The notes beneath the pieces are model-generated. The model worked only from the letters and a program-made list of their open reading frames with translations, was not told the DNA's origin and searched no databases. Positions 1 through 64,000 of a stretch of 64,000 nt of DNA are shown piece by piece. Every line of letters starts with the position of its first letter. Position 1 is the stretch's first letter. Both the position numbers and the translations under genes were made by a program. Source of the stretch: Vulcanimicrobiota bacterium (lineage in GTDB: Bacteria; Vulcanimicrobiota; Vulcanimicrobiia; Vulcanimicrobiales; Vulcanimicrobiaceae); the NCBI GenBank assembly GCA_019232905.1, contig JAFANA010000109.1:1-64000 (forward strand). The letters run 5' to 3'.

Positions 1-282
1 TGGCACGAAGGCAGCGACGCAGCCGGCATCGGTATCGACTACACCGTCATGGGAATCGATAACGGCATTGTGACGATCGATGCGCAGCGCAACGAGAAAT
101 TCCAAGGCTCGACGCGCGGGACGACCTCATCGACCGCAAAGTACACGTACGATATGAACAAACTCATGCCGACCGCGATCACCGAGTACACGACGATCCG
201 TGAAGAAACCGGTCCCGGTCAGTATTCGAACATTACGATCGATCTGAAAGCAACTCTTGCGACTGATTCCGGCAAAGGTTGA
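1..282 (+). CDS. C-terminal part of an unknown, probably exported protein
   Basis: The reading frame is open from the first base, so the start lies upstream of the window; 93 residues and the stop are visible. The fragment is rich in Thr, Ser and Ile/Asp with alternating hydrophobic residues, as in an extracellular beta-rich domain, and has no transmembrane segment. I do not recognise the family. A clear terminator follows, which separates it from the pilus operon. It could belong to a secreted or cell-surface protein, but the N-terminus that would show a leader is missing. Confidence 0.6.
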   Translation, partial: WHEGSDAAGIGIDYTVMGIDNGIVTIDAQRNEKFQGSTRGTTSSTAKYTYDMNKLMPTAITEYTTIREETGPGQYSNITIDLKATLATDSGKG

Positions 283-315
283 ACGTCACAACAATCGCAA
301 TTCGAAGTTGAAGGC

Positions 316-342
316 GCCGGACGTTGTCCGGCCTCTTTTTTT
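316..342 (+). terminator. Rho-independent terminator
   Basis: A 6-bp GC-rich stem (GCCGGA/TCCGGC) with a 5-nt loop is followed by a run of seven T. It lies 33 bases after the stop of the first gene and ends that transcript before the pilus leader region. Confidence 0.8.
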
Positions 343-496
343 CGTTTTGTTGCGCGTCGCTAATTTGTTATTGATTTAAAAGTATTGATGGGTTCGACTC
401 GGCCATGATCTGAGGCGAAGTACCCACTTCTTTTTAGGGGATACGCTGCGAAACATGCCCCGCGCGAGGATAGTTCGCTGTTTATCGGGGCGGTAT

Positions 497-612
497 AACG
501 ATGGTGCAACCGCGATTCTTTTCGACCGCGGACGCAACGCAGCAACAACCTCTGTAATCAGCTGTTGCTGCGCGCTTTGTGACAGTAACTGCTGCTTACT
601 GCCGGATGCTTC
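497..612 (+). promoter_or_regulatory. Structured leader of the pilus operon; possible c-di-GMP-I (GEMM) riboswitch
   Basis: The 355 bases between the first gene and the pilin (283-637) hold no convincing gene apart from a terminator. Their second half is structured. A segment GGTGCAACC (503-511) leads into a stem CCGCG/CGCGG (510-514 with 527-531), directly followed by GACGCAACGC (531-540). This resembles the GGGCAAACC...GGGACGCAAAGC core of c-di-GMP-I riboswitches. A 9-bp helix GCAGCAACA/TGTTGCTGC (539-547 with 563-571) and a hairpin CAGTAA/TTACTG (583-588 with 596-601) follow. The match to the 3' half of the consensus is poor, so this is a candidate only. Control of pili by c-di-GMP would make biological sense. 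Confidence 0.33.
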
Positions 613-637
613 TTGCACGCCGGCGAGGAGGATTTCC

Positions 638-1129
638 TTGTTTAAGAAGTTCCTATTCGCGGCAATCGCCGCCGCTCTGACGACGGCCCCCGCGTTTGCG
701 ACCCAATACGGCACGCAATATGTCTCGAACATCGGCATGCTTGTTCCCGTTGCGTGCAACTTCCTAATGCCGGCCGAATCGTTCGGCGCGATCAGCTACG
801 GTCTCGGCGTTGACATCGACGCGGACCAAGTGATCAGCGGCGGCACCTGCGACGTGAACTGGACGCCGGAATGGAAAGATGCGGGCACCGGTGCGGACGT
901 GACGTCAGGAAACTCGCTCAACGGCGCGCTGGTTCCCAGCCCGGCCGGACCTCCGAATCTGCCGTACACGATCTACTTTTCAACGGGCGGCCTCGCTCCG
1001 GGAACGCCCAACCCCGCAAACACGATCGTCGGCGGCACGATTCACTTCCACCTTGCAGCAGCGGACGGTGGCAAGGCGCAAGGCGCCCACACCTACGGCG
1101 ACGTTCTCACGCTGATCGTTAACTACTAA
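638..1129 (+). CDS. Spore coat U (SCPU) domain pilin-like protein
   Basis: Predicted major or minor subunit of an archaic chaperone-usher pilus. The TTG start at 638 is chosen because GAGGAGG stands 6-7 bases upstream and the protein then begins with a clean Sec leader (FKKFLF, hydrophobic core, AFA cleavage site). The mature part of about 140 residues has two cysteines at SCPU-like positions and ends in TYGDVLTLIVNY, which fits the terminal donor strand (aGxYxDxxxxxVxY) of the SCPU/Pfam PF05229 family. The chaperone follows 81 bases downstream and the usher after that. The longer open frame upstream overlaps the structured leader and is unlikely to be translated. Confidence 0.75.
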   Translation: MFKKFLFAAIAAALTTAPAFATQYGTQYVSNIGMLVPVACNFLMPAESFGAISYGLGVDIDADQVISGGTCDVNWTPEWKDAGTGADVTSGNSLNGALVPSPAGPPNLPYTIYFSTGGLAPGTPNPANTIVGGTIHFHLAAADGGKAQGAHTYGDVLTLIVNY

Positions 1130-1210
1130 ACGACATGCGCATCGCGGCGCTCGATTACGATCGGGCGCCGCATCTCTCTTTTTCCCTGTGTATCAATGGA
1201 GATCACCTTT

Positions 1211-1918
1211 GTGAAGACCAGCCTGTTGTTCGCCCTCGTATCATCGTGCGCTATCATTCTTTCGCCCGCAACGCCGGCGCGCGCCGACGGAATCCGCATC
1301 AATTCTTCCAGTCTGGTGCTCGCACCGGGACATATGTCCGGCATGATTCGCGTTGAAAACGATCGAGCGATTCCCGACGTCGTGCAGGTTTCCGTTTTCT
1401 CGTTTGCCGGCGGAATGCCGAGCCAGAATCTCTCGCCGACTGACGACGTGTTGGGTGTGCCGGCGATTTTTACGATCCCTCCGCATGGCGCGCAGGTCGT
1501 GCGCATCGCAATGCGCGGCCCGAACGGCTCGCAAGACGAACGCGCATATCGCGTCCGCGTTGAGGAAATTCAATCGAAATACGCGGCGACGAGCGGTTTG
1601 TCGACGCTGTTACAGTTGAACTTTCCCGTATATGTCGAGCCGATCGATACTCCCGAGCAGACGGCGAGCTGGTCGATGCAACGGAGCAGCGACTCGATCA
1701 AGCTCACGCTGAGCAATCGCGGTAACGTGCACATTCGCGTCCGTGGATGGAAGCTCTCCGACTCCTCGCAAGACGTCGTCGCGCAATCCAAAGACGACAT
1801 TACCGTGATGCCCGGACAAAGCAACACGTGGACGGTCAAAGAAGCTCGATCGTTCAGCGGACCGCTCAATCTGCACGCTGATGGCGACGTCGGCCCGCTC
1901 ACGGCGGTGCTTCAATAG
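1211..1918 (+). CDS. Periplasmic pilus assembly chaperone (PapD-like)
   Basis: Escorts pilin subunits from the Sec translocon to the usher in the periplasm. The protein has a Sec leader (KTSLLFALVSSCAIIL, ending ARA) and an immunoglobulin-like N-terminal domain with the pattern I..R.EN, followed by IPPHGAQVVRIAMR, which is typical of the chaperone F1-G1 region, and the YRVRVEEI segment that carries the basic residue anchoring subunit C-termini. The second domain is shorter and less conserved, as in the archaic (sigma) clade. I chose GTG 1211 because GGAG lies 8-9 bases upstream; an ATG at 1196 in the same frame lacks a ribosome binding site. The stop is 2 bases before the usher start, so the genes are one operon. 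Confidence 0.85.
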   Translation: MKTSLLFALVSSCAIILSPATPARADGIRINSSSLVLAPGHMSGMIRVENDRAIPDVVQVSVFSFAGGMPSQNLSPTDDVLGVPAIFTIPPHGAQVVRIAMRGPNGSQDERAYRVRVEEIQSKYAATSGLSTLLQLNFPVYVEPIDTPEQTASWSMQRSSDSIKLTLSNRGNVHIRVRGWKLSDSSQDVVAQSKDDITVMPGQSNTWTVKEARSFSGPLNLHADGDVGPLTAVLQ

Positions 1919-1920
1919 TC

Positions 1921-4341
1921 ATGCCCGTGCTCGCGCGACTGTCCGCGTTTACCCTGGCGGTGGCGATCTCCGCACCGCTCGGGGTTCACGCCGACACGGC
2001 GTCGGCGCCGCCAGCCGCCGACATGCCGGCGGCGGCGCCGGTCGCCGATACGACGGCTAGCACGGACAACGCGCAGAGCGTCGCTGATCAAGACAGCGCA
2101 CAGACGGTAGCCGCGCTGAACCATCCGCTCTCGGAAACGATCTATGCCGTGAGCATTAACGGCGAGCGAGTGAGTGACGGCGCTGTGCTTCTTCAAGCGC
2201 AGGACGGCACGCTATATGCGTCGGACGATGACGTCAGTACGTGGCGCTTGCAGCCTGCGGCGGACGCGCCGGTGATGCATGACGGCAAAAAGTATCACAA
2301 GTTTCGTTCGTACGCTACGAAGATCGTCATCCATGTCGGCGACCAGTCTGTCGACATCACCGTTCCGCCGTCGTTGTTCCAACGCACGGACGTGACGAGG
2401 AGTGCGGCGACGGCGCTAAAGGCCGGCGCGTCGGGATCCGCTTCGCTCGACTACACCCTGGCGTTTCATCAAGGCGGCGGCATTTTCTCGTACGATGACA
2501 ACATCGGCTTGCGCACGTACGCGTTCGGCGGCGAGTTTGCGACGCAGGTTCAGGCGTACGGCGGCGAGCACCAACAATTCTATATCTATCCTTTGAACAC
2601 GGCGTGGTGGCGCGACTTTCCATCATCGCGCACCACGCTCGCCGTTGGAGACAGCGTCTCGGTCGGTGGAGCAATCGGCGACTCACTACCGTTCCTGGGG
2701 CTTCGCTACGGCACAAACTTTGCAATGGTTCCGGCGCTCTCCATCCGTCCGGCGCCGGCCCTCAATGGCGTCGCGCAAAATCCCGGAACGGTGAACATCT
2801 ACGCGAACGGCGGCCTCGTATCCGCAGCCGCAATTCCGCAGGGTCCGTTCACGCTCAGTCCGACGACCTTCGGACAGGACGGCGAAGTTTCGTACGACGT
2901 CATTGTTAAAGATCCGTCGGGCAGAACGTACGCCGTGAGTCAAGCATTTTACAGCGATCAACAGCTGCTTGCGCGCGGCCTTCATCAATATTCGTATGCG
3001 CTGGGTTCCGAAGCGATGGATACCGGTACCAACGCCTATGGTCCGCTGTTCGCCGAAGGCCACGAGAGCGTCGGATTGACGAACGAACTCACCGGCGAAT
3101 TCACGGCGGAATACGGGCCCTTGCACAAGTTGCTCGGCACTTCGGCCGTTTTAGGTGTTCCGCATGTGGGGAGCTTCACGGCAGGTGTAGGATATTTGGC
3201 GCAATCAAGTGCGGGGCCGAACCGCCTTTTGACCGATCTCGCGTATGGTTTCAAAAATGCCCGTTACAGTTTCGCGATGTATGCCCGTCAGCTACCCAAT
3301 CCGTACGGCATTATCGGTATCAACGGCAATGTGCTCTCGACGCTAGGAGCGTCGTTTACGGTTGACATCAATCGCGTAAATCAGTTTATTGCCGATTTCA
3401 ACTCGAGCAGACTGCCGCAGCAGCTGAACAATGCGACGCTATTCACGCGTAATATGACGTTTGGGTTCCAGCATCGGATTCAAGGATTTGCCGTGACGGC
3501 GTACGCGGCCGTGTCGGGAGGCCAATACAGTACAACGAGCTTCGGACTGACGCTTGAGCGTGCTGTCGGCAAAACCGGCTCCGCATATGCCGCCGTCAAT
3601 GCGCAAGACGGTCAGGCCTCTCCCGAAGCAGGCTTTGCGCAAACGTACGGAAGGAATAATCAACTCACCGTACAGGGCGCCGTAGGCGGATATCCTGGGC
3701 AAAAGGGATCGCTCGACGCCACCGCCATCGGCAACGCACTCGACGTGATGTTGAACGCATCTTTTGGTTCATCCGCGTACGATTATACGGATTTGACCGT
3801 GCATGGCGGCGTCGCAATCGTCGGATCGCATGCCTATGCGACGCGTGATACGCAGACACCGTATGCGCTGGTAGACGTAGGAGCCCCGAACGTACCGGTG
3901 TCGCGAAACAACATGGTGATGGGTAAGACGGCCGCCGACGGTACGCTGTTCGTTCCGAATCTTGCGCCGTATATGGAGAACACGCTTTCGATCGATCCGT
4001 CGTCCCTGCCGTTCGGAACGACCGTGGATACGGACAAGACAATCGTGCCGCTTCCCGGCGTCGGCAGTGTCGTGCGTTTCGCGCACACTTCAACCGGTGC
4101 GGTGGAGTTCCGGCTTGTAAACCGCGACGGCGTTCCTGTCAAGGCAGGCACGCAGATCACGATCGACGGCGTAAAACAAGAGATCTTTGTTGGAACCAAG
4201 GGTCTGGTGTACGTCGACGGAATCAAGCCGGGAAAAACGGCGGTCCATATTGCAACCGAGGGCGCAGCGTGTAATGCGCCGCTTTCGGTTCCGCAACATA
4301 TCGAAAATGTGCCGAACCTCGGGACGGTGCAGTGTGAGTAA
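1921..4341 (+). CDS. Outer membrane usher of a chaperone-usher pilus
   Basis: An 806-residue outer membrane beta-barrel that would thread chaperone-bound SCPU subunits to the cell surface. A Sec leader ends near residue 25 (ADTASA), then comes a low-complexity Ala/Pro/Asp stretch and an N-terminal subunit-docking region. The long central part (about residues 170-600) has alternating polar/hydrophobic strands typical of ushers, with the plug-like stretch around YANGGLVSAAAIPQGPF, a hallmark motif of the family (pG.f.i.dl). The C-terminal domain contains VDVGAPNVPVSRNN and a Cys pair near the end (about 783 and 805). Length is normal for the archaic class. Its stop overlaps the start of the next SCPU gene by 8 bases. 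Confidence 0.92.
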   Translation: MPVLARLSAFTLAVAISAPLGVHADTASAPPAADMPAAAPVADTTASTDNAQSVADQDSAQTVAALNHPLSETIYAVSINGERVSDGAVLLQAQDGTLYASDDDVSTWRLQPAADAPVMHDGKKYHKFRSYATKIVIHVGDQSVDITVPPSLFQRTDVTRSAATALKAGASGSASLDYTLAFHQGGGIFSYDDNIGLRTYAFGGEFATQVQAYGGEHQQFYIYPLNTAWWRDFPSSRTTLAVGDSVSVGGAIGDSLPFLGLRYGTNFAMVPALSIRPAPALNGVAQNPGTVNIYANGGLVSAAAIPQGPFTLSPTTFGQDGEVSYDVIVKDPSGRTYAVSQAFYSDQQLLARGLHQYSYALGSEAMDTGTNAYGPLFAEGHESVGLTNELTGEFTAEYGPLHKLLGTSAVLGVPHVGSFTAGVGYLAQSSAGPNRLLTDLAYGFKNARYSFAMYARQLPNPYGIIGINGNVLSTLGASFTVDINRVNQFIADFNSSRLPQQLNNATLFTRNMTFGFQHRIQGFAVTAYAAVSGGQYSTTSFGLTLERAVGKTGSAYAAVNAQDGQASPEAGFAQTYGRNNQLTVQGAVGGYPGQKGSLDATAIGNALDVMLNASFGSSAYDYTDLTVHGGVAIVGSHAYATRDTQTPYALVDVGAPNVPVSRNNMVMGKTAADGTLFVPNLAPYMENTLSIDPSSLPFGTTVDTDKTIVPLPGVGSVVRFAHTSTGAVEFRLVNRDGVPVKAGTQITIDGVKQEIFVGTKGLVYVDGIKPGKTAVHIATEGAACNAPLSVPQHIENVPNLGTVQCE

Positions 4342-4822
4342 AGAGATCGTCTCGCTCGCGCTTGCGTTCGCGTTCGCAGCTTCGCTTCCGCTCAATGCGA
4401 CGGCCGGGCCGAGAGCCGGTCTGCCAATTCGACATGTGAAGCCGCTGGACGTTGCGCCGGCTTCGGGTCCATGTAGCGCGTCAATGCAGCCGATCAAGTT
4501 CAGTACTCCGAGCGCCGTTGCGCCGATCATCGTCAGCGTCACGTGTCCCTCCGGCGTCAACTATCAAGTTGGCTTTACCGATGCCAACGGGTGCAGCGCC
4601 GTTCGAAAAGAGGCGCAATTGCAAAACGTCTCCCTCCAGCTGCTGCTTCCGTCCGGTGCTGTTTGGTGCGACGGCACCGGCGGAACAGCCGTTGCGACGG
4701 GTGTCGGAACGGGCGCCCCGCAGTCGTACTTTGGGACGGCGCGTGTGGTCAGCGACACCTCGAAGCTTCTAGCCGGTTCCTATAACGAACCGATCCAACT
4801 GCAGGTATTGACGACGCCCTGA
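4334..4822 (+). CDS. Second SCPU-domain protein, possibly the pilus tip subunit
   Basis: The GTG start at 4334 lies inside the last codons of the usher gene, so translation is coupled. A Sec leader (EIVSLALAFAFAASL...ATA) is followed by a single SCPU-like domain with cysteines in SGPCSAS, SVTCPS, NGCSA and VWCDGT, and the terminal strand GSYNEPIQLQVL. It is more Cys-rich and has less of the canonical YG motif than the first SCPU gene. In archaic systems the last gene of the operon often encodes the tip subunit; that role is inference from position. The next gene (helicase) starts 22 bases later but is functionally unrelated. Confidence 0.7.
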   Translation: MSKEIVSLALAFAFAASLPLNATAGPRAGLPIRHVKPLDVAPASGPCSASMQPIKFSTPSAVAPIIVSVTCPSGVNYQVGFTDANGCSAVRKEAQLQNVSLQLLLPSGAVWCDGTGGTAVATGVGTGAPQSYFGTARVVSDTSKLLAGSYNEPIQLQVLTTP

Positions 4823-4844
4823 GCCGAACAGACGTTCGGCTCTC

Positions 4845-7493
4845 ATGTCCGTTTTCGACGCGCTGCACCCTGACGTTGCGCGGTGGTGTCAGGTTCACCT
4901 CGGCGATCCGACGCCGCCGCAGTGCGATGCGCTAGCGCCGGGAATCGAACGCCGCAACCTTTTGATCTCTTCGCCCACCGGTACGGGGAAAACGCTCGCC
5001 GCTTTTCTTCCGGTGATATCGCGCCTCGCGCATGCGCGCGACCGCGACGAGCTCTTTGCGCGTACCTACGCCCTGTACATCTCCCCGCTGCGCGCTCTCG
5101 GGTATGACGTCGAACATAATTTGCGGCGGCCGATGCGCGAGATGCAACTGCTGGAACGGCCGAACACCGAACGCGCAAAGATACGCCGTGGCCGTATCCG
5201 CGAGAAATTCGTACGAACCGGCGTGCGAACGAGCGACACGCCGCAGCAAGAGCGCCGCTTGATGCTCTCACGTCCGCCCCATATCTTGGTGACGACGCCC
5301 GAATCGCTCGCCGTGATGCTCGCGATGGAAAGCTACCGCCGGACATTGCGCTTGGTCGAGACCGTTGTTATCGACGAAGTCCATGCGCTCGCGGGCAATA
5401 AGCGCGGTGCGCAGCTTTCGCTGCTGCTCGAATCGCTCGAAGAACTGGTGGAACAACCGTTCAACCGCGTCGGCTTGTCGGCAACGGTTGCACCGCTCGA
5501 GCGCGTCGCGCAGTTCGTCGCCGGTGCAGACCGCCCGTGCGACGTCATCGACCATCGCGGCTTGCGTAGTATTCGGATCGACGTTGTTGCCCCGTTCGGA
5601 GGCGCGATGGCGCCGCTGGAAACCGTCGCGCAAACTGTGCTGAAGTTGACGAAGGATGAGCGAACGTCGCTCGTCTTCACGAACGTCCGAAGTCAAGCGG
5701 AACGCGTCGCGCATCATATGTCCGAAGCGACGGCTGAAGAGAACACCGTCGAAGAGATCGACGGCGAAGCGCCGCGCCGCGATTACGATCTTTCGAAGAT
5801 CGGCGTGCACCACTCCGCGTTAGAGCGGAGCGTGCGGCATCGCGTGGAGGCGGCGCTGCGCGCCGGGCGGATGCGCACGGTCGTGTGCAGCTCGAGCCTC
5901 GAGCTCGGTGTGGATATCGGGTTCATCGATCGGGTTCTCGTGGTCGGCGGCGCTCGCGGCATGACCTCGACGCTGCAGCGCATCGGGCGCGCGGGGCACC
6001 GTCCCGATGCGATCGCGCGGGGAACGATCGTCGCTCAGGATCGTGACGATATTATCGAAGCCGCGGCGACGAAGCGGTGCATTGCCGAAGGCATCATCGA
6101 CGACGTCGCGATTCCGCAAGCCCCGCTCGACGTGCTCGCGCAGTGGATGGTCGGCAGCGTCTGCTACGACAAACGATTGACGATCGACGAGGTGCTGGCG
6201 ACGGCACAGCGCGCTTATCCCTATGCGTCCGTCTCACGCGACGACGTCGTTCGCTGCGCGCAGTATCTTTCGGGCGGCGGTGCCGGCGGCGACGAAGCCC
6301 ACGTGCGCCGTCTTGGATTCGACGGCGAATCGGTCTTCGGTTTAGGACGCGACGTCTGCTCGGCGTTTTTCGAAAACGTCGGCACGATTCCGGATGAATC
6401 GTCGGTGCTCGTACGCGTTCACGGCAACGACATCGGCCGAGTAGAAGAAGGGTTCGTCAACGAGCTTCAGGTGGGCGATGTCTTCGTGCTCAACGGGCGA
6501 ACGCTGCGCGTGAAAGAACTGAGCGCGACATCGGTCACAGCGGAACCCTTCGCGGGAAGACCGACCGTCCCGCAGTGGAGTTCCCACCTCAAAGGCATAC
6601 CGCTCGCGCTGGCGCGTGAGATCACGCATCTCCGCGTCGGCGTTGCCGAGCGTCTGCGTCTGCGAGACGCCGCCGGCGCGCTGGATTTTCTTCGCGTCCG
6701 GTATGCGCTCGAAGGTCCCGAGGCAGCGCACGTCGTTCGCTATATCGTGCAGCAGCAAGCGCTTTCGGCCGTTCCGGCCGAGGGACGTCCCGTGATCGAA
6801 ATCTATCGCATGGACACACGCCAAACGGCCGTCTTCCACACGTGCGCGGGCCGGCGCGTGAACGAAACGCTAGCTCGTATCGTCGGCGCTCGCGTCTTTC
6901 GCATCGCAAAGGCGAACTCGCAGATTACTACCGACGACAACGGCTTCTTAGTGACGCTCCCGGCGGGCAAAGCGCTGCCGGATGCAACCTGGGCGAGCAT
7001 GCTGCACGTGGAGCATTTCAATCGCGATCTCATGGAAGGATTGCGTAGCTCCCATCTGCTTCGCAATTACTTCCGCTATGTAGCAAACACGGGACTGCTC
7101 GTCTTACGTCGCGCCGGAGGACGCAAGCTGCGTCGCGGCGCGCAGAGCTGGAACAGCCAAAAGATCTTCGATCGCCTTTTTCGCAGCGATCGCGCGTTCC
7201 CATTGCTGCGCGAAACGATCCGTGCGGTCACACGCGATCTGCTCGATGCACCGGCGGCACGCGCGTTCGTCGAATCGATCGTCGGCGAACCGCGCGTTCT
7301 CCACCCGATCGCCGCGTCGCCGTTCACGTTCGGCATCATCACGTCATCGTTCGGCGATAGTGTCGTCTTAGACGACCGCGCAAGCATGGTCGAAGCGTTG
7401 CACGATCGCGTCCTGCAACTTCTCGGCGAGCGCGCTGCCGAAGGTGAAGACATGGCCGACGAACCACAGCTCTCACTCACATGGGGAACATGA
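4845..7493 (+). CDS. lhr: Lhr-family DEAD/DEAH-box helicase (ligase-associated)
   Basis: ATP-dependent superfamily 2 DNA helicase of the Lhr-Core type. Visible motifs are Walker A SPTGTGKT (residues 43-50), motif II DEVH (about 177-180), motif III LSAT (about 210), a motif V region SSLELGVDIGFIDRV and motif VI QRIGRAGHR. The C-terminal half contains the winged-helix and Lhr-specific beta-barrel region. The 882-residue length fits Lhr-Core rather than the 1500-residue full Lhr. Its stop overlaps the start of pdeM in an ATGA. In many bacteria this helicase is clustered with a metallophosphoesterase, an MBL exonuclease and an ATP-dependent ligase (Lhr-MPE-Exo-Lig), and all four occur in this window. 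Confidence 0.93.
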   Translation: MSVFDALHPDVARWCQVHLGDPTPPQCDALAPGIERRNLLISSPTGTGKTLAAFLPVISRLAHARDRDELFARTYALYISPLRALGYDVEHNLRRPMREMQLLERPNTERAKIRRGRIREKFVRTGVRTSDTPQQERRLMLSRPPHILVTTPESLAVMLAMESYRRTLRLVETVVIDEVHALAGNKRGAQLSLLLESLEELVEQPFNRVGLSATVAPLERVAQFVAGADRPCDVIDHRGLRSIRIDVVAPFGGAMAPLETVAQTVLKLTKDERTSLVFTNVRSQAERVAHHMSEATAEENTVEEIDGEAPRRDYDLSKIGVHHSALERSVRHRVEAALRAGRMRTVVCSSSLELGVDIGFIDRVLVVGGARGMTSTLQRIGRAGHRPDAIARGTIVAQDRDDIIEAAATKRCIAEGIIDDVAIPQAPLDVLAQWMVGSVCYDKRLTIDEVLATAQRAYPYASVSRDDVVRCAQYLSGGGAGGDEAHVRRLGFDGESVFGLGRDVCSAFFENVGTIPDESSVLVRVHGNDIGRVEEGFVNELQVGDVFVLNGRTLRVKELSATSVTAEPFAGRPTVPQWSSHLKGIPLALAREITHLRVGVAERLRLRDAAGALDFLRVRYALEGPEAAHVVRYIVQQQALSAVPAEGRPVIEIYRMDTRQTAVFHTCAGRRVNETLARIVGARVFRIAKANSQITTDDNGFLVTLPAGKALPDATWASMLHVEHFNRDLMEGLRSSHLLRNYFRYVANTGLLVLRRAGGRKLRRGAQSWNSQKIFDRLFRSDRAFPLLRETIRAVTRDLLDAPAARAFVESIVGEPRVLHPIAASPFTFGIITSSFGDSVVLDDRASMVEALHDRVLQLLGERAAEGEDMADEPQLSLTWGT

Positions 7494-8257
7494 GCGCGCC
7501 GCAACCTGCTGCCGGATCATTCGAACTCCTTGACGGCGCCGTTGCGTTGCCGGGCGGTTTGCTCTGGCTATCGCGCGCGAATTCGCTCGTCGCTGCAGAC
7601 GTCCACTTCGGATACGAGGACGTCATCGGCGGCGCATTGCCGCTGTGGAGCACGACGGAGACGACGCAGACGCTGCTTCTCGCCGCGCGCCGCATGCAAG
7701 CGCGAGAGATCGTCTTTCTCGGCGACATCATTCATTCGAGCCGCATGAGCGAAGGCGCGGCAAAAGCCGTAAATGACGCACTGACGTTCTTGCGCCGCGA
7801 GTGCACCGTTACGCTGGTAGCCGGAAACCACGAAGGCCGGACACGCGGCGAAGCAATTCTCGGCGAAACGGAAGAGGCCGTCGAACGCGACGGCTGGCTC
7901 TTGCTCCATGGTGACGAACCCCTGCGCGGACGCCGCTGCATCGTCGGCCACTTGCATCCAAGCCTGCCGCTCGACGCACGGCAGAGCGTTCCGGTATTTC
8001 TCGCCGCTCCCCACCTTATCGTCGTACCGGCGCTAACGCCGTACTCTAACGGCCTAAACGCACTATCAAGTGATTGCACTGAAGCGCTACGCGAATTCGG
8101 AGAAACAAAAGACTTCATCGTCGTAGCGAGCACGCACGACCGCGTATATCCGTTCGGCAAACGACGCCGTCTCCAAGGTGTCATGAGTGGAGGCGCGGAG
8201 CGCCACAGTCGAACCGTCTCTATGCGCCATCGCTTACAACGCGACCCCTCAGAATAA
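7490..8257 (+). CDS. pdeM: Ligase-associated metallophosphoesterase PdeM
   Basis: Predicted Mn-dependent DNA endonuclease/phosphodiesterase of the calcineurin-like fold. The five metal-binding blocks are all visible: ADVHFGYE (D.H), FLGDIIH (GD), AGNHEG (GNH), LLHGDE and VGHLHP (GH.H). The ATG at 7490 overlaps the helicase stop as ATGA and follows GGGGAA; an in-frame ATG at 7481 is less well placed. Length (255 residues) is slightly above the usual 220 because of a basic tail (KRRRLQG onward). The partner helicase is immediately upstream, and the exonuclease and ligase of the same repair set lie at 31.1 and 26.6 kb. Confidence 0.88.
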   Translation: MSAPQPAAGSFELLDGAVALPGGLLWLSRANSLVAADVHFGYEDVIGGALPLWSTTETTQTLLLAARRMQAREIVFLGDIIHSSRMSEGAAKAVNDALTFLRRECTVTLVAGNHEGRTRGEAILGETEEAVERDGWLLLHGDEPLRGRRCIVGHLHPSLPLDARQSVPVFLAAPHLIVVPALTPYSNGLNALSSDCTEALREFGETKDFIVVASTHDRVYPFGKRRRLQGVMSGGAERHSRTVSMRHRLQRDPSE

Positions 8258-8284
8258 GCGACAGCGACGCTCGCAACAAACCCG

Positions 8285-8833
8285 TCACAGCCGCCCCAAC
8301 CGCTCCAAAGCAGCATAAGCAACAGCAATCGACGGCACCGCACCAATTTCGCCACGACGCAGCTGCAGCTTAAATTCTTCAAGAGGCATCAACGCAAACT
8401 CTACCTCTTCGCCTTCGTCCAGATCCTGTTCATGCGTACACTTCACACCGCGGACAAGGTATGCGTGCATAACGGAATTCGAACGCACCGGATCGGACGG
8501 CGCAACGAGCAGCTCTTCCCAATTATCCGACGTGAAGCCGGTCTCTTCGATCAGCTCGCGTTTTGCGCACAGTAGCGGATGCTCTTCGTCTTCCATTGCA
8601 CCGGCCGGCAATTCGAGCGTGATGCGATCGATGCCGTAGCGATATTGATAAACGACGACGACCCGCTCGTCATCGGTTAGCGCGAAGACAATTACGAATC
8701 CGGACGATTCACGCACAAAGTAGTCGGGAATCCGCTTGCCGTCAGGCAACTCGATTTCATCTCTGCGCAGCTTGAGGAACGGTGAATCGATCACCATCGT
8801 GCGGGAGCGGATGCGCCACTGAGGCTTTTCCAT
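8285..8833 (-). CDS. Nudix hydrolase, ADP-ribose pyrophosphatase-like
   Basis: Hydrolyses a nucleoside diphosphate linked to another moiety, most likely ADP-ribose. The Nudix box is perfect: G78, E84, then R92-E93-L-I-E96-E97-T-G99-F100, matching GX5EX7REUXEEXGU. The N-terminal SPFLKLRRDEIELPDG and QYRYGIDRITLELPAG resemble the ADPRase group (NudF/YqkG-like). Length of 182 residues is typical. The gene is divergent from the hydroxyacyl-CoA dehydrogenase gene with only 17 bases between start codons, so the two promoters must overlap each other's coding sequence. Confidence 0.88.
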   Translation of the reverse strand: MEKPQWRIRSRTMVIDSPFLKLRRDEIELPDGKRIPDYFVRESSGFVIVFALTDDERVVVVYQYRYGIDRITLELPAGAMEDEEHPLLCAKRELIEETGFTSDNWEELLVAPSDPVRSNSVMHAYLVRGVKCTHEQDLDEGEEVEFALMPLEEFKLQLRRGEIGAVPSIAVAYAALERLGRL

Positions 8834-8850
8834 ACGGGATTTGATACCCC

Positions 8851-10485
8851 ATGAAGCGTTTTGCGCCCCGCTCCCGAATGAACGGGCTCGTGCAAGAGAA
8901 GGTCCTTGTAGCCGGAGGCGGCACCATGGGTGCCGGAATCGCGTTCGTCGCCGCGCGCGGCGGTTATACCGTCGAGGTGATCGAGCCCGATACGAACGCC
9001 AGAACGCGAGCGCAAGAACGGTGGCGCAAAGACGCGGAGCGTTTCCAGGATCCTTCGATCGTGGACCGGATCGCGTTCATCGACGACGTTCCGTCACAGA
9101 GCGATGCGAGCATTGCGATTGAAGCGGTCCCGGAACGGTTCGATCTCAAACGTGACGTTTTCCTAAAATTCGAAGCGGCGCTGTCGAGCGATGCGATTCT
9201 TGGGACGAACACTTCGTCGCTGTCGGTTGGGGAACTCGCCGATGCGGTCGAGCATCCCGAACGTGTCGTGGGATTGCATTTCTTCAATCCGCCGGCGGCG
9301 ATGAAACTCGTCGAAGTCATCGCGACGGATGCGACCTCCGATGATGCGTTGGATCGCGCGCACGCGTTCGTCGAGCGTATCGATAAAACGGGTGTCGATG
9401 CGGCGGATACGCCGGGATTCATCGTGAATCGCGTGGCGCGGCCGTTTTATCTGCAATCGATGCGCGCGCTCGATCTTGGCGTCGCTACGGTTACTGAACT
9501 GGATGCGCTTGCGCGCTCGGCCGGATTTCGCATGGGTCCATTCGAGCTGATGGATTTAATCGGCATGGACGTCAATTACGCGACCAGCGTATCGGTGTAC
9601 GAGCGGCTCGAAGCGGAACGGTTGACGCCGGTCGAAATGCAGCGCCGCATGGTCGCAGAGGGACGCCTAGGGCGGAAGACGGGACAAGGTTTTTACGACT
9701 ATACGCACGGCGATCCGGAGCGTCTCGACCTAAAGATCGAGCAGGCGGCGCCGGATGAACGGAACGCCGAAGAAGTCGTTTGCGTCATCGGGTTCGGTGG
9801 CGTCGCCGAACACTTTACCGAGATACTGCAAGAGCATTTCGAGAAGGTCATTCCGATGCACAACGATGACACGCTCGACGAATTGCCGGTGGATGCGACG
9901 CTCGTCGTCGATGTCGGCAACGGAACCAGCGACCGCTCGTCGATCGTCGCGACGCTCGATTCGCTTTTGGGTCCGGACACTGTTATCTTCGCCGACGCCT
10001 ACGCGACCGATGTCGTTGAGGCAACCAAACGGATGCGTCATCCGGAGCGCCTCGTCGGGTATGGCATCATCGGTGCGCTCGAGAGCCAGTACGCAGTGGA
10101 GGTCGTCGACACGGACACCGTGTCGGACGAGGCGCTCGCGCTCGCACAAGAAACCTTCGAAGCGGTCGGCAAAGGTGTGTGTCTGGTCGAGAACGTTCCG
10201 GGACTTTTTCTCGGACGAGTCATTGGTTCGATCGTCAATGAGGCCGTGATCGCCGTCCACGAGGGCGTTGCGAGTCCGGATGACGTCGACACGGCAATGC
10301 GTTTGGGCGTGAATTATCCGCAAGGCCCAATTGCATGGGGACGCGAGATAGGCGGCCGCCGCCTGACGCACATCTTGCGCCGCATCGCAGCGGCAGAGGG
10401 CGAAGCGTTTGCACCGCATCGCGCGCTCTGGGTGCTGGACGTTCAAGACGAAGGAGAAGAGGAAGAGATCGATGCACGGACGTGA
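8851..10485 (+). CDS. 3-hydroxyacyl-CoA dehydrogenase with duplicated C-terminal half (PaaH-like)
   Basis: NAD-dependent oxidation of (S)-3-hydroxyacyl-CoA. The N-terminal Rossmann fold shows GGGTMGAG (residues 22-29) and the 3HCDH_N pattern TNTSSLSVGELA followed by RVVGLHFFNPP with the catalytic His. The first C-terminal domain has DTPGFIVNRV. A second Rossmann-like segment (from EEVVCVIGFGG) and a second 3HCDH C-domain (VENVPGLFLGRV ... GVNYPQGP) follow, which is the roughly 500-residue architecture of PaaH and related 3-hydroxybutyryl/adipyl-CoA dehydrogenases. ATG 8878 is an alternative start; neither has a good ribosome binding site. The thiolase start lies inside its last codons. Confidence 0.9.
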   Translation: MKRFAPRSRMNGLVQEKVLVAGGGTMGAGIAFVAARGGYTVEVIEPDTNARTRAQERWRKDAERFQDPSIVDRIAFIDDVPSQSDASIAIEAVPERFDLKRDVFLKFEAALSSDAILGTNTSSLSVGELADAVEHPERVVGLHFFNPPAAMKLVEVIATDATSDDALDRAHAFVERIDKTGVDAADTPGFIVNRVARPFYLQSMRALDLGVATVTELDALARSAGFRMGPFELMDLIGMDVNYATSVSVYERLEAERLTPVEMQRRMVAEGRLGRKTGQGFYDYTHGDPERLDLKIEQAAPDERNAEEVVCVIGFGGVAEHFTEILQEHFEKVIPMHNDDTLDELPVDATLVVDVGNGTSDRSSIVATLDSLLGPDTVIFADAYATDVVEATKRMRHPERLVGYGIIGALESQYAVEVVDTDTVSDEALALAQETFEAVGKGVCLVENVPGLFLGRVIGSIVNEAVIAVHEGVASPDDVDTAMRLGVNYPQGPIAWGREIGGRRLTHILRRIAAAEGEAFAPHRALWVLDVQDEGEEEEIDART

Positions 10486-11647
10486 GGTCTACGTTATCGA
10501 TGCGGTGCGCACGCCGATCGGACGTTTCGGCGGTGCGCTTGCAGCGTACCGCCCCGACGATCTTGCTGCGACCGCAATTGCGGCCGTCGTGCAACGCGCA
10601 GACGTGCCGTACGATCGCGTCGACGATGTCTTTTTCGGTGCGGCGAATCAAAGCGGCGAGGATAATCGTAATGTCGCCCGCATGGCTGCGCTGCTTGCCG
10701 GTTTGCCGGTCGAAGTTCCGGGCGTAACGCTCAATCGTCTTTGCGGTTCCAGTCTGCAGGCGATCAACTCCGCAGCCCACGCGATCGCGGCCGGTGAAGC
10801 AAGTGTCGTCATCGCGGGCGGCGTCGAATCGATGAGCCGCGCGCCGTACGTCTTACCGAAAACCGACAAGCCGTTCGGGCGCGGTCAGCAGCTCTTCGAT
10901 ACGGTGCTCGGCTGGCGCATGGTCAATCCGAACATGCCGAAAGAGTGGACGATATCGCTTGGAGAGACGGCCGAGAAGGTCGCTCGAGAGTACGGCATCA
11001 CGCGTCAGGAACAAGACGAGTTCGCGTACGCATCGCAGATGAAGGCGAAGGCGGCGATTGACGAAGGACGTTTCGACGATGAACTGATCGCCGTTGGCGA
11101 CCTTCTAGCCGACGAACATCCGCGTCGCGATACGACGCTTGAAGCGCTCGCAAAACTCAAGCCCGCATTCGCTGCAAACGGTACGGTCACAGCCGGCAAC
11201 TCATCAGGCATCAACGACGGCGCCTCCGCGGTTGTGCTTGCGTCGCCGGAAGCGGTGCGCGAGTTGAATCTGAAACCTATAGCGCGCATCGTCGCCACCG
11301 CATCCGCCGGGGTTCCGCCGGATGTCATGGGCTTGGGTCCGATCCCGGCGACGCGCAAAGCGCTCAAATCCGCGGGATTGACGAGCGCAAATCTCGATGC
11401 GATCGAAATCAACGAGGCTTTCGCCGCACAATCGATCGCTTGCATGCGAGACCTGGAGTTGGACCCCGCAAAGACGAACGTCAACGGCGGCGCGATTGCG
11501 CTTGGACATCCGCTCGGCGCGAGCGGCGCGCGGATCGCAACGACGCTGTTGCACGCTTTGCGCCGCACCGGCGGGCGGTATGGGCTCGCGACGATGTGTA
11601 TCGGCGTGGGTCAGGGCATTGCAACCATTTTCGAACGGACGGAGTAA
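10472..11647 (+). CDS. Acetyl-CoA acetyltransferase / 3-oxoadipyl-CoA-type thiolase
   Basis: Thiolytic cleavage of 3-oxoacyl-CoA. The 391-residue protein has the nucleophile Cys91 in NRLCGSS, the GHPLGASGAR motif with His346, and the general-base Cys376 in CIGVGQG, all expected of the thiolase family. The start at ATG 10472 is preceded by AAGGAGAAGAGGA and overlaps the dehydrogenase stop by 14 bases, so the two successive beta-oxidation steps are translationally coupled. The closest families by eye are PaaJ/PcaF-type beta-ketoadipyl-CoA thiolases and generic AtoB enzymes; substrate length cannot be told from the sequence. Confidence 0.93.
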   Translation: MHGREVYVIDAVRTPIGRFGGALAAYRPDDLAATAIAAVVQRADVPYDRVDDVFFGAANQSGEDNRNVARMAALLAGLPVEVPGVTLNRLCGSSLQAINSAAHAIAAGEASVVIAGGVESMSRAPYVLPKTDKPFGRGQQLFDTVLGWRMVNPNMPKEWTISLGETAEKVAREYGITRQEQDEFAYASQMKAKAAIDEGRFDDELIAVGDLLADEHPRRDTTLEALAKLKPAFAANGTVTAGNSSGINDGASAVVLASPEAVRELNLKPIARIVATASAGVPPDVMGLGPIPATRKALKSAGLTSANLDAIEINEAFAAQSIACMRDLELDPAKTNVNGGAIALGHPLGASGARIATTLLHALRRTGGRYGLATMCIGVGQGIATIFERTE

Positions 11648-11650
11648 TTG

Positions 11651-13099
11651 ATGAGCTCGACGCTGGAAGCATCCGGCACCACCTACGAAGACCGTAACCC
11701 TGCGACCGGCGCGGTGATCGCGCACGTGCACGAAACGACGCGCGAAGAACTCGATGCGGCAGTGAGGTCGGCGCGCAAAGCGTTCGACGGCGGCAAGTGG
11801 TCGAATATGGCGGCTTCGCGTCGCGCGAAGGTCGTCTATAAGATGGCGCAGTTGATTGCGGAGCGCGCGCAAGAGCTCATGATGCTCGAGGTTCGCGACA
11901 ACGGCAAGGCGGTTTCGACGGCAAAGGGTGAGATGGGAGCGATCGTTGATTGCTTCGAGTTCTACGCTGGTGCGGCGACGAAGACATACGGTGAAACGAT
12001 GCCGCCTCCGCTTCCGACGTATCTCGCGAATACCGTTCGCGAACCGGTCGGGGTCGTCGGCGCGATCATCCCATGGAATTTTCCGCTGTTGCTTGCATCG
12101 TGGAAAGTCGCACCTGCGCTCGCGGCCGGATGCACCGTCGTGCTCAAGCCGGCACCGTCCACCCCGCTCACCGCAATCGAGCTTGGAAAGATCGCGCTGG
12201 AAGCCGGTGTTCCTGAAGGTGTTCTCAACGTCGTTACCGGGTCCGGACGCGAACTCGGGCAGTGGATCGTCGAACATCCCCTCGTCGACAAAATCGCATT
12301 TACCGGCAGTACCGCAACCGGCAAGCTCGTCGCAAAGACCGCGGCAGACACGATCAAGCGCGTCACACTCGAACTCGGCGGAAAATCGCCGACGATCGTG
12401 TTCGACGACGCCGATATCGACGCGGCGGTCGCGGGTGCGCTCTACGGAATTTTCTACAATGCGGGTCAAGCGTGCGAAGCCCGTTCACGCGTGCTGCTTC
12501 ATCGACCGATCTACGACCGCTTCGTCGCGTCGTTCGTCGAGCGTGCGCAGAACGTTCGCGTCGGAAATCCCGAAGATCCACAGACGCACGTCGGTGCGAT
12601 TACGCTTCCCGAACAATTTGAGAAGATCAAGTCGTATTGTGAGATCGGACGCAGCGAAGGTGCGCGCTCGCTAATCGGCGGAATTCCGGCCTCGCTCGAT
12701 GGTGAATGTGCGAACGGCTTGTTTTGGACCGCGACGGCGTTCGAAGCGGAGCCCGGACACCGCATCGCGCGCGAGGAGATTTTCGGACCGGTCGTTACGT
12801 TCACGCCGTTCGAGGACGAAGCGCAAGCGGTCGCACTTGCGAACGACAGCGACTACGGCCTCTCCGCGAGCGTCTGGTCGAACAGCATCGGGCGCGCCAA
12901 CCGGGTGGCCCGCGCGATCCGCAGCGGCACCGTCGCGATCAACACGCCCTACGCGGTCTTTCCGGGGGTCCCGTTCGGAGGGTATAAGCAATCAGGGTAC
13001 GGCCGCGAACTCGGCATGGAGACGATGCGGCTTTACACCGAAACGAAGAGCGTTCTGACGTATGTCGGTGAGAAAGCGATGAACCCGCTGGGCCTATGA
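11651..13099 (+). CDS. NAD(P)-dependent aldehyde dehydrogenase
   Basis: Oxidises an aldehyde to the acid. It carries the cofactor-binding KPAPSTPLTAIELG segment, FTGSTATGK, the general base Glu241 in LELGGKSP and the nucleophile Cys275 in GQACEARSR. These residues are 34 apart, as in classical ALDHs. Length of 482 residues is normal. I chose ATG 11651 over TTG 11648 because GGAG stands 7-10 bases upstream. It follows the thiolase by 3 bases, so it belongs to the same operon. Possible substrates are phenylacetaldehyde, betaine aldehyde or aliphatic aldehydes; the neighbourhood favours an aromatic or acyl pathway, but this is inference. Confidence 0.92.
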   Translation: MSSTLEASGTTYEDRNPATGAVIAHVHETTREELDAAVRSARKAFDGGKWSNMAASRRAKVVYKMAQLIAERAQELMMLEVRDNGKAVSTAKGEMGAIVDCFEFYAGAATKTYGETMPPPLPTYLANTVREPVGVVGAIIPWNFPLLLASWKVAPALAAGCTVVLKPAPSTPLTAIELGKIALEAGVPEGVLNVVTGSGRELGQWIVEHPLVDKIAFTGSTATGKLVAKTAADTIKRVTLELGGKSPTIVFDDADIDAAVAGALYGIFYNAGQACEARSRVLLHRPIYDRFVASFVERAQNVRVGNPEDPQTHVGAITLPEQFEKIKSYCEIGRSEGARSLIGGIPASLDGECANGLFWTATAFEAEPGHRIAREEIFGPVVTFTPFEDEAQAVALANDSDYGLSASVWSNSIGRANRVARAIRSGTVAINTPYAVFPGVPFGGYKQSGYGRELGMETMRLYTETKSVLTYVGEKAMNPLGL

Positions 13100-13410
13100 T
13101 CAAAATCGGCGAGTACTACGACACGACCTACGGGACGCTGTGGAAGGACGGTACGTACTTTCCGCGCGGGACGCATGTGCTCGTCGTCGGCGTACACCTC
13201 GATCAAGGCTTTTGCGTCCGCTTCCCTGCGGAAGTCGACGGTGAGCCGCTGGAAACCTGGGAAGACTGGAGCGAATCATCGTTTCTTGCAGACGAAGGTA
13301 GCGTGCAACCACCGCAGCCAATCTCTCGCGCAGTCTTGAGCGAAGCGCGTGCGGTGCTCTCAGATGCAGAAGACGGGAGCCATCTACATCTACATGAGGA
13401 AGATGACTAA
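13096..13410 (+). CDS. Unknown 104-residue acidic protein
   Basis: The ATG overlaps the aldehyde dehydrogenase stop (ATGA), so it is translated as the last gene of the operon. The first 60 residues are rich in aromatic and Gly residues (GEYYDTTYGTLWKDGTYFPRG, then W-E-D-W), as in a small beta-barrel. The C-terminal 30 residues are acidic and His-rich (DGSHLHLHEEDD). No signal peptide or membrane segment is seen. I do not recognise the family. A strong terminator follows within 55 bases. Confidence 0.65.
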   Translation: MIKIGEYYDTTYGTLWKDGTYFPRGTHVLVVGVHLDQGFCVRFPAEVDGEPLETWEDWSESSFLADEGSVQPPQPISRAVLSEARAVLSDAEDGSHLHLHEEDD

Positions 13411-13461
13411 TGTTCTTTCTCAAACCTTAAAGAGTAATTAAAGTCGTCATTGCTACTGTAA

Positions 13462-13494
13462 AATCGCGCACGGTAACGTGCGCGATTCTTTTTT
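13462..13494 (+). terminator. Rho-independent terminator
   Basis: A perfect 11-bp stem (AATCGCGCACG/CGTGCGCGATT) with a GTAA tetraloop is followed by CTTTTTT. It closes the dehydrogenase-thiolase-aldehyde dehydrogenase operon and isolates the TonB receptor gene that starts 31 bases later. Confidence 0.92.
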
Positions 13495-13524
13495 ACTTTC
13501 TAGCAAGAACGGAGAAGGTTTCGA

Positions 13525-16137
13525 GTGTTTTCTCGAGTCGCTCTCGTGTTTGTTGCGCTCGCTATTGCTCTTTCGCCGATCGCCGCTCGTTCGGACGAGG
13601 CGCTCAGCATCGGCAAAGCCGGCGCAATCACGGGATCAGTCTACACAGCCGGCGGTGCACCCGTAGCCGGCGCTCAAGTCGTCCTCACCGGGGCGAGCGC
13701 TCAACACACATCAACGGATGCAAACGGACTATTCGCATTTACGAATTTGGCCGCCGGTTTGTATCAGCTGGAAGTGACCAAAGGCGGGTATCTGCCCGCT
13801 TCGGCCCAGGACGTTGCCGTTACATCCGGCAGCTCGATTACCGAAAAGGTATTCCTGCAACAACCCGACCTTTCGTCGCTGCGCACGATCGCTGCCGTTT
13901 CGACGTCGAGCCACAGCTCGATCAACACCAGCGCAGCGGCACAGACGGTTGTGAGCGCGCAGCAGATTCAAAATCTTGCAAATCCGCAAATCAATGAAGC
14001 GCTACAGCACGTTCCGGCCGTAAATCTGCAGCGCACGGGAAGCGCGCCGAACACGGCGATCTCTGTGGGCGGCGTGCAGCCGTATGAGTCGCAAGTGCTG
14101 CTCGACGGCCATCCGCTTTCGACGGGTCGCTATGGGTCGTGGATCTCGCAGTACTTCAACTCGTTCATGCTGGGCGGGATGGAAGTCGAAGTCGGCCCCG
14201 GCAATACGACGCCGTTCGCCGGAAACGCGATCGGCGGCACGGTGAACCTGACGACACCGTCCTTTAACGGTACGCCGAGAACCGAGTTTACCGTCGGTAT
14301 GGACAACTATCTGTCGCAATACTCGAACTTCCTGAAGACCGGAAAGCTCGGCGACAAGTTCTCCTATATTTTCGGTGTCGGGTACAACAGCAAAAATGGC
14401 CCGTATCAAGACAGCCAAGGTTGCGTCGTTACGCCCGCAAGCGCGAGCAAAGACAATCTCCCGGGCAGCACCGGAATCGTTCAGTTCTGCGGCAGCTTGG
14501 GCGCGCCGCTCTTCCAAAAAGGCGAAGTGATCAAGGGCGAGTACGACTTTTCGCCGTCGACGTCGATTCAAATCGGATACGTCGGTTCGCAGTCGGGCTT
14601 CTATCCGCAGGCGTCGTCTTACGGACAATGGGCCGGCAACATGACGATCGTTCCGTGTATCGGTGCGGGTGCAAAACAACAATGCACCAACCCGAACTAC
14701 TCGCAGTACGTCGGAAAAACGATCAACGGCTATATCTTCTATCCGGGGTCGAACGTCTTCAACGATCAGCCGATTTGGGAAGGTCAATTCCGTACGGCAA
14801 TCGGCGACAATACGCTGTTGATTCGCCCGTACACCGGCGTCGTGTATCGTGACATCGACGGCGGCGGCGAAGCATTCTATCCCAGTTACTACACGGCAGC
14901 GGGCGTGGAAGTGCCGCAGTCGCCGTACACGACCGTCGAACAAGACCGTCTCCACGGAACGACCGTCTCGTTCATCCACCCGTTCGGCAACAATGACGTA
15001 ACGGCAACGTACGACTATCACAGCGATGATACGTACGCGCAGGCCGGTAATCCGACCGCCGTGCCGTTCCCCGTCGTCGTTCCGAACACGATGGCGAGAA
15101 CGAACATTTTCTCGCTCACCGGCAATTTCGCCTTAACGCAGGCCTTGTCGATGGCGGCGGGCCTGTACAACACCAATTGGCAACTCAACGGCTGGCAGGC
15201 GTATCAACCGAACGCCGCAACCAATCCGGTGAACGTTCCGCTAGCGCGCAGCGTCAACCACTTCGATCCGCATGTCGCGTTCACGCTCTCGCCGGAGAAC
15301 GGCCTATCGTATCGCCTGTCGTTCGGCAGTTCCGTGAACTTCCCGTACGCCGGAAATGTCAGCGGCATTCCTTACGTTCAACTTCCCACGGCAACGGCGC
15401 CGAACGGCACGACGCTCGTGGAGAAAAATCCCGCGCTCGAGCCTGAGGTGGCGCATGCCTGGGGTGCCGGCGTCGACAAACGCTTTCACAGCGGCGGCGT
15501 TCTGAGCTTCGACTACATCAACACCAACGTCAACAACGTGTTCGAAACGCTGTCGACTCCCGTCACGGGGCAGGTGTATGCGTATACGAACATGCCGATC
15601 AACGCAGCGAATCTCTCCGCGCAGATCGCCACGCTGAAATACTCGTACCTGCCGAACTTCGGTCTGGGGTACTACGTATCGGGCGCGGTGCAACGCTCCA
15701 TCATCAACGGCATCCCGCTCGCGGCATTCACGTCGTCGTTCTCCGTCCCGGCAAACGGCGTACAGCAATGCGGCACCGCAACGTCGCTCTGCGTTCCCTA
15801 CCTGAAGGCGTACGGATCGCTGCAGTATACGTTCACCGATCGCTCGTTGTTCTTATTGGGTGCGGATTTCGAGGGGAAGAACAACTCGTACAATCAGGGA
15901 CCGGTTACGATCTTCAACATGACGTACCGGCACCCGATGAACAAGTACTTCGATCTCCAAGTCGCGGGGGACAACATCTTCAACGACGGCGCGTACAACA
16001 ATCTCGTCGTTCCGAACGCCGGCGTTCCGGTGGTCGGAGAGAACAACCTCGGACAGTACGGATCCTACACGACGCCGATCATTCCGGTCGAGCCGCGTAC
16101 GATTCGTTTGCAGCTCAACTTCCACGACGTCCCGTAG
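13525..16137 (+). CDS. TonB-dependent receptor with N-terminal carboxypeptidase-regulatory-like domain
   Basis: Outer membrane receptor for an unknown ligand. A Sec leader (residues 1-23) is followed by a carboxypeptidase-regulatory-like Ig domain (about 33-115: ITGSVYTAGGAPVAGAQVVL ... TDANGLFAFTNLAAG). The plug domain follows (about 135-245: VVSAQQIQNLANPQINEALQ, VLLDGHPL, GNAIGGTVNL) and then a 22-strand-type barrel ending in RTIRLQLNF. GTG 13525 is preceded by GGAGAAGG. The domain order is like that of SusC-like or OmpA-related TonB proteins. The gene stands alone between two terminators, so the ligand cannot be read from context; no ABC transporter adjoins it. Confidence 0.92.
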   Translation: MFSRVALVFVALAIALSPIAARSDEALSIGKAGAITGSVYTAGGAPVAGAQVVLTGASAQHTSTDANGLFAFTNLAAGLYQLEVTKGGYLPASAQDVAVTSGSSITEKVFLQQPDLSSLRTIAAVSTSSHSSINTSAAAQTVVSAQQIQNLANPQINEALQHVPAVNLQRTGSAPNTAISVGGVQPYESQVLLDGHPLSTGRYGSWISQYFNSFMLGGMEVEVGPGNTTPFAGNAIGGTVNLTTPSFNGTPRTEFTVGMDNYLSQYSNFLKTGKLGDKFSYIFGVGYNSKNGPYQDSQGCVVTPASASKDNLPGSTGIVQFCGSLGAPLFQKGEVIKGEYDFSPSTSIQIGYVGSQSGFYPQASSYGQWAGNMTIVPCIGAGAKQQCTNPNYSQYVGKTINGYIFYPGSNVFNDQPIWEGQFRTAIGDNTLLIRPYTGVVYRDIDGGGEAFYPSYYTAAGVEVPQSPYTTVEQDRLHGTTVSFIHPFGNNDVTATYDYHSDDTYAQAGNPTAVPFPVVVPNTMARTNIFSLTGNFALTQALSMAAGLYNTNWQLNGWQAYQPNAATNPVNVPLARSVNHFDPHVAFTLSPENGLSYRLSFGSSVNFPYAGNVSGIPYVQLPTATAPNGTTLVEKNPALEPEVAHAWGAGVDKRFHSGGVLSFDYINTNVNNVFETLSTPVTGQVYAYTNMPINAANLSAQIATLKYSYLPNFGLGYYVSGAVQRSIINGIPLAAFTSSFSVPANGVQQCGTATSLCVPYLKAYGSLQYTFTDRSLFLLGADFEGKNNSYNQGPVTIFNMTYRHPMNKYFDLQVAGDNIFNDGAYNNLVVPNAGVPVVGENNLGQYGSYTTPIIPVEPRTIRLQLNFHDVP

Positions 16138-16162
16138 TTGCTCGTTGGATTAGGGCAAAGCA

Positions 16163-16190
16163 AAAGCGCCTCGCATGTGCGAGGCGCTTT
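16163..16190. terminator. Bidirectional terminator between convergent genes
   Basis: A near-perfect inverted repeat (AAAGCGCCTCGCA / TGCGAGGCGCTTT) lies between the TonB receptor gene and the convergent lipoprotein gene. The A-rich 5' side and T-rich 3' side allow it to stop transcription from either direction. Confidence 0.8.
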
Positions 16191-16210
16191 CGTTCTTTGT
16201 GCGTCGTTCG

Positions 16211-16648
16211 TTACGGGTTGAAGTCGATGGTAACGCCGACCGTTCCCCAGTAAAGGGAGCACTGCGGCTGATATTGCGGCAGCGGCGTCGGCGGCGGCGA
16301 CGACCACGGCGGCTGGTACGTCGAACTGAAACAATACCACGTTGCCGGGGTCAAGTTGCTGAACGTCGTTTTGCCCGTGCTGTCCGTATTCTGCGTCAGA
16401 ATCGGGGTGCCGACGGATTGGTTTACCGACGTCGAAAGCGTCACCGGTTGATTCGGCAGCGGCGAACCTGCGTAGTACACGCTTACAACGGCGGTCGACG
16501 CAGTTGGATTCGGCGACGGCGATGAGGTCGACGTCGGAACCGGCGTTGCGGTTGCGGAGCCGTACAAATTGTTGACGTTGCCGTTGTTACAAGCGGCAAG
16601 CGCCATCGCTGCTGCAGCAAAGGCGAACGCAAGAATACGTTTGGACAT
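16211..16648 (-). CDS. Small secreted lipoprotein with Ig-like domain
   Basis: The 145-residue product starts at ATG 16648 with a lipoprotein signal peptide (SKRILAFAFAAAAMALAAC; lipobox LAAC) and is predicted to be anchored by Cys20. A Ser/Thr/Pro linker (about 35-55) leads to a single Ig or Big-like fold with VVSVYYAGSPLPNQPVTLS and DSTGKTTFSNLTPATW, similar to the CarboxypepD_reg or Big_1 pattern. The C-terminus is Pro-rich. A longer reading frame upstream is Arg-rich and improbable. Function unknown; likely a surface-exposed structural or adhesive lipoprotein. Confidence 0.7.
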   Translation of the reverse strand: MSKRILAFAFAAAAMALAACNNGNVNNLYGSATATPVPTSTSSPSPNPTASTAVVSVYYAGSPLPNQPVTLSTSVNQSVGTPILTQNTDSTGKTTFSNLTPATWYCFSSTYQPPWSSPPPTPLPQYQPQCSLYWGTVGVTIDFNP

Positions 16649-16667
16649 GGCCCGGTGGCTTCGACGC

Positions 16668-17498
16668 TTACGCCGATGCCGCCTGGCCGCTCGCATCGAA
16701 GAAGAATTTCAACGATTTACGGTCGATTTCGCCATAATATTCACGAAAAAGCGCTGCCGCGGTCGTACCCGGCCAATGCGCGGGAAGCAGCGTACTCGGA
16801 AGGCCCGGGTCGACATACGTAAACTTTCGATAGTCGTGCACGAGCCACAGTCGCTCGACGAACGCGTCTTCTTCAGAAAGGCTTCCTCGTTCGCGCTCCT
16901 TGACCAAGCGAGGCTCGTAGGTTTGGATAAACTCGCGATATGCCGAGGCGATCGCTTCGAGATCCCAACATTTGCTCAGCAAGTCGCGGTCGCTGCTCGG
17001 CCCGGCGTAGTCGCTCACGAACAGATCGATGTTCTCGGCGACACCTGACGACTCGGCGATGTCTCGCACTTCCTCCATTGCATCGCGGGGCGAGAGCCAG
17101 GTCGATGACGAGAGCGGCGCCCAGCCGAGGACGGTCAGCTCCTTCCGCAAGCGGTCGCGGCGTTCGCGCTGCGCCTCGGCAACGCTGTAGGTCAGCATGC
17201 GCCACCGTCCGTCCCACTCGACGACGGGCCCGTAAATGCGCGGACTCAACCCTTCGATCCGGCGCCGCCCTCGCTCGGTCACGGCATAGTAGGCGCGGTT
17301 CGCCGAACGGTGTGCCGCAAGCCATCCTTGCCGGGACATGCGCGACACGGCCTGGCGCACGGCCGCTTCTGACAAACCGAAGGGCGCCATCAGGCGGACG
17401 AGGCTGCCGATCCATAGCGACCCATCGGTCACATGGCGGTGGACCAAGTCGCCGTAGAGCGTAAAAATAAAGGAGTTGGGCCTTGTTATTTGTCGCAT
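16668..17498 (-). CDS. paaX: PaaX-family transcriptional repressor
   Basis: Regulator of the type that senses phenylacetyl-CoA or related aromatic CoA esters. The N-terminal winged helix shows GLSEAAVRQAVSRMSRQGWLAAHRSANRAYYAVTERGRRRIE (about residues 41-83), the diagnostic PaaX signature. The central and C-terminal PaaX_C region follows (WDGRWRMLTYSV, then YREFIQTYEP). The 276-residue length is normal. It is divergent from the PaaA/BoxB-like oxygenase gene with 79 bases between starts. A TATATT box lies about 13 bases upstream of its ATG, which would give a nearly leaderless message. It probably represses the divergent operon. Confidence 0.88.
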   Translation of the reverse strand: MRQITRPNSFIFTLYGDLVHRHVTDGSLWIGSLVRLMAPFGLSEAAVRQAVSRMSRQGWLAAHRSANRAYYAVTERGRRRIEGLSPRIYGPVVEWDGRWRMLTYSVAEAQRERRDRLRKELTVLGWAPLSSSTWLSPRDAMEEVRDIAESSGVAENIDLFVSDYAGPSSDRDLLSKCWDLEAIASAYREFIQTYEPRLVKERERGSLSEEDAFVERLWLVHDYRKFTYVDPGLPSTLLPAHWPGTTAAALFREYYGEIDRKSLKFFFDASGQAASA

Positions 17499-17577
17499 CT
17501 GTGGCTAATATATCACTGTTCTCACGGAAACCATTAAATCCGTCACAAACGGGCTCTCCCCGGAAAGGCGTTGCACC

Positions 17578-18705
17578 ATGGCGCGCATCAGCACCTTCGA
17601 CGACTGGATCGACCTGCTCAAGGACTGGCAGCACGACATCGGCTTGGACCAAGAGCTCATCGAACGGTTCATGCCCGGATACACCTTCGAAGCCAAGTAC
17701 GGCGAGCTCGCGACGCCCGAGATTTATTTCGGCGACTTCAAAGGCGATCGCCGGTGGGAGAAGGTCCGAGAGATCCCCGATCAACGTATGCGCGACGCTG
17801 TCCTCAATATGATCGTGTATCAGGGCGACACGGAATTTGCGTCCAACGAGCAGCAGCGTTTTCTCGTCAATAACGCGCCGTCGGAATACGACCTGGCCTC
17901 GCTCGTGCGCATCATGGTCGAAGAGACGCGGCACGGTTATCAGATGTGCCATCTGCTGGTGAATCATTTCGGTAGTGAAGGCAAAATCGAAGCACAGAAG
18001 ATGCTCGAGCGCCGCGCGTTCGGGAAGAAGAATCGCTTGCTCAACGCGTTCAATGACGACGTGACGCACTGGCTCGATTTCTTCGCGTACACGAATTTCA
18101 TGGATCGCGACGGCAAGTTTCAATTGACGATGCTCTCGCACTCGAGTTTCGCGCCGCTTGCGCAGTCGATGGGACCGATGCTGCGTGAAGAGTCGTTCCA
18201 CATGGGCACGGGAATCACGGGCCTGCGCCGCATTGCAAAGGCCGGCGTTATCCCCGTCGAGATTCAACAGAAGTACTACAACAAGTGGATCTCCGGATCG
18301 CTCGACCTCTTCGGAACGGATCACTCGGGTTCGGCGCAGTGGGCGTATACGTGGGGGATCAAGGGCCGCGTCGACGAGGACAAGACGGAGGACACCGTCG
18401 ACAAAGAACACCTAAACGAGCGCGCGCGCCGGCAGTTCCACGACGAAGTGCAGGCGACCGTCGATCGGGTGAACGAAGTCAATCCGAGCGAGACGAGGCT
18501 CTACGTTCCCGACATGAAATTCAACCGCCACATCGGCGATTACGCCGGCAAATTCTTCACCGTCGACGGTCGCGAACTCACGAAAGACGAGTGGGATGCA
18601 TACATGCCGAGCGTCCTTCCGACGCCGGCCGACGACGAAACTCTAAAGGCCTACTTCAAAGATTCCAACTGGATCGCACCTAAAGGCAACTTGTCCCAAA
18701 ATTAG
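17578..18705 (+). CDS. PaaA/BoxB-like diiron oxygenase, standing alone
   Basis: Ferritin-like protein related to the catalytic subunits of phenylacetyl-CoA (PaaA) and benzoyl-CoA (BoxB) epoxidases (PaaA_PaaC family, PF05138). Two ExxH motifs, E116-T-R-H119 and E205-S-F-H208, plus E86 and D176 give the six expected iron ligands with the spacing I recall for BoxB. Residues 110-150 (VRIMVEETRHGYQMCHLLVNHFG) are the most characteristic. At 375 residues it is longer than PaaA (about 310) and shorter than BoxB (about 475). The start follows GGAAAGG. No PaaB, PaaC, PaaD, PaaE or BoxA is in the window, so the electron donor is unknown. The PaaX regulator is divergent and an enoyl-CoA hydratase follows. 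Confidence 0.82.
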   Translation: MARISTFDDWIDLLKDWQHDIGLDQELIERFMPGYTFEAKYGELATPEIYFGDFKGDRRWEKVREIPDQRMRDAVLNMIVYQGDTEFASNEQQRFLVNNAPSEYDLASLVRIMVEETRHGYQMCHLLVNHFGSEGKIEAQKMLERRAFGKKNRLLNAFNDDVTHWLDFFAYTNFMDRDGKFQLTMLSHSSFAPLAQSMGPMLREESFHMGTGITGLRRIAKAGVIPVEIQQKYYNKWISGSLDLFGTDHSGSAQWAYTWGIKGRVDEDKTEDTVDKEHLNERARRQFHDEVQATVDRVNEVNPSETRLYVPDMKFNRHIGDYAGKFFTVDGRELTKDEWDAYMPSVLPTPADDETLKAYFKDSNWIAPKGNLSQN

Positions 18706-18790
18706 CTTCGCTAATTTCGGGTCCCCGAGAAGTTTAACCGGCGCTGCGCCTTCGGCTCCGCGCCCCCCACACGCAAAGCGCGTGGGGCCC
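18699..18790 (+). other. Two hairpins between the oxygenase and enoyl-CoA hydratase genes
   Basis: A perfect 8-bp stem AAATTAGC/GCTAATTT with a TTC loop (18699-18717) includes the oxygenase stop codon. A second, very GC-rich hairpin (about 18765-18787, CCCCAC-A-CGC paired with GCG-C-GTGGGG) follows. Neither has a T run, so they are more likely mRNA-stability or processing elements, or an intergenic repeat copy, than terminators. Confidence 0.4.
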
Positions 18791-18817
18791 CCCATTTACG
18801 ATATCGAAGGTGAGAGC

Positions 18818-19678
18818 ATGAGCACGATAGCAAACGGTACTGCAACGCAAGCGACGCCTTTTGGGCGCGAAGCGCGCGCCTTTGACGGCAAGCGCGTCAT
18901 TAACTATTGGAAAGACGGCCACATCGCGTTCATCGAGATGAACGATCCGCCGGCAAACACCTACACGCACGAAATGATGCGCCAGCTCGACGAAGCGATT
19001 CTCGATGCGCGGTTCGACGGCGACGTAGAAGTGATCGTGCTCACGGGTGCCGGTGAGAAATTTTTCTCGGCGGGCGCGAACATCAATATGCTGAACTCGG
19101 TAACGCCGGAGTTCAAATATATGTTCTGCCTGCACGCGAACGAGACGCTCTCACGTTTAGAGCAGACGCCGAAACTCGTGATCGCCGCGCTCAACGGCCA
19201 CTGCGTCGGCGGCGGAATGGAAATTGCGATGGCGGCCGATATCCGCATCGCGCGCCAAGATTCAGGAAAAATCGGTCTTCCGGAAGTCGCGCTCGGTGTG
19301 CTGCCGGGCACGGGCGGCACGCAGCGTCTCGCCCGTCTCGTCGGTAAAGCGCGTGCGATGGAATTAATGATCAGCGGCAAGACGTTCAGCTACGAGCAGG
19401 CTCTCGATTGGGGCGTCGTCAGCGACATCTATGAAGGCTCCGCTCAAGAGTTTCGCGAGCAGATCACGGATTATGCGCGTCAATTCTGCACGCCGAACAA
19501 AGCGCCCATGGCCGTCGGACACATCAAACGCAGCGTCCAAACCGGGGCCGAGCTTCCGCTCAACGACGCGCTCGCGCTGGAGCGCGAACTGCAATCGCTC
19601 CTCTTCAAGAGCGAAGACGCAAAAGAAGGCATCGCCGCCTACAACGAAAAGCGCGTCGCAAAATTCAAAAACAAATAA
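18818..19678 (+). CDS. Enoyl-CoA hydratase/isomerase (crotonase family)
   Basis: Hydrates or isomerises an enoyl-CoA intermediate. The oxyanion-hole segments EKFFSAGANINML and NGHCVGGGMEIAMAADIRIA and the second catalytic block IGLPEVALGVLPGTGGTQRL are all present, including the two glutamates used by classical hydratases. I start at ATG 18818 because AAGGTGAG precedes it; a TTG-type start 36 bases upstream would lie in the hairpin region. The N-terminus has about 25 extra residues compared with a 260-residue hydratase. It lies 112 bases downstream of the oxygenase and is probably co-transcribed with it. Confidence 0.9.
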   Translation: MSTIANGTATQATPFGREARAFDGKRVINYWKDGHIAFIEMNDPPANTYTHEMMRQLDEAILDARFDGDVEVIVLTGAGEKFFSAGANINMLNSVTPEFKYMFCLHANETLSRLEQTPKLVIAALNGHCVGGGMEIAMAADIRIARQDSGKIGLPEVALGVLPGTGGTQRLARLVGKARAMELMISGKTFSYEQALDWGVVSDIYEGSAQEFREQITDYARQFCTPNKAPMAVGHIKRSVQTGAELPLNDALALERELQSLLFKSEDAKEGIAAYNEKRVAKFKNK

Positions 19679-19702
19679 ACGGACCCGAGTCATGAAACAG
19701 AG

Positions 19703-19727
19703 GGCCGCTGAAATCTCAGCGGCCTTT
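19703..19727 (+). terminator. Rho-independent terminator
   Basis: A perfect 9-bp stem (GGCCGCTGA/TCAGCGGCC) with an AATC loop is followed by TTTCT. It sits 25 bases after the enoyl-CoA hydratase stop. The T run is short, so efficiency may be moderate. Confidence 0.7.
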
Positions 19728-19834
19728 CTATCAGGTCTCGTTTGTACCATGATCTGGGAGGCGTTTCTTAAAGCGGCCTAGCGCTCGGCATATCGAGAGG
19801 GGACGGACTGCGCCGTTGCAACGTTCACCGTATT

Positions 19835-20638
19835 GTGGCGCTCTACGCGATACCGGCATTTCTTCTTTTAGTCATCGCGCTGATCGTCGCGCCCGCGGTC
19901 GCGGTCGGCGGGCAATGGCTGGTCCACAGCAAGCTGAAACTTCGCACGTTTTTCGTTGATAACGACGTCGCCGGATTCATCATCGCCGTGGTCGGAACGC
20001 TTTATGCGGTGCTCTTGGGCTTCATGACCGTGATGGTTTGGAACCACTACGATAGCGCTCGATTGCGCGTCTGGGACGAAACCGCCAGCGTCGCGGATAT
20101 TTGGCACAACGCCGTGGGATTGCCGGCGGCCCTGCAAAGCCGTATTCGCCGCGACATGCTCGATTATGCCAACACGATGATTCAGGACGAGTGGCCCGCG
20201 ATGCGCAGCGGCGGATTCAGCCGGCGCGGAGATGCGCTCATCATGGACGCGGCAACCACCGTCGGGCAATTCGTCCCCAAGGATTTGGCGCAGAGTAATG
20301 CGCAAGCGTCGATCATCGAACGCGTGAACGAGTTACACGATGCGCGCGGAAACCGTCTCGCGTCGAATGCGGATGGTGTCCCGGCCTTCCAATGGGCCGT
20401 GCTTTGGATCGGTGCCGCCGTCGTGTTGGCGTTTTGCTATCTGTTCAGCGTGTCGCATTTGAATGCGCACATGCTAATGACGGGTTCGGTCGCCATCTTG
20501 ATCGCAACGATGTTCGTCCTGCTCTTCGAACTCCAGCTCCCGTTCCGGACGGATGTCGGGATCAAGCCCGAAGCGTGGAACGCGCTCATCGTTCACATCG
20601 ACGACATGGACAAGATGCCGAACGCGATGTCGATGTAG
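19835..20638 (+). CDS. DUF4239-type bestrophin-like integral membrane protein
   Basis: The 267-residue protein has two N-terminal membrane segments (about 4-28 and 46-68: FIIAVVGTLYAVLLGFMTVMVW), a soluble helical middle of about 110 residues (NHYDSARLRVWDETASVADIW onwards) and two C-terminal membrane segments (about 187-207 and 211-232). The NHY..AR...E.A.....W pattern after the second helix is typical of DUF4239 (PF14023), a family of unknown function compared with bestrophin anion channels. The GTG start at 19835 has only a weak ribosome binding site. The gene stands alone and converges on the serine hydrolase gene with no gap. Confidence 0.75.
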   Translation: MALYAIPAFLLLVIALIVAPAVAVGGQWLVHSKLKLRTFFVDNDVAGFIIAVVGTLYAVLLGFMTVMVWNHYDSARLRVWDETASVADIWHNAVGLPAALQSRIRRDMLDYANTMIQDEWPAMRSGGFSRRGDALIMDAATTVGQFVPKDLAQSNAQASIIERVNELHDARGNRLASNADGVPAFQWAVLWIGAAVVLAFCYLFSVSHLNAHMLMTGSVAILIATMFVLLFELQLPFRTDVGIKPEAWNALIVHIDDMDKMPNAMSM

Positions 20639-22042
20639 TTACGTGCTGGGGCCGAACCGGATCCCGTCCACGAGATTGGTATTCTTGTTGATCCACAGAA
20701 AAAAGTTCACCGTAGCCGTCGCAAATTCGACGCGGTAGACGTACGTATCGTCGTCACCCGTTGCGTACTTTTTCTTGAAGATCACGTTCTTCACGGTGCC
20801 AAGCGTCGCGAGCTGTTCGCCGATCTGCTGTTGCTGCTTTCGTGAAATGGTTTGACGCACGAGCGGTGAGAGCTGATCGGGCGGGAGCGCGCCTTTGACG
20901 GCGGCGCCGAGCAACAATTTCAAGCGTGCGGTTACGGAGGGATCCTCACCGTCGCCCGGCCTCATCGCTGCGAGCGCGACATCGGGGAACATCGTCTCGT
21001 AGATCTTGGTTGTCAGCGCCGCCGTCGCTGCTCCGTCCTCGTTTTCGAGCACGATGACGTCGACGCCGTCCTGTGGAAACGTGACGTTGCTCGATGACGA
21101 TCCGAATGTCCCGCCGTTGTGCCAGACGCGTTTGCGACCGTCGACGGTGTCGATTTGCAGTCCGAATCCATAGCCATCGGACGCGCCGCCGGCAAGTTTA
21201 CCGGCTGTTGTCATGAGCGCGAAGTCAGCCGGTGAAACGATCTTGCCGCTTTCTAACGCGATATCCCAATTCGCTAAGTCCCCAGCGGTCGATACGATGT
21301 CGCCCACGGCGGTTACCCAGGAATCAAAGAGCGGCTCCGCGGGTGAGAGTTTCTCGCCGTTGGTCATCCCGCGCCAGTATGGCGTTGCAAAGTCACTGAC
21401 CGAAGCTTCGCCGGCGAGTGTCGAACTGTGGGTCATGTCCGCCGGCGCGAAAAGATGTCTGCGGATGTATTCGCTGTAAGACTCACCCGACACGATTTCG
21501 ATCACGCGTCCGAGCGCGATGTAATTCGTGTTGCTGTACTCCCACTTCGTTCCCGGCTTGAAATGCAGCGGCTGCGCCGCAATCAACCCTTCGATTTTTT
21601 CAAAGCTTCCCGGACGCTTCGCGATCGAGATGAAGTGATCGACGTCCGTGTAGTTTGGGAGGCCCGTTACCTGATTCAACAGCTGGCGCAGCGTGACTTC
21701 GTGCGCGTGCGGAAAGACCGGGACGTATTTGGCGAGGCTGTCGTCGAGCGAGAGTTTCCCTTGCTCCTTCAATTGCAGGATTGCCGCCGCCGTGAACTGT
21801 TTGGTCACCGATCCGATTTCGAAGCGGGTGTTCATATCTGTCGGCACATCGGACCCGATGTTGCGAACTCCGAAGCCCTTCGCGTAGATAACTTGTCCGT
21901 TTCGAACGACGGCGACCGCGCCGCCGGGCGCACGTTGTGAATCGATCGCTTCCCCGGCGACCATGCTCAGCCGGTCGTCGAGCGCGACCGGCTGCGGTGG
22001 AGGTGGGTTAGCGACTGCTAAGAGCAGCGCGAGAACGAACAT
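20639..22042 (-). CDS. Serine hydrolase of the beta-lactamase (class C/esterase) family
   Basis: Exported penicillin-binding-protein-like hydrolase. A short leader (residues 1-12, FVLALLLAVA) precedes a beta-lactamase domain with the nucleophile motif S78-V-T-K81, the Y169-S-N171 motif and the third-block HNGG (replacing KTG). The domain ends near residue 365 and about 100 more residues form a C-terminal domain of unknown role. It is translated from within the end of the upstream cysteine-desulfurase-like gene (35-base overlap). Substrate unknown: peptide, ester or D-amino acid amide are all possible. Confidence 0.87.
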   Translation of the reverse strand: MFVLALLLAVANPPPPQPVALDDRLSMVAGEAIDSQRAPGGAVAVVRNGQVIYAKGFGVRNIGSDVPTDMNTRFEIGSVTKQFTAAAILQLKEQGKLSLDDSLAKYVPVFPHAHEVTLRQLLNQVTGLPNYTDVDHFISIAKRPGSFEKIEGLIAAQPLHFKPGTKWEYSNTNYIALGRVIEIVSGESYSEYIRRHLFAPADMTHSSTLAGEASVSDFATPYWRGMTNGEKLSPAEPLFDSWVTAVGDIVSTAGDLANWDIALESGKIVSPADFALMTTAGKLAGGASDGYGFGLQIDTVDGRKRVWHNGGTFGSSSSNVTFPQDGVDVIVLENEDGAATAALTTKIYETMFPDVALAAMRPGDGEDPSVTARLKLLLGAAVKGALPPDQLSPLVRQTISRKQQQQIGEQLATLGTVKNVIFKKKYATGDDDTYVYRVEFATATVNFFLWINKNTNLVDGIRFGPST

Positions 22043-23276
22043 ACTCCTCCAATGCTTCTAGGGTCGCGTCGATCTCGGCGGCCGTGTTGTAATGGGCCGC
22101 GCCGATGCGAACGACCCCGGCCTCTTCATTCAAACCGAGCGTCCGGACGAGTTCAAGCGCGTAGTTGTTGCCACTCCACACGAAGATATTCCGGTCCGCC
22201 ATCGCTTTGGCGATGTCATCGGTCGAAATCGCAGCGTGCACGAATGACACCGTCGGCACGCGATCTTCCGCGCTTGCGGGATCGGTGATCCCGAAAATCG
22301 TCGTTCCTTCGAGATGCTGCAAACCTTCGATCAGGCGTCGTGCAAGCTGCTCTTCCCATTGCCTTGAGGCGGCAAACGCCGCACGCATCTTCGCCCGCGT
22401 ATCGCCCTGTTCGCCCAGTTCTTCGCCGAGCCAGTCATAGTAGGCGATGGTTGCGCCGAGCGCTGCGAAAAGTTCGATCTGCGGCGTACCGAGTTCAAAA
22501 CGCCACGGCAGGTCGTTGGTTGCGGGACGGACCTTGTACGCCTCGAGATCTTCAAGCAAGGACTCACGCCCGTAGACGATGCCCATGTGCGGTCCGAAGA
22601 ACTTGTACGAGGAACAGGCGAGAAAATCGCAGCCAAGGTGGGCGACGTCAATGAATCCGTGCGGCGCGAATTGGACGGCGTCGACGTAGGCGAGCGCGCC
22701 CGCCGCGTGAATGCGCTCGACGAGCGTGCGCACGTCGTTGATCGAGCCGGTGAGATTGCTTGCGTAGTTCAACGCAACGATGCGAGTGCGGTGCGTCAGC
22801 ACGCGATCGAGCGCAGAAGGTTCGATCCGCCAGGAATCGCGGTCGAAGTCAAGCCACCGTACGACGAGTCCCCGGTCTGCAGCCGCCGCGAGCCACGGCG
22901 AGATATTGCCATCGTGATCCATGCGCGTAACGACGATTTCGTCACCCGGCGCTAAGCGCCGAGCGAGTGCGCGCGAGAGGCGAAATGTAAGCGAGGTCAT
23001 GCTCGGCCCGACAATGATCTCGCGTGACGATGCTGCGCCGAGGAACTGCGCCACGCGCTCGCGAGCGTCTTCAATCGTCTGTTCGGCCTGGCGGCTTGTC
23101 ACGAAGTAGCCGCCGAGATTGGCATTGGTCTCGAGCAATGCTCGCGCTGTCGCCTCTGCGACGCGTTTGGGCACTTGCGTTCCGGCCGGATTATCGAGGT
23201 AGATTCGCGGCCGCCCGCCGTCCGTGAGGGCAAGGGCGGGAAATTCCGCGCGGACGCGCTCGATCGGAAAGCTCAT
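22008..23276 (-). CDS. Cysteine desulfurase-like PLP-dependent aminotransferase (class V)
   Basis: A fold type I PLP enzyme. SSYKFFGPHMGIVYGR contains the Schiff-base lysine, and the N-terminal RIYLDNPAGTQVPKRV and the PSMTSLTFRLSRAL phosphate-binding segment fit the cysteine desulfurase-like subfamily (TIGR01976 type) rather than IscS or SufS; no typical active-site Cys loop is evident. I start at ATG 23276 because family members begin close to the IERVRAEFPAL segment; ATG 23300 would add eight residues. Its end overlaps the serine hydrolase start. Substrate unknown. Confidence 0.85.
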   Translation of the reverse strand: MSFPIERVRAEFPALALTDGGRPRIYLDNPAGTQVPKRVAEATARALLETNANLGGYFVTSRQAEQTIEDARERVAQFLGAASSREIIVGPSMTSLTFRLSRALARRLAPGDEIVVTRMDHDGNISPWLAAAADRGLVVRWLDFDRDSWRIEPSALDRVLTHRTRIVALNYASNLTGSINDVRTLVERIHAAGALAYVDAVQFAPHGFIDVAHLGCDFLACSSYKFFGPHMGIVYGRESLLEDLEAYKVRPATNDLPWRFELGTPQIELFAALGATIAYYDWLGEELGEQGDTRAKMRAAFAASRQWEEQLARRLIEGLQHLEGTTIFGITDPASAEDRVPTVSFVHAAISTDDIAKAMADRNIFVWSGNNYALELVRTLGLNEEAGVVRIGAAHYNTAAEIDATLEALEEYVRSRAALSSR

Positions 23277-23309
23277 TTCGTTCGATTCTGATCCGCGCAT
23301 GAGAGGGCC

Positions 23310-23570
23310 TTGAACCTACCGAATCTGCGCGCGATGCGCAGGTGGGAGACACTCACCGCACTCGCGGCGGTCGTGCTCGCAAGCGTGGGAAGCATTCCTC
23401 ACGTTCGCTTCCGTGTTGTGCTGACGGCGGCGGCCGTCGTTTTGATCACCGTCGTGGGCATTTCACGACTGGTTACGGCACTACACGCGAAGTCAAAGCA
23501 GCCGGCAGCCTTCGATCCCGCGCAGCGTGCGAGGATGATTCGGGAAGAGCGCAGCAAACGGCGCTCCTAA
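23310..23570 (+). CDS. Small two-helix membrane protein of unknown function
   Basis: The 86-residue product has two predicted membrane segments (about 17-29 and 35-53) and a basic C-terminal tail (RARMIREERSKRRS). Its stop overlaps the start of the hydrolase gene as TAATG, so the two are coupled. The start could be TTG 23310 or ATG 23334; neither has a clear ribosome binding site. No family is recognised. Confidence 0.5.
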   Translation: MNLPNLRAMRRWETLTALAAVVLASVGSIPHVRFRVVLTAAAVVLITVVGISRLVTALHAKSKQPAAFDPAQRARMIREERSKRRS

Positions 23571-24385
23571 TGCTTGCTGTAAAACTTCTCATGGCAGCCG
23601 CCCTCGTTGCGAGTGCCGGGAAACCGGTCGTCACCATTCATCCCGACGACATGATGGATTCGCCACAGCCGAAAGCGCCGCTCGCGCAGTGGAGTAACGC
23701 AGCCGGGCGCGAACGCACGACGCTTGAGGTCGAGGGTGCACTTCTGCGCGGCTATGTTTACCCCGGCGCAAAAGGTGATGCTCCCGTCCTGCTGATGTTC
23801 GGCGGCAGCGGGAATTTAATCAAACGTCATGATGCGGCGGCGCGAGGGTTTGCGCGCTATGCATCGCGCGTCGTCTGGTACGACTATCGCGGATACGGAT
23901 TCAGCAGCGGAACGGCGCATTTCACTTCGTTGCGGTCGGACGCGCTTCGTATCTACGATGCGGTCAAAAGGCAGAGCGGAAACGCGGGTGTAATCGTGCT
24001 CGGCTATTCGATGGGCACCGCAATCGCCGAATACGTTGCTTTACATCGTGACGTCGCCGGACTGATCCTCGCCGCGCCATGGAACGATATCGTTGCGGCG
24101 AGTGAATATCAGGATCCGAAACATACCTATCGGTTAGCGACGGATGCGGCAACGTTATTCGACGAGATCGCGATGGTCGAGCAAATCCACGCGCCGCTGC
24201 TGGTGTTTCAAGGCACGAAAGACGACGCGATCCCACCGACCCAGGGACCCGCGCTCGAACGCGACGCCGCGTCGCACGATAAGCGCTTCGTCCCAATCGA
24301 AGGAGCCAAACACGATTGGCTGCTGAAAAACCCGCAATCGCAACGCGCGGTCGAAGCGTTCTTCAGGACCGTCACTCAGCACTGA
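23570..24385 (+). CDS. Alpha/beta hydrolase, exported
   Basis: The 271-residue protein has a leader (VKLLMAAALVASAG) and an alpha/beta hydrolase fold. The oxyanion segment MFGGSGNL, the YDYRGYGFSSG motif, the nucleophile elbow G-Y-S-M-G (LGYSMGTAIAEY), the acid in GTKDDAIPP and the His in GAKHDWL are in the right order. The sequence resembles BEM46/YfhR-type serine hydrolases. The start ATG 23570 overlaps the upstream stop (TAATG). Its 3' end converges on and overlaps the ligase remnant by 14 bases. Confidence 0.87.
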   Translation: MLAVKLLMAAALVASAGKPVVTIHPDDMMDSPQPKAPLAQWSNAAGRERTTLEVEGALLRGYVYPGAKGDAPVLLMFGGSGNLIKRHDAAARGFARYASRVVWYDYRGYGFSSGTAHFTSLRSDALRIYDAVKRQSGNAGVIVLGYSMGTAIAEYVALHRDVAGLILAAPWNDIVAASEYQDPKHTYRLATDAATLFDEIAMVEQIHAPLLVFQGTKDDAIPPTQGPALERDAASHDKRFVPIEGAKHDWLLKNPQSQRAVEAFFRTVTQH

Positions 24386-24845
24386 TCCCCTCGCGCGCCA
24401 ACATTTCTTCGTAGATTTGGTCGACGTCGGCCAGCGTGTTGATTTGCGAGACGGGTTTATCGTCACGGATGCGCACGATACGAGGGAACCTGAGCGCGTA
24501 GCCACTTTCGTGCAGAGTGCTGCGTTGGACGATATCAAATGCAACTTCGAGCACGATCTTCGGCTCGACCGACAGGGCGTAGCCGCGCTTACCGGTCTGA
24601 TGCGCGAGAAACCAAGTCGTCATCTCGGCGATTTCGGCATCGGTCAATCCGGAATATGCCTTGCCGATCGTGAGCAAGTTGCCCTCGTCGTCTTGCACGG
24701 CAAACGTATAGTCGGAGAGGACCTTTGCGCGGCGGCCGTGCCCCCATTCGACGGCGACTACCACGACGTCGAGCGTCGTAAGTTCGCGCTTCAATTTAAG
24801 CCACCACTTTCCGCGCCGGCCGGGAACGTAGGGCGCATCGACGCG
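24372..24845 (-). pseudogene. C-terminal remnant of an ATP-dependent DNA ligase
   Basis: The conceptual product matches residues from motif V to the end of the intact ligase at 26.6 kb (for example GRRGKWWLKLKREL, DVVVVAVEWGHG, DYTFAV, GKAYSGLTDAEI, LRFPRIVRIRDDKP). Homology begins abruptly at codon 24845 (RVDAPYVPGRRG, compared with RLDARYHPGRRG in the intact copy), directly after an in-frame TAA. The nucleotidyltransferase domain with the catalytic lysine is absent. Only an internal ATG at 24794 could start translation (140 residues, an isolated OB-fold half), which I consider unlikely to be functional. The matching N-terminal remnant lies at 28.3-28.5 kb. Confidence 0.85.
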
Positions 24846-24848
24846 TTA

Positions 24849-25161
24849 ATGAGAGTATCAGTGTTCCACCTTCCGAGCGCGGTCAGACTCCGAAGTACGA
24901 AAGCGACTGATTAACAGATCCGCTTGCCAAGAGCGAGACCTGTTCGACTATTGCGGGAAAAGCACAAGCGTCGCATTTTTGTGATGTTGGTTTTGTTTTG
25001 TCAGCGCCTTGTTGACAAAAGTCTAGATTTTCCGGGTGCAATAATCCATCTGAACTATATTCATCAGCTCCACCTCGTCCGATAATGAAAATGGGTGGCG
25101 AACCGGAATTCGCAGTCCGTCGTCGGAACAGGGAAGACCGGTCAGTAAGGTGTGGGAGAGT
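24849..25161 (+). other. Gene-free, AT-richer stretch at the edge of the insert
   Basis: This 313-base region between the ligase remnant and the next gene holds no plausible gene. Base composition drops visibly (for example around 24970-25060), unlike the flanking native DNA. It contains a perfect TTGACA (25012-25017) but no -10 element at normal distance. It is presumably the promoter and 5' region of the next gene, together with the insertion junction near 24846. Confidence 0.5.
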
Positions 25162-25878
25162 ATGCAAGGGATAGGATCGATCGGGGCGGCTTGCGCTTTC
25201 GGCGGCATCGATCTCGGTGTCGGCACGTTTGTGCGCGCAACCGGGAATTTCGTGCCCTCGTTATCATTCGGTGGCTCTACCGATGCATCTACGAGCGCCG
25301 TCCCACTTGGTCAATGGGAAGATCACACCGTTGAGACTACCGTTGATGACATTACCATCCGCATTCAGACGTCAAAAACATCTGGCGATACGAACGCTAA
25401 AGCCGCAAATGACGCGTCTGTCGTGATTCACGAAATCGTTACGACGACTCGTGACTCTCTCTACGGCACACAGCAACACACGTCGATAATCGGTGGCAAA
25501 CCGACTGATGGCACTGCAAGCCTGACCGATAGCCAACTTGCAGCTATTGCCGCCGGTCGGTCCTCGATATCGTCCGACGTGGACGTTACGGACAAGCGCA
25601 CTGTAACGCGAACGACATTTGCAACAAATCTTGCTCATAGCTCCGGTGTGCCGGGCTTATCGATCGAACACGATATTACAACGGCGATCGTAGACTCGGA
25701 AACTCAGCATTTTAGTTTGAACCAAAGTGCCAGCTACGACGCACACGATCCGCAACAGCCGAACTCAGCTGAAGCGGTGCTGCAGTCTCTGCAAGCGCAA
25801 GTGGCCAGTCAAGACGGTTTGTCCAAACTGCTTCGCGTGCAGTTTCTGGCTCAAAACATAGTTCAAACCTCCGCGTAA
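25162..25878 (+). CDS. Unknown 238-residue Ser/Thr/Asp-rich protein
   Basis: The ATG at 25162 is chosen because GGGAGAG lies 5 bases upstream. The product is rich in Ser, Thr, Asp and Ala and poor in aromatic residues and Cys. A small Gly/Ala-rich N-terminal segment (GIGSIGAACAFGG) could be a weak leader but lacks positive charge. The middle (residues 45-200) has a regular polar/apolar alternation suggesting beta structure, and the C-terminal 45 residues are helical (AVLQSLQAQVASQDGL). Nothing in it is recognised. It lies inside the AT-richer insert with the next lipoprotein gene, which starts 37 bases downstream. Confidence 0.6.
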   Translation: MQGIGSIGAACAFGGIDLGVGTFVRATGNFVPSLSFGGSTDASTSAVPLGQWEDHTVETTVDDITIRIQTSKTSGDTNAKAANDASVVIHEIVTTTRDSLYGTQQHTSIIGGKPTDGTASLTDSQLAAIAAGRSSISSDVDVTDKRTVTRTTFATNLAHSSGVPGLSIEHDITTAIVDSETQHFSLNQSASYDAHDPQQPNSAEAVLQSLQAQVASQDGLSKLLRVQFLAQNIVQTSA

Positions 25879-25915
25879 CAATCACTTAACAGATTTTCTT
25901 CCAACCGAAAGGGTA

Positions 25916-26404
25916 ATGATGTTCGGGTCAATTCGTTATTCCCGGTTCATTTTGTCTTGCGCACTTGTAGCCGCGCTTTCTGCCTGTGGCGGCGGACGCG
26001 ATGCTATCCCACAAAGCGGGACGTCGTCTCAGAGCGGCAACTCGGCGCCTGCAGCCAAGCAAAATAGAGTGCTTCAGTCGATCGTTATTAAGAAGCCCGA
26101 GTCGCGCGCTCCGCAGGTGTTCGAATCGCCAAATCCGATGACGGTATTCCCGTCAACCAGCCCACCGAGCCCAACTTTTCAGGGCTACATCGACGTGAGC
26201 GATGCAACCGGAGGCGTCAATCTGACGAACTACAGTTGCCAGGGATATCTCACTGTGACGGGAGGTAGTGGTGGCACTGCCCAAATCTACAACGTCTACT
26301 CGATCTATGCACCATTCAGCGGATCGGCGCGCACCTGCAAGTTGCTTGCCTATGGGAACAGCGGTGAAGTCTTTGTGACCGTAAACATTCAAGGAAACTA
26401 CTAA
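25916..26404 (+). CDS. Small lipoprotein of unknown function
   Basis: The 162-residue product has a lipoprotein signal peptide (IRYSRFILSCALVAALSAC, lipobox LSAC) followed by a Gln/Ser/Pro-rich linker and a beta-rich domain of about 90 residues. Translation can start at ATG 25916 or 25919 behind GAAAGGG. It is the last gene of a two-gene unit inside the insert and is followed by a strong terminator. It converges on the ligase gene. Confidence 0.65.
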   Translation: MMFGSIRYSRFILSCALVAALSACGGGRDAIPQSGTSSQSGNSAPAAKQNRVLQSIVIKKPESRAPQVFESPNPMTVFPSTSPPSPTFQGYIDVSDATGGVNLTNYSCQGYLTVTGGSGGTAQIYNVYSIYAPFSGSARTCKLLAYGNSGEVFVTVNIQGNY

Positions 26405-26418
26405 TACTCAACACGAAC

Positions 26419-26456
26419 CACAAAAGGAGTCTCTTTGCGAAGAGGCTCCTTTTGTG
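26419..26456 (+). terminator. Long terminator hairpin
   Basis: A stem of about 16 bp with one mismatch (CACAAAAGGAG-T-CTCTT / AAGAG-G-CTCCTTTTGTG) and a TGCG loop is followed by TTCTTT. Because the arms are A-rich and T-rich it may work in both directions, between the lipoprotein gene and the convergent ligase gene. Confidence 0.85.
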
Positions 26457-26563
26457 TTCTTTCCGGAGTTGCCGCTACGCTACTCCGAAACGTGTAACGT
26501 TACGTCTTGATCTCATGCGCAGCATCCATTCGCGGTCGGCCTTTCCCGCCGAGCCAATAAAGC

Positions 26564-28264
26564 CTAATTAAGTCCTTCGCGGGCGAGCATTTGTGTGTAA
26601 ATCTCTCGCACTCGTTCAATCGTATCGATTTCGGAAGCTGGCTTGTCGTCCCGGATACGCACTATACGTGGAAAGCGAAGAGCAAAGCCGCTCTCGTGCA
26701 AATCGCTGCGTTGTATGATGTCAAATGCTACCTCGATGACAAGTGCCGGCTGCACCGGAATCTCGCCTGCGCGAGCCTTTTCTCGTCGCTGCGTTGGCGG
26801 CAGGCGATGGTCGAGAAACCATTTCGTAAGTGATGCGATTTCGGCGTCGGTTAGACCTGAGTAGGCTTTGCCAAGTGTCATGAGTTCGCCTGAGTCGGTG
26901 CGAACCGCAAATGTGTAGTCTGAAAGCACGCCGGCTCGTTTCCCATGCCCCCACTCTACGGCTACAACGACCACGTCAAGCGTCGCTAGTTCACGTTTGA
27001 GTTTTAGCCACCACTTTCCGCGGCGCCCCGGATGGTAACGCGCGTCGAGTCTCTTAGCCAGCAGTCCTTCGTGGCCCGCGTTCCGTGCCTTCTCGAAAGA
27101 TTCATGAATATGGGCCGCTGCATCGTCCGCCGTGTTCAATAGCTCGTAAGGCGCAGCTGTCAGATGCTCTGTGCTGGGAATCGTCTGCAGTCGTTCACGA
27201 CGAACCGAAAGCGGCTCGTCGATTAGGAACTCTTCCTCGTGCGCTAAGATATCGAAGAACATAAACGTAACGGGGACTTCGGTAAGGAGCTCTGCAGAAA
27301 CGATTTTTCTCTGTAAGCGGGCCTGCAGAAAACGAAATGGTAGAGCGAGACCGCTCTTTTGAGCAATGAGTTCGCCGTCAAGTATGACTGCGCTCTCAAG
27401 AGATTGTGCGGCTTCGATAATCTCCGGATACGACGTCGAAATATCGTCCAGCGTTCTTGAAAATAACACGACTTTATCATCGAACCTGTGTAACTGCGCG
27501 CGAATACCGTCGTATTTATTTTCGAGGATCCAATTCCCGGAGCTAAACTCGCGATAAGACGTGCCGTATTGAATGGGAGAGGCGAGCATGAAGCCAATCG
27601 GCGAACCATATGCGATCTGTATGCTCTCGAGCGCTTTATGCTTTGCCGCAACAGCGACGTGACCAATGTTACTCGATGCCATAACGGCTCGACGGACATC
27701 TTGAGGGCTCTGATCGAATGCCTCCGCGATCCCCTCCAGAACGAGTCCTTCAAGGAGCCCGATGCGCAAGTCACCGGTCATGATCTTAACTACATACTTA
27801 GTTTCGATCTCCGACTCGCAAGCGCCCAAGATTTGCTCGCACAACACCTGGCGCCTTCGGCCGGCGTTCTTCCCCGAGGCTGCTGCGATTTCGCCGAAGG
27901 TTGAGCGCAATATCGCTGGCGTTAGGGGTTCCGCAAAAAGGGCGAGTCGCCGACCCTGACGCGTGAACGGTGCCAACGCCGCGCCTAAGTCACCGTGGCT
28001 ACGATAGTGTCGCCTGAGTTCTACATCTTCGATGTGCCAGACGGCGCGAGCGGCGGCGAGTATGGTAGCGCTGCCGATTCGCAATGATCGCGGATCGGAT
28101 TGCGCAAACGCTCGGCCGCTCAGAAAGAGCGTTGCTGCTTCGAGGTCGAGATCGTCTAGCTCCACAAGATAGGTAGCGACAGCTCGCACCTTGTCGAGCG
28201 TCGAGGAGAGGGCCGCGACGCTCTCACAGATCTCGGAGAAATGAAGAAAAGAGCGTCGTTCCAC
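26564..28264 (-). CDS. ATP-dependent DNA ligase, intact copy
   Basis: Seals nicks with ATP; the closest type is the bacterial ligase of the Lhr-MPE-Exo-Lig repair set. The N-terminal DNA-binding domain (about 1-205) is followed by the adenylation motif K250-Y-D-G, motif Ia/III elements SRTLDDISTSYPE and DGELIA, motif IV EGLLAKRL and motif V KWWLKLKRE, then the OB-fold. All six nucleotidyltransferase motifs seem complete. Length of 566 residues is normal. GTG 28264 starts 5 bases after the stop of the N-terminal remnant and has no good ribosome binding site. Base composition is lower in GC than in neighbouring genes, and two ligase remnants flank it, so it was probably acquired. Confidence 0.92.
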   Translation of the reverse strand: MERRSFLHFSEICESVAALSSTLDKVRAVATYLVELDDLDLEAATLFLSGRAFAQSDPRSLRIGSATILAAARAVWHIEDVELRRHYRSHGDLGAALAPFTRQGRRLALFAEPLTPAILRSTFGEIAAASGKNAGRRRQVLCEQILGACESEIETKYVVKIMTGDLRIGLLEGLVLEGIAEAFDQSPQDVRRAVMASSNIGHVAVAAKHKALESIQIAYGSPIGFMLASPIQYGTSYREFSSGNWILENKYDGIRAQLHRFDDKVVLFSRTLDDISTSYPEIIEAAQSLESAVILDGELIAQKSGLALPFRFLQARLQRKIVSAELLTEVPVTFMFFDILAHEEEFLIDEPLSVRRERLQTIPSTEHLTAAPYELLNTADDAAAHIHESFEKARNAGHEGLLAKRLDARYHPGRRGKWWLKLKRELATLDVVVVAVEWGHGKRAGVLSDYTFAVRTDSGELMTLGKAYSGLTDAEIASLTKWFLDHRLPPTQRREKARAGEIPVQPALVIEVAFDIIQRSDLHESGFALRFPRIVRIRDDKPASEIDTIERVREIYTQMLAREGLN

Positions 28265-28269
28265 GGATC

Positions 28270-28548
28270 TTAATGGGCGCGGCCAGCGATCGGAACGACT
28301 CGAGGCTTGAGGTTAGTTCGCAATCGTTCGAGCTCGAGCTCCGCCGCAAGCGCGCGTTCTAAGGCACGTTGCAACTTGCTTCTCAGATCGGCATCGCGGG
28401 CGGCAAAGGGATTGCCGGTGAAAAACCGCGCCGCGGCATGGAGATCGCCGTCGTCAAGCTCGCGAAAGTACTCGGCGATGAGCGCGATCTTTTCGAGTTT
28501 GCCGCTACGCGCCGCGACGGCGTTCGCGACGTAGGCGAACCGCCGCAT
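28270..28548 (-). pseudogene. N-terminal remnant of an ATP-dependent DNA ligase
   Basis: The first 52 residues (RFAYVANAVAARSGKLEKI, then AEYFRELDDGDLHAAARFFTG-NPFAARD) align well with the first 55 residues of the intact ligase (FLHFSEICESVAAL..., YLVELDDLDLEAATLFLSG-RAFAQSD). The remaining 40 residues (charged, ERALAAELELERLR) do not match, and the frame stops 5 bases before the intact ligase starts. GC content is native-like. It follows the serine hydrolase by 3 bases, as a native operon gene would. Together with the remnant at 24.4-24.8 kb this marks the original ligase locus. It might still be translated as a 92-residue peptide. Confidence 0.8.
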
Positions 28549-28551
28549 CTT

Positions 28552-30279
28552 CTAGGGCAGGTCGATGCGATATAACGGCTGGCCGTCGAGCCACACGCGT
28601 TGCGTTTTGCCACCCGCATTCGTGTCGAAGCGAACGTCCGACGCGCCGAGCATAAACGCACCGTTCTTAGGACCCAGCGGCGTCACGCCGTCCACCGTGA
28701 GTTTATTCTTGACCACGACAATCCGCATCACCATGAGCGTTCCCCAAATATTCGCTTCGTAGCGTCCCGTGAGGCTGTTCCAACCCGGCGGGTACGAAAA
28801 GGACGACGGGCCGGCGTAGCGTTCGTTGGCGTAGAGCGATGAGCCGTGCGTGAACCCATCCACGAGCTTGCTGCTATTGCGCGTGAACGCGACGTAGTAA
28901 TTTGGAAAGCGCGGATCGTTGGTCCAAAACAAATCGTCGCCGCGCGGGTCGAGCGTATAGGCAGTCGCGCCGTCGAGCAGTTGCGGCGTGCCGTTATTAT
29001 CCCGCACGACGACCGTCGCGCCTGCGGGGCCGCGGTATGTTCCCGCGTACTGTGACGCAACGATCGCAGGAGGCGCAATCGGTAACGCGGTAGGCGCGGG
29101 CGGCAAGGCGGTGCCGAGCTGCTGCGCGCGCAGAACGGCCATCGCGTATTTGACGATTGCGCACGGATGCAGCGGCGCTTCGATGAGGTTCGACATGGCA
29201 ATGACGCCGAACCCGCGCGTCAGATTCATCTGCATGCATGCCGTGTACCCGTTGATTCCGCCGGTGTGACCGACGAGATGATCGCCGTTCGTATCGAAGA
29301 CAGCGAGCCCGTATCCGTAGCGCCTGTAAAATTCGGGCCATTCAGCGAGTTCCGGCGACGCAGCGCCCGCGGGCTTCCCGTTCGTCAGGTGATCCGGCGT
29401 CGTCATGGCGGTAAAGGTTGATGGACGCAATAAACGCGCGCCGTCCCCGGCCGTTCCGTCGTTCAAGTAGAACCGCATGTACGCAGCCATATCGCCGGGC
29501 GTTGAGATGACCGATCCGGCCGGGTTGACGAAGTCGACGACCTGCGCCGGAACCAATGCCGGATGCGGCGGCGTTGCGACGAGATCTGCGTCACGGAAGA
29601 TGTAGCCGGTTGCCGTGTCCGCCATCGTGCGCGCATCGAAGTATGCCGACGAATGCGTCATGCCGAGCGGCGCAAACACCGTCGATTGGATGCCGTCCTG
29701 CCACGAACGCCGCGACACCGCTGCTGCCACTGCACCAACGGTCGCGAAACCGTCGTTCGAATACGCCCATTTCGTTCCGGGCGTGAAGATCGTGTGCGCG
29801 TTACGCAACGCTGCGATCTGATAGCCGTAGCTGCCGTCGAGCGTGTAGTCGTCTGGAGTTCCCGCAGTGTGCGAAAGCAGCTGATGGACGACGATTCCAT
29901 CGCCGCTGTTGATCGACCACCACGGAAGGTACCGTTGCACCGGCGCGTTCAGATCGACGAGCCCGCGGTCGTGCAATTGCATAAGCGCAAGCGACGTCAT
30001 CGATTTCGAGATCGATCCGACCGGAAAGCGCGTCGTTTCGGTGACCGGCGTTTTACTCTCGACGTTCGCATACCCGAACGTCAGAATCTTCAGCGTATGC
30101 GTCCGGTCGGTGATCGCGACCGACATCCCCGGCGCGCCCTGTTCCGCCAGCGCTCGCGGACCGTATGCTGCGATCGCTGCAATTGCGTCGTCAATCGATG
30201 CCGCCTTCGGAGTGCTTTGGGCCGGCGCGCCGGCGGGAAACAGCAAGAAAACGAGGGCGATTGCAGCAACTCTCTTCAT
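28552..30279 (-). CDS. Serine hydrolase of the beta-lactamase family with C-terminal extension
   Basis: Exported hydrolase of 575 residues. A Sec leader (VAAIALVFLLFPAGAPA) precedes a beta-lactamase domain with S89-I-S-K92, the YSN motif (KWAYSNDGF) and HTGG as third block. The domain ends near residue 380. The C-terminal 190 residues form a beta-rich lipocalin-like or DUF3471-type region (YAGTYRGPAGATVVVRDNNGTPQL). It is a paralogue of the 20.6-22.0 kb enzyme but longer and only distantly similar. It is the first gene of the unit that once continued into the native ligase. Confidence 0.87.
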   Translation of the reverse strand: MKRVAAIALVFLLFPAGAPAQSTPKAASIDDAIAAIAAYGPRALAEQGAPGMSVAITDRTHTLKILTFGYANVESKTPVTETTRFPVGSISKSMTSLALMQLHDRGLVDLNAPVQRYLPWWSINSGDGIVVHQLLSHTAGTPDDYTLDGSYGYQIAALRNAHTIFTPGTKWAYSNDGFATVGAVAAAVSRRSWQDGIQSTVFAPLGMTHSSAYFDARTMADTATGYIFRDADLVATPPHPALVPAQVVDFVNPAGSVISTPGDMAAYMRFYLNDGTAGDGARLLRPSTFTAMTTPDHLTNGKPAGAASPELAEWPEFYRRYGYGLAVFDTNGDHLVGHTGGINGYTACMQMNLTRGFGVIAMSNLIEAPLHPCAIVKYAMAVLRAQQLGTALPPAPTALPIAPPAIVASQYAGTYRGPAGATVVVRDNNGTPQLLDGATAYTLDPRGDDLFWTNDPRFPNYYVAFTRNSSKLVDGFTHGSSLYANERYAGPSSFSYPPGWNSLTGRYEANIWGTLMVMRIVVVKNKLTVDGVTPLGPKNGAFMLGASDVRFDTNAGGKTQRVWLDGQPLYRIDLP

Positions 30280-30317
30280 GAGGGGGCGTTCTCGCGGGCT
30301 GCCGCGAAGGCCTCGCC

Positions 30318-30596
30318 ATGGTCACGGCCTTTATTCTGATGAACGTTTCGCGTCCCAGGCTCAAATCGATTGCCGATGATCTGCTCGCGATCGAAGGCAT
30401 CGCCGAAGTCTATTCGGTAGCGGGTCCCTTCGACATCGTCGCGATCGCGCGCGTAAAAGAGCACGAAGCGCTCAACGATCTCGTCACCGAGCACGTCGCC
30501 GCACTCGACGGCGTCGATAGCACCGAAACGCTGATCGCGTTTAAGACGTTCTCGAAAAAAGATCTCGGCATGCTCTGGGACATCGGCGTCGACTGA
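30318..30596 (+). CDS. Stand-alone Lrp/AsnC ligand-binding (RAM) domain protein
   Basis: The 92-residue protein corresponds to the C-terminal effector-binding domain of Lrp/AsnC regulators without the DNA-binding part: VTAFILMNVSRPRLKSIADDLLAIEGIAEVYSVAGPFDIVAIARV is the usual beta-alpha-beta pattern. Such SAM/RAM-only proteins form oligomers that bind amino acids, and may modulate full-length Lrp proteins. No partner regulator is in the window. The following unknown gene starts one base after the stop, so they are co-translated. Confidence 0.85.
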   Translation: MVTAFILMNVSRPRLKSIADDLLAIEGIAEVYSVAGPFDIVAIARVKEHEALNDLVTEHVAALDGVDSTETLIAFKTFSKKDLGMLWDIGVD

Positions 30597-30597
30597 C

Positions 30598-30924
30598 GTG
30601 GCCTCAATCAAACAAGTCGAAGATACGATCTTCAACAAAGAGGGCTTTCGCGTGAAGCTTACCGCGCTCGACGGAAAGAAGAGCGTCGCGTTGCCGCCGT
30701 ACGACTATGAGTACATGGCCTCAAACAAATGGAAGCTAACGGACTGGCGCATGGTACGAATGGCACGGTATATCCCGTTCTTGAAATCGATGGATATTTT
30801 TCGCGGCGACGGAACGAAAACGACGACGGATCTTCGTTTGGGAAATCTGCGCGACACATATTTCGCGGAGTTCTGCGAAGATGACATGCGCTCGCTTGAA
30901 GAGGGCCGGATTTCCCGAGATTAA
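30598..30924 (+). CDS. Unknown 108-residue cytoplasmic protein
   Basis: The GTG start lies one base after the stop of the Lrp/AsnC-domain gene. The product is mixed alpha/beta, basic in the middle (WKLTDWRMVRMARYIPFLK) and acidic at the end, with no leader or membrane segment. I do not recognise a family. Coupling to the RAM-domain gene suggests a related role, which is inference. Confidence 0.6.
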   Translation: MASIKQVEDTIFNKEGFRVKLTALDGKKSVALPPYDYEYMASNKWKLTDWRMVRMARYIPFLKSMDIFRGDGTKTTTDLRLGNLRDTYFAEFCEDDMRSLEEGRISRD

Positions 30925-31013
30925 GACAGGCTTCTCATTCGATTCATTATTTCTTCAACGCAAAAGAGTTTCAATAGTGCCCTAGCGCGCGCAACCTATT
31001 GCGAGAAGGAATT

Positions 31014-31127
31014 ATGAGCGCCGTCGATTTTGTTGTTTTATCAGGGCTGGCCGTTTCAGTGATCACGCTGACGGCGTCGCACCGGGCGAAGCTCCGGCGC
31101 GACCAGCCGACGGATAAGAACGACTAG
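31014..31127 (+). CDS. Very small (37-residue) single-helix membrane protein
   Basis: ATG 31014 is preceded by GAGAAGGA at optimal distance. The peptide has one hydrophobic segment (FVVLSGLAVSVITLTA) and a basic, polar tail ([15 protein letters not shown]), the arrangement of a bitopic small membrane protein. Its last 4 bases overlap the convergent exonuclease gene. Function unknown. The good ribosome binding site and topology are the only support. Confidence 0.45.
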   Translation: MSAVDFVVLSGLAVSVITLTASHRAKLRRDQPTDKND

Positions 31128-32203
31128 AACAGGCTCAACTGAGCGTTCGCTTCGAGATACTCGGCGTCGATGCCGAGTGCGCGAAGACGATAGACAAAAT
31201 CGCGCCAACCGTGGTTCAGCAGAACCTTATGCGGTTGGGCGAGTTCAATGTAGCGTAAAAGCGAGGGGTAGTCGGCATGATCCGACAAAGCAAACCCGCG
31301 CTCGGTTCCATAACGAAAGAGTGCGCCGCGATCCAGCGACCAGCCGGTCAATACGGCGGTTCGTACCTGGCGATCGCGTAACGCTTTGGGAAGCGCCTTC
31401 CCGCCCGGCGGCCACACGAGTGCACTCGCCGCGTCGAAAAGCTCGGCATGATAGCGCTTGTACGGCGGCATCGTCACGCCGCACGTTTCGTAGATCTTCG
31501 TCATCGTGTCGATCGCGCCGTGAACGGTCACGGGAATGCCCGCGTTTCCAAGGATCGCAATTGCTTCTTGCGCCTTGCCGAGGGAGTACGCAAAGAAGAC
31601 GGGAACCGCATCCGCTTCGAGCGCGCCCCGCGCAAAATCGATCATCGCGCCGGCAACCTCTTCGCGCGGCGGAAAGACGTAATGCGGCCGGCCGTACGTG
31701 CACTCCATCAGCAGCACGTCGCAGCGTTTGACCTCCGGCGGTTCTGCCGTCAGCGAATCCGTGAGTTTGAAGTCGCCCGTGTAGACGAACGAGCCGCGTT
31801 CACCTTCGATCAGCAACTGCGAACTGCCGAGTACGTGCCCGGCGGAGAAGAGCGTCAAGCGATGCTCACCTTCCATCCACGGTTCGTTGTAGCCGTGTTC
31901 CTCGAACGCCGGGTCGATGCGCTGCCGCTCCGCGCGCGGAAGAAGCGAGAGCTGTTGCGCAGATACGGCGCGGCGCATAAATCGCGCGCGGCAAATTCGA
32001 GCGGTATTCGGTGTTGTGACGACGACGCGATGCTCGCGGGCGTGATCGCTATGGCCGTGCGAAACATAACAGCGTTCGCGCGTGCGCATGCTGTCGATCC
32101 AAAGATCGAGTGCGTCGACATAGAGCGATCGTTCCGAGAGGCTAAACACCGCTGCGCCCCTTCGCTCCGGCAGGGCTTCGGCCTTCGCGAGCCAAGCCTG
32201 CAA
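31124..32203 (-). CDS. Ligase-associated MBL-fold DNA exonuclease
   Basis: Metallo-beta-lactamase/beta-CASP nuclease of the Lhr-MPE-Exo-Lig repair set. The metal-binding block HGHSDHA (H49, H51, D53, H54), the GHVLGSSQ loop, YTGD, the beta-CASP block [12 protein letters not shown] and the SDHADY/LNHGW C-terminal motifs are complete. Length of 359 residues is normal. It overlaps the small membrane protein gene at its 3' end and is divergent from cysK with 35 bases between starts. The intact ligase lies 3 kb away, helicase and PdeM 24 kb away. Confidence 0.92.
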
Positions 32204-32238
32204 ATTCGCTCACGCCTACGGGGGTTATAGAATCCACT

Positions 32239-33204
32239 ATGGCACGCATATACGAGAATCTAGCCGATACATTCGGCAACACGCCGCTGGTGAAGATTCC
32301 GCGGCTCAACAACGGGTTACCCGGAACGGTTCTTGTAAAGATGGAGTCGTTCAACCCGGCCGGCTCGGTGAAAGACCGCATCGGCGTTTCGATGATCGAA
32401 GCAGCGGAACGAGACGGCCGCTTGCTTCCCGGAATGACCATTCTCGAACCTACGAGCGGCAACACCGGCATCGCGCTCGCGTTTGTCGCCGCAGCCAAAG
32501 GCTACCGATGTATTCTCGTGATGCCGGACACGATGACGGTCGAGCGTCGCAATCTGCTCAAAGCGTACGGCGCGCAAGTCGTGTTGACCCCGGGTGCCGA
32601 CGGGATGAAAGGCGCGATCGCAAAGGCCGAAGAGATTCGCAGCAGCGCGCCGAGCAAATACTTCGTGCCGCAGCAATTCGAAAATCCGGCGAATCCGGAG
32701 ATTCACTATCGCACGACGGGCGAAGAGATTTGGCGCGATACCGACGGAAAGGTCGATATTCTGCTCGCCATGATCGGAACCGGCGGCACGATCACCGGTG
32801 CGGGCCGTCTGCTCAAAGAGCGCAAGCCTGACCTCAAGATCATCGCCGGCGAACCTGACGCCTCGCCAGTGCTCTCCGGTGGCACTCCGGGGCCGCACAA
32901 GATCCAAGGAACCGGAACCGGCTTCGTGCCGAAAGTCCTCGACACGTCCATTTATGATGAAATTATCCGAGTGACCGATGCCGATGCCATTGCGATGGCG
33001 CGACGCGCGGCACGCGAGGAAGGGATGCTCGTCGGCATCTCGGCGGGTGCGAACATTTGGGCGGCGCTGCAAGTTGCGGCACGGCCCGATTCCGCCGGCA
33101 AAACGATCGTCACCATCGGGTGCGATACCGGCGAACGCTATTTGAGCAACCCGGTCTTTGCAGAACAGGAAGCCGTGATCGTAGAACCTGCCCTCGTTTC
33201 GTGA
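32239..33204 (+). CDS. cysK: Cysteine synthase (O-acetylserine sulfhydrylase A)
   Basis: PLP-dependent synthesis of cysteine from O-acetylserine and sulfide. The Schiff-base lysine is in [11 protein letters not shown], the substrate loop is [10 protein letters not shown], and the PLP phosphate loop [11 protein letters not shown] and the C-terminal SAGAN segment are present. The 321-residue length is typical of CysK. It begins an operon with an asparaginase (GTGA overlap) and metH, which groups sulfur amino acid synthesis. Confidence 0.95.
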
Positions 33205-34214
33205 ACGTTGAAGTTACCCGAGGAAATCTCGTCGAGTCCATTCATCACGTCGCCGCCGCAGCCGTAACCCCGCGCGGCGACGTGATCCTCTCCACCGGCG
33301 ATATATCGTCGCCGGTGTTTTTACGCTCGTCCGCCAAACCGTTCATCGCCGCCGCGGCAATCGCGGCCGGCGTGCGCGAACGCTTCGGCCTCGACATGCG
33401 CGAGATCGCCGCCATGACCGCGTCGCACACGGGTCAACCGTTTCATGTCGAAGCGGTGGAATCGATTCTGAAGAAAATCGGCGTCGATGAATCGGCGCTG
33501 CATTGCGGAGTGCACTACCCGTACAATGAGGCGGCAGCGAACGCGCTCAGAGAACATGGCGAAAAACCGCACACCGTGCACAATAATTGCTCGGGAAAAC
33601 ACGCGGGGATTCTCGCCCTCTGCAAAGTCCTCGGAGCCGATCTTTCAACCTATCTCGACGTCGACAATCCCGCGCAACAAGCGATTCTCGCGTTCTGCGC
33701 TCGGATGTCCGACGACGATCCTGCAACGTGGCCGCTCGGGGTCGACGGATGCGGAATTCCCGTCTACGCGACCAGCCTGCGAAAGGCCGCGATGGCGTTC
33801 GCGCGTTTTGCATCATTGACCGAGGTCGATTCGCGCGACGCAATGGCGCTGCTCGTTGTTCGCGACGCAATGGTGTCGCATCCTGAATATGTTTCGGGGA
33901 CGGGCGAGTTCGACACGATGTTGATGACGGCGGCCGGCGGAAGCATCGCCTGTAAAGCCGGTGCCGAAGGCGTCCACGGCGTTTCAATGATTCCCGAAGG
34001 GATCGGCTTTGCGAGTAAAGTCGCTGACGGCGCGAGCCGCGCCCGCGCTCCGGTGACCATGGCTGCGCTCAAAGCGCTCGGTTCCCCGGTAGGCGATGCG
34101 ACGGAACTACGGGCTTTTGCGCACCCAGTCGTGTATAATCGAGCCGGACGCGCCGTCGGAGAGATCCGTGTTGCGGCCAACTTCGCCATCGAACAAGCGA
34201 GTAGTAGAACCTAA
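33201..34214 (+). CDS. L-asparaginase II family protein
   Basis: Predicted amidohydrolase of the AsnA/asparaginase II type (PF06089), related to the Rhizobium etli type rather than E. coli AnsB. Conserved blocks visible are [41 protein letters not shown] and [11 protein letters not shown]. The GTG at 33201 overlaps the cysK stop, which fixes the start although a longer open frame exists. The 337-residue length is normal. metH follows without a gap. Its link to the neighbouring sulfur genes may be only transcriptional. Confidence 0.9.
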
Positions 34215-37200
34215 TTGCGAGACTATCTACGGCCGCTGCAAGAGCGGGTCCTGATTTACGATGGCGCCATGGGCACGCAGCTCATGGCGCTCGATTTAAC
34301 GGCCGCCGATTTTGGCGGCGAGCGATATCTCGGATGTAACGAGGCGCTGGTTCTCACGCGCCCCGACGTCATCCGCACGATCCATACTGCGTACTTGGAA
34401 GCCGGCGCCGACGTCGTCGAAACCGATTCATTCACCGCGTCGCGTCTGAAGCTCGATGAGTACGATCTAGGCGAGAAGACGTACGAGATCAACCGCCGAG
34501 CCGCGGAGATCGCGCGCGACGCGTGCGACGCAATTGCGACGCCGGATTGGCCGCGCTTCGTTGCCGGTTCGATCGGCCCCACCGGGATGCTCGTCTCGTC
34601 GTCGGATCCGTCGCTTTCGAAGATTACCTTCGAAGAGCTTGCGGCGATCTACGGCGAACAGGCTCGCGCGCTCGTCGACGGCGGCGCCGACGTGCTGTTG
34701 CTCGAGACGATGCAAGACTTACTCGAGCTCAAAGCCGCGATCGCCGGGATCGTGCGCGAGTTCGATCGCGGTATGCGTCACGTCCCGATTCAAGCGCAGC
34801 CGACGTTGATTACCGAGGGGCGTATGCTGCTCGGCACGGACATTCGCGCGATCGCGGCAACGCTCGACGCGCTGCCGATCGACGTCATCGGTCTGAACTG
34901 TTCGACGGGTCCTTCGCAAATGCGCGACTCGCTGCGCTACCTCGCGGAAAACTCGCGCGCATACGTCAGCGTCATTCCGAACGCCGGACTGCCGTTGATG
35001 GGGCCGAAGGGCGAGACGATTTATCCCGAAACGCCGGATGAACTCGCGCGCGAACTGGCGGATTTCGTCAAGGAATTTCACGTCAATATCGTCGGCGGAT
35101 GCTGCGGCACGACGCCCGCGCACATCACCGCGTTGCGTAAGGCGGTTGAGGGCATTCCTTTTGACGCGAAGCGCGTCATGCCGCGTGACAGCGAAGGCGG
35201 CGGCCGTCCCGAATATGTCGCGTCGGCGATGACGGCGGTGACGCTCGAACAACAGCCGCGTCCGCTGCTGGTCGGCGAACGGATCAACAGTCAAGGCTCG
35301 CGCAGGATCAAACGGCTGCTTCTCGAGGACAACTACGACGAGATGATGCTCGTGGCGCGCGAGCAAGTCGAAGGCGGCGCGCACGTGCTCGACGTCTGCT
35401 GCGCGCTGACCGAACGAACGGACGAAGACGTGCAAATGCGCGAACTCGTTCGGCGTCTCGCGCAATCGGTCGAAGCGCCGCTGATGATCGATTCGACGGA
35501 GCCGCGCGTGATGCAAGTCGCGCTCGAGAATTATCCGGGCCGCGCGATCCTGAACTCGGTGCATTTGGAAGCGGGCCGCGCGAAGATGGACGTCGTCCTG
35601 CCGCTCGCCGTCGAACACGGCGCCGCGGTCGTCGCATTGACGATCGACGAAACCGGCATGGCCAAGACCGCTCAACGCAAACTCGAGGTCGCGAAGCGAA
35701 TCCACGATATTGTCGTCGGTGAGTACCGGCTGCCGCCGGGCGCGCTCATTTTCGATGATTTGACGTTCACCCTCGCGACGGGCGATGCGGAGTTTCTCAA
35801 CTCGGCGATCGAGACGATCGAAGGCATTCGGTTGATCAAGCGCGAGCTGCCGGGCGTCCTGACGTCGCTTGGCGTCTCCAACGTGTCGTTCGGCTTGAAA
35901 CCGGCGGCGCGCGCTGCGCTCAATTCGGTCTTTCTGCATCACTGCGTGCAAGCCGGACTCGATCTCGCGCTCGTCCACGCGAAAGAGATCACGCCGTACG
36001 CGGAGATCGATCCGGCGGTGCGCGAACTGTGCGACGATCTCGTCTTCAATCGCCGCCCCGACGCGCTCACCCGTTTCATCGAGCATTTCGAATCAGCCGT
36101 CCTTCAAACGGCTCAGGACGACACGGCCGGCGCGGAAGCCGAGTTGCCGATCGAGCAGCAGATTCACAATGCGATTCTGCGCCGGCGTAAAGACGGTATC
36201 GAAGCGAAGATCGACGTTGCGCTGCAAGGGCGTACGCCTGTCGCCGTGCTCAACGAGATTCTGTTGCCGGCGATGAAAGATGTCGGCGACAAGTTCGGCG
36301 CCGGCGAATTGATTCTGCCGTTCGTATTGCAGTCGGCCGAAGTAATGAAGAAGGCCGTCGCGCATCTCGAACAGTTCCTCGAGAAGAAGGAAGGCTCCAC
36401 CAAAGGTACCGTCGTCCTTGCAACGGTGTTCGGTGACGTGCACGACATCGGTAAGAATCTCGTCAACACGATTCTTACCAACAACGGCTACACCGTGCAC
36501 GATCTCGGCAAGCAAGTACCGATGAATACGATTCTCGAAAAGGCCGTGGAAGTCAAAGCCGACGCGATCGGCCTCTCCGCGCTGCTGGTTTCGACGAGTA
36601 AGCAGATGCCGATCTGCGTTCAAGAACAAGAGTCACGCGGGTTGAAGTTCCCGGTGATCGTCGGCGGCGCCGCGATCAATCGCGATTTCGGCCGGCGCAT
36701 CTCGCTCTTAGACGAAGGCGAACGATTCTTCGAACCGGGACTTTTCTATGCGAAAGACGCGTTCGAAGGCCTCGATATCATGGACCGTCTGACATCCGAT
36801 GGCGCAGCGCGCGTAGCGTTCGTGGACCAGATTCGCACCGAGGCGTTCGCGCAACGGGACCGCGCGCGTACGGCGGCGGTGCACGCTGCCGAAGCCCCGT
36901 CCGTTTCCGCCGTCAAGAGTGAGCTTGCCGATATCCCCGAGCCGCCGTTCTGGGGGCCGGAAACGCTGGAAACGATCGACGTCGCGGGACTGTGGCCGTG
37001 CTTCGACCTCAAGAGTCTTTACCGGTTGTCGTGGGGCGCGAGCAACACGAAGGGCGAAGCGTTTGAAGCGCTCGTGCGCGACGAGTTTCAACCGCGGTTG
37101 CACCGTTATCAGCAAGAAGCGGCCCGAGGCGGATTGCTCTTTCCCAAGGTTGCGTACGGGTACTTCCCGGCAGCGGGTGTCGGAAACGACGTCATCATCT

Positions 37201-37724
37201 ACGATCCGACGGACCGCTCGCGCGAAATCGCGCGCTTTCCGTTCACACGGCAAATCGGTGGCGACCATTTGTGTCTGGCCGATTATCTGCGCGAACCGCG
37301 CAACGGCGAAGGCATCGACGTCGTCGCCTTGCAAGTCGTTACGGTTGGAACGGAAGCTGCGCGACGCACGGAAGAACTACAAGCCAAAGGCGACTACAGC
37401 GAGTCGTATTTTCTCCATGGCTTTTCTGTGCAATCAGCGGAAGCGCTTGCAGAGTGGACACACCGTCGCATCCGTACCGAACTGCGGTTGGATCCGGAAC
37501 GGGGCAAACGCTATTCGTGGGGCTACGGTGCGTGCCCGGATCTCTCGCAACACGAGATTGCGTTCCGCGTTCTCGAAGCGACGGACCGCATCGGTGTCAC
37601 GTTGACCGAGGCATTCCAAATTGTCCCCGAACAATCGACCGCGGCAATTGTGATGCACCACCCGCGCGCCTCGTATTTTAACGCCGCCGCCGTGCGAGAG
37701 ACCGCAGGCGCCCTATCGTCCTGA
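34215..37724 (+). CDS. metH: Cobalamin-dependent methionine synthase
   Basis: Transfers a methyl group from 5-methyltetrahydrofolate through cobalamin to homocysteine. Domains in order: homocysteine/zinc domain (1-310, zinc cysteines in GLNCSTG and GGCCGT near 293-297), pterin domain (about 340-620), cap (about 645-720) and B12 domain with the lower-ligand motif DVHDIG (about 739-744). The C-terminal AdoMet activation domain (about 925-1165) contains RYSWGYGACPD. It is full length at 1169 residues. The TTG start follows the asparaginase stop directly. The dependence on B12 ties it to the btu and cobU genes in this window. Confidence 0.95.
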   Translation: MRDYLRPLQERVLIYDGAMGTQLMALDLTAADFGGERYLGCNEALVLTRPDVIRTIHTAYLEAGADVVETDSFTASRLKLDEYDLGEKTYEINRRAAEIARDACDAIATPDWPRFVAGSIGPTGMLVSSSDPSLSKITFEELAAIYGEQARALVDGGADVLLLETMQDLLELKAAIAGIVREFDRGMRHVPIQAQPTLITEGRMLLGTDIRAIAATLDALPIDVIGLNCSTGPSQMRDSLRYLAENSRAYVSVIPNAGLPLMGPKGETIYPETPDELARELADFVKEFHVNIVGGCCGTTPAHITALRKAVEGIPFDAKRVMPRDSEGGGRPEYVASAMTAVTLEQQPRPLLVGERINSQGSRRIKRLLLEDNYDEMMLVAREQVEGGAHVLDVCCALTERTDEDVQMRELVRRLAQSVEAPLMIDSTEPRVMQVALENYPGRAILNSVHLEAGRAKMDVVLPLAVEHGAAVVALTIDETGMAKTAQRKLEVAKRIHDIVVGEYRLPPGALIFDDLTFTLATGDAEFLNSAIETIEGIRLIKRELPGVLTSLGVSNVSFGLKPAARAALNSVFLHHCVQAGLDLALVHAKEITPYAEIDPAVRELCDDLVFNRRPDALTRFIEHFESAVLQTAQDDTAGAEAELPIEQQIHNAILRRRKDGIEAKIDVALQGRTPVAVLNEILLPAMKDVGDKFGAGELILPFVLQSAEVMKKAVAHLEQFLEKKEGSTKGTVVLATVFGDVHDIGKNLVNTILTNNGYTVHDLGKQVPMNTILEKAVEVKADAIGLSALLVSTSKQMPICVQEQESRGLKFPVIVGGAAINRDFGRRISLLDEGERFFEPGLFYAKDAFEGLDIMDRLTSDGAARVAFVDQIRTEAFAQRDRARTAAVHAAEAPSVSAVKSELADIPEPPFWGPETLETIDVAGLWPCFDLKSLYRLSWGASNTKGEAFEALVRDEFQPRLHRYQQEAARGGLLFPKVAYGYFPAAGVGNDVIIYDPTDRSREIARFPFTRQIGGDHLCLADYLREPRNGEGIDVVALQVVTVGTEAARRTEELQAKGDYSESYFLHGFSVQSAEALAEWTHRRIRTELRLDPERGKRYSWGYGACPDLSQHEIAFRVLEATDRIGVTLTEAFQIVPEQSTAAIVMHHPRASYFNAAAVRETAGALSS

Positions 37725-37773
37725 GCTAAGGGGCCGTAGGCGCGTAGTCGAAGGATCGCGAACCAGGCGGGCC

Positions 37774-38667
37774 ATGGTGATTCGCGCGGTTCTTTTGGCT
37801 CTGCTATGGCTCGTGGGTATTGCCTTTGCGACGTATTGGTTTATCCGCGTACGGCGCAGCGACGGATTTCGAATGCCGAGCTGGCTCGAAACCGGCATCG
37901 GGTTCCTGACCAATTTCCTGGACACGCTCGGGATCGGATCGTTTGCCCCGACGACATCGCTCTTCAAGTTTTTCAAGCTCGTTCCGGACGAAAGAATTCC
38001 GGGAACCCTCAACATCGGTCATGCACTTCCTACGGTCGTTGAAGCGCTTGCCTTCATCGCGATCGTTAAAGTCGATCCATTGACGCTCGTCGCGCTTATC
38101 GTAGCCGCGGTGCTGGGCGCATGGCTAGGCGCTGGTCTCGTTTCGCGCTGGCCGCGCCGGTACGTTCAGATTGGAATGGGCGGAGCATTGCTCGTAGCGG
38201 CCGTGTTGTTCGTTATGAAGAACTTAAACGTGCTCAGCGAAAGTGGTTCGGCGCTCGGTTTAACCGGGTCGACGCTCGCGCTCGGCGTCGTTATTAATTT
38301 CTGCCTCGGTGCGCTTATGACGATTGGTATCGGTCTGTATGCACCGGCAATGATCATGGTTGGACTTCTTGGAATGGATCCGAAGTCCGCATTTCCGATC
38401 ATGATGGGCTCGTGCGCGTTTCTCATGCCGGCGGCGAGCATTCGATTCATTAGGTTCGACGCTTATTCGCTCAAAGCCGCACTCGGGCTTACCCTTGGTG
38501 GTATTCCCGGCGTGCTCATAGCTGCCTATATCGTGCACTCTTTACCAATTACGGCTGTGCGTTGGCTAGTTATCATCGTCGTGCTCTATGCCGCGTTTTC
38601 GATGTTGCGTTCCGCTTTCAACGAGCGTCGCGCGATACCGGGAGAAGCCGCCGAAGTCCACGGCTGA
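37774..38667 (+). CDS. TauE/SafE (TSUP) family membrane exporter
   Basis: Predicted sulfite/organosulfonate or general anion exporter. The 297-residue protein has about 8 membrane segments; the first half (FLDTLGIGSFAPTTSLFKF) and the second half (CLGALMTIGIGLYAPAMIMVGLLGMDPKSAFPIMMGS) repeat the G.G...P pattern typical of the family. Its position behind cysK-ansA-metH would suit sulfur handling, but 49 bases and no clear terminator separate them. Its stop overlaps the start of the next gene (TGATG). Confidence 0.88.
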   Translation: MVIRAVLLALLWLVGIAFATYWFIRVRRSDGFRMPSWLETGIGFLTNFLDTLGIGSFAPTTSLFKFFKLVPDERIPGTLNIGHALPTVVEALAFIAIVKVDPLTLVALIVAAVLGAWLGAGLVSRWPRRYVQIGMGGALLVAAVLFVMKNLNVLSESGSALGLTGSTLALGVVINFCLGALMTIGIGLYAPAMIMVGLLGMDPKSAFPIMMGSCAFLMPAASIRFIRFDAYSLKAALGLTLGGIPGVLIAAYIVHSLPITAVRWLVIIVVLYAAFSMLRSAFNERRAIPGEAAEVHG

Positions 38668-39473
38668 TGATCTTTGCGGTCGTGCTTGCAGCGCAGACGG
38701 CGAGTCCGAGTCCGCCGCCTATCGATGCGCATGACCTCTACGTCGCGGCGATTCGCGCAATGAGCGATCTGCCGCAGCCTTCGTACGTAACGTATCGCCT
38801 CGTGGGCGAGAACGACGGCATGCAGGTCGGTCTTACCGTGATCGACGGAAATCTCTGGTTAGGTATGAGCAACGGCGGCGAGCCGTCGGATTGGTCGGTG
38901 CGGCATCGCACGTTCGACTATAAGAGCATCGTCACCGACGCGAGCACGGGAAAAGAATACGCCACAGCTCGTTCGTTTTTCGATCCGACGTGGTATGGGA
39001 CTGAACGCGCGCTTCGTCTTGGAATGTTGAACTCGCAAGATCCCGCCGCTCCGCATCGCACGGAGGAAGATCCGACGCCTCCCCCGGGTCCAACGCTTCG
39101 AACGATTGCCGTCACGACCGTGATGAGCCCGTCTATCTACAACGTCGAGGACCGTGGACCCGCAACGTGCGCGAACGGTGACCCGGGACGCGCGTTGCAC
39201 CTGTGGTCTCGCGCGCGCAACGTCATGCATCAGCTCTCCGACGTCACGATCGATCTATCGTCGATGCAATTTTGTACGATGCGCTACTCGGTTGCCGATA
39301 CGTTCGGTTACCACGGCATCGTCGAGCAACACTTTGCAAACGTCGGCGGCTACTGGATGCAAACCGACGGTCTGCTCGACGGGACGCTCCGGTTCATGGG
39401 CGTCGCGATGCACCACGGCATCTGGCGCTACAGGCTCACCGATATGCGGTTCCCACAGCATCTTTCGATTTAG
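38667..39473 (+). CDS. Unknown exported protein, 268 residues
   Basis: ATG 38667 overlaps the stop of the TauE/SafE gene. A short leader (IFAVVLAAQTASPSPPP) is followed by an alpha/beta domain (DAHDLYVAAIRAMSDLPQPSYVTYRL) and a beta-rich remainder with a Cys pair (GPATCANG and MQFCTMRY). Similar short-leader proteins with AMSDLPQP-type starts seem common in this lineage, but I cannot name the family. It converges on the coiled-coil gene with a 4-base overlap. Confidence 0.65.
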   Translation: MIFAVVLAAQTASPSPPPIDAHDLYVAAIRAMSDLPQPSYVTYRLVGENDGMQVGLTVIDGNLWLGMSNGGEPSDWSVRHRTFDYKSIVTDASTGKEYATARSFFDPTWYGTERALRLGMLNSQDPAAPHRTEEDPTPPPGPTLRTIAVTTVMSPSIYNVEDRGPATCANGDPGRALHLWSRARNVMHQLSDVTIDLSSMQFCTMRYSVADTFGYHGIVEQHFANVGGYWMQTDGLLDGTLRFMGVAMHHGIWRYRLTDMRFPQHLSI

Positions 39474-39760
39474 CGAACGACGAACCGCTGCACGATCGGT
39501 AGCAGAATCGAGGCGACCATGAGCCCAACGCGCCACATAGAGGTTCGATCCATTCGCTGTTCGATGCGCACAAAGCGCGCATCGACTTGAGAAAAACGCG
39601 TATCGACCTGAGCGAAGCGCTCGTCGATGCGAGCGAAGCCCGCGCCCATGCGGGTCTCCAAACTGCCCAGCCGCTGCTCGACAGTGCCGAGGTGGTGGTT
39701 GATCTGCTCGTAGGCTCCCTCGAGGTGAGCCATGCGAATTTCGAGGGCTTGCGCGCTCAT
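39470..39760 (-). CDS. Coiled-coil protein with C-terminal membrane anchor (copy 1)
   Basis: The start ATG 39760 is chosen because the paralogue at 40.1-40.3 kb begins with the same MSA.ALE.RMAHLEGAYEQINH. The roughly 96-residue product is a long coiled coil with repeated [F]AxxDxRF units (ARIDERF, AQVDTRF, SQVDARF) and a C-terminal hydrophobic anchor (VGLMVASILLPIV). It has one or two more seven-residue units than the second copy. It resembles DUF1640/hemolysin-XhlA-like small tail-anchored coiled-coil proteins. Function unknown. Confidence 0.65.
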   Translation of the reverse strand: MSAQALEIRMAHLEGAYEQINHHLGTVEQRLGSLETRMGAGFARIDERFAQVDTRFSQVDARFVRIEQRMDRTSMWRVGLMVASILLPIVQRFVVR

Positions 39761-39826
39761 TGCATTGACTCTATCACCCAGTCGATACCGTCGACTAGAC
39801 ACAAGGAATGGGGGCTTGACTGATGC

Positions 39827-40075
39827 ATCCGTCGCGCCGTCGCTCGCGCGCTTGCGGGAAATCCGTCAGTGTTGCTTGCCGACGAACCGACCGGGAATCT
39901 GGACACGGTGAACGGCGATGCCGTCATGGAGCTGCTTGCCGAGCTTCATCAAGGCGGGTCGACGATCGTTATGGCGACGCACGATCGCCGCTTTGCGAAA
40001 TACGCTAAGCGAACGATCGGATTACTCGATGAAGGCTCGCCGAAATCCGAAGCGCTTGCGGAAGCGTACTTGTAA
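39827..40075 (+). pseudogene. Truncated ABC transporter ATPase remnant
   Basis: The translated frame RRAVARALAGNPSVLLADEPTGNLDT gives the end of the signature helix, Walker B, D-loop and, further on, the H-loop (STIVMATHD) of a LolD/MacB-type ABC ATPase. The Walker A half and the signature LSGGQ itself are missing. It stops at 40075 after 83 codons. It lies exactly between the two paralogous coiled-coil genes, so it is probably the 3' remnant of a gene deleted by recombination or duplication there. Confidence 0.8.
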
Positions 40076-40076
40076 A

Positions 40077-40325
40077 CTAGTGGGCGACGAAACGTTCCAC
40101 GATTGTGAGCAGAATCGAAACGACGAGAACGCCGATGATCCACATGAATCGCTGGTCGAATCTGGACTCAAGACGTGTGAAGCACTCATCGACTCGGGCG
40201 AAGCCCGTATCGACGCGAACCTCCAAGGCCGCGAGGCGTTGTTCTACGGTGCCGAGGCGATGGTTGATTTGTTCGTAAGCGCCTTCGAGGTGGGCCATCC
40301 GAACTTCCAGGGCGTGCGCGCTCAT
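40077..40325 (-). CDS. Coiled-coil protein with C-terminal membrane anchor (copy 2)
   Basis: The 82-residue paralogue of the 39.5-39.8 kb gene: both start MSA.ALE.RMAHLEGAYEQINH.LGTVEQRL and end in a membrane anchor (here IIGVLVVSILLTIV) followed by ERFVAH. DNA similarity continues a short way upstream of the start codon (GACTCTATCAC in both). It has fewer coiled-coil repeats than copy 1. Function unknown. Confidence 0.65.
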   Translation of the reverse strand: MSAHALEVRMAHLEGAYEQINHRLGTVEQRLAALEVRVDTGFARVDECFTRLESRFDQRFMWIIGVLVVSILLTIVERFVAH

Positions 40326-40488
40326 TACAGCGACTCTATCACGCGCGGCGTGAAGAAATCTAGAGGCTCGCTTCTGGGCCCGCCTAGCATCCCCTCAATC
40401 GCATTCGATTCCCCGTCTGCGTGCTAGCATCGAAGTGCGGGTGATGTAAAAACTCGCACGGACGCGCTCGCTATTGAGAGGTGTACTG

Positions 40489-41337
40489 ATGGCGTTACCG
40501 CATTTAGCGCGGCGTTTTTTCTGCGTCTCTTTTGCACTTATGCTTGCCGCGTGTTCCGGATCGAAAACGTATGTGCCCGCCGGCCCGCAAATGGCACCGC
40601 AAGCCGTACAACCGCTTTCGTCGGCAGAAGCGGTGACTGAAGAATTGCAGCCCGATGCGGGCACGAGCGGGCCGATTGTTTATATTTGCGATACCAACAC
40701 GAAGTTGTGGACGGTAAACATCGCCACAAAGACGGTTCATTTCGTCGGATACTTACATGCGCAATTGACGGACATCGGGTTCGATCCCGTCAATCATGTA
40801 CTCTACGGTATCGATTTCTATAGTTTCTATCGGGTGAGCACGACGACCGGACGCGCGACGTTCATCGGGTCGCTTGGCATCACCGACGCAAATGCGCTCG
40901 TCTTTGACGCGCATGGCCGTGGTTATACAAAAGGTTTTAGAGATACGTCGCTCTATGCCATCAATAATGTTGCGACCGGGCACGTTACGAGTCTCGGTTC
41001 CACGGGAGCGTGGGAGTCGGCAGGCGATTTGACTTTCTACGACGGCCAGCTCGTGCTCTCGGGATTTACCGGACCAGATCCTTACGGCCTTGACTCGCTG
41101 GTGTTCTTGAATCGCTCCAACGGCGCCGTTTTAGGTGTGCATCCAACGAACCTGTCGCTGCTCTACGGCCTCGTTGCGACAGCGCCGGGCGTAATGTATG
41201 GTTTCGCGAACACGAGCCTCTACCGGATATTCCCCACTGCATCCACGACTGCGGGGCGCACAGTCCTCTTGAAAAATTTAGCATCCGAGGGCGTCCAACA
41301 AATAACGGGCTCGGCCTACAACGGCTATTATCAATAG
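40489..41337 (+). CDS. Lipoprotein, probably beta-propeller-like
   Basis: ATG 40489 follows GAGAGG and gives a lipoprotein leader (RRFFCVSFALMLAAC, lipobox LAAC). The mature part (about 260 residues) contains repeated units of the type YICDTNTKLWTVNIATKTV, LYGIDFYSFYRVSTTTG and LYAINNVATGHV. Each is about 40-45 residues with a small-x-L-(Y/W)-x-[IV] core and resembles degenerate propeller repeats. Ligand unknown. It converges on the sigma factor gene with a 7-base overlap. Confidence 0.7.
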   Translation: MALPHLARRFFCVSFALMLAACSGSKTYVPAGPQMAPQAVQPLSSAEAVTEELQPDAGTSGPIVYICDTNTKLWTVNIATKTVHFVGYLHAQLTDIGFDPVNHVLYGIDFYSFYRVSTTTGRATFIGSLGITDANALVFDAHGRGYTKGFRDTSLYAINNVATGHVTSLGSTGAWESAGDLTFYDGQLVLSGFTGPDPYGLDSLVFLNRSNGAVLGVHPTNLSLLYGLVATAPGVMYGFANTSLYRIFPTASTTAGRTVLLKNLASEGVQQITGSAYNGYYQ

Positions 41338-42245
41338 GAGCGCGAGAAACGCGCATCGGCGGCAATGTACGATACGTAGCGAAAATCGCGAATCCGGGCG
41401 ATTTTACCCCTGCTCGATTCAATGAGGATAAAGTAAGCCGGTAGAGTACCGGATGCCGGATTGAAGATCGCGATAGCGGGAATTCCATCGACGACGCCCG
41501 CTTCCGCGCGGAGGTCTTCGGTTGCGAGGATCTCGGCGTAACGGTCGTAGTAGCCCGCGTCCGACACGCGCCGCTGGAAGCGTGAGACAATGTCGAGGCG
41601 TGCTTCCTCGGCCAGCAGTGCGCGAAGACCGTCCCAGTTGCGATCGTTGAAGAGCCGCACGTACTGTTGGAGCATCGCGTGCGCTTCGGCAGATACGGGC
41701 TTCGCCGGATGGGCAAGCGATGGAATCGGGGTGCGCATAACGTTGGTGCGCGCCCTCGATAGCGCAGCCTTCACGGCGCCGATGCTCGTTCCCATCGTCG
41801 CCGCCGTATCCTCGAGCGATTGTCCGAGGACGTCTTTGAGAATGATCGCGCTGCGCTGCACCGGCGGAAGTTCGAGAAATACCGCGAGCGCCGCTTCCAC
41901 GAGCTCGGGATCGACTCCGGACTCTTCGGGTTCGGCTCGATCCGGGACGTCGGGAACGACGTCTACGTGTTTGCGTTCGTAGCGTTTCAAAAAGTCCATA
42001 GCAGTGTTGTGTGCGATCCTGAAAAGCCATGGTCGCAAGTTCGGAGGCTCGATCATTTGACCAAGCGCGTAATATGCTTTCGCGAGCGTCTCTTGAACGA
42101 CGTCCTCGCCGTCTAGAACGGAACCCGTCATGCGAGCGCAATAGCGATGGAGCTCGGGACGAAGCTCGTCCACAAGCTCCATGAACGCATTGCGCGCGTC
42201 CATCATCGCGGGTAAAAGTGCACCCGTCTCGCGATCCATCTCCAT
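41331..42245 (-). CDS. ECF sigma factor with C-terminal SnoaL-like domain
   Basis: RNA polymerase sigma factor of the ECF class. Region 2 (about 15-85: YCARMTGSVLDGEDVVQETLAKAYYAL, then PWLFRIAHNTAMDFLKR) and region 4 (about 115-165: LPPVQRSAIILKDVLGQSLEDTAATMGTSIGAVKAALSRAR) are clear. From about residue 190 a SnoaL/NTF2-like domain follows (YVRLFNDRNWDGLRALLAEEARLDIV), as in ECF groups that carry SnoaL extensions and are often not paired with a classical anti-sigma factor. The extension may regulate activity. No anti-sigma gene adjoins it; a DUF899 gene lies upstream in the same orientation. Confidence 0.9.
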   Translation of the reverse strand: MEMDRETGALLPAMMDARNAFMELVDELRPELHRYCARMTGSVLDGEDVVQETLAKAYYALGQMIEPPNLRPWLFRIAHNTAMDFLKRYERKHVDVVPDVPDRAEPEESGVDPELVEAALAVFLELPPVQRSAIILKDVLGQSLEDTAATMGTSIGAVKAALSRARTNVMRTPIPSLAHPAKPVSAEAHAMLQQYVRLFNDRNWDGLRALLAEEARLDIVSRFQRRVSDAGYYDRYAEILATEDLRAEAGVVDGIPAIAIFNPASGTLPAYFILIESSRGKIARIRDFRYVSYIAADARFSRSY

Positions 42246-42325
42246 AATAGAAAGCCAAGGGCGATCGCGCCCGGCGTCAACAACTCCTCGACGGGGACGC
42301 CGAAAATGTGAGCGAGCACCAGCAT
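42203..42325 (-). pseudogene. Possible remnant of an XRE-type regulator
   Basis: The 84 bases between the DUF899 gene and the sigma factor gene, read on the minus strand, encode MLVLAHIFGVPVEELLTPG. This looks like the last helix and hinge of an XRE/Cro HTH domain (typical end: A..IF.VsVEELF). The frame continues into the sigma factor gene and stops at 42203. No HTH upstream is left, so it would be a remnant. The similarity is short and could be chance. Confidence 0.25.
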
Positions 42326-42329
42326 AGCG

Positions 42330-43076
42330 TCACCGCGCGGCGCCTAAGGTTTGCTGCGCGGCATCGACGACGTCGCTCCATCTCGAATCCGTTGCCGGCT
42401 GCTCGTACGAGTCGTGCCAGTTCCACCACTTATAAGGTTCGGTTTGCGGGTAGCCTGCCGGCGAATCTTCCCACAGCTCCTGACGTCCGAGCGGCGTAAT
42501 ATCGAGATAGCTCCACGTGCTTCCCATCGCTTCGTCTCCGCGGTTGTTGATGAAGTACGTGCGGAAGATGCGGTCGCCGTCACGGAAGAAAACGTTTGTA
42601 CCGTGCCACTCATCGACGCCGAAGTCTTTGTCGAAATCGTCCGTTATCGTATACCACGGCATTTTCCAGTCCATCCGCGCTTTCAGCCGCGCGATGTCTG
42701 CTTGAGGCGCGCGAGAAACGTAGGCCAACGTGGTGTCGCGCGCATTGAGGTGCGCGAGGTGCGCCACTTGATCCGCGCCGAGGGAACAGCCGCGGCACGC
42801 GTGATCCGGCCAGCCATAAACGCCCGGCTCGAAGAACGCGCGATAGATGATCAGTTGCCGCCGTCCTTCGAAAAGGTCGAGCAAGCGCACGCGTCCGCTA
42901 GGACCGTCGAACACGTAGTTTTTCTCCACTTCGACCCACGGCATGCGCCGGCGTTCGGCGGCCAGTGCGTCGCGGGCGCGCGTCTGCGCCTTTTCCTTCA
43001 CGAGCAGTTGTTGCCGTGTAGCCTCCCACTCGCTTGCCGAAACGATCGGCGGGGTGTTCATCTTTTGAGCAGTCAT
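42330..43076 (-). CDS. DUF899 thioredoxin-like family protein
   Basis: ATG 43076 is preceded by GGAG at 7 bases. The 248-residue protein matches DUF899 (PF05988): W....LL.KEKA.TR..DALAAERRRMPWV.VEK.Y.FDGP.G...L.DLF.GR.QLI.Y, then FEPGVYGWPDHACRGCS with the Cys pair CRGC, and YIDITPLGRQELWEDSPAG-like ending. The fold is thioredoxin-like and the CxxC-type pair may be redox active, but the role is not established. It heads or follows the minus-strand cfa operon (68 bases downstream of cfa). Confidence 0.85.
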   Translation of the reverse strand: MTAQKMNTPPIVSASEWEATRQQLLVKEKAQTRARDALAAERRRMPWVEVEKNYVFDGPSGRVRLLDLFEGRRQLIIYRAFFEPGVYGWPDHACRGCSLGADQVAHLAHLNARDTTLAYVSRAPQADIARLKARMDWKMPWYTITDDFDKDFGVDEWHGTNVFFRDGDRIFRTYFINNRGDEAMGSTWSYLDITPLGRQELWEDSPAGYPQTEPYKWWNWHDSYEQPATDSRWSDVVDAAQQTLGAAR

Positions 43077-43144
43077 CGCTAGTCTCCATGAGCGTTTTCG
43101 TAGACTGATAGAAAGACGAACGGAAAACCTCAAAAGATACGGGT

Positions 43145-44416
43145 CTACCCGGCGTAGAGGTCGCGGCGGGTCATCGGAATGTCGACGCGGCCCTCGATGT
43201 CGGGCTTTGCAAGCAGCGATTGAAAGACGGCAATATTGCCTGCTTCGAAATTCACGGCGCTCGCCGCCATGTAGAGACGCCACACGCGATAGGCGGCAAC
43301 GCCTCCCTGTGCCTCCGCGATGTCACGGTTGCGCTCGAGATTCGAAACCCAGGCGCGCAAGGTTCGAGCATAATGCTCGCGCAAGTTCTCGACGTCGCGT
43401 ACTTCAAAGCCGTCGCGCTCGGCAATACCGAGAATATCGCCGATGCACTGAAGATCGCCGTCGGGGAAAACGTAACGATCGATGAAGCCATTGCGCGGCG
43501 TGTTGCGTCCGGGACTCTGTTCGGTGATACCATGGTTGAGAAAGAGGCCGCCAGCACGGAGCGCTGCAAAGGCGCACGCGAAGTACTCCGGCAGTTGCGT
43601 GCGACCGACGTGTTCAACCATGCCGACGCTCGCGATTCGATCGAAAACCGCGTTCCCAAGTTCGCGATAGTCGCGTAACTCGACGCGCGCGCGACCGGTC
43701 AATCCGAGTTCCTCGATCCGGCGGTTGGCAGTTTCGTACTGCACCCGGCTGAGCGTAATCCCGAGCGCGTCTGCGCCATTTTGCGCCGCGCGAATAACGA
43801 GCGATCCCCATCCGCAGCCGATGTCGAGAAATGTCATTCCGGCTTGCAGGCGGACTTTCCGCAAGACGTGATCGAGCTTTGCGGATTGCGCGGCATCCAA
43901 GTCGTCGATTCCCTCATCGTAATAGGCGCACGAGTAGACGAGGCCGCGATCGAGAAAGGATCGGTAAAAATCAACCGGATGATCGTAGTGATAGGAAATC
44001 GCAGCTTGGTCGCGTTCGCGCGAATGGCGCTTGCCGTTGAGATGCGCGTGCGGCGGCGCCCGGCGCGATTCACGCGGAAGCTGCGCGAGAAGAAGTCCGA
44101 TGCGCGCGGTCTGCAGGGTCGAGCGCTCGGCATGCATTGCGTTCATTAGCGCGAGGGCGGCGCAGAGATCGCCTTCGATGTCGATCGAACCATCGACGAA
44201 CGCCGCGCCGGCGTTCAGATCGACGGGCGGCGTAAACGCGTTACGTAATGCGCCCGGTGAATTGATGCAGAAGACGAAGTCGCGGTGCGCGGTTTTACTC
44301 GGAGCTACGGTTCCGTCCCAAAGGCGCACGTCGAAATCACGCAGATAGCGCTCGCCGAAGACGGCTTCGAGAACGCGGAGGGTGCGTGAAGCAGCGGCAG
44401 GATCCTCGCGAACCAT
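43145..44416 (-). CDS. Cyclopropane-fatty-acyl-phospholipid synthase family methyltransferase
   Basis: SAM-dependent methyltransferase that cyclopropanates (or methylates) unsaturated acyl chains of membrane lipids. An N-terminal substrate domain (1-110) is followed by HYDHPVDFYRSFLDRGLVYSCAYY, the SAM motif DIGCGWGS, GITLSRVQYETANRRI and VGMVEHVG with the catalytic region, ending in FIDRYVFPDG and YARTLRAW. Length of 423 residues fits CfaS. It is close behind nagA (8 bases) in the minus-strand operon. Confidence 0.9.
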   Translation of the reverse strand: MVREDPAAASRTLRVLEAVFGERYLRDFDVRLWDGTVAPSKTAHRDFVFCINSPGALRNAFTPPVDLNAGAAFVDGSIDIEGDLCAALALMNAMHAERSTLQTARIGLLLAQLPRESRRAPPHAHLNGKRHSRERDQAAISYHYDHPVDFYRSFLDRGLVYSCAYYDEGIDDLDAAQSAKLDHVLRKVRLQAGMTFLDIGCGWGSLVIRAAQNGADALGITLSRVQYETANRRIEELGLTGRARVELRDYRELGNAVFDRIASVGMVEHVGRTQLPEYFACAFAALRAGGLFLNHGITEQSPGRNTPRNGFIDRYVFPDGDLQCIGDILGIAERDGFEVRDVENLREHYARTLRAWVSNLERNRDIAEAQGGVAAYRVWRLYMAASAVNFEAGNIAVFQSLLAKPDIEGRVDIPMTRRDLYAG

Positions 44417-44424
44417 ACCTCGGC

Positions 44425-45576
44425 CTACGAGGCGAGTATCTTGGTTCCCTCGTGCAGCCCGTGGACGACGCTGCCGCCGACCATCGTCCCCATGATGCCG
44501 TAGTCTTCGTCCCAGAATGAGAGGTCGGCGCGCATGCCGGGAGCGATGCGACCCATCTCGTTCTCGAGCCCGAGCAGTTTCGCGGGGGCATGCGTCGCGG
44601 CCATAACGGCCTGCGCGAACGAAATCTCCGCGTACGACATATAGTTGCGGACGGCTTGGTCGATGCGCAGCGCACTGCCGGCGATCGTGCCGTTTGCATC
44701 GCGCATCACACCGCCGTCAATGTGGTAACTCAGATCGGCCGGCGGCATGTTGTCGGTCGTCAGTACGACCCGGTCGCCGACCGTGCGGTAGAGGATGTCG
44801 ACCATCACCGGCGAGACGTGGTACCCGTCGCTGATCAATTGCACGAGCGTGCGCCGGTCTTGAATGAAGGCGGCGAGGATCGATGGATCGCGATGAATGA
44901 GCGGCGGCATTCCGTTAAACGCGTGCGTGAGCGAACGAAAGCCGAGCCCGATCGCGAGCATCCCTTCGCGATAGCGTGCGGCCGTGTGACCGGCGGAACA
45001 AACCACGCCGTGCTCGAGGAATACGCGCATCGCATCGGCGGCACCGTCGATTTCCGGCGCCATCGTGACGATCAAACAACCGCCTTTACATGCGTCGATC
45101 ATCTCTTTCGCGTGCGTCGCCGAAGCGGGAAGCAACCACTCCGGACGGTGCACGCCTCGGAACTTCGGATTGAGGAACGGACCTTCGAAATGCACGCCGA
45201 GACAGCGCGCACCGCGCGGCCCATCTTCCTCTAAGTCATGCGCGGCGTCGACGATCTCCGATGCCGCGTGCAGCATCGACTCGAACGGTGCCGTCATAAC
45301 GCCTGCAACGAACGCGGTTGCGCCCATCCGCGCGTATTCAGTCGCGGCCACCGGCACGGCGTTGCCTTGGTCTCGATTGAATAACATATCGGCGGCGCCG
45401 TTCGTATGAACGTCGATCAATCCGGGCGCAATGCTGCTGCCGGGTGGAAGCGGACGATCGCTGGGGCCGTCGGCCGGAAGAACTGCGGCGATACGTCCGT
45501 TCTCGATTTGAACGCGTCCGTATGTCGAGGTACCGTCACCGACCGCAAGAAGGGCTGGTCCAAGCGTGATGCTCAT
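44425..45576 (-). CDS. nagA: N-acetylglucosamine-6-phosphate deacetylase
   Basis: Deacetylates GlcNAc-6-P in amino sugar and cell-wall recycling. Metal and catalytic blocks of the amidohydrolase fold are present: GLIDVHTNGAADML, VHFEGPFLNP (Glu), CSAGHTAARY (His), THAFNGMPPL (His), ISDGYHVSP and the catalytic Asp in TTDNMPPADL. I start at ATG 45576; a longer frame upstream is Arg-rich and overlaps the dynamin gene end. Length 383 is typical. Confidence 0.92.
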   Translation of the reverse strand: MSITLGPALLAVGDGTSTYGRVQIENGRIAAVLPADGPSDRPLPPGSSIAPGLIDVHTNGAADMLFNRDQGNAVPVAATEYARMGATAFVAGVMTAPFESMLHAASEIVDAAHDLEEDGPRGARCLGVHFEGPFLNPKFRGVHRPEWLLPASATHAKEMIDACKGGCLIVTMAPEIDGAADAMRVFLEHGVVCSAGHTAARYREGMLAIGLGFRSLTHAFNGMPPLIHRDPSILAAFIQDRRTLVQLISDGYHVSPVMVDILYRTVGDRVVLTTDNMPPADLSYHIDGGVMRDANGTIAGSALRIDQAVRNYMSYAEISFAQAVMAATHAPAKLLGLENEMGRIAPGMRADLSFWDEDYGIMGTMVGGSVVHGLHEGTKILAS

Positions 45577-45607
45577 TGCCGGAAGCCCGGGTTCGACGCG
45601 GTGGAGC

Positions 45608-48337
45608 TCAGCGCCCCTTGCCAAAGAGCTTCGAAAAGAAACCACTTTTGTTTTCAGGGGCGGCGGCAGGAACCGTCGCCGGTACCGCTTGTTCCTGCGC
45701 TGCGCGCGCGAGGCGCTCCAAGCGCGCCATGTGTGTTTCGCCGTGTCCTTCGAGCGTCGAACGCAGCGCTTCGAGTTCGTTCCAACCCGCCGGCGCGCGC
45801 TTTTCGTGTTTGGCATCGTCGTATTCGTGCGCGGAAACGACGAAGACGCGCTCGGCGGGAATGTTGCGCTCGCGCAGATATTGCTGCGCTAGCTCGACGA
45901 CGTGGCGCCGTTCGCTCGGCGCTTCGTTGTCCGCGATCGTATGCGCGAAAAGCATCGGTTTGTTGAACTCGCTTACCCGTTCGTAAAGCGTCAGCTCGCG
46001 TTCGGAGAGTTGGCGCGAGAAGAGGCATAGGACTTCGCTTGCATGCGAAGCGACGACGACGTTGACGTCTTCCGCCGAAGGATCGCCGGAATCAAACGCC
46101 GGTGCATGCACGAGGACCAATTCGCGCGGGAGCGACCACGGCACAAGCACGAGGACCGGCGACGTAGCCGCGTGTTCCGTCGCCGATTCAAAGGACACTT
46201 CGTGCCATTGCGCGTCGTCACCGAGACAAAACGCCGTTTCGCGCTCGCCGTAACGGACGTGAATCGGAAAGCGCGCGCTTCCTGCAACGTCGTCCGTCAG
46301 GATCGTCCGGCCCGCAAAGCTGTTAATAAGACTCGTCTTGCCGCGTCGCAGCGCACCGAGTACGGCGACACGCCAGCGCGACGGGCGTAGTCCTCGATCG
46401 TAGACCTTTGCATCGAAACTCGCCGCTTCGCCGTCGGCATGCGCGAGGCGAACGACGTGCGAACCCGGATCGGCCGGCGCGATCTCTTCTTCGTGCTCCA
46501 TGAAGCCCGCGACGATCTCCGCCATCCCGGCGCGTTCGCGTTCGAGCGCAGCGCGCTGTTCGCCGAGGGTGTTTTTCATGGCGTCCAGTTTGTCGAATTG
46601 ATGCGCGCCGAGCGCGCGATCGATGCTTCCCACGTCGGCGTCGCGCTTGGCAACGACCGCTTCCGCGAGACGCTGCGCCAGCTCGTCGAAAATCTGGCCG
46701 AGCCGCGCGCCGGCACGATCGGCGAAGGCGTGCACTTCGGTTGCAAAACGCGGGAAAATCTCAGCGCGCAGGTCGGCGATCAGTTCGCGCTTCATGTAGG
46801 CGCCTTGGGGGCGGCTTGCAAAGCGCGTCGAGATATCGTGGACGAGACCGATCGCCGGTCCGCCGATGGCTTCGAGCACGATCGTTGCTGCAATGGCCGA
46901 GGCAACGTCACCGCTCCACAAGCTCGTCCCGGGTTCCGCACCGAGCGCGCGTGCGGCGGCATCGTTACTCGAGAAGCGGAAGGGAAGAATGTCCTCCGCG
47001 CGCGCAATGGCGCCCTCGAGCCGCTTGACGACGCGCGAAGCGATGTTCCTCGCAAATTCATCGACGACGGTGGCGACGACGCGGTCGACGATAATGTGGA
47101 GCCGAGCGCGATCGCGCAAGCGCGCGACGTCCGCCGTATCGAACGCTTGCGAGAGCGCGCGTTCCAACTCGGAGGCCAGTTCGGTGCCGCGCTCGTGAAT
47201 CGCCGTGCGCGTTCCGATCGATGATTCGAGCAGTGCGTTCCGCTCGCTGCGCGCGCGCTCGTCGAGCGCTTGCAGTTGCGGAATAACCTCGGCGCGTCGC
47301 GCATTGAGCGATGCTTCGTCGAGTGCAAGCATAGCCTCATCGGCCGCGATCTGCGCGAGCGCATCGTCGACGGCAACGGAGACGCGGTCGTTCGCCCGGC
47401 TCAATCGAGCGCGTCCGGTTCGCCGGATCAGGGACGCGTCGAGTGCGGCGAGGAACCGCGGAAACCGGCTCTCTTCGATTGCCTGCGCGTCCCGTGCGAG
47501 CGTTCCTTCGACGTACTGTCGCGCGGAGAGCGCGTACACATACGTGCCGGGCGCATGAACCGCCGCCATCGCTGCAACGCGGTCGTATGCATGCTCCCAC
47601 GCGGGCCGCCCGTCGCTCTGCGGCTGCTCCCACAAGTCGATCTTTGTTTGCACGATGAAGATCGAGTCGATGTGCTGGCGTACGATGCCCAAGAACGAGG
47701 CGTCGCCTTCGGTGAACGGTTGCTGCGTGTCGATCAAATAAAGCACCGCATCGGCCGTCGGTAAGAATTGCAGCGTCGCGCGCCGGTGCGCAGGATTGAT
47801 CGACGCAAGGCCGGGCGTATCTGCGACGACGAAGCCGCGTTGTAAAAACGGAGAATCGGTTTTCACGACCACCCGTGCGGGCGCATCTCGTTCATCTTTG
47901 GTCGCATCGTGAATCGTTCCGACGTCGCCGCTTCCGACTGCAATAAAACGATTTAAGCGGTCGAGCGGAATGCGCTCGATTCGGCCGTCTTCGAATACCG
48001 CGTTCGCCTCATCTTGCGCGCCGTAATCGAGCTCCGTAATCGTTGCGGTCGACGGGTTGATGTCGGTTGCGAGCAGCCCGACGAGTTGCTGATTGCCGCC
48101 GGCACTCTCTTCGTAACGGAACTTGCCGAGCAGCGCGTTGAGCAAGAACGATTTTCCGCTCGAGAACTCGCCGACGACGGCGAGCACGAACTTCCCGCGT
48201 TCCAATCGCTGGCGCGCGCGGGTAACCGGCGCGCGGCGATTTTCACCGATGAGATCCTCGATGACGAGCAAACGCGCGACCAAACGGTCGCGCGTCTCTT
48301 CGTAACGACGCATTGCATCGGTGTCTACCCGAGACAC
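45608..48337 (-). CDS. Two-headed bacterial dynamin-like GTPase
   Basis: Large GTPase likely acting on membranes (fission, fusion or stress protection). The first GTPase domain has G1 GEFSSGKS (56-63), G3 DTPG and G4 TKID; then come long helical stalk regions with a hydrophobic segment (about 480-510, AIAATIVLEAIGGPAIGLV). A second GTPase-like domain begins near residue 655 with G1 GALRRGKT, but its G3 is HAPAFD instead of DxPG and no NKxD is obvious. This fused arrangement (909 residues) is like DynA-type proteins. The C-terminus ends in a short basic-aromatic tail (KSGFFSKLFGKGR), a possible membrane-binding helix. It lies 3 bases downstream of the phosphomutase gene. Confidence 0.87.
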   Translation of the reverse strand: MSRVDTDAMRRYEETRDRLVARLLVIEDLIGENRRAPVTRARQRLERGKFVLAVVGEFSSGKSFLLNALLGKFRYEESAGGNQQLVGLLATDINPSTATITELDYGAQDEANAVFEDGRIERIPLDRLNRFIAVGSGDVGTIHDATKDERDAPARVVVKTDSPFLQRGFVVADTPGLASINPAHRRATLQFLPTADAVLYLIDTQQPFTEGDASFLGIVRQHIDSIFIVQTKIDLWEQPQSDGRPAWEHAYDRVAAMAAVHAPGTYVYALSARQYVEGTLARDAQAIEESRFPRFLAALDASLIRRTGRARLSRANDRVSVAVDDALAQIAADEAMLALDEASLNARRAEVIPQLQALDERARSERNALLESSIGTRTAIHERGTELASELERALSQAFDTADVARLRDRARLHIIVDRVVATVVDEFARNIASRVVKRLEGAIARAEDILPFRFSSNDAAARALGAEPGTSLWSGDVASAIAATIVLEAIGGPAIGLVHDISTRFASRPQGAYMKRELIADLRAEIFPRFATEVHAFADRAGARLGQIFDELAQRLAEAVVAKRDADVGSIDRALGAHQFDKLDAMKNTLGEQRAALERERAGMAEIVAGFMEHEEEIAPADPGSHVVRLAHADGEAASFDAKVYDRGLRPSRWRVAVLGALRRGKTSLINSFAGRTILTDDVAGSARFPIHVRYGERETAFCLGDDAQWHEVSFESATEHAATSPVLVLVPWSLPRELVLVHAPAFDSGDPSAEDVNVVVASHASEVLCLFSRQLSERELTLYERVSEFNKPMLFAHTIADNEAPSERRHVVELAQQYLRERNIPAERVFVVSAHEYDDAKHEKRAPAGWNELEALRSTLEGHGETHMARLERLARAAQEQAVPATVPAAAPENKSGFFSKLFGKGR

Positions 48338-48340
48338 GAG

Positions 48341-49699
48341 CTATCCTCGAATGATGGCCAGCGCTTCGTCGCGGTGTTGCTCCATCAATTCCTTGGTGTC
48401 GCCTTCGACGTTCAAGCGCAGCAGCGGTTCCGTGTTCGACGGACGCACATTGAGCCACCAATTCGGATACTGGATCGTCACGCCGTCGAGGTGATCGATC
48501 TCTGCATCCTTGAAATGATCCTGCAGGCGCTGCAGCGTGCCGGAGACGTCGGTGACTTCCGTATTGATTTCGCCGGAGCGGAAGCGCGTGTCGAGCGGCG
48601 CGATAACTTGGCTGACGGTCTTGTCGGATTGGCTGAAGACTTCAAGGCACTGCATCAGCGCGATCATGCCCGAATCGGCATACCAGTTATCTTTGAAATA
48701 GAAATGCCCCGAGTGCTCGCCCCCGAAGACGATATCTTCTTCGCGCATCATCTTCTTGATGATCGAGTGACCGACTTTGGAGCGGATCGGAACGCCGCCC
48801 GCGGCCTCCACTTGCTCCGGAACGCTGCGGCTATTGATCAAATTGTAGAGAATCTTTGCGCCCGGGTGTTTCTTGAGGGTGTTGAGCGCGACGAGCAGCG
48901 TGACCGTGCTGCCGTCGACGAGGTCGCCGTTTTCGTCGACGATGAACATGCGGTCCGCATCGCCGTCGAACGCTGCGCCGAGATCGCATCCGTGTTTGCG
49001 AACCGCCGCCTGCAGATCGACCATATTTTCGGGCTCGATCGGGCTCGCGGGATGGTTCGGAAAGGTTCCGTCGAGTTCGAAATAGAGCGGAATGACCTCG
49101 CACGGAAGCGCTTTGAAGACGTGAGGGACGGTTTCGCCCGCCATACCGTTGCCGGCGTCGATCGCGATCTTGAACGGTTTGATTGCTTTGCGGTCGATGA
49201 ACGAAAGGCAGTGCTCGGCAAAATCGTCGAGGATGCTCGTCTCGGTAATCGACCCAGGCTTTGCAGCCGGCGGCGGCAGTTGGCCCGAGACGATCTGATC
49301 GCGAATCGTCGCGAGACCCGTCTCGAGCGAGATCGCTTCCGCGTTCGCGCGCGTGAACTTCATACCGTTATATTGCGCCGGATTGTGCGACGCCGTGATC
49401 ATGACGCCGCCGTCGAATCCGTATTTTCCTACCGCGAAATATAAGGCATCGGTCGAGACCATGCCGATATAAGTAACGTCGGCGCCCGATTCGGTCGCTC
49501 CGCGTGCAAAGGCTTCGTACAGCTTTTCACCGGTAGGGCGCATATCGCGTCCGACGACGATTCGTTTTCCGTTGACGAGCGGGACGAAATAGCGCCCGAT
49601 GCGGTACGCGATGTCATCGTTGATCTCTGACGGATAAATTCCACGGACGTCGTAGGACTTGAACAGGCCCGGATTTATCTGCATCTGCATGGCTCTCAT
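48341..49699 (-). CDS. Phosphomannomutase/phosphoglucomutase
   Basis: Interconverts hexose-1- and 6-phosphates for glycan or nucleotide-sugar synthesis. The phosphoserine is S104 in TASHNP, the Mg site DGDADR lies near 245, the sugar loop GEHSGH near 340 and the phosphate loop RPSNTEP near 425. Length 452 fits AlgC/ManB-type enzymes. Start could be ATG 49699, 49690 or 49684. It is the first gene of the minus-strand operon with the dynamin-like protein, nagA and cfa, suggesting an envelope theme. Confidence 0.93.
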   Translation of the reverse strand: MRAMQMQINPGLFKSYDVRGIYPSEINDDIAYRIGRYFVPLVNGKRIVVGRDMRPTGEKLYEAFARGATESGADVTYIGMVSTDALYFAVGKYGFDGGVMITASHNPAQYNGMKFTRANAEAISLETGLATIRDQIVSGQLPPPAAKPGSITETSILDDFAEHCLSFIDRKAIKPFKIAIDAGNGMAGETVPHVFKALPCEVIPLYFELDGTFPNHPASPIEPENMVDLQAAVRKHGCDLGAAFDGDADRMFIVDENGDLVDGSTVTLLVALNTLKKHPGAKILYNLINSRSVPEQVEAAGGVPIRSKVGHSIIKKMMREEDIVFGGEHSGHFYFKDNWYADSGMIALMQCLEVFSQSDKTVSQVIAPLDTRFRSGEINTEVTDVSGTLQRLQDHFKDAEIDHLDGVTIQYPNWWLNVRPSNTEPLLRLNVEGDTKELMEQHRDEALAIIRG

Positions 49700-49771
49700 C
49701 GCTTTCGAAAGGATGAATGTCGTTACCTACGCTCGTTCCGCAGTGACAGCGCTGCGACGTAGGTCGGTTTG

Positions 49772-51154
49772 GTGAAGAGGCGGAGGTCGCTCTTCCAGAT
49801 ACCGGCCTCATTCGTCATGACTGCGTTTCTTGCAATCGCCGTCGTGGTGGCCGTACAGGGAGCGTTCGCTACGCGCGCAAGTCTCGCACAGACGTTCGCG
49901 CGGCAGTCGGATATCGTTCAAGCGCAGCTTGCCTTGGAAGAGATGCGCCGCCTGCAGATCGATGCGGAGAGTTCCGTGCGGGGCTATTCGCTGACACGCG
50001 ACCCGTTCTACGTCCAGCAATACGCCAACGTCGAGGCGCAATTCGACCAACATGCGGCAACCGTCCGAGCGACGCTCTCCGGTGCCGGTCTGACAGGCGC
50101 TGTGCGATCGCTGGACGATTATATTGCGCTTCAAAGGAACTGGCGAACGAAGATCGCCGACCCTTTGCTTGCGCATCCGGGCAAGGACGTCACGCTGATA
50201 GACAAGCGCAACAAGGCGTTTACCGACTTTGAGAATCGCAGCGTCCAGTTGATCCGTACGTCGCTTGCCGATGCAAACGACCGCTTGGCTAGAACGGCGC
50301 AAGAGCAGGTCAACGTCAATGCGTATTCGCGCGCGTTTTGGCTGATCGTCCTGGGACTCTTAGCGATTCTCCTCAACGGATTTCGTTCGCGACTGGTCAC
50401 CGAGCTCGAAGAAGAGCGCACGACCACGGAAACGTTGCAGCGGGCATTTCGCAGTGAAGCCGCGCCGTTGCCCAACTGCGAAGTCGGAAGCGCTTACCTT
50501 GCAGCAAGCAGCCACTTGGCAGTCGGCGGTGACGTCTTCGACGTCTACCGTCTTTCCGATACGCTCGCGTTGATCTTTATTGCCGACGTCAGCGGAAAGG
50601 GTGTCGACGCCGCGGTCCTCACCGCGTTCATCAAGTTCACGATCCGAGGTATCGCGCTGCGCCGACGCGACCCGGGCGCGATGCTCGCCGAATTCAACAC
50701 GGCATTTTCGCAGACGGTCGAGAACCCGTATCTCTTCGTGTCAATGTTCGTCGGTGTGCTGGACACGGAAACCCTGGCGCTTCGTTACGCGAGCGCAGGG
50801 CACGATTCCGCATTCATTCGACGTTCCAGCGGTATGATGCAGCAGCTGGCGGTGACCGGGCCCGTTCTCGGCGTCATGGAAGAGCCGTTCGAGACGAAAA
50901 CGCTGCATCTCGAGGACATGGACACGCTCGTTCTCGCCACCGACGGGCTGACGGAAGCGCGCGACCGCAGCGGCAAGCAACTGCAAGAAGCGGGAGCCAT
51001 GCGGCTGATCGGCGCGAGTAACGCGCAGCCGCAGTTACTTGCGGATGAAGTCGTCGCCAAGGTGCGGACACTCGGCGGCAACGAATTGCGCGACGATCTT
51101 GCGGTCTTGGCGATTCGCGTGCACGAGGCGGAGGCCGACGATGAAGAGGTATAG
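49772..51154 (+). CDS. CHASE3-domain sensor with SpoIIE/PP2C phosphatase output
   Basis: Membrane-bound serine/threonine phosphatase that probably controls an anti-anti-sigma or other partner-switching module. The N-terminus has a basic start and membrane helix (MTAFLAIAVVVAVQGAF), then a periplasmic CHASE3-like helical domain (about 40-180: RRLQIDAESSVRGYSLTRDPFYVQQY), a second helix (FWLIVLGLLAILL) and the SpoIIE domain (about 225-450: GGDVFDVYRLSD, IADVSGKGVDAAVLTAF, ATDGLTEARD, DDLAVLAI) with metal-binding Asp residues. GTG 49772 is the likely start. No anti-sigma or STAS gene is in the window. Confidence 0.9.
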   Translation: MKRRRSLFQIPASFVMTAFLAIAVVVAVQGAFATRASLAQTFARQSDIVQAQLALEEMRRLQIDAESSVRGYSLTRDPFYVQQYANVEAQFDQHAATVRATLSGAGLTGAVRSLDDYIALQRNWRTKIADPLLAHPGKDVTLIDKRNKAFTDFENRSVQLIRTSLADANDRLARTAQEQVNVNAYSRAFWLIVLGLLAILLNGFRSRLVTELEEERTTTETLQRAFRSEAAPLPNCEVGSAYLAASSHLAVGGDVFDVYRLSDTLALIFIADVSGKGVDAAVLTAFIKFTIRGIALRRRDPGAMLAEFNTAFSQTVENPYLFVSMFVGVLDTETLALRYASAGHDSAFIRRSSGMMQQLAVTGPVLGVMEEPFETKTLHLEDMDTLVLATDGLTEARDRSGKQLQEAGAMRLIGASNAQPQLLADEVVAKVRTLGGNELRDDLAVLAIRVHEAEADDEEV

Positions 51155-51530
51155 CGCTCTTCTCGCGCTCGTTTTCGTGGTCTTCGCCGCGCCGCGCATC
51201 GTTCACGCCGAGTGTCACTTGCGCTCGGGCGACAAGATCGTACTCTACGGAACGACCGACGATCCCGACGTCTTCATTTGGGACTCGCGCTTCCGTCTGC
51301 GTGACTACGCCGGCGGTTCGTTCGATGAAATGAACGCGCTCTTGCCGCACGCGGTGCTGGCACGGCCCGGCACGCGTGCCGTCGTCGAGAGCTGCGTGAG
51401 CAACTTCGTGCAGTCGAAGTATTTTACGAATACCGACGACGCCATCGGCGTGCGGATTCTCAACGGCCCGCTGAACGGCCAGCGAGGTTGGGTATTGGGT
51501 TCCAGTACGCGCGGGATTCGGCCGCGCTGA
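51141..51530 (+). CDS. Small secreted protein, possibly SH3-like
   Basis: ATG 51141 lies within the last codons of the phosphatase gene (14-base overlap). A Sec leader (RYSALLALVFVVFAAPRIVHA) precedes a 107-residue domain with two Cys (AECHLRSGD and ESCVSNF). The pattern GDKIVLYGTT, VRILNGPLNGQRGWVLGSS resembles a bacterial SH3 domain. Coupling suggests a joint role with the phosphatase, perhaps a periplasmic partner; this is inference. Confidence 0.7.
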   Translation: MKRYSALLALVFVVFAAPRIVHAECHLRSGDKIVLYGTTDDPDVFIWDSRFRLRDYAGGSFDEMNALLPHAVLARPGTRAVVESCVSNFVQSKYFTNTDDAIGVRILNGPLNGQRGWVLGSSTRGIRPR

Positions 51531-51543
51531 CGCCGGCTTTCGA

Positions 51544-52317
51544 TCACGCCGGCGTAATCGAGGCGAAGACGCGTGGTCCTGTCGGCGTGTCGATCCGCTC
51601 GACCGCGATACCGTAGGCGGACTGAATGAGTTCCGGCGTCATCACTGCGCCGGGCGTATTAAATGCCAGCATGCGTTCGCATCCCAGTAACATCAGACGA
51701 TCGGCATACGCGGCCGCGTCGTTGAGATCGTGCAACACGCAGATAACCGCGCGGCCTTCGTGCGCGAGCTTGCGGAGCAGCGCGAGAATGTCGTGCGCGA
51801 CGCGAACGTCGAGATGACTCGTAGGTTCGTCGAGGAGCAGAATCGGCGTCTCTTGTGCGAGTCCCATCGCGATCCACACGCGTTGGCGTTCGCCGCTCGA
51901 GAGCGTCGTGAGGAGCCGGTCGGAGAAGGCGCGCATGTGGACGGCGTCTAGCGCCGCGGCCACCGCCGCGTCGTCTTCCTCGGTCGATCTCCATTGCCAC
52001 CACGCATGGTGCGGAAAGCGCCCGATGGCGACAACGTCGCGGACGGTGAGTGCCTCGCTCATGACGTCGTCGCTCGTCACGAACGCAATGCGTCTGGCGC
52101 GTTCCGCTGACGGAAGGTCGTGAAGCTTCGCGCCCTCGACGGTAACCGCGCCGGTCATCGGCGTCGCAAGGCCGCAGAGCACGCGCAGCAATGTGGTTTT
52201 TCCGACGCCGTTGGGTCCTAACACGGCGATGAATTCACCTGTCGCGATCAAGGCGTCGATATCGTGCACCAGCGGACGTCCGCCCGCGGCAATCGAGAGC
52301 CGCTGCAGTTCGATCAC
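51544..52317 (-). CDS. btuD: Cobalamin/iron-type ABC transporter ATP-binding protein
   Basis: ATPase of a FecCD/BtuCD importer. Walker A GPNGVGKT, signature LSSGERQR, Walker B LLLDEPTSHLD and the switch His in VLHDLNDAA are complete. The GTG start at 52317 overlaps the permease stop (GTGA), giving 257 residues. A longer upstream frame is antisense-like and Arg-rich. It is the third gene of btuB-btuC-btuD, all downstream of the cobalamin riboswitch, which makes vitamin B12 the likely substrate. Confidence 0.92.
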   Translation of the reverse strand: MIELQRLSIAAGGRPLVHDIDALIATGEFIAVLGPNGVGKTTLLRVLCGLATPMTGAVTVEGAKLHDLPSAERARRIAFVTSDDVMSEALTVRDVVAIGRFPHHAWWQWRSTEEDDAAVAAALDAVHMRAFSDRLLTTLSSGERQRVWIAMGLAQETPILLLDEPTSHLDVRVAHDILALLRKLAHEGRAVICVLHDLNDAAAYADRLMLLGCERMLAFNTPGAVMTPELIQSAYGIAVERIDTPTGPRVFASITPA

Positions 52318-53300
52318 GCGCGTTGCTCCGGACTGCGTGAATAGAGATACAGGAAGGCCGGGACTCCGATAAACGCGAGCAAGACGCCGATCGGTAATTC
52401 CGAAGGCGCGACGATGCTGCGTGCGATTGCGTCCGCGACGCTGCACAAGGCCGCGCCGAGAAAGACGCATGCGGGCAGCGTGACGCGCGCGTCCGAGCCG
52501 ACGAAGCGCCGCGCGATGTGCGGTACGATCAATCCGATAAAGCCGACCATGCCGGCGAGTGTCACGCTCGCGGCAGCAAGCAACGCCGAGCTCGCGAGAA
52601 TGATCCACTGCGCGCGTTCGACGTTCAAGCCAACCGTTCTCGCACGCACGTCGCCGATCCGCAGCGCGTTGAGTGCTGGAATCGAAACGGCGGAAAGCGC
52701 TATTCCGGTGATAAGATACGGAAGCGCGAAGCCAAGGTCGCTCCATCCGCGCCCCGCCATCGACCCCGCCAGCCACGCGAGAATCTGCTGTGCCGCATCG
52801 AGCGATGTCGAGCGCGCGATTGCGAACGCGATGAGCGCAGAGAAGAACGCCGAGATCGAAACGCCGGCAAGAATCAATCGATAAGCATCGAGACCGCTCC
52901 CGCGCCGCGCAAGCGCCGCAACAACGAGCGCGGTCGAAACGCCTGCGATAAACCCGAGCGCCGGCAGCACCGGTGCGGCAATGCCCGCTAAGATCGCGAG
53001 CGCAATTGCTGCGGCCGCGCCTGCGCTGACACCCGTTAGGTACGGATCGACAAGCGGGTTGCGGAGCATCCCTTGCATGAGAGCGCCGGCGACCGACAAC
53101 GCGGCGCCGACCGTTGCTGCGATGACGACACGCGGCATACGCAACTGCCATACGATCGTCGCGACATCGCCTCCGCTCTGCGGATGTGCCAAGGCGCGCG
53201 CAACGCTGCCCGCATCGAGAAATGATCCACCGGCAAGCAGACTCGCAGCGCACGCGAGTAGCGCGAGCACTGCGAGCGCTGCGAGCCGGAAGGTGGTCAA
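52314..53300 (-). CDS. btuC: Cobalamin/iron-type ABC transporter permease
   Basis: FecCD-family permease with about 10 membrane helices in 328 residues. Family signatures are visible: RMPRVVIAATVGAALSVAGALMQGMLRNPLVDPYLTGVSAGA and the C-terminal GMVGFIGLIVPHIARRF. The TTG start at 53300 overlaps the btuB stop (TTGA), so the two are coupled. The riboswitch upstream of btuB and the nearby BtuF support cobalamin rather than heme or siderophore. Confidence 0.93.
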   Translation of the reverse strand: MTTFRLAALAVLALLACAASLLAGGSFLDAGSVARALAHPQSGGDVATIVWQLRMPRVVIAATVGAALSVAGALMQGMLRNPLVDPYLTGVSAGAAAAIALAILAGIAAPVLPALGFIAGVSTALVVAALARRGSGLDAYRLILAGVSISAFFSALIAFAIARSTSLDAAQQILAWLAGSMAGRGWSDLGFALPYLITGIALSAVSIPALNALRIGDVRARTVGLNVERAQWIILASSALLAAASVTLAGMVGFIGLIVPHIARRFVGSDARVTLPACVFLGAALCSVADAIARSIVAPSELPIGVLLAFIGVPAFLYLYSRSPEQRA

Positions 53301-55114
53301 TGCGTCGTCAACTCGACAGTGAACGTGCGGCCGGGCATCGGATAGCCGCTGACTTCCGCGTACTGTTCGTTGCCGAAGTTGTAAGCGTGCAATGCCAGCA
53401 GCGTGCGCGGCATCACGCGCAAGCGCACGAATGCATCGCTCGTTGTGTAGGCGTTGGATTGCGCGAAGAGCGGAAGGGTCGGATCGAACGGCTGACGTTG
53501 CCCCGCCGTACGAATCGAGATGCCCCCGTCGGCAAGGAACCCGCGCGCCGATCCTTGGAACGCGAGCAGCGTGTTGACGGTAAAAACCGGATCGTTCGGA
53601 AGGCGCGTGCCGAGGTAGACGTCTTCGGCGCGGTAGAGATCCGTCGCATTGACACGGACCGTGATGCCGTGCATCGGCAGCGTGTGTGTCTCGAGCGTGA
53701 AGCCTTGCATGCGTGCTTGCGCGACGTTCTCCGGCGCAAAATTATCGTTAGGGTTCGCGATGATGAGATCGTGCGTGTAGTTTGTGAACCATGTCAGCGT
53801 CGTGCCGCCGAGAATGTCGTCGAAGCGAAGACTCGCATCACCGACCTCAGCTCGTTCAGGCGCGAGATTCGGGTTACCGTATCCCGGGAAGTAGAGTTCG
53901 CTGGCATTCGGAGCACGAAACGCGTCTGCCGCGTTGAGGCGAAACGATACGCCGTTCCCGAGTTCCGTTCGAAGTCCGAGCGACGGCGAAATCGCCCCGC
54001 CGAGCGATCCATCACGTTCGCCTCGGATTCCGGCGTAGAGGTCGCCGGAGCGAAGCGCCCAGTTTTCCTGCGCATACACCGCGCTTTGCGCCATCGCGTT
54101 ATACGAGACGCCCGTCGCAGTGCCGTTTCCATCGTCACTGCGAACGATTCCACGCGAAAGATCGATGCCGTAGATTGTTCGCGACGAAGCCGCCGAGACG
54201 CTGTTGCGGAAAGCGAGGTCACTGCGTGTTTCGATGCTGACGGCTTGCGCAGCGAAGAAGCAATTCGGGTCGGTCGCCGCATCGCAACCAAACGCAATGC
54301 TTTGACGCGAACCGCCGAGTTGCAGCGTCGGCGTCGACTGCGGACCCTTGAGCGAAAACGTCAGCGAGCCGATATTGTTCGTATCGCCTTCACGGCTCGT
54401 CGTCGATTCGGATGCGTACGGTCCCGGTGCGCCGACGTTATCGCTCTCGAGCGTTCCACGGAATGCGACGCCGACGTCTCCGAGTTTCCGATCGAATCCG
54501 AGACGCGCGGTCGTCTCCTCATAGTTGCTGTTGACGCGATAGTCGTTACCCGCGACGATGCGCTCGAATGAAAAGCCTTTACCTTGCGCCCGCAATTGCG
54601 AATCGCCGAACGTTCCGTACAACGCGCTTGCGGTCGGCGCAACGTTTTGCGCGTCGGTAATGATGTTGATGATGCCGCCGATTGCGCCCGTCCCGTAAAG
54701 CGTCGAGCCGCCGCCTTCCACGACTTCGACTCGGCGTACGCCGCTGGTAGAAATCGTGCCGAATTGCACGGAATTCGCGAATTCGCCGGGTGCAGGAAGT
54801 CCATCGATCAGCACAAGTACTTGTGCGGAGCTGCTGCCGCGAATCCCGTAGGACACGTTCGATCCGATTCCGCCGTAGCGGTTGATCTCAACGCCCGGAA
54901 CCTCGGCGAGCGCGTCGCCGACCGTGCGATATCCGCGCCGCGCAATATCGGCTGCGGTGACGACGTAGGTGGTGCGCGTCGTCGAACGCAGCGTCTCATC
55001 GGCGCGATCGCTCGTTACGACGTGCGTGATCTCCGGTGGCGCCGAGGGTGTAGGAGAGGGGGAAGCAATGGTAACCGCCGCGGCAATGACACGCAGCGCA
55101 TCAAAAACGAACAT
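53297..55114 (-). CDS. btuB: TonB-dependent cobalamin receptor
   Basis: Outer membrane receptor that would import cobalamins. ATG 55114 follows AAGGAAG. A leader (residues 1-18) precedes the plug (about 45-160: TTYVVTAADIARRGYRTVGDALAEVPGVEI, then QVLVLIDGLPAPG and LYGTGAIGGIINIIT), then the barrel ending in RTFTVELTTH, the terminal aromatic-type strand. Length of 605 residues fits BtuB. It is the first gene after the cobalamin riboswitch, which lies 41 bases upstream. A distinct TonB box is not obvious. Confidence 0.92.
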   Translation of the reverse strand: MFVFDALRVIAAAVTIASPSPTPSAPPEITHVVTSDRADETLRSTTRTTYVVTAADIARRGYRTVGDALAEVPGVEINRYGGIGSNVSYGIRGSSSAQVLVLIDGLPAPGEFANSVQFGTISTSGVRRVEVVEGGGSTLYGTGAIGGIINIITDAQNVAPTASALYGTFGDSQLRAQGKGFSFERIVAGNDYRVNSNYEETTARLGFDRKLGDVGVAFRGTLESDNVGAPGPYASESTTSREGDTNNIGSLTFSLKGPQSTPTLQLGGSRQSIAFGCDAATDPNCFFAAQAVSIETRSDLAFRNSVSAASSRTIYGIDLSRGIVRSDDGNGTATGVSYNAMAQSAVYAQENWALRSGDLYAGIRGERDGSLGGAISPSLGLRTELGNGVSFRLNAADAFRAPNASELYFPGYGNPNLAPERAEVGDASLRFDDILGGTTLTWFTNYTHDLIIANPNDNFAPENVAQARMQGFTLETHTLPMHGITVRVNATDLYRAEDVYLGTRLPNDPVFTVNTLLAFQGSARGFLADGGISIRTAGQRQPFDPTLPLFAQSNAYTTSDAFVRLRVMPRTLLALHAYNFGNEQYAEVSGYPMPGRTFTVELTTH

Positions 55115-55154
55115 GATCCGGTCTTCCTTTTCGCGAGGAACGTGATGCTGCGGT

Positions 55155-55370
55155 CTGTGCTGGTATCCTGACTCGCGGATCGTTGCCGTTAGGGGTTTGC
55201 GCTGAAGGCGCAAACCCTGAAGTGCTCCAAGTCTTCCGATTCCCAAATGGAATTGTGACGAAAGAGCGGCTCCCCGCATACAGTGGCGCGACCGTGCCGG
55301 CGTCTCACCGGCTTCCCGCGCACAAACCTAATCGCCGCTCTTTGGCAAAGGCGCACTCGCGGACCTGCCG
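55155..55370 (-). promoter_or_regulatory. Cobalamin riboswitch upstream of btuB
   Basis: Read on the minus strand, the conserved core is clear: GGGAAGCCGGTGAGAC (about 55318-55303), CACGGTCGCGCCACTGTA (about 55296-55279), GCGGGGAGC, GGAAGAC and the 3' box AGTCAGGATACC (about 55173-55162). A 10-bp helix AAAGAGCGGC/GCCGCTCTTT encloses the core. A stable hairpin (GGGTTTGCGC/GCGCAAACCC, 55193-55219) is the variable arm. It should repress btuBCD expression when cobalamin is bound. It covers nearly all of the space to the divergent btuF start at 55384. Confidence 0.92.
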
Positions 55371-55383
55371 GAAAGAGGCGCCA

Positions 55384-56232
55384 ATGATTCGCGCACTCGC
55401 TGCCGCGCTCGCGATGGTATGTTGTCTTGGAGCGGCACCGCCCTTACCGAGGATCGTCGCGCTCGTTCCGTCGCTTGCGGAAGATGCCTTCGCCGTCGGC
55501 GCGCACGTCGTCGCCGTTTCGAAATTCACGGACGATTCGCCGCAAGCACGCGGTCTGCCGGTGGTAGCTGACTTTCAAAGCGTCGATGCGGAAACGATTT
55601 TGCGCTTGCATCCCGATGTCGTCGTCGGCATTCCGGCGCAAGCGCGGCTTACCGATCCGCTGCGCCGCGCCGGCGTGCGCGTCGTGCTGGTTCCTGACGA
55701 TTCGTACGACGATATCTTTCATGATTTGCGCGTCGTAGGAGAGCTCGCCGATCGTACGCCGCAAGCGGTTCGCGTGATCGCGCAGCTCCAGCGTGAAACG
55801 GCGCAGCTGCACGCGAAGGCCGTGCGCGCGTATCGTCCGAGTGTCTTTTTTGCGCTCGGCACGGGGCCGATTTGGACGGTTGGTCCACACTCATACCTCG
55901 CGACGCTAATCGAACTGGCAGGCGGCCGCAATGCCGCAGACGATCTGGCGACGCCGTACGGCGAGTACAGCGAAGAAGCGCTCTTGCGCGCGCAACCTGA
56001 TGCGATCGTCGCCGGTCATGAAACAAACATCCGCGACGTGATCGATCACGACCCGTGGCGGAGCTTACGCGCGGTGCGCGAAGGACACGTCTTTACAATA
56101 ACCGACCAGCGTATCGCAAATGCGCTGTTTCGTCCGGGACCACGCTACACCGAGGGACTCCGCTGGCTGATCGAACGATTGTCGTCGCTGTCGACACCGA
56201 AGACCCAAAACGTCCGCTCGAACCGGAGCTGA
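55384..56232 (+). CDS. btuF: Periplasmic cobalamin-binding protein
   Basis: Substrate-binding protein (PF01497) that would deliver B12 to BtuCD. A leader (ALAAALAMVCCLGAA) precedes PRIVALVPSLAEDAFAVGAHVVAVSKFTDDSP and LRLHPDVVVGI, then a second lobe with TIWTVGPHSYLATLIELAGGRNA-like blocks (GPIWTVGPHS) and QPDAIVAGHE. ATG 55384 follows AGAGG. Its last 70 bases are shared with the hflX coding region, and the final 20 residues (STPKTQNVRSNRS) look like a random extension. It is divergent from the riboswitch-controlled btuB and so is not under that element. Confidence 0.9.
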   Translation: MIRALAAALAMVCCLGAAPPLPRIVALVPSLAEDAFAVGAHVVAVSKFTDDSPQARGLPVVADFQSVDAETILRLHPDVVVGIPAQARLTDPLRRAGVRVVLVPDDSYDDIFHDLRVVGELADRTPQAVRVIAQLQRETAQLHAKAVRAYRPSVFFALGTGPIWTVGPHSYLATLIELAGGRNAADDLATPYGEYSEEALLRAQPDAIVAGHETNIRDVIDHDPWRSLRAVREGHVFTITDQRIANALFRPGPRYTEGLRWLIERLSSLSTPKTQNVRSNRS

Positions 56233-57218
56233 TCGAACTCGAAGCGCTTGCGCAAGCCGCAGGAGCCGATCTCGTCGAGCGCGTCGTGCAGAAGCGCGCG
56301 CACGTCGATCCGGCTACGCTCGTCGGCTCGGGCAAAGCCCATGAAATTGCCGATCTCGTGCGTGAACGCGACGCAAAGCTCGTGCTCGTGCTCAACGACC
56401 TTCGCCCGCGGCAGCGTAAGAATCTCGAAAAGATCATCAGCGTGCCGATCGTCGATCGCACGATGCTGATTCTCGACGTCTTCGCGCGCCACGCGCGGAG
56501 CCGTGAAGGCAAGTTGCAAGTGGAACTCGCGCAGTTGCGTTATCGCCAATCGAATTTGATCGGCGTGGGCGCCGACCTTTCGCGTCTCGGCGGCGGCATC
56601 GGCACCCGCGGTCCCGGTGAAACCAAACTCGAGGTGGACCGGCGACGTATCCAATCGCGCATCAGCATCCTTCGCCGCCAACTCCAAACCGTCGAACGCC
56701 AGCGAGGGACCCGGCGCGCAGCGCCGCATCGCGAACCCTTGGTCGCGTTGGTCGGCTATACGAATGTCGGCAAGTCGTCGCTGCTCAACGCGCTCGCGCG
56801 CAGTGATGCGTACGTCGCGAATCAGCCCTTCGCGACGCTCGATCCGACGATCCGGCGCGTTTTCTTGAGCGACGGCCACTACGTGCGTCTTGCGGATACC
56901 GTCGGTTTTATTACCGACCTTCCGCGCGATCTCGTCAACGCGTTTCGCGCAACGCTTGAAGAACTGCGCGAGGCGGACTTACTCGTGCACGTGCTCGACG
57001 CATCGAATCCCGATTGGCCCCGCCAGCGTGAAGCGGTCGACGCGATTCTCCACGAGCTGCAGCTCGACGCGGCTCCGCGGATCGTCGTCTTCAATAAGGT
57101 GGATGCAGTGCCGCATCATGCGGCACCCGATGGGGCGCTCGGCGTGAGCGCCGCAACAGGGCAAGGGCTCGACGTGTTGCGCTCGGTGGTCGCCGAGCGG
57201 ACCGCCACCCCCGCATAG
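56055..57218 (+). CDS. hflX: Ribosome-associated GTPase HflX
   Basis: GTPase that splits stalled ribosomes. The HflX N-domain ([64 protein letters not shown]) precedes the G domain with G1 [9 protein letters not shown], G3 DTVGF and G4 NKVD. Homology to HflX begins only at about 56170 ([10 protein letters not shown]). Between GTG 56055 and that point no ATG, GTG or TTG exists in frame, so either there is a 38-residue extension overlapping btuF by 178 bases or a rare start (CTG 56163 or ATT) is used. I give the GTG start. Confidence 0.9.
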   Translation: [387 protein letters not shown]

Positions 57219-57237
57219 CGAATCGCGATCTGCTCCC

Positions 57238-57939
57238 ATGCCTCGATTCATTGCTGCGTTTCTATCCGCGCTTGCATTGTTCACGTCCGCATGCGCCGGC
57301 CGTTATCCTGACGACCGGTACGTCAACGCGGCGAATTCGGTACGCCCATCGGTCGTCTTACTGACGATGAAAGTCCCGCCCGAAAAAAAAGAAGACAAGT
57401 ACGACGACGAGTACGCAACCGGCGGCGTCGTCGCGAGCGGCCCATGGGGCGCCGACATTTTGAGCGTCTCGCATGCCGTCGAAGGCGCATGGGATATTTA
57501 CGCAACCATCGGCGACAAGACACGCGTCCCGGTCAAGGTCATCGCTCGCGACAAAGATCTCGACGTCGCACTCCTGCGCACGAACCATCGGGGACTGCCG
57601 GTACTCCCGCTCGGATCATCATCAAATCTCGCGACGCAGCTCGGCCGTGACGTCGCGCTCGTCGGCTACCCGATCCCCGACGAATTCGAAGACGAAGACT
57701 TAGGCCTCGCCGCATCCTTTAATAGCGGGCATCTTTCATCGCTACGCAAACACGCATTGGAAGTATCGCTCCCGATCGTCCCCGGCGAAAGCGGCGCGCC
57801 GGTCTTCTTGATCGACACGGGCGCCGTGATCGGCATCGCGGAGTCGCGTTTCGATGACGAACACTCCATCGGGTTTGCGCTGCCGATCGACGATGCGAAG
57901 AAGTTCTTGCATAAACATGATGCCGCGCATGGCTTTTAA
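57238..57939 (+). CDS. Trypsin-like serine protease lipoprotein
   Basis: The 233-residue protein has a lipoprotein leader (FIAAFLSALALFTSAC, lipobox Cys19) and a chymotrypsin-fold domain with the triad H79 (SVSHAV), D109 (KDLDVALL) and S185 (GESGAPV). It lacks a PDZ domain, so it is a degenerate HtrA/S1C-type protease in the periplasm. It starts 19 bases after hflX and may be co-transcribed with it. Substrate unknown. Confidence 0.85.
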   Translation: MPRFIAAFLSALALFTSACAGRYPDDRYVNAANSVRPSVVLLTMKVPPEKKEDKYDDEYATGGVVASGPWGADILSVSHAVEGAWDIYATIGDKTRVPVKVIARDKDLDVALLRTNHRGLPVLPLGSSSNLATQLGRDVALVGYPIPDEFEDEDLGLAASFNSGHLSSLRKHALEVSLPIVPGESGAPVFLIDTGAVIGIAESRFDDEHSIGFALPIDDAKKFLHKHDAAHGF

Positions 57940-57954
57940 GCCACGCTGACACAG

Positions 57955-59022
57955 CTAATGAGGTGAGATGGAAGAACGGTCGCCGATCCACTGCAAAGGT
58001 GGGATCGAGAAGTAGTGGGCGAGGGCGTCCAGATGCGTCGCATACGCGCGGCGGAGTGTGACGAAGCGTTCCCACGCGGCGGCGCGGTCGTGGAGCGCGT
58101 AGCCGGCGGTTTTGAGGTGTTCGCAGGCGTTGTCGAATTCTTCGCGTGTCAGGCCGGACTCGTTTTCGTCGGACGGCATGCGGAAATAGCTCGATAAGTC
58201 GCGCGAGGCGTGCCGCCCGATGTCGTAGAGGATGCGCGCTTCGCCGGCGTCGCCTTGCACGGTTGTGAGCAGGAGCGTTGCTGCATCGAGTAGCGTTCCC
58301 AGCGTTCCGACCCATGACTGGTAATCGTGACTCGAACGAAAGTACGCGAGAACAGGATATGCCAGGTGCGTTTCCATCACGAGCGCGCACCACGATTGCG
58401 CGCTGCGCATCAGGACCGGAAGGCTGTCGACGATGCGCGCTTCTTGCGCGATCACGAGTAACGCGACGCCGCTCGGCGGCGTGCCGGCGCGCGCGCCCAC
58501 CGTCAGGACGAATTGTTCGCGCGATTGAAATGCTCCGAAGATCGCGAATAAGAACGCTGTGGTCGTTCCGACCACACCGAAACCGGCGGCGCCCGCCGCG
58601 AGCGAACACAATCGCGTCCATCCACTGCGGCCGACGTAATCGCCGAATCCGATCGTGAAGTAGGAGGTGCCGGCGAAATAGACGGCTTCCCAAAACGTTC
58701 GCGGGTGCGGTCCAATGTCGTGTGACGATGCCCAAAAGATCATACCGAAGCCGACGAGGACCAGAATCGACCACACGATCAACTGCACGACCAAGGTGAC
58801 GGGCGCAAAAAGCGCGAGAAAGTCTTCGCGCGCTGGCTCGTTTCCGCCGTAGATACGAAACGACAAGCGCGGCCATAGTCGCCAACCGAAGCGCCAGAGG
58901 ATGTGGCTGACGCGGAAACTGCGGCCGACGGCCCTCGGTACGATCACGGACTGAAAGACGTCGTTCAATGCAAGAACGACGAATATCACGCCGAGAAGCG
59001 TCAGCACAACGCGGACGAGCAT
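57955..59022 (-). CDS. Two-helix potassium channel with C-terminal cytosolic domain
   Basis: Ion channel of the Ion_trans_2 type. An N-terminal membrane helix (VVLTLLGVIFVVLALNDV) precedes a channel core with a helix (VTLVVQLIVWSILVLVGFGMIFW), pore helix and filter T123-I-G-F-G-D128, and an inner helix (AAGAAGFGVVGTTTAFLFAIFGAF). About 180 cytosolic helical residues follow with no recognisable RCK/TrkA domain. Length 355. It is divergent from cobU. Confidence 0.87.
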   Translation of the reverse strand: MLVRVVLTLLGVIFVVLALNDVFQSVIVPRAVGRSFRVSHILWRFGWRLWPRLSFRIYGGNEPAREDFLALFAPVTLVVQLIVWSILVLVGFGMIFWASSHDIGPHPRTFWEAVYFAGTSYFTIGFGDYVGRSGWTRLCSLAAGAAGFGVVGTTTAFLFAIFGAFQSREQFVLTVGARAGTPPSGVALLVIAQEARIVDSLPVLMRSAQSWCALVMETHLAYPVLAYFRSSHDYQSWVGTLGTLLDAATLLLTTVQGDAGEARILYDIGRHASRDLSSYFRMPSDENESGLTREEFDNACEHLKTAGYALHDRAAAWERFVTLRRAYATHLDALAHYFSIPPLQWIGDRSSISPH

Positions 59023-59063
59023 GCGCGAAGTGGTTCAACATGGCCCCGGCGAACGCTTGCGCC

Positions 59064-59642
59064 ATGCCCGTAACGCTCGTAACCGGCCCCGTTCGTTCGG
59101 GAAAAAGCCGCTATGTGCAGCAACTCGCCGCGGCGGCCGACGGACGGGTGCTCTACGTAGCGACGGCGATTCGCGACGATGCCGACGGCGAATGGGTTGA
59201 GCGGTTGCGCCGCCACATGCAAGACCGGCCCGCGGACTGGAAGAGCATCGAAGCTGCACACCTCGGACACGCCGCGCTTCTCGAGATTTTTACGGGCGCG
59301 AATGACGGGGAGTGTGTCGTCGTCGACGCGCTCGGCACGTGGCTTGCGGGCCGAATCGCCCGGCATCTCGATGCATTCGAACGCGACTTTGCCGCATTTG
59401 AAAACCAAATGGACGGTGAAGCGGCAGAGATCGCCGATGCGATGCTTGCTTCGCGCGCGCACGTTATCGTGGTTACGGAAGAGGTCGGCTGGGATATCGT
59501 GCCGGTCGCTGCATCCGCGCGGCTCTTCCGCGACGTTCTGGGACGCATGAAGCAGCGGCTCGCGGCCCGGGCGCGCAGCGTCTACCTCGTCGTGTGCGGA
59601 TACGCGCTCGACTTACGCGCGCTCGGAGTAAACATCGAATGA
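59064..59642 (+). CDS. cobU: Adenosylcobinamide kinase/guanylyltransferase
   Basis: Salvage enzyme that phosphorylates and guanylylates adenosylcobinamide. P-loop GPVRSGKS (8-15), the guanylylated-His block RLRRHMQDRPADWKSIEA, VVDALGTWLAGRI and VTEEVGWDIVPVAASARLFRDVLGRMKQRLA are family signatures. I start at ATG 59064; ATG 59040 is an alternative. Length 192 is normal. It ties in with the btu uptake genes, but no other cob gene is in the window. Its stop overlaps the antiporter start (ATGA). Confidence 0.92.
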   Translation: MPVTLVTGPVRSGKSRYVQQLAAAADGRVLYVATAIRDDADGEWVERLRRHMQDRPADWKSIEAAHLGHAALLEIFTGANDGECVVVDALGTWLAGRIARHLDAFERDFAAFENQMDGEAAEIADAMLASRAHVIVVTEEVGWDIVPVAASARLFRDVLGRMKQRLAARARSVYLVVCGYALDLRALGVNIE

Positions 59643-61234
59643 ACTCGGCGCTGCTGCTGGTGGTGCTGCTCTGCGCCACCGTCGCCGCAGCGATCCTCGC
59701 AAAGCGTATCAATGTCCCGTATCCGATTGCGTTCGTGATCGGCGGAATTTTGCTGGCGTTCGTACCGCACCTCCCCGTACCTCGCATCGATCCGAATCTG
59801 ATTTTTCTGCTCGTGCTGCCGCCTTTGCTGCACGCCGGCGGATGGTCGACGGATCTTCAAGAGCTCAAGCGCAATATTCGCCCTGTTGCGCTGCTTGCAA
59901 TTGGACTCGTGCTCTTCAGCACGGTTGTGACGGCGTTTATTGCTCACGCATTGATCGGTCTCGACTGGGCGATGGCGTACGTCCTCGGAGCAATCGTGTC
60001 GCCACCCGATGCGGTCGCGGCCGAAGCGACGTTCGAACGCATGGCCGTGCCCCGCCGTATCGTCGCCGTGTTGACGGGCGAAGGACTGCTCAACGACGCA
60101 ACGGCGCTCTTACTCTACCGGTATGCGGTCATCGCCGCAGTCGCGGGTTCGTTTTCACTCGTCACGGCGTTACTTTCTTTTCCGCTCGTGACGATCGGCG
60201 GCGTGCTGATCGGTTTGCTCGCCGGCTTCGTTATCGAAAGCGTGCTCCGGCTATTGATGCGCGGTAACTTAGAAGACCCGACGATCGGAAACGTCATCGT
60301 GCTGATCGCGCCGTACGCATCCTACCTGCCCGCAGATGCGCTCGGCGCGTCGGGCGTTCTCGCCGTGGTAACGACGGGGATTTATTTGAACCAGCGCGCG
60401 AACCGGTTTATGTCGTCTGAGGGCCGCGTCGTCGGTTTGGCCGTCTGGAACATGATGATCTTTCTGCTCAATGCGCTCGTGTTTTTGCTTATTGGGCTCG
60501 AACTTCCGCTGATCGTCAGTTCGCTCGGCTCGTCGTTTACGCGCTTCGTGATCGATGCCGTGATCATCAGCGTTGCGGTCATCCTCATCCGCATCGTGTG
60601 GGTCTTTCCCTCCGCGTGGTTGCCGCGTCTGTTAATCAAACGTGTCCGCGATCGGGATCCGCTGCCGTCTTGGCGCGTTATCGGTGTGATCGCATGGTCC
60701 GGCATGCGAGGCATCGTTTCACTTGCCGCAGCACTCGCGTTGCCGTACACGGATGCCGCGCATCATCCGCTCAGTGGGCGCGCCGAAATTATTTTCATTA
60801 CGCTGTGCGTGATCGTCGTGACGCTGGTGTTCCAGGGACTCTCGCTCGGGCCGATCATTTCGTGGCTCGGCGTCGGCGAAACGGCGCATCCGCAGCGGCA
60901 TGAAACGCAGCTGCGGATCCGAGCATTGGAAGCAGGGGTGCAGCGATTGCGCGATCTTGAGGACACGTTTCACACGGCGGCTGAATGGGAGGTCGCAGGT
61001 CGCGTGCTCAGCGAGTACGAGACCCGTATCGAACATCTGCGCGGCCACCTCAAGGAAGAAGACGCCGAGCACGATGAGCGCTTCGCGAACGAGGCGGATC
61101 ATCGTCTGCAACAGGAAGCGCTCGAAGCAGAACGCCACGAGATTGCGCGCCTTCGTATGTCCGGAGAAATCCCCGACGATATCTTTCGCTCGATCGCCTA
61201 CGATCTCGATCTAGCGGAGCTACGGCTGCGCTGA
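59639..61234 (+). CDS. Na+/H+ or K+/H+ antiporter (CPA1 family)
   Basis: Cation/proton exchanger with 12-13 membrane helices (1-415) and a cytosolic, charged coiled-coil tail (about 430-531). Signature blocks are LPPLLHAGGWSTDLQELKRNIRP, SPPDAVAAEATFERMAVPRRI (the DAVA ion-binding segment with TGEGLLNDATAL) and WSGMRGIVSLAAALALP. ATG 59639 overlaps the cobU stop. Length 531 residues is normal for YjcE/NhaP-like members. Confidence 0.92.
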   Translation: MNSALLLVVLLCATVAAAILAKRINVPYPIAFVIGGILLAFVPHLPVPRIDPNLIFLLVLPPLLHAGGWSTDLQELKRNIRPVALLAIGLVLFSTVVTAFIAHALIGLDWAMAYVLGAIVSPPDAVAAEATFERMAVPRRIVAVLTGEGLLNDATALLLYRYAVIAAVAGSFSLVTALLSFPLVTIGGVLIGLLAGFVIESVLRLLMRGNLEDPTIGNVIVLIAPYASYLPADALGASGVLAVVTTGIYLNQRANRFMSSEGRVVGLAVWNMMIFLLNALVFLLIGLELPLIVSSLGSSFTRFVIDAVIISVAVILIRIVWVFPSAWLPRLLIKRVRDRDPLPSWRVIGVIAWSGMRGIVSLAAALALPYTDAAHHPLSGRAEIIFITLCVIVVTLVFQGLSLGPIISWLGVGETAHPQRHETQLRIRALEAGVQRLRDLEDTFHTAAEWEVAGRVLSEYETRIEHLRGHLKEEDAEHDERFANEADHRLQQEALEAERHEIARLRMSGEIPDDIFRSIAYDLDLAELRLR

Positions 61235-61696
61235 TGGGGTCATGCTGGGCGCGGCGGGCGATGCGGCCGGGCTGGATGGCTGGGCTTCCGGGTTGTACGT
61301 CGGTACGGCGCTCGCTTCGGGCGTCGGGGTCGGCGGCGGCGGCAGCGTCGGCACCGAAGCGGGTTTCGTGATCGGCACGAGGCGCAGATAGCCGGCCTGC
61401 GACGTTTCGCCCTTACGTACCCGAACCGGCGCGGAATCCGTGGAGAAGCCCGGCATGCGCGCGGAGACCGTCTGCTGTCCAATCGGAATATGCGGAAGAA
61501 TGAAAGCACCGTTCGCGTCGGCGGTCGCTGTGAAGAGCGAGCCGACCGAGACAATTGCGTTTGCAATCGGGCGGTTCGTCATCGCGTCGAGCACGCGTCC
61601 CGTCACCTGCCCGTAGTCTTGCACGCCGACGACGCCGTTGTTACAACTGTCGGCGATCGTCAACAGAAACACGAAGCCAAGAAGCAATCTGCGCAT
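61220..61696 (-). CDS. Secreted carboxypeptidase-regulatory-like domain protein
   Basis: The 158-residue product has a hydrophobic N-terminus (RRLLLGFVFLLTIADSC; Cys18 fits a weak lipobox) and a single carboxypeptidase-regulatory-like domain (GQVTGRVLDAMTNRPIANAIVSVGSLFTATADANGAF, then ARMPGFS). A Pro/Thr/Ala/Ser-rich low-complexity tail of about 55 residues follows. It overlaps the antiporter 3' end by 15 bases and is convergent with it. Probably surface-exposed; function unknown. Confidence 0.7.
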   Translation of the reverse strand: MRRLLLGFVFLLTIADSCNNGVVGVQDYGQVTGRVLDAMTNRPIANAIVSVGSLFTATADANGAFILPHIPIGQQTVSARMPGFSTDSAPVRVRKGETSQAGYLRLVPITKPASVPTLPPPPTPTPEASAVPTYNPEAQPSSPAASPAAPSMTPSAQP

Positions 61697-61785
61697 ATGC
61701 TAACGATAGCAGACTCATCCAATGGCTTGCTAGTTACGGTCCAAGCCTAAGAATTGGCTGGGCAATTACCCAGGTAAACGCAGTC

Positions 61786-61807
61786 GCTTGTGAAAAAAAT
61801 CACAAGC
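61786..61807. promoter_or_regulatory. Perfect CRP/FNR-type palindrome at the nuoA start
   Basis: A perfect inverted repeat GCTTGTGA-N6-TCACAAGC (N6 all A) contains TGTGA-N6-TCACA, the consensus of CRP-type operators. It ends one base before the nuoA start codon. No Shine-Dalgarno sequence is visible between it and the ATG, so either nuoA is translated from a leaderless or very short message, or the hairpin itself controls initiation. Whether a CRP homologue exists is not visible here. Confidence 0.6.
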
Positions 61808-61808
61808 C

Positions 61809-62162
61809 ATGAACCCGTATGGACCGGTAGGAATTTATCTCGTCGTCGCGCTCGCCGCGGCGCTCCTCTTCACCTTTTTGCCCGGATTGCTCGGGCGCGC
61901 GAAACCAAATCCGCAGAAACAGGACGCGTATGAGTGCGGCGTTGAGCCGACCTCGGCCGTCGCGGGACGGTTTCCCGTCCGCTTCTACCTTATCGCGATG
62001 CTCTTTGTGATCTTCGATGTCGAAGCCGCGTCGTTTTATCCGTGGGCGGTCCAAATGCACGCGTTGCGCGTGTTCGGCTTGGTCGAGATGATCGTTTTCG
62101 TGATCGTCCTCGCGATTGGGTATGCGTACGTGTGGAAGAAGGGTGGCTTTCAGTGGAGATAG
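61809..62162 (+). CDS. nuoA: NADH-quinone oxidoreductase subunit A
   Basis: Membrane subunit of complex I. Three membrane helices and the conserved loop [14 protein letters not shown]....[28 protein letters not shown], including the Cys-Gly-Glu motif and FDVE, identify it. Length 117 is normal. It opens the nuo operon. The start codon directly follows a CRP-type palindrome and has no Shine-Dalgarno sequence. nuoB starts inside its last codons. Confidence 0.95.
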
Positions 62163-62632
62163 GTCCCGGGCAATTTTTACTTGCGCGACTCGATGACGTC
62201 GCGCGCTGGGCGCAGAGTTCGTCGGTGTGGCCGCTCACGATGGGTTTAGCGTGCTGCGCGATCGAGATGATGTCGGTCACCTCGGCCGAGTACGACATCG
62301 CGCGTCTAGGTTCGGAAGTCTTTCGCAGTTCGCCGCGTCAGGCCGATCTCATGATCGTCTCGGGCCGCGTCGCGCAGAAAATGGCGCCCGTCGTCAAGCG
62401 TCTCTACGATCAGATGGCCGACCCGAAATGGGTGATCTCGATGGGCGCGTGCGCGAGTTCGGGCGGCATTTTCGATAACTATGCGGTTGTTCAAGGCATC
62501 GATACGATCATTCCCGTCGACGTGTACGTTCCGGGCTGTCCGCCGACGCCCGACGGCTTGTTGTACGCCGTGAATTTGATTCAACAGCAGATCCGTGAAG
62601 GTGGCCGCGGCGGCATTTTAGCCCGGTCGTAA
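62153..62632 (+). CDS. nuoB: NADH-quinone oxidoreductase subunit B
   Basis: Peripheral-arm subunit that binds iron-sulfur cluster N2. Ligands C34, C35 (LACCAIEM), C100 (GACASSGG) and C129 (VPGCPP) are all present. GTG 62153 follows AAGGGTGG and overlaps nuoA by 10 bases, giving 159 residues. A longer upstream frame is antisense to nothing meaningful and is ignored. nuoC follows after 8 bases. Confidence 0.95.
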
Positions 62633-62640
62633 GGAGCACG

Positions 62641-63243
62641 ATGCCCAGTACACAACAACCGCCGATCGCGGGTGCCGCGATCGATCCCCCGAGCGTGCGC
62701 CCGGCGATTGATGATGCCGTCATTGAACGCGTCGACGTGCAGGCGTTGCGCGCGCGTTTGCAAGCGCTGAAGGCCGACGGTTATACGATGCTGCTCGATA
62801 TCGGCGGCGTCGATTATTTGCCGCGCGAACCGCGGTTCGACGTCGTCTATCATCTTTTGAAGATGCCGCTCAAAGCGGCGAACGTCCAGCAGGTCGGCAC
62901 GCCGCAGCGTTTTCGTTTGCTATGCAGCGTTCGCGACGGTGAGCCTGTGCCGAGCGTCATGGATTTATGGCGGAACGCCGATTGGGCGGAACGCGAGATC
63001 TTCGATCTTTTCGGAATCGTTTTCGAGAATCACGTCGACCTGCGGCGCATTCAAATGCCGTACGACTGGGAAGGCTATCCGTTGCGAAAGGATTATCCGG
63101 TGCGCGGGCCGGCGCGCGAACGCTCGCCGCGTCCGGCGTTTGCCCTCAAGAGCAACGTGCAAGCCGGCACGCCGCCGACAGGCCGCACGCTCGAGGCGCT
63201 TCAAGAACAAGTGAAACAAGCTCGGGACGGTGAGTCAAAGTGA
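62641..63243 (+). CDS. nuoC: NADH-quinone oxidoreductase subunit C
   Basis: 30-kDa peripheral subunit of complex I. The signature WRNADWAEREIFDLFGIVFENH..LRRI.MP.DWEGYPLRKDYPV is clear (about residues 110-160). The N-terminal 30 residues are variable. ATG 62641 follows GGAGCACG. The 200-residue length is normal. Its stop overlaps a possible GTG start of nuoD (GTGA). Confidence 0.95.
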   Translation: MPSTQQPPIAGAAIDPPSVRPAIDDAVIERVDVQALRARLQALKADGYTMLLDIGGVDYLPREPRFDVVYHLLKMPLKAANVQQVGTPQRFRLLCSVRDGEPVPSVMDLWRNADWAEREIFDLFGIVFENHVDLRRIQMPYDWEGYPLRKDYPVRGPARERSPRPAFALKSNVQAGTPPTGRTLEALQEQVKQARDGESK

Positions 63244-63245
63244 GT

Positions 63246-64000
63246 ATGTCGACTACTCCGTTGACCCCGGAGATCGTTTCGCAAGAAGGCAATGCCATGG
63301 TCCTCTCGATGGGACCGCAACATCCGTCGACGCACGGCGTGTTGCAGATCATGCTGGAAATTGAAGGCGAATCCGTGGTCAAAGCGGAGCCCGAGATTGG
63401 GTATCTCCACACCGGCATCGAGAAGAACATGGAAAATCTGTTTTGGTCGCAAGGTCAGACCAATGCGGAGCGCATGGACTATCTTGCGCCGTCCTCCAAC
63501 GCGCTGTGCTATGCGCTCGCCGTCGAGAAGCTGCTCGGCATCACCGATCGCATTCCGGAGCGCGCGCAGCACATTCGCGTGCTGCTCTCCGAACTGACGC
63601 GCATTGCGTCGCACTGCGTGTGGCTCGGCACCCACGGCATCGACCTGGGCGCGATCTCCGTCTTCTTCTATTGCTTCGATCTGCGCGAGAACATCCTCGA
63701 TCTGCAAGAAGCTTCGGGCGGCGCGCGCATGCATCCGAACTACGTGCGCGTCGGCGGCCTAAACGGCGACTTGCCCGCCGGGTATGTCGAGAAGCTCGAT
63801 GCCTTGATCGCGAAGTTCCCTGGTCGCATGCGAGAACTGCGCGGCTTGCTGCAGGCGAACCCGATCTTCCAAGACCGTACGATCGACGTTGGAACTATGA
63901 GCGCGGAAGATGCGGTCGCCTGGGGAGTGACGGGACCGGCACTACGCGGGAGCGGCATTGCATACGACGTGCGTAAAGCGTTCCCGTACTCGAGCTACGA
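63246..64000 (+). CDS. nuoD: NADH-quinone oxidoreductase subunit D, truncated by window end
   Basis: 49-kDa quinone-site subunit. The visible 251 residues contain MGPQHPSTHGVLQ, EPEIGYLHTGIEKNMEN, DYLAPSSNALCYALAVEKLLGI, ELTRIASHCVWLGTHGIDLGA and EASGGARMHPNYVRVGG, all hallmarks of NuoD. Start can be ATG 63246 or GTG 63240, which overlaps the nuoC stop. The gene runs off the window, and the rest of the nuo operon presumably follows. Confidence 0.95.
   Translation, partial: MSTTPLTPEIVSQEGNAMVLSMGPQHPSTHGVLQIMLEIEGESVVKAEPEIGYLHTGIEKNMENLFWSQGQTNAERMDYLAPSSNALCYALAVEKLLGITDRIPERAQHIRVLLSELTRIASHCVWLGTHGIDLGAISVFFYCFDLRENILDLQEASGGARMHPNYVRVGGLNGDLPAGYVEKLDALIAKFPGRMRELRGLLQANPIFQDRTIDVGTMSAEDAVAWGVTGPALRGSGIAYDVRKAFPYSSY

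Follow-up and report, generated by a model that had tools for sequence, protein, structure and literature searches.

The window, by which we mean the whole 64-kb stretch of DNA analysed here, belongs to a metagenome-type draft genome (144 contigs, 83% complete, 4.3% contamination), and the genomes with which it was compared are mostly drafts. About 3.5 kb of sequence with an intact DNA ligase gene lies between two ligase fragments, one at 28548-28393 and the other at 24845-24372. The order on the minus strand is N-terminal remnant, tail, complete ligase and C-terminal remnant, with two plus-strand genes between the last two. The window also contains Lhr-like (4845-7493), PdeM-like (7481-8257) and Exo-like (31124-32203) genes, which score below the curated family cut-offs. 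The features of the locus are as follows.

28393..28548, minus strand: N-terminal remnant of the native ligase (codons 1-52), with 92% protein identity to the ligase of genome G001 over 52 aa
28270..28392, minus strand: non-ligase tail in frame with the N-terminal remnant, without a match to ligases or other loci
26564..28264, minus strand: intact ATP-dependent DNA ligase of 566 aa (Pfam DNA_ligase_A_N, DNA_ligase_A_M and DNA_ligase_A_C), foreign by tree position and GC3 (0.57)
25916..26404, plus strand: lipoprotein-like cargo gene, without a family in Pfam, NCBIfam or PHROG
25150..25878, plus strand: second cargo gene, without a family in Pfam, NCBIfam or PHROG
24846..24867, minus strand: right end of the insert, including GGAACACTGATACTC at 24867-24853, common to genome G099 at equal distance from the ligase
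24372..24845, minus strand: C-terminal remnant of the native ligase (residues 405-566), with 79% protein identity to G001 and sister to it (support 98/93)

Remnants of the native ligase

The N-terminal open reading frame (28548-28270) is homologous to ligases in the first 52 of its 92 codons (28548-28393), and the remaining 40 match no ligase. An earlier sequence-only reading had taken the whole frame as the N-terminal remnant, which is thus 40 codons shorter and ends at 28393; the C-terminal remnant that it placed at 24372-24845 is retained. This second remnant has 157 codons, is homologous to residues 405-566 of the intact copy and matches the Pfam domain DNA_ligase_A_C (E 1e-13). Its homology begins at 24845 directly after an in-frame TAA, as that reading had described, and G001 has the Lys codon AAG of the motif at that place. 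Aligning both remnants with the intact copy shows that the middle of the native ligase is missing from the window.

G001 is the single other genome of the genus, and its ligase is uninterrupted at the orthologous locus. The neighbours are conserved, with ferritin-like, ECH and aminotransferase V genes on one side and asnC, Exo, cysK, asnase and metH on the other. The G001 ligase is the closest match of both remnants, over 52 aa for the N-terminal one and over 160 aligned positions for the C-terminal one, which is its sister in the tree of the C-terminal part. No duplicate ligase was found in G001. The dN of the remnants to G001 is low (0.12 and 0.04), and dS approaches or exceeds saturation. 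Selection thus acted on the remnants during most of the period after the split from G001, and the break is recent on that scale.

The intact ligase is of foreign origin

The intact ligase (28264-26564) has the three Pfam ligase domains and the nucleotidyltransferase motifs, with KYDG at residue 250, and also matches archaeal LigA models. It is 57% identical to the G001 ligase, and its best relative reaches only 61-62%. Joining the intact copy with the remnant is rejected by the AU test in the tree of the C-terminal part (p=0.009), and joining it with G001 is rejected in the full-length tree (p=0.0005). The nearest row in the full-length tree is G035, a member of the same family (92/88), where both trees were built without L005 and L007 and hence without G005, the most similar relative by identity. 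The GC3 of the intact ligase and of the two plus-strand genes (0.57, and 0.55 and 0.61) is lower than that of the remnants (0.73 and 0.80), while 18 other genes of the window range from 0.63 to 0.78. In what we consider the best explanation, the foreign ligase came from another lineage within the same family and would be active; its frame is open and its motifs are intact.

Judged from these comparisons, the locus is an in-place xenologous replacement of the native ligase and not an internal duplication, since the remnants are closest to G001, with which the intact ligase shares only 57% identity, and since the intact gene differs from them in its lower GC3 and its place in the tree. This agrees with the sequence-only reading, which had proposed such a replacement with both scars preserved and had described the insert as holding a complete ATP-dependent ligase and two other genes of lower GC. 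The relative in which it expected an uninterrupted ligase is G001, and the different tree positions that it expected for remnant and intact gene were found; neither a conserved arrangement of remnants and intact gene in relatives nor a sister relationship of the two was seen.

This type of ligase has no match in several members of the family, indicating that it is not essential across the family. In four further relatives, G103, G102, G093 and G049 (L083, L084, L085 and L050), a ligase of this type is apparently broken by frameshifts or short losses.

A breakpoint and end sequence shared with a genome of another genus

The ligase is also broken in G099, a genome from another genus of the family, and is whole in its close relatives G100, G097 and G101. 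The N-terminal part in G099 extends to about codon 183 and is followed by 2.9 kb and then by a C-terminal part, which starts at nearly the same codon as the C-terminal remnant of the window. The two inserts have a common end, GGAACANTNATACTC, which lies 28 bases from the first common ligase codon in both. With random placements in both inserts, 13 of 15 matches arise once per million and 18 of 28 matches in 20 per million, frequencies that are only indicative, because the motif was picked after both junctions had been seen. A search of 148 genomes of the phylum gave three occurrences of the 15-base end pattern, namely in the window, in G099 and in G075, where it lies inside coding sequence and was judged a chance match. 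No ligase was found in the G099 insert. The position of the N-side break differs between the window and G099, so that the deletion step of the proposed mechanism is an assumption, and the left end of the insert is absent from the window. The recurrence of the C-side breakpoint and of the end sequence speaks for a site-specific element.

Recombinase-bearing elements in relatives

Matches to recombinase-bearing elements were obtained in four of 149 genomes (G116, G031, G020 and G111). The G116 ligase is interrupted at its catalytic-lysine motif KYDG by a GInt-like element, which has the core AAGTACGA at both sides and inverted ends (TTCTTCGGATTA and TAATCCGAAT). The element encodes three recombinase-like proteins of 390, 559 and 600 aa, the first and third with the Pfam domain Phage_integrase, followed by a 149-aa GinD-like protein and a complete ligase whose gene overlaps the ginD stop. 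The three recombinase-like genes, GinD, the cargo beginning at the ginD stop and the imperfect end repeats are all features of GInts. Homologues of this gin operon are present in G031 and G111, and relatives of GinA occur in plasmids with the same gene order.

The G116 locus (C251:10020-42514; L077/L078) comprises one N-terminal part, one complete ligase and two C-terminal parts, which have 92% DNA identity to each other. Kinase, FHA-ABC and peptidase genes separate these two parts, the second of which adjoins the native flank at a distance of about 11 kb. The extra part indicates that the locus was hit more than once, the same gene having received two or more insertions in succession. The cargo of the element also includes a 1335-aa protein (L077:15444-19451) with weak matches to PADLOC OloB (E 2e-7) and OloA (8e-4), for which a defence role is possible.

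In G031, the same operon is preceded by the N-terminus of an Rv2578c-type radical-SAM protein, broken after PYRG before ginA, and a radical-SAM homologue, 65% identical over 37 aligned residues, starts directly after ginD and runs to the contig end. The ginD gene of G031 has an internal stop. G020 contains a decayed element (L103:8305-11922) with half of ginA, located at the K-x-D-G motif of a different ATP-dependent ligase. This broken ligase is of the NHEJ type and adjoins a gene for a LigD polymerase domain, so a second ligase type has been struck at its catalytic motif; no spare ligase copy was seen in G020. G111 has its gin operon next to a pirin-like gene, and a spare copy of a target was not seen there. 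In 45 genomes from other phyla that have related ligases, a search at E 1e-50, which had no positive control, found no GinA-like gene.

Six plasmid GInts were inspected for spare target copies, with one possible case and five without. The possible case is the Sphingobium yanoikuyae plasmid pF2 (L196), where a C-terminal fragment of a zincin-like metallopeptidase precedes ginA and a complete homologue, 39% identical over 92 aa, directly follows ginD. The broken ligases in the relatives suggest a mobile element that destroys a gene and brings along a replacement for it.

Content of the insert in the window

The tail resembles a coiled coil. It stops 5 bases short of the foreign ligase and occupies the position of ginD in G116, directly before the ligase. 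A model of GinD C-termini scored as high on 177-402 of 5000 shuffles as on the tail, and its origin from GinD is a guess. The tail has no match in plasmids, ligases or other loci. No significant gin match and no gin remnant was found in the inserts of the window and of G099, and ginABC recombinase genes were found neither in the window insert nor elsewhere in the window genome. A single-protein scan of genome contigs gave no match. The cargo gene at 25916-26404 has at most weak matches in relatives, and that at 25150-25878 has one weak match among 60 relatives. The right end is not clearly similar to the ends of the G116 or G020 elements.

The sequence-only reading spoke of imported DNA, which is correct as to its foreign source and incomplete as to its nature. 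The import was most likely a site-specific mobile element, because G099 has the breakpoint and end in common with the window and because G116 and G031 repeat the arrangement.

Alternative explanations

In our preferred reading, which we consider probable though by no means certain, a ligase-carrying mobile element integrated in the native gene and a subsequent deletion left the foreign ligase between two scars. Points against it are that the insert contains no recombinase or recombinase remnant, that the tail scores no better than shuffled sequence as a GinD, that the right end is not clearly similar to those of G116 or G020, that the G099 insert has no ligase and that its N-side break lies elsewhere. 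Alternatively, illegitimate or homology-assisted recombination could have brought a relative's DNA into the native ligase without any mobile element, the carried ligase then favouring survival. The lack of a recombinase in the insert, a donor lineage within the same family and the missing middle of the native gene all fit this explanation, but it does not account for the C-side breakpoint and 15-base end in the independent genome G099, nor for the same arrangement with recombinases in G116 and G031, and we regard it as rather unlikely.

An assembly chimera could be suspected from the fragmentation and contamination of the metagenome-type draft. A single contig, however, contains both junctions and the native genes that flank them, and the same C-side junction is present in G099, which was assembled independently, so that an artefact is very improbable. 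Even less credit can be given to the idea that the native ligase was duplicated internally long ago and that one of the copies then decayed. The remnants and the intact copy are indeed homologous and have the same order and strand, but the sister position of the remnant to the G001 gene, the rejected unions in both AU tests and the lack of a duplicate in G001 oppose it, and we reject it on the trees and AU tests.

Proposed mechanism

A mobile element with its own end sequence would have integrated at the Lys404 codon of a conserved motif in the native ligase, just before RxDxPYxPGRRGK. As the element would bring a complete ligase, the native gene would be broken while ligase activity could persist, the spare ligase taking over the function. 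Afterwards the region from native codon 53 to about codon 404, and with it the element's left end and recombinase genes, would have been deleted, so that the foreign ligase now stands in the place of the native one, flanked by two scars. The observations behind this scheme are the remnants, the foreign ligase, the uninterrupted relative, the breakpoint and end in G099 and the recombinase-bearing arrangement in G116 and G031. A site-specific mobile origin of the insert is likely on these grounds, and the insert is most likely a decayed element of a target-replacing kind. We infer that the element was of the tyrosine-recombinase (GInt/Tn554-like) kind; this assignment is indirect, since no recombinase is left in the insert and the GinD-like tail has no statistical support.

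More generally, we see about even chances that tyrosine-recombinase islands in Candidatus Eremiobacterota target codons of conserved motifs, for example in DNA ligases, and carry a spare target as their first cargo gene, so that recombinase decay leaves a clean replacement with two scars. If true, a xenologous replacement would in some cases be the fossil of such an element, and there would be a concrete route by which a distant homologue can replace a gene in place without a functional gap. An integrase could perhaps afford highly conserved target codons if its element carries the cure. The genomes named here allow recombinase-bearing and decayed stages to be compared.

Comparison with known systems

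The ligase had been assigned to the Lhr-PdeM-Exo-Lig set (TIGR04120-04123) in the sequence-only reading. A ligase and Exo-, Lhr- and PdeM-like genes do occur in one 64-kb window, but all four score below the curated cut-offs and do not form one operon.

GInts are islands with ginABCD, an AT-rich 3' end and cargo that starts at the ginD stop. According to Bardaji et al. (2017; PMC5385486), they insert in intergenic regions and at the 3' or 5' ends of genes, one pair being located at the end of a duplicated ribonucleotide-reductase gene. The elements of G116, G031 and G111 resemble them in having three recombinase-like genes and a small GinD-like gene with cargo starting at its stop, and the cargo genes of G116 and G031 overlap or abut ginD. 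They differ in breaking their target inside a conserved motif and, in G116 and G031, in having a target homologue as the first cargo gene; the passages of PMC5385486 that were consulted contain no description of a spare copy of the broken target. The window insert differs further in having no gin gene.

Tn552-II, a Tn554-like element, has tnpABC and a target-gene-like gene (tgl), which was proposed to rescue the disrupted target (PMC12486829). The idea of a spare copy is therefore not new, and the literature searched gave no description of this strategy acting on DNA ligases in this group or of its decayed end state. The elements of G116 and G031 are like Tn552-II in carrying a target-like gene, for which the rescue role was proposed there. 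The window insert has no tnpABC, and the target of Tn552-II is a YolD-like or plasmid gene, whereas here it is a DNA ligase.
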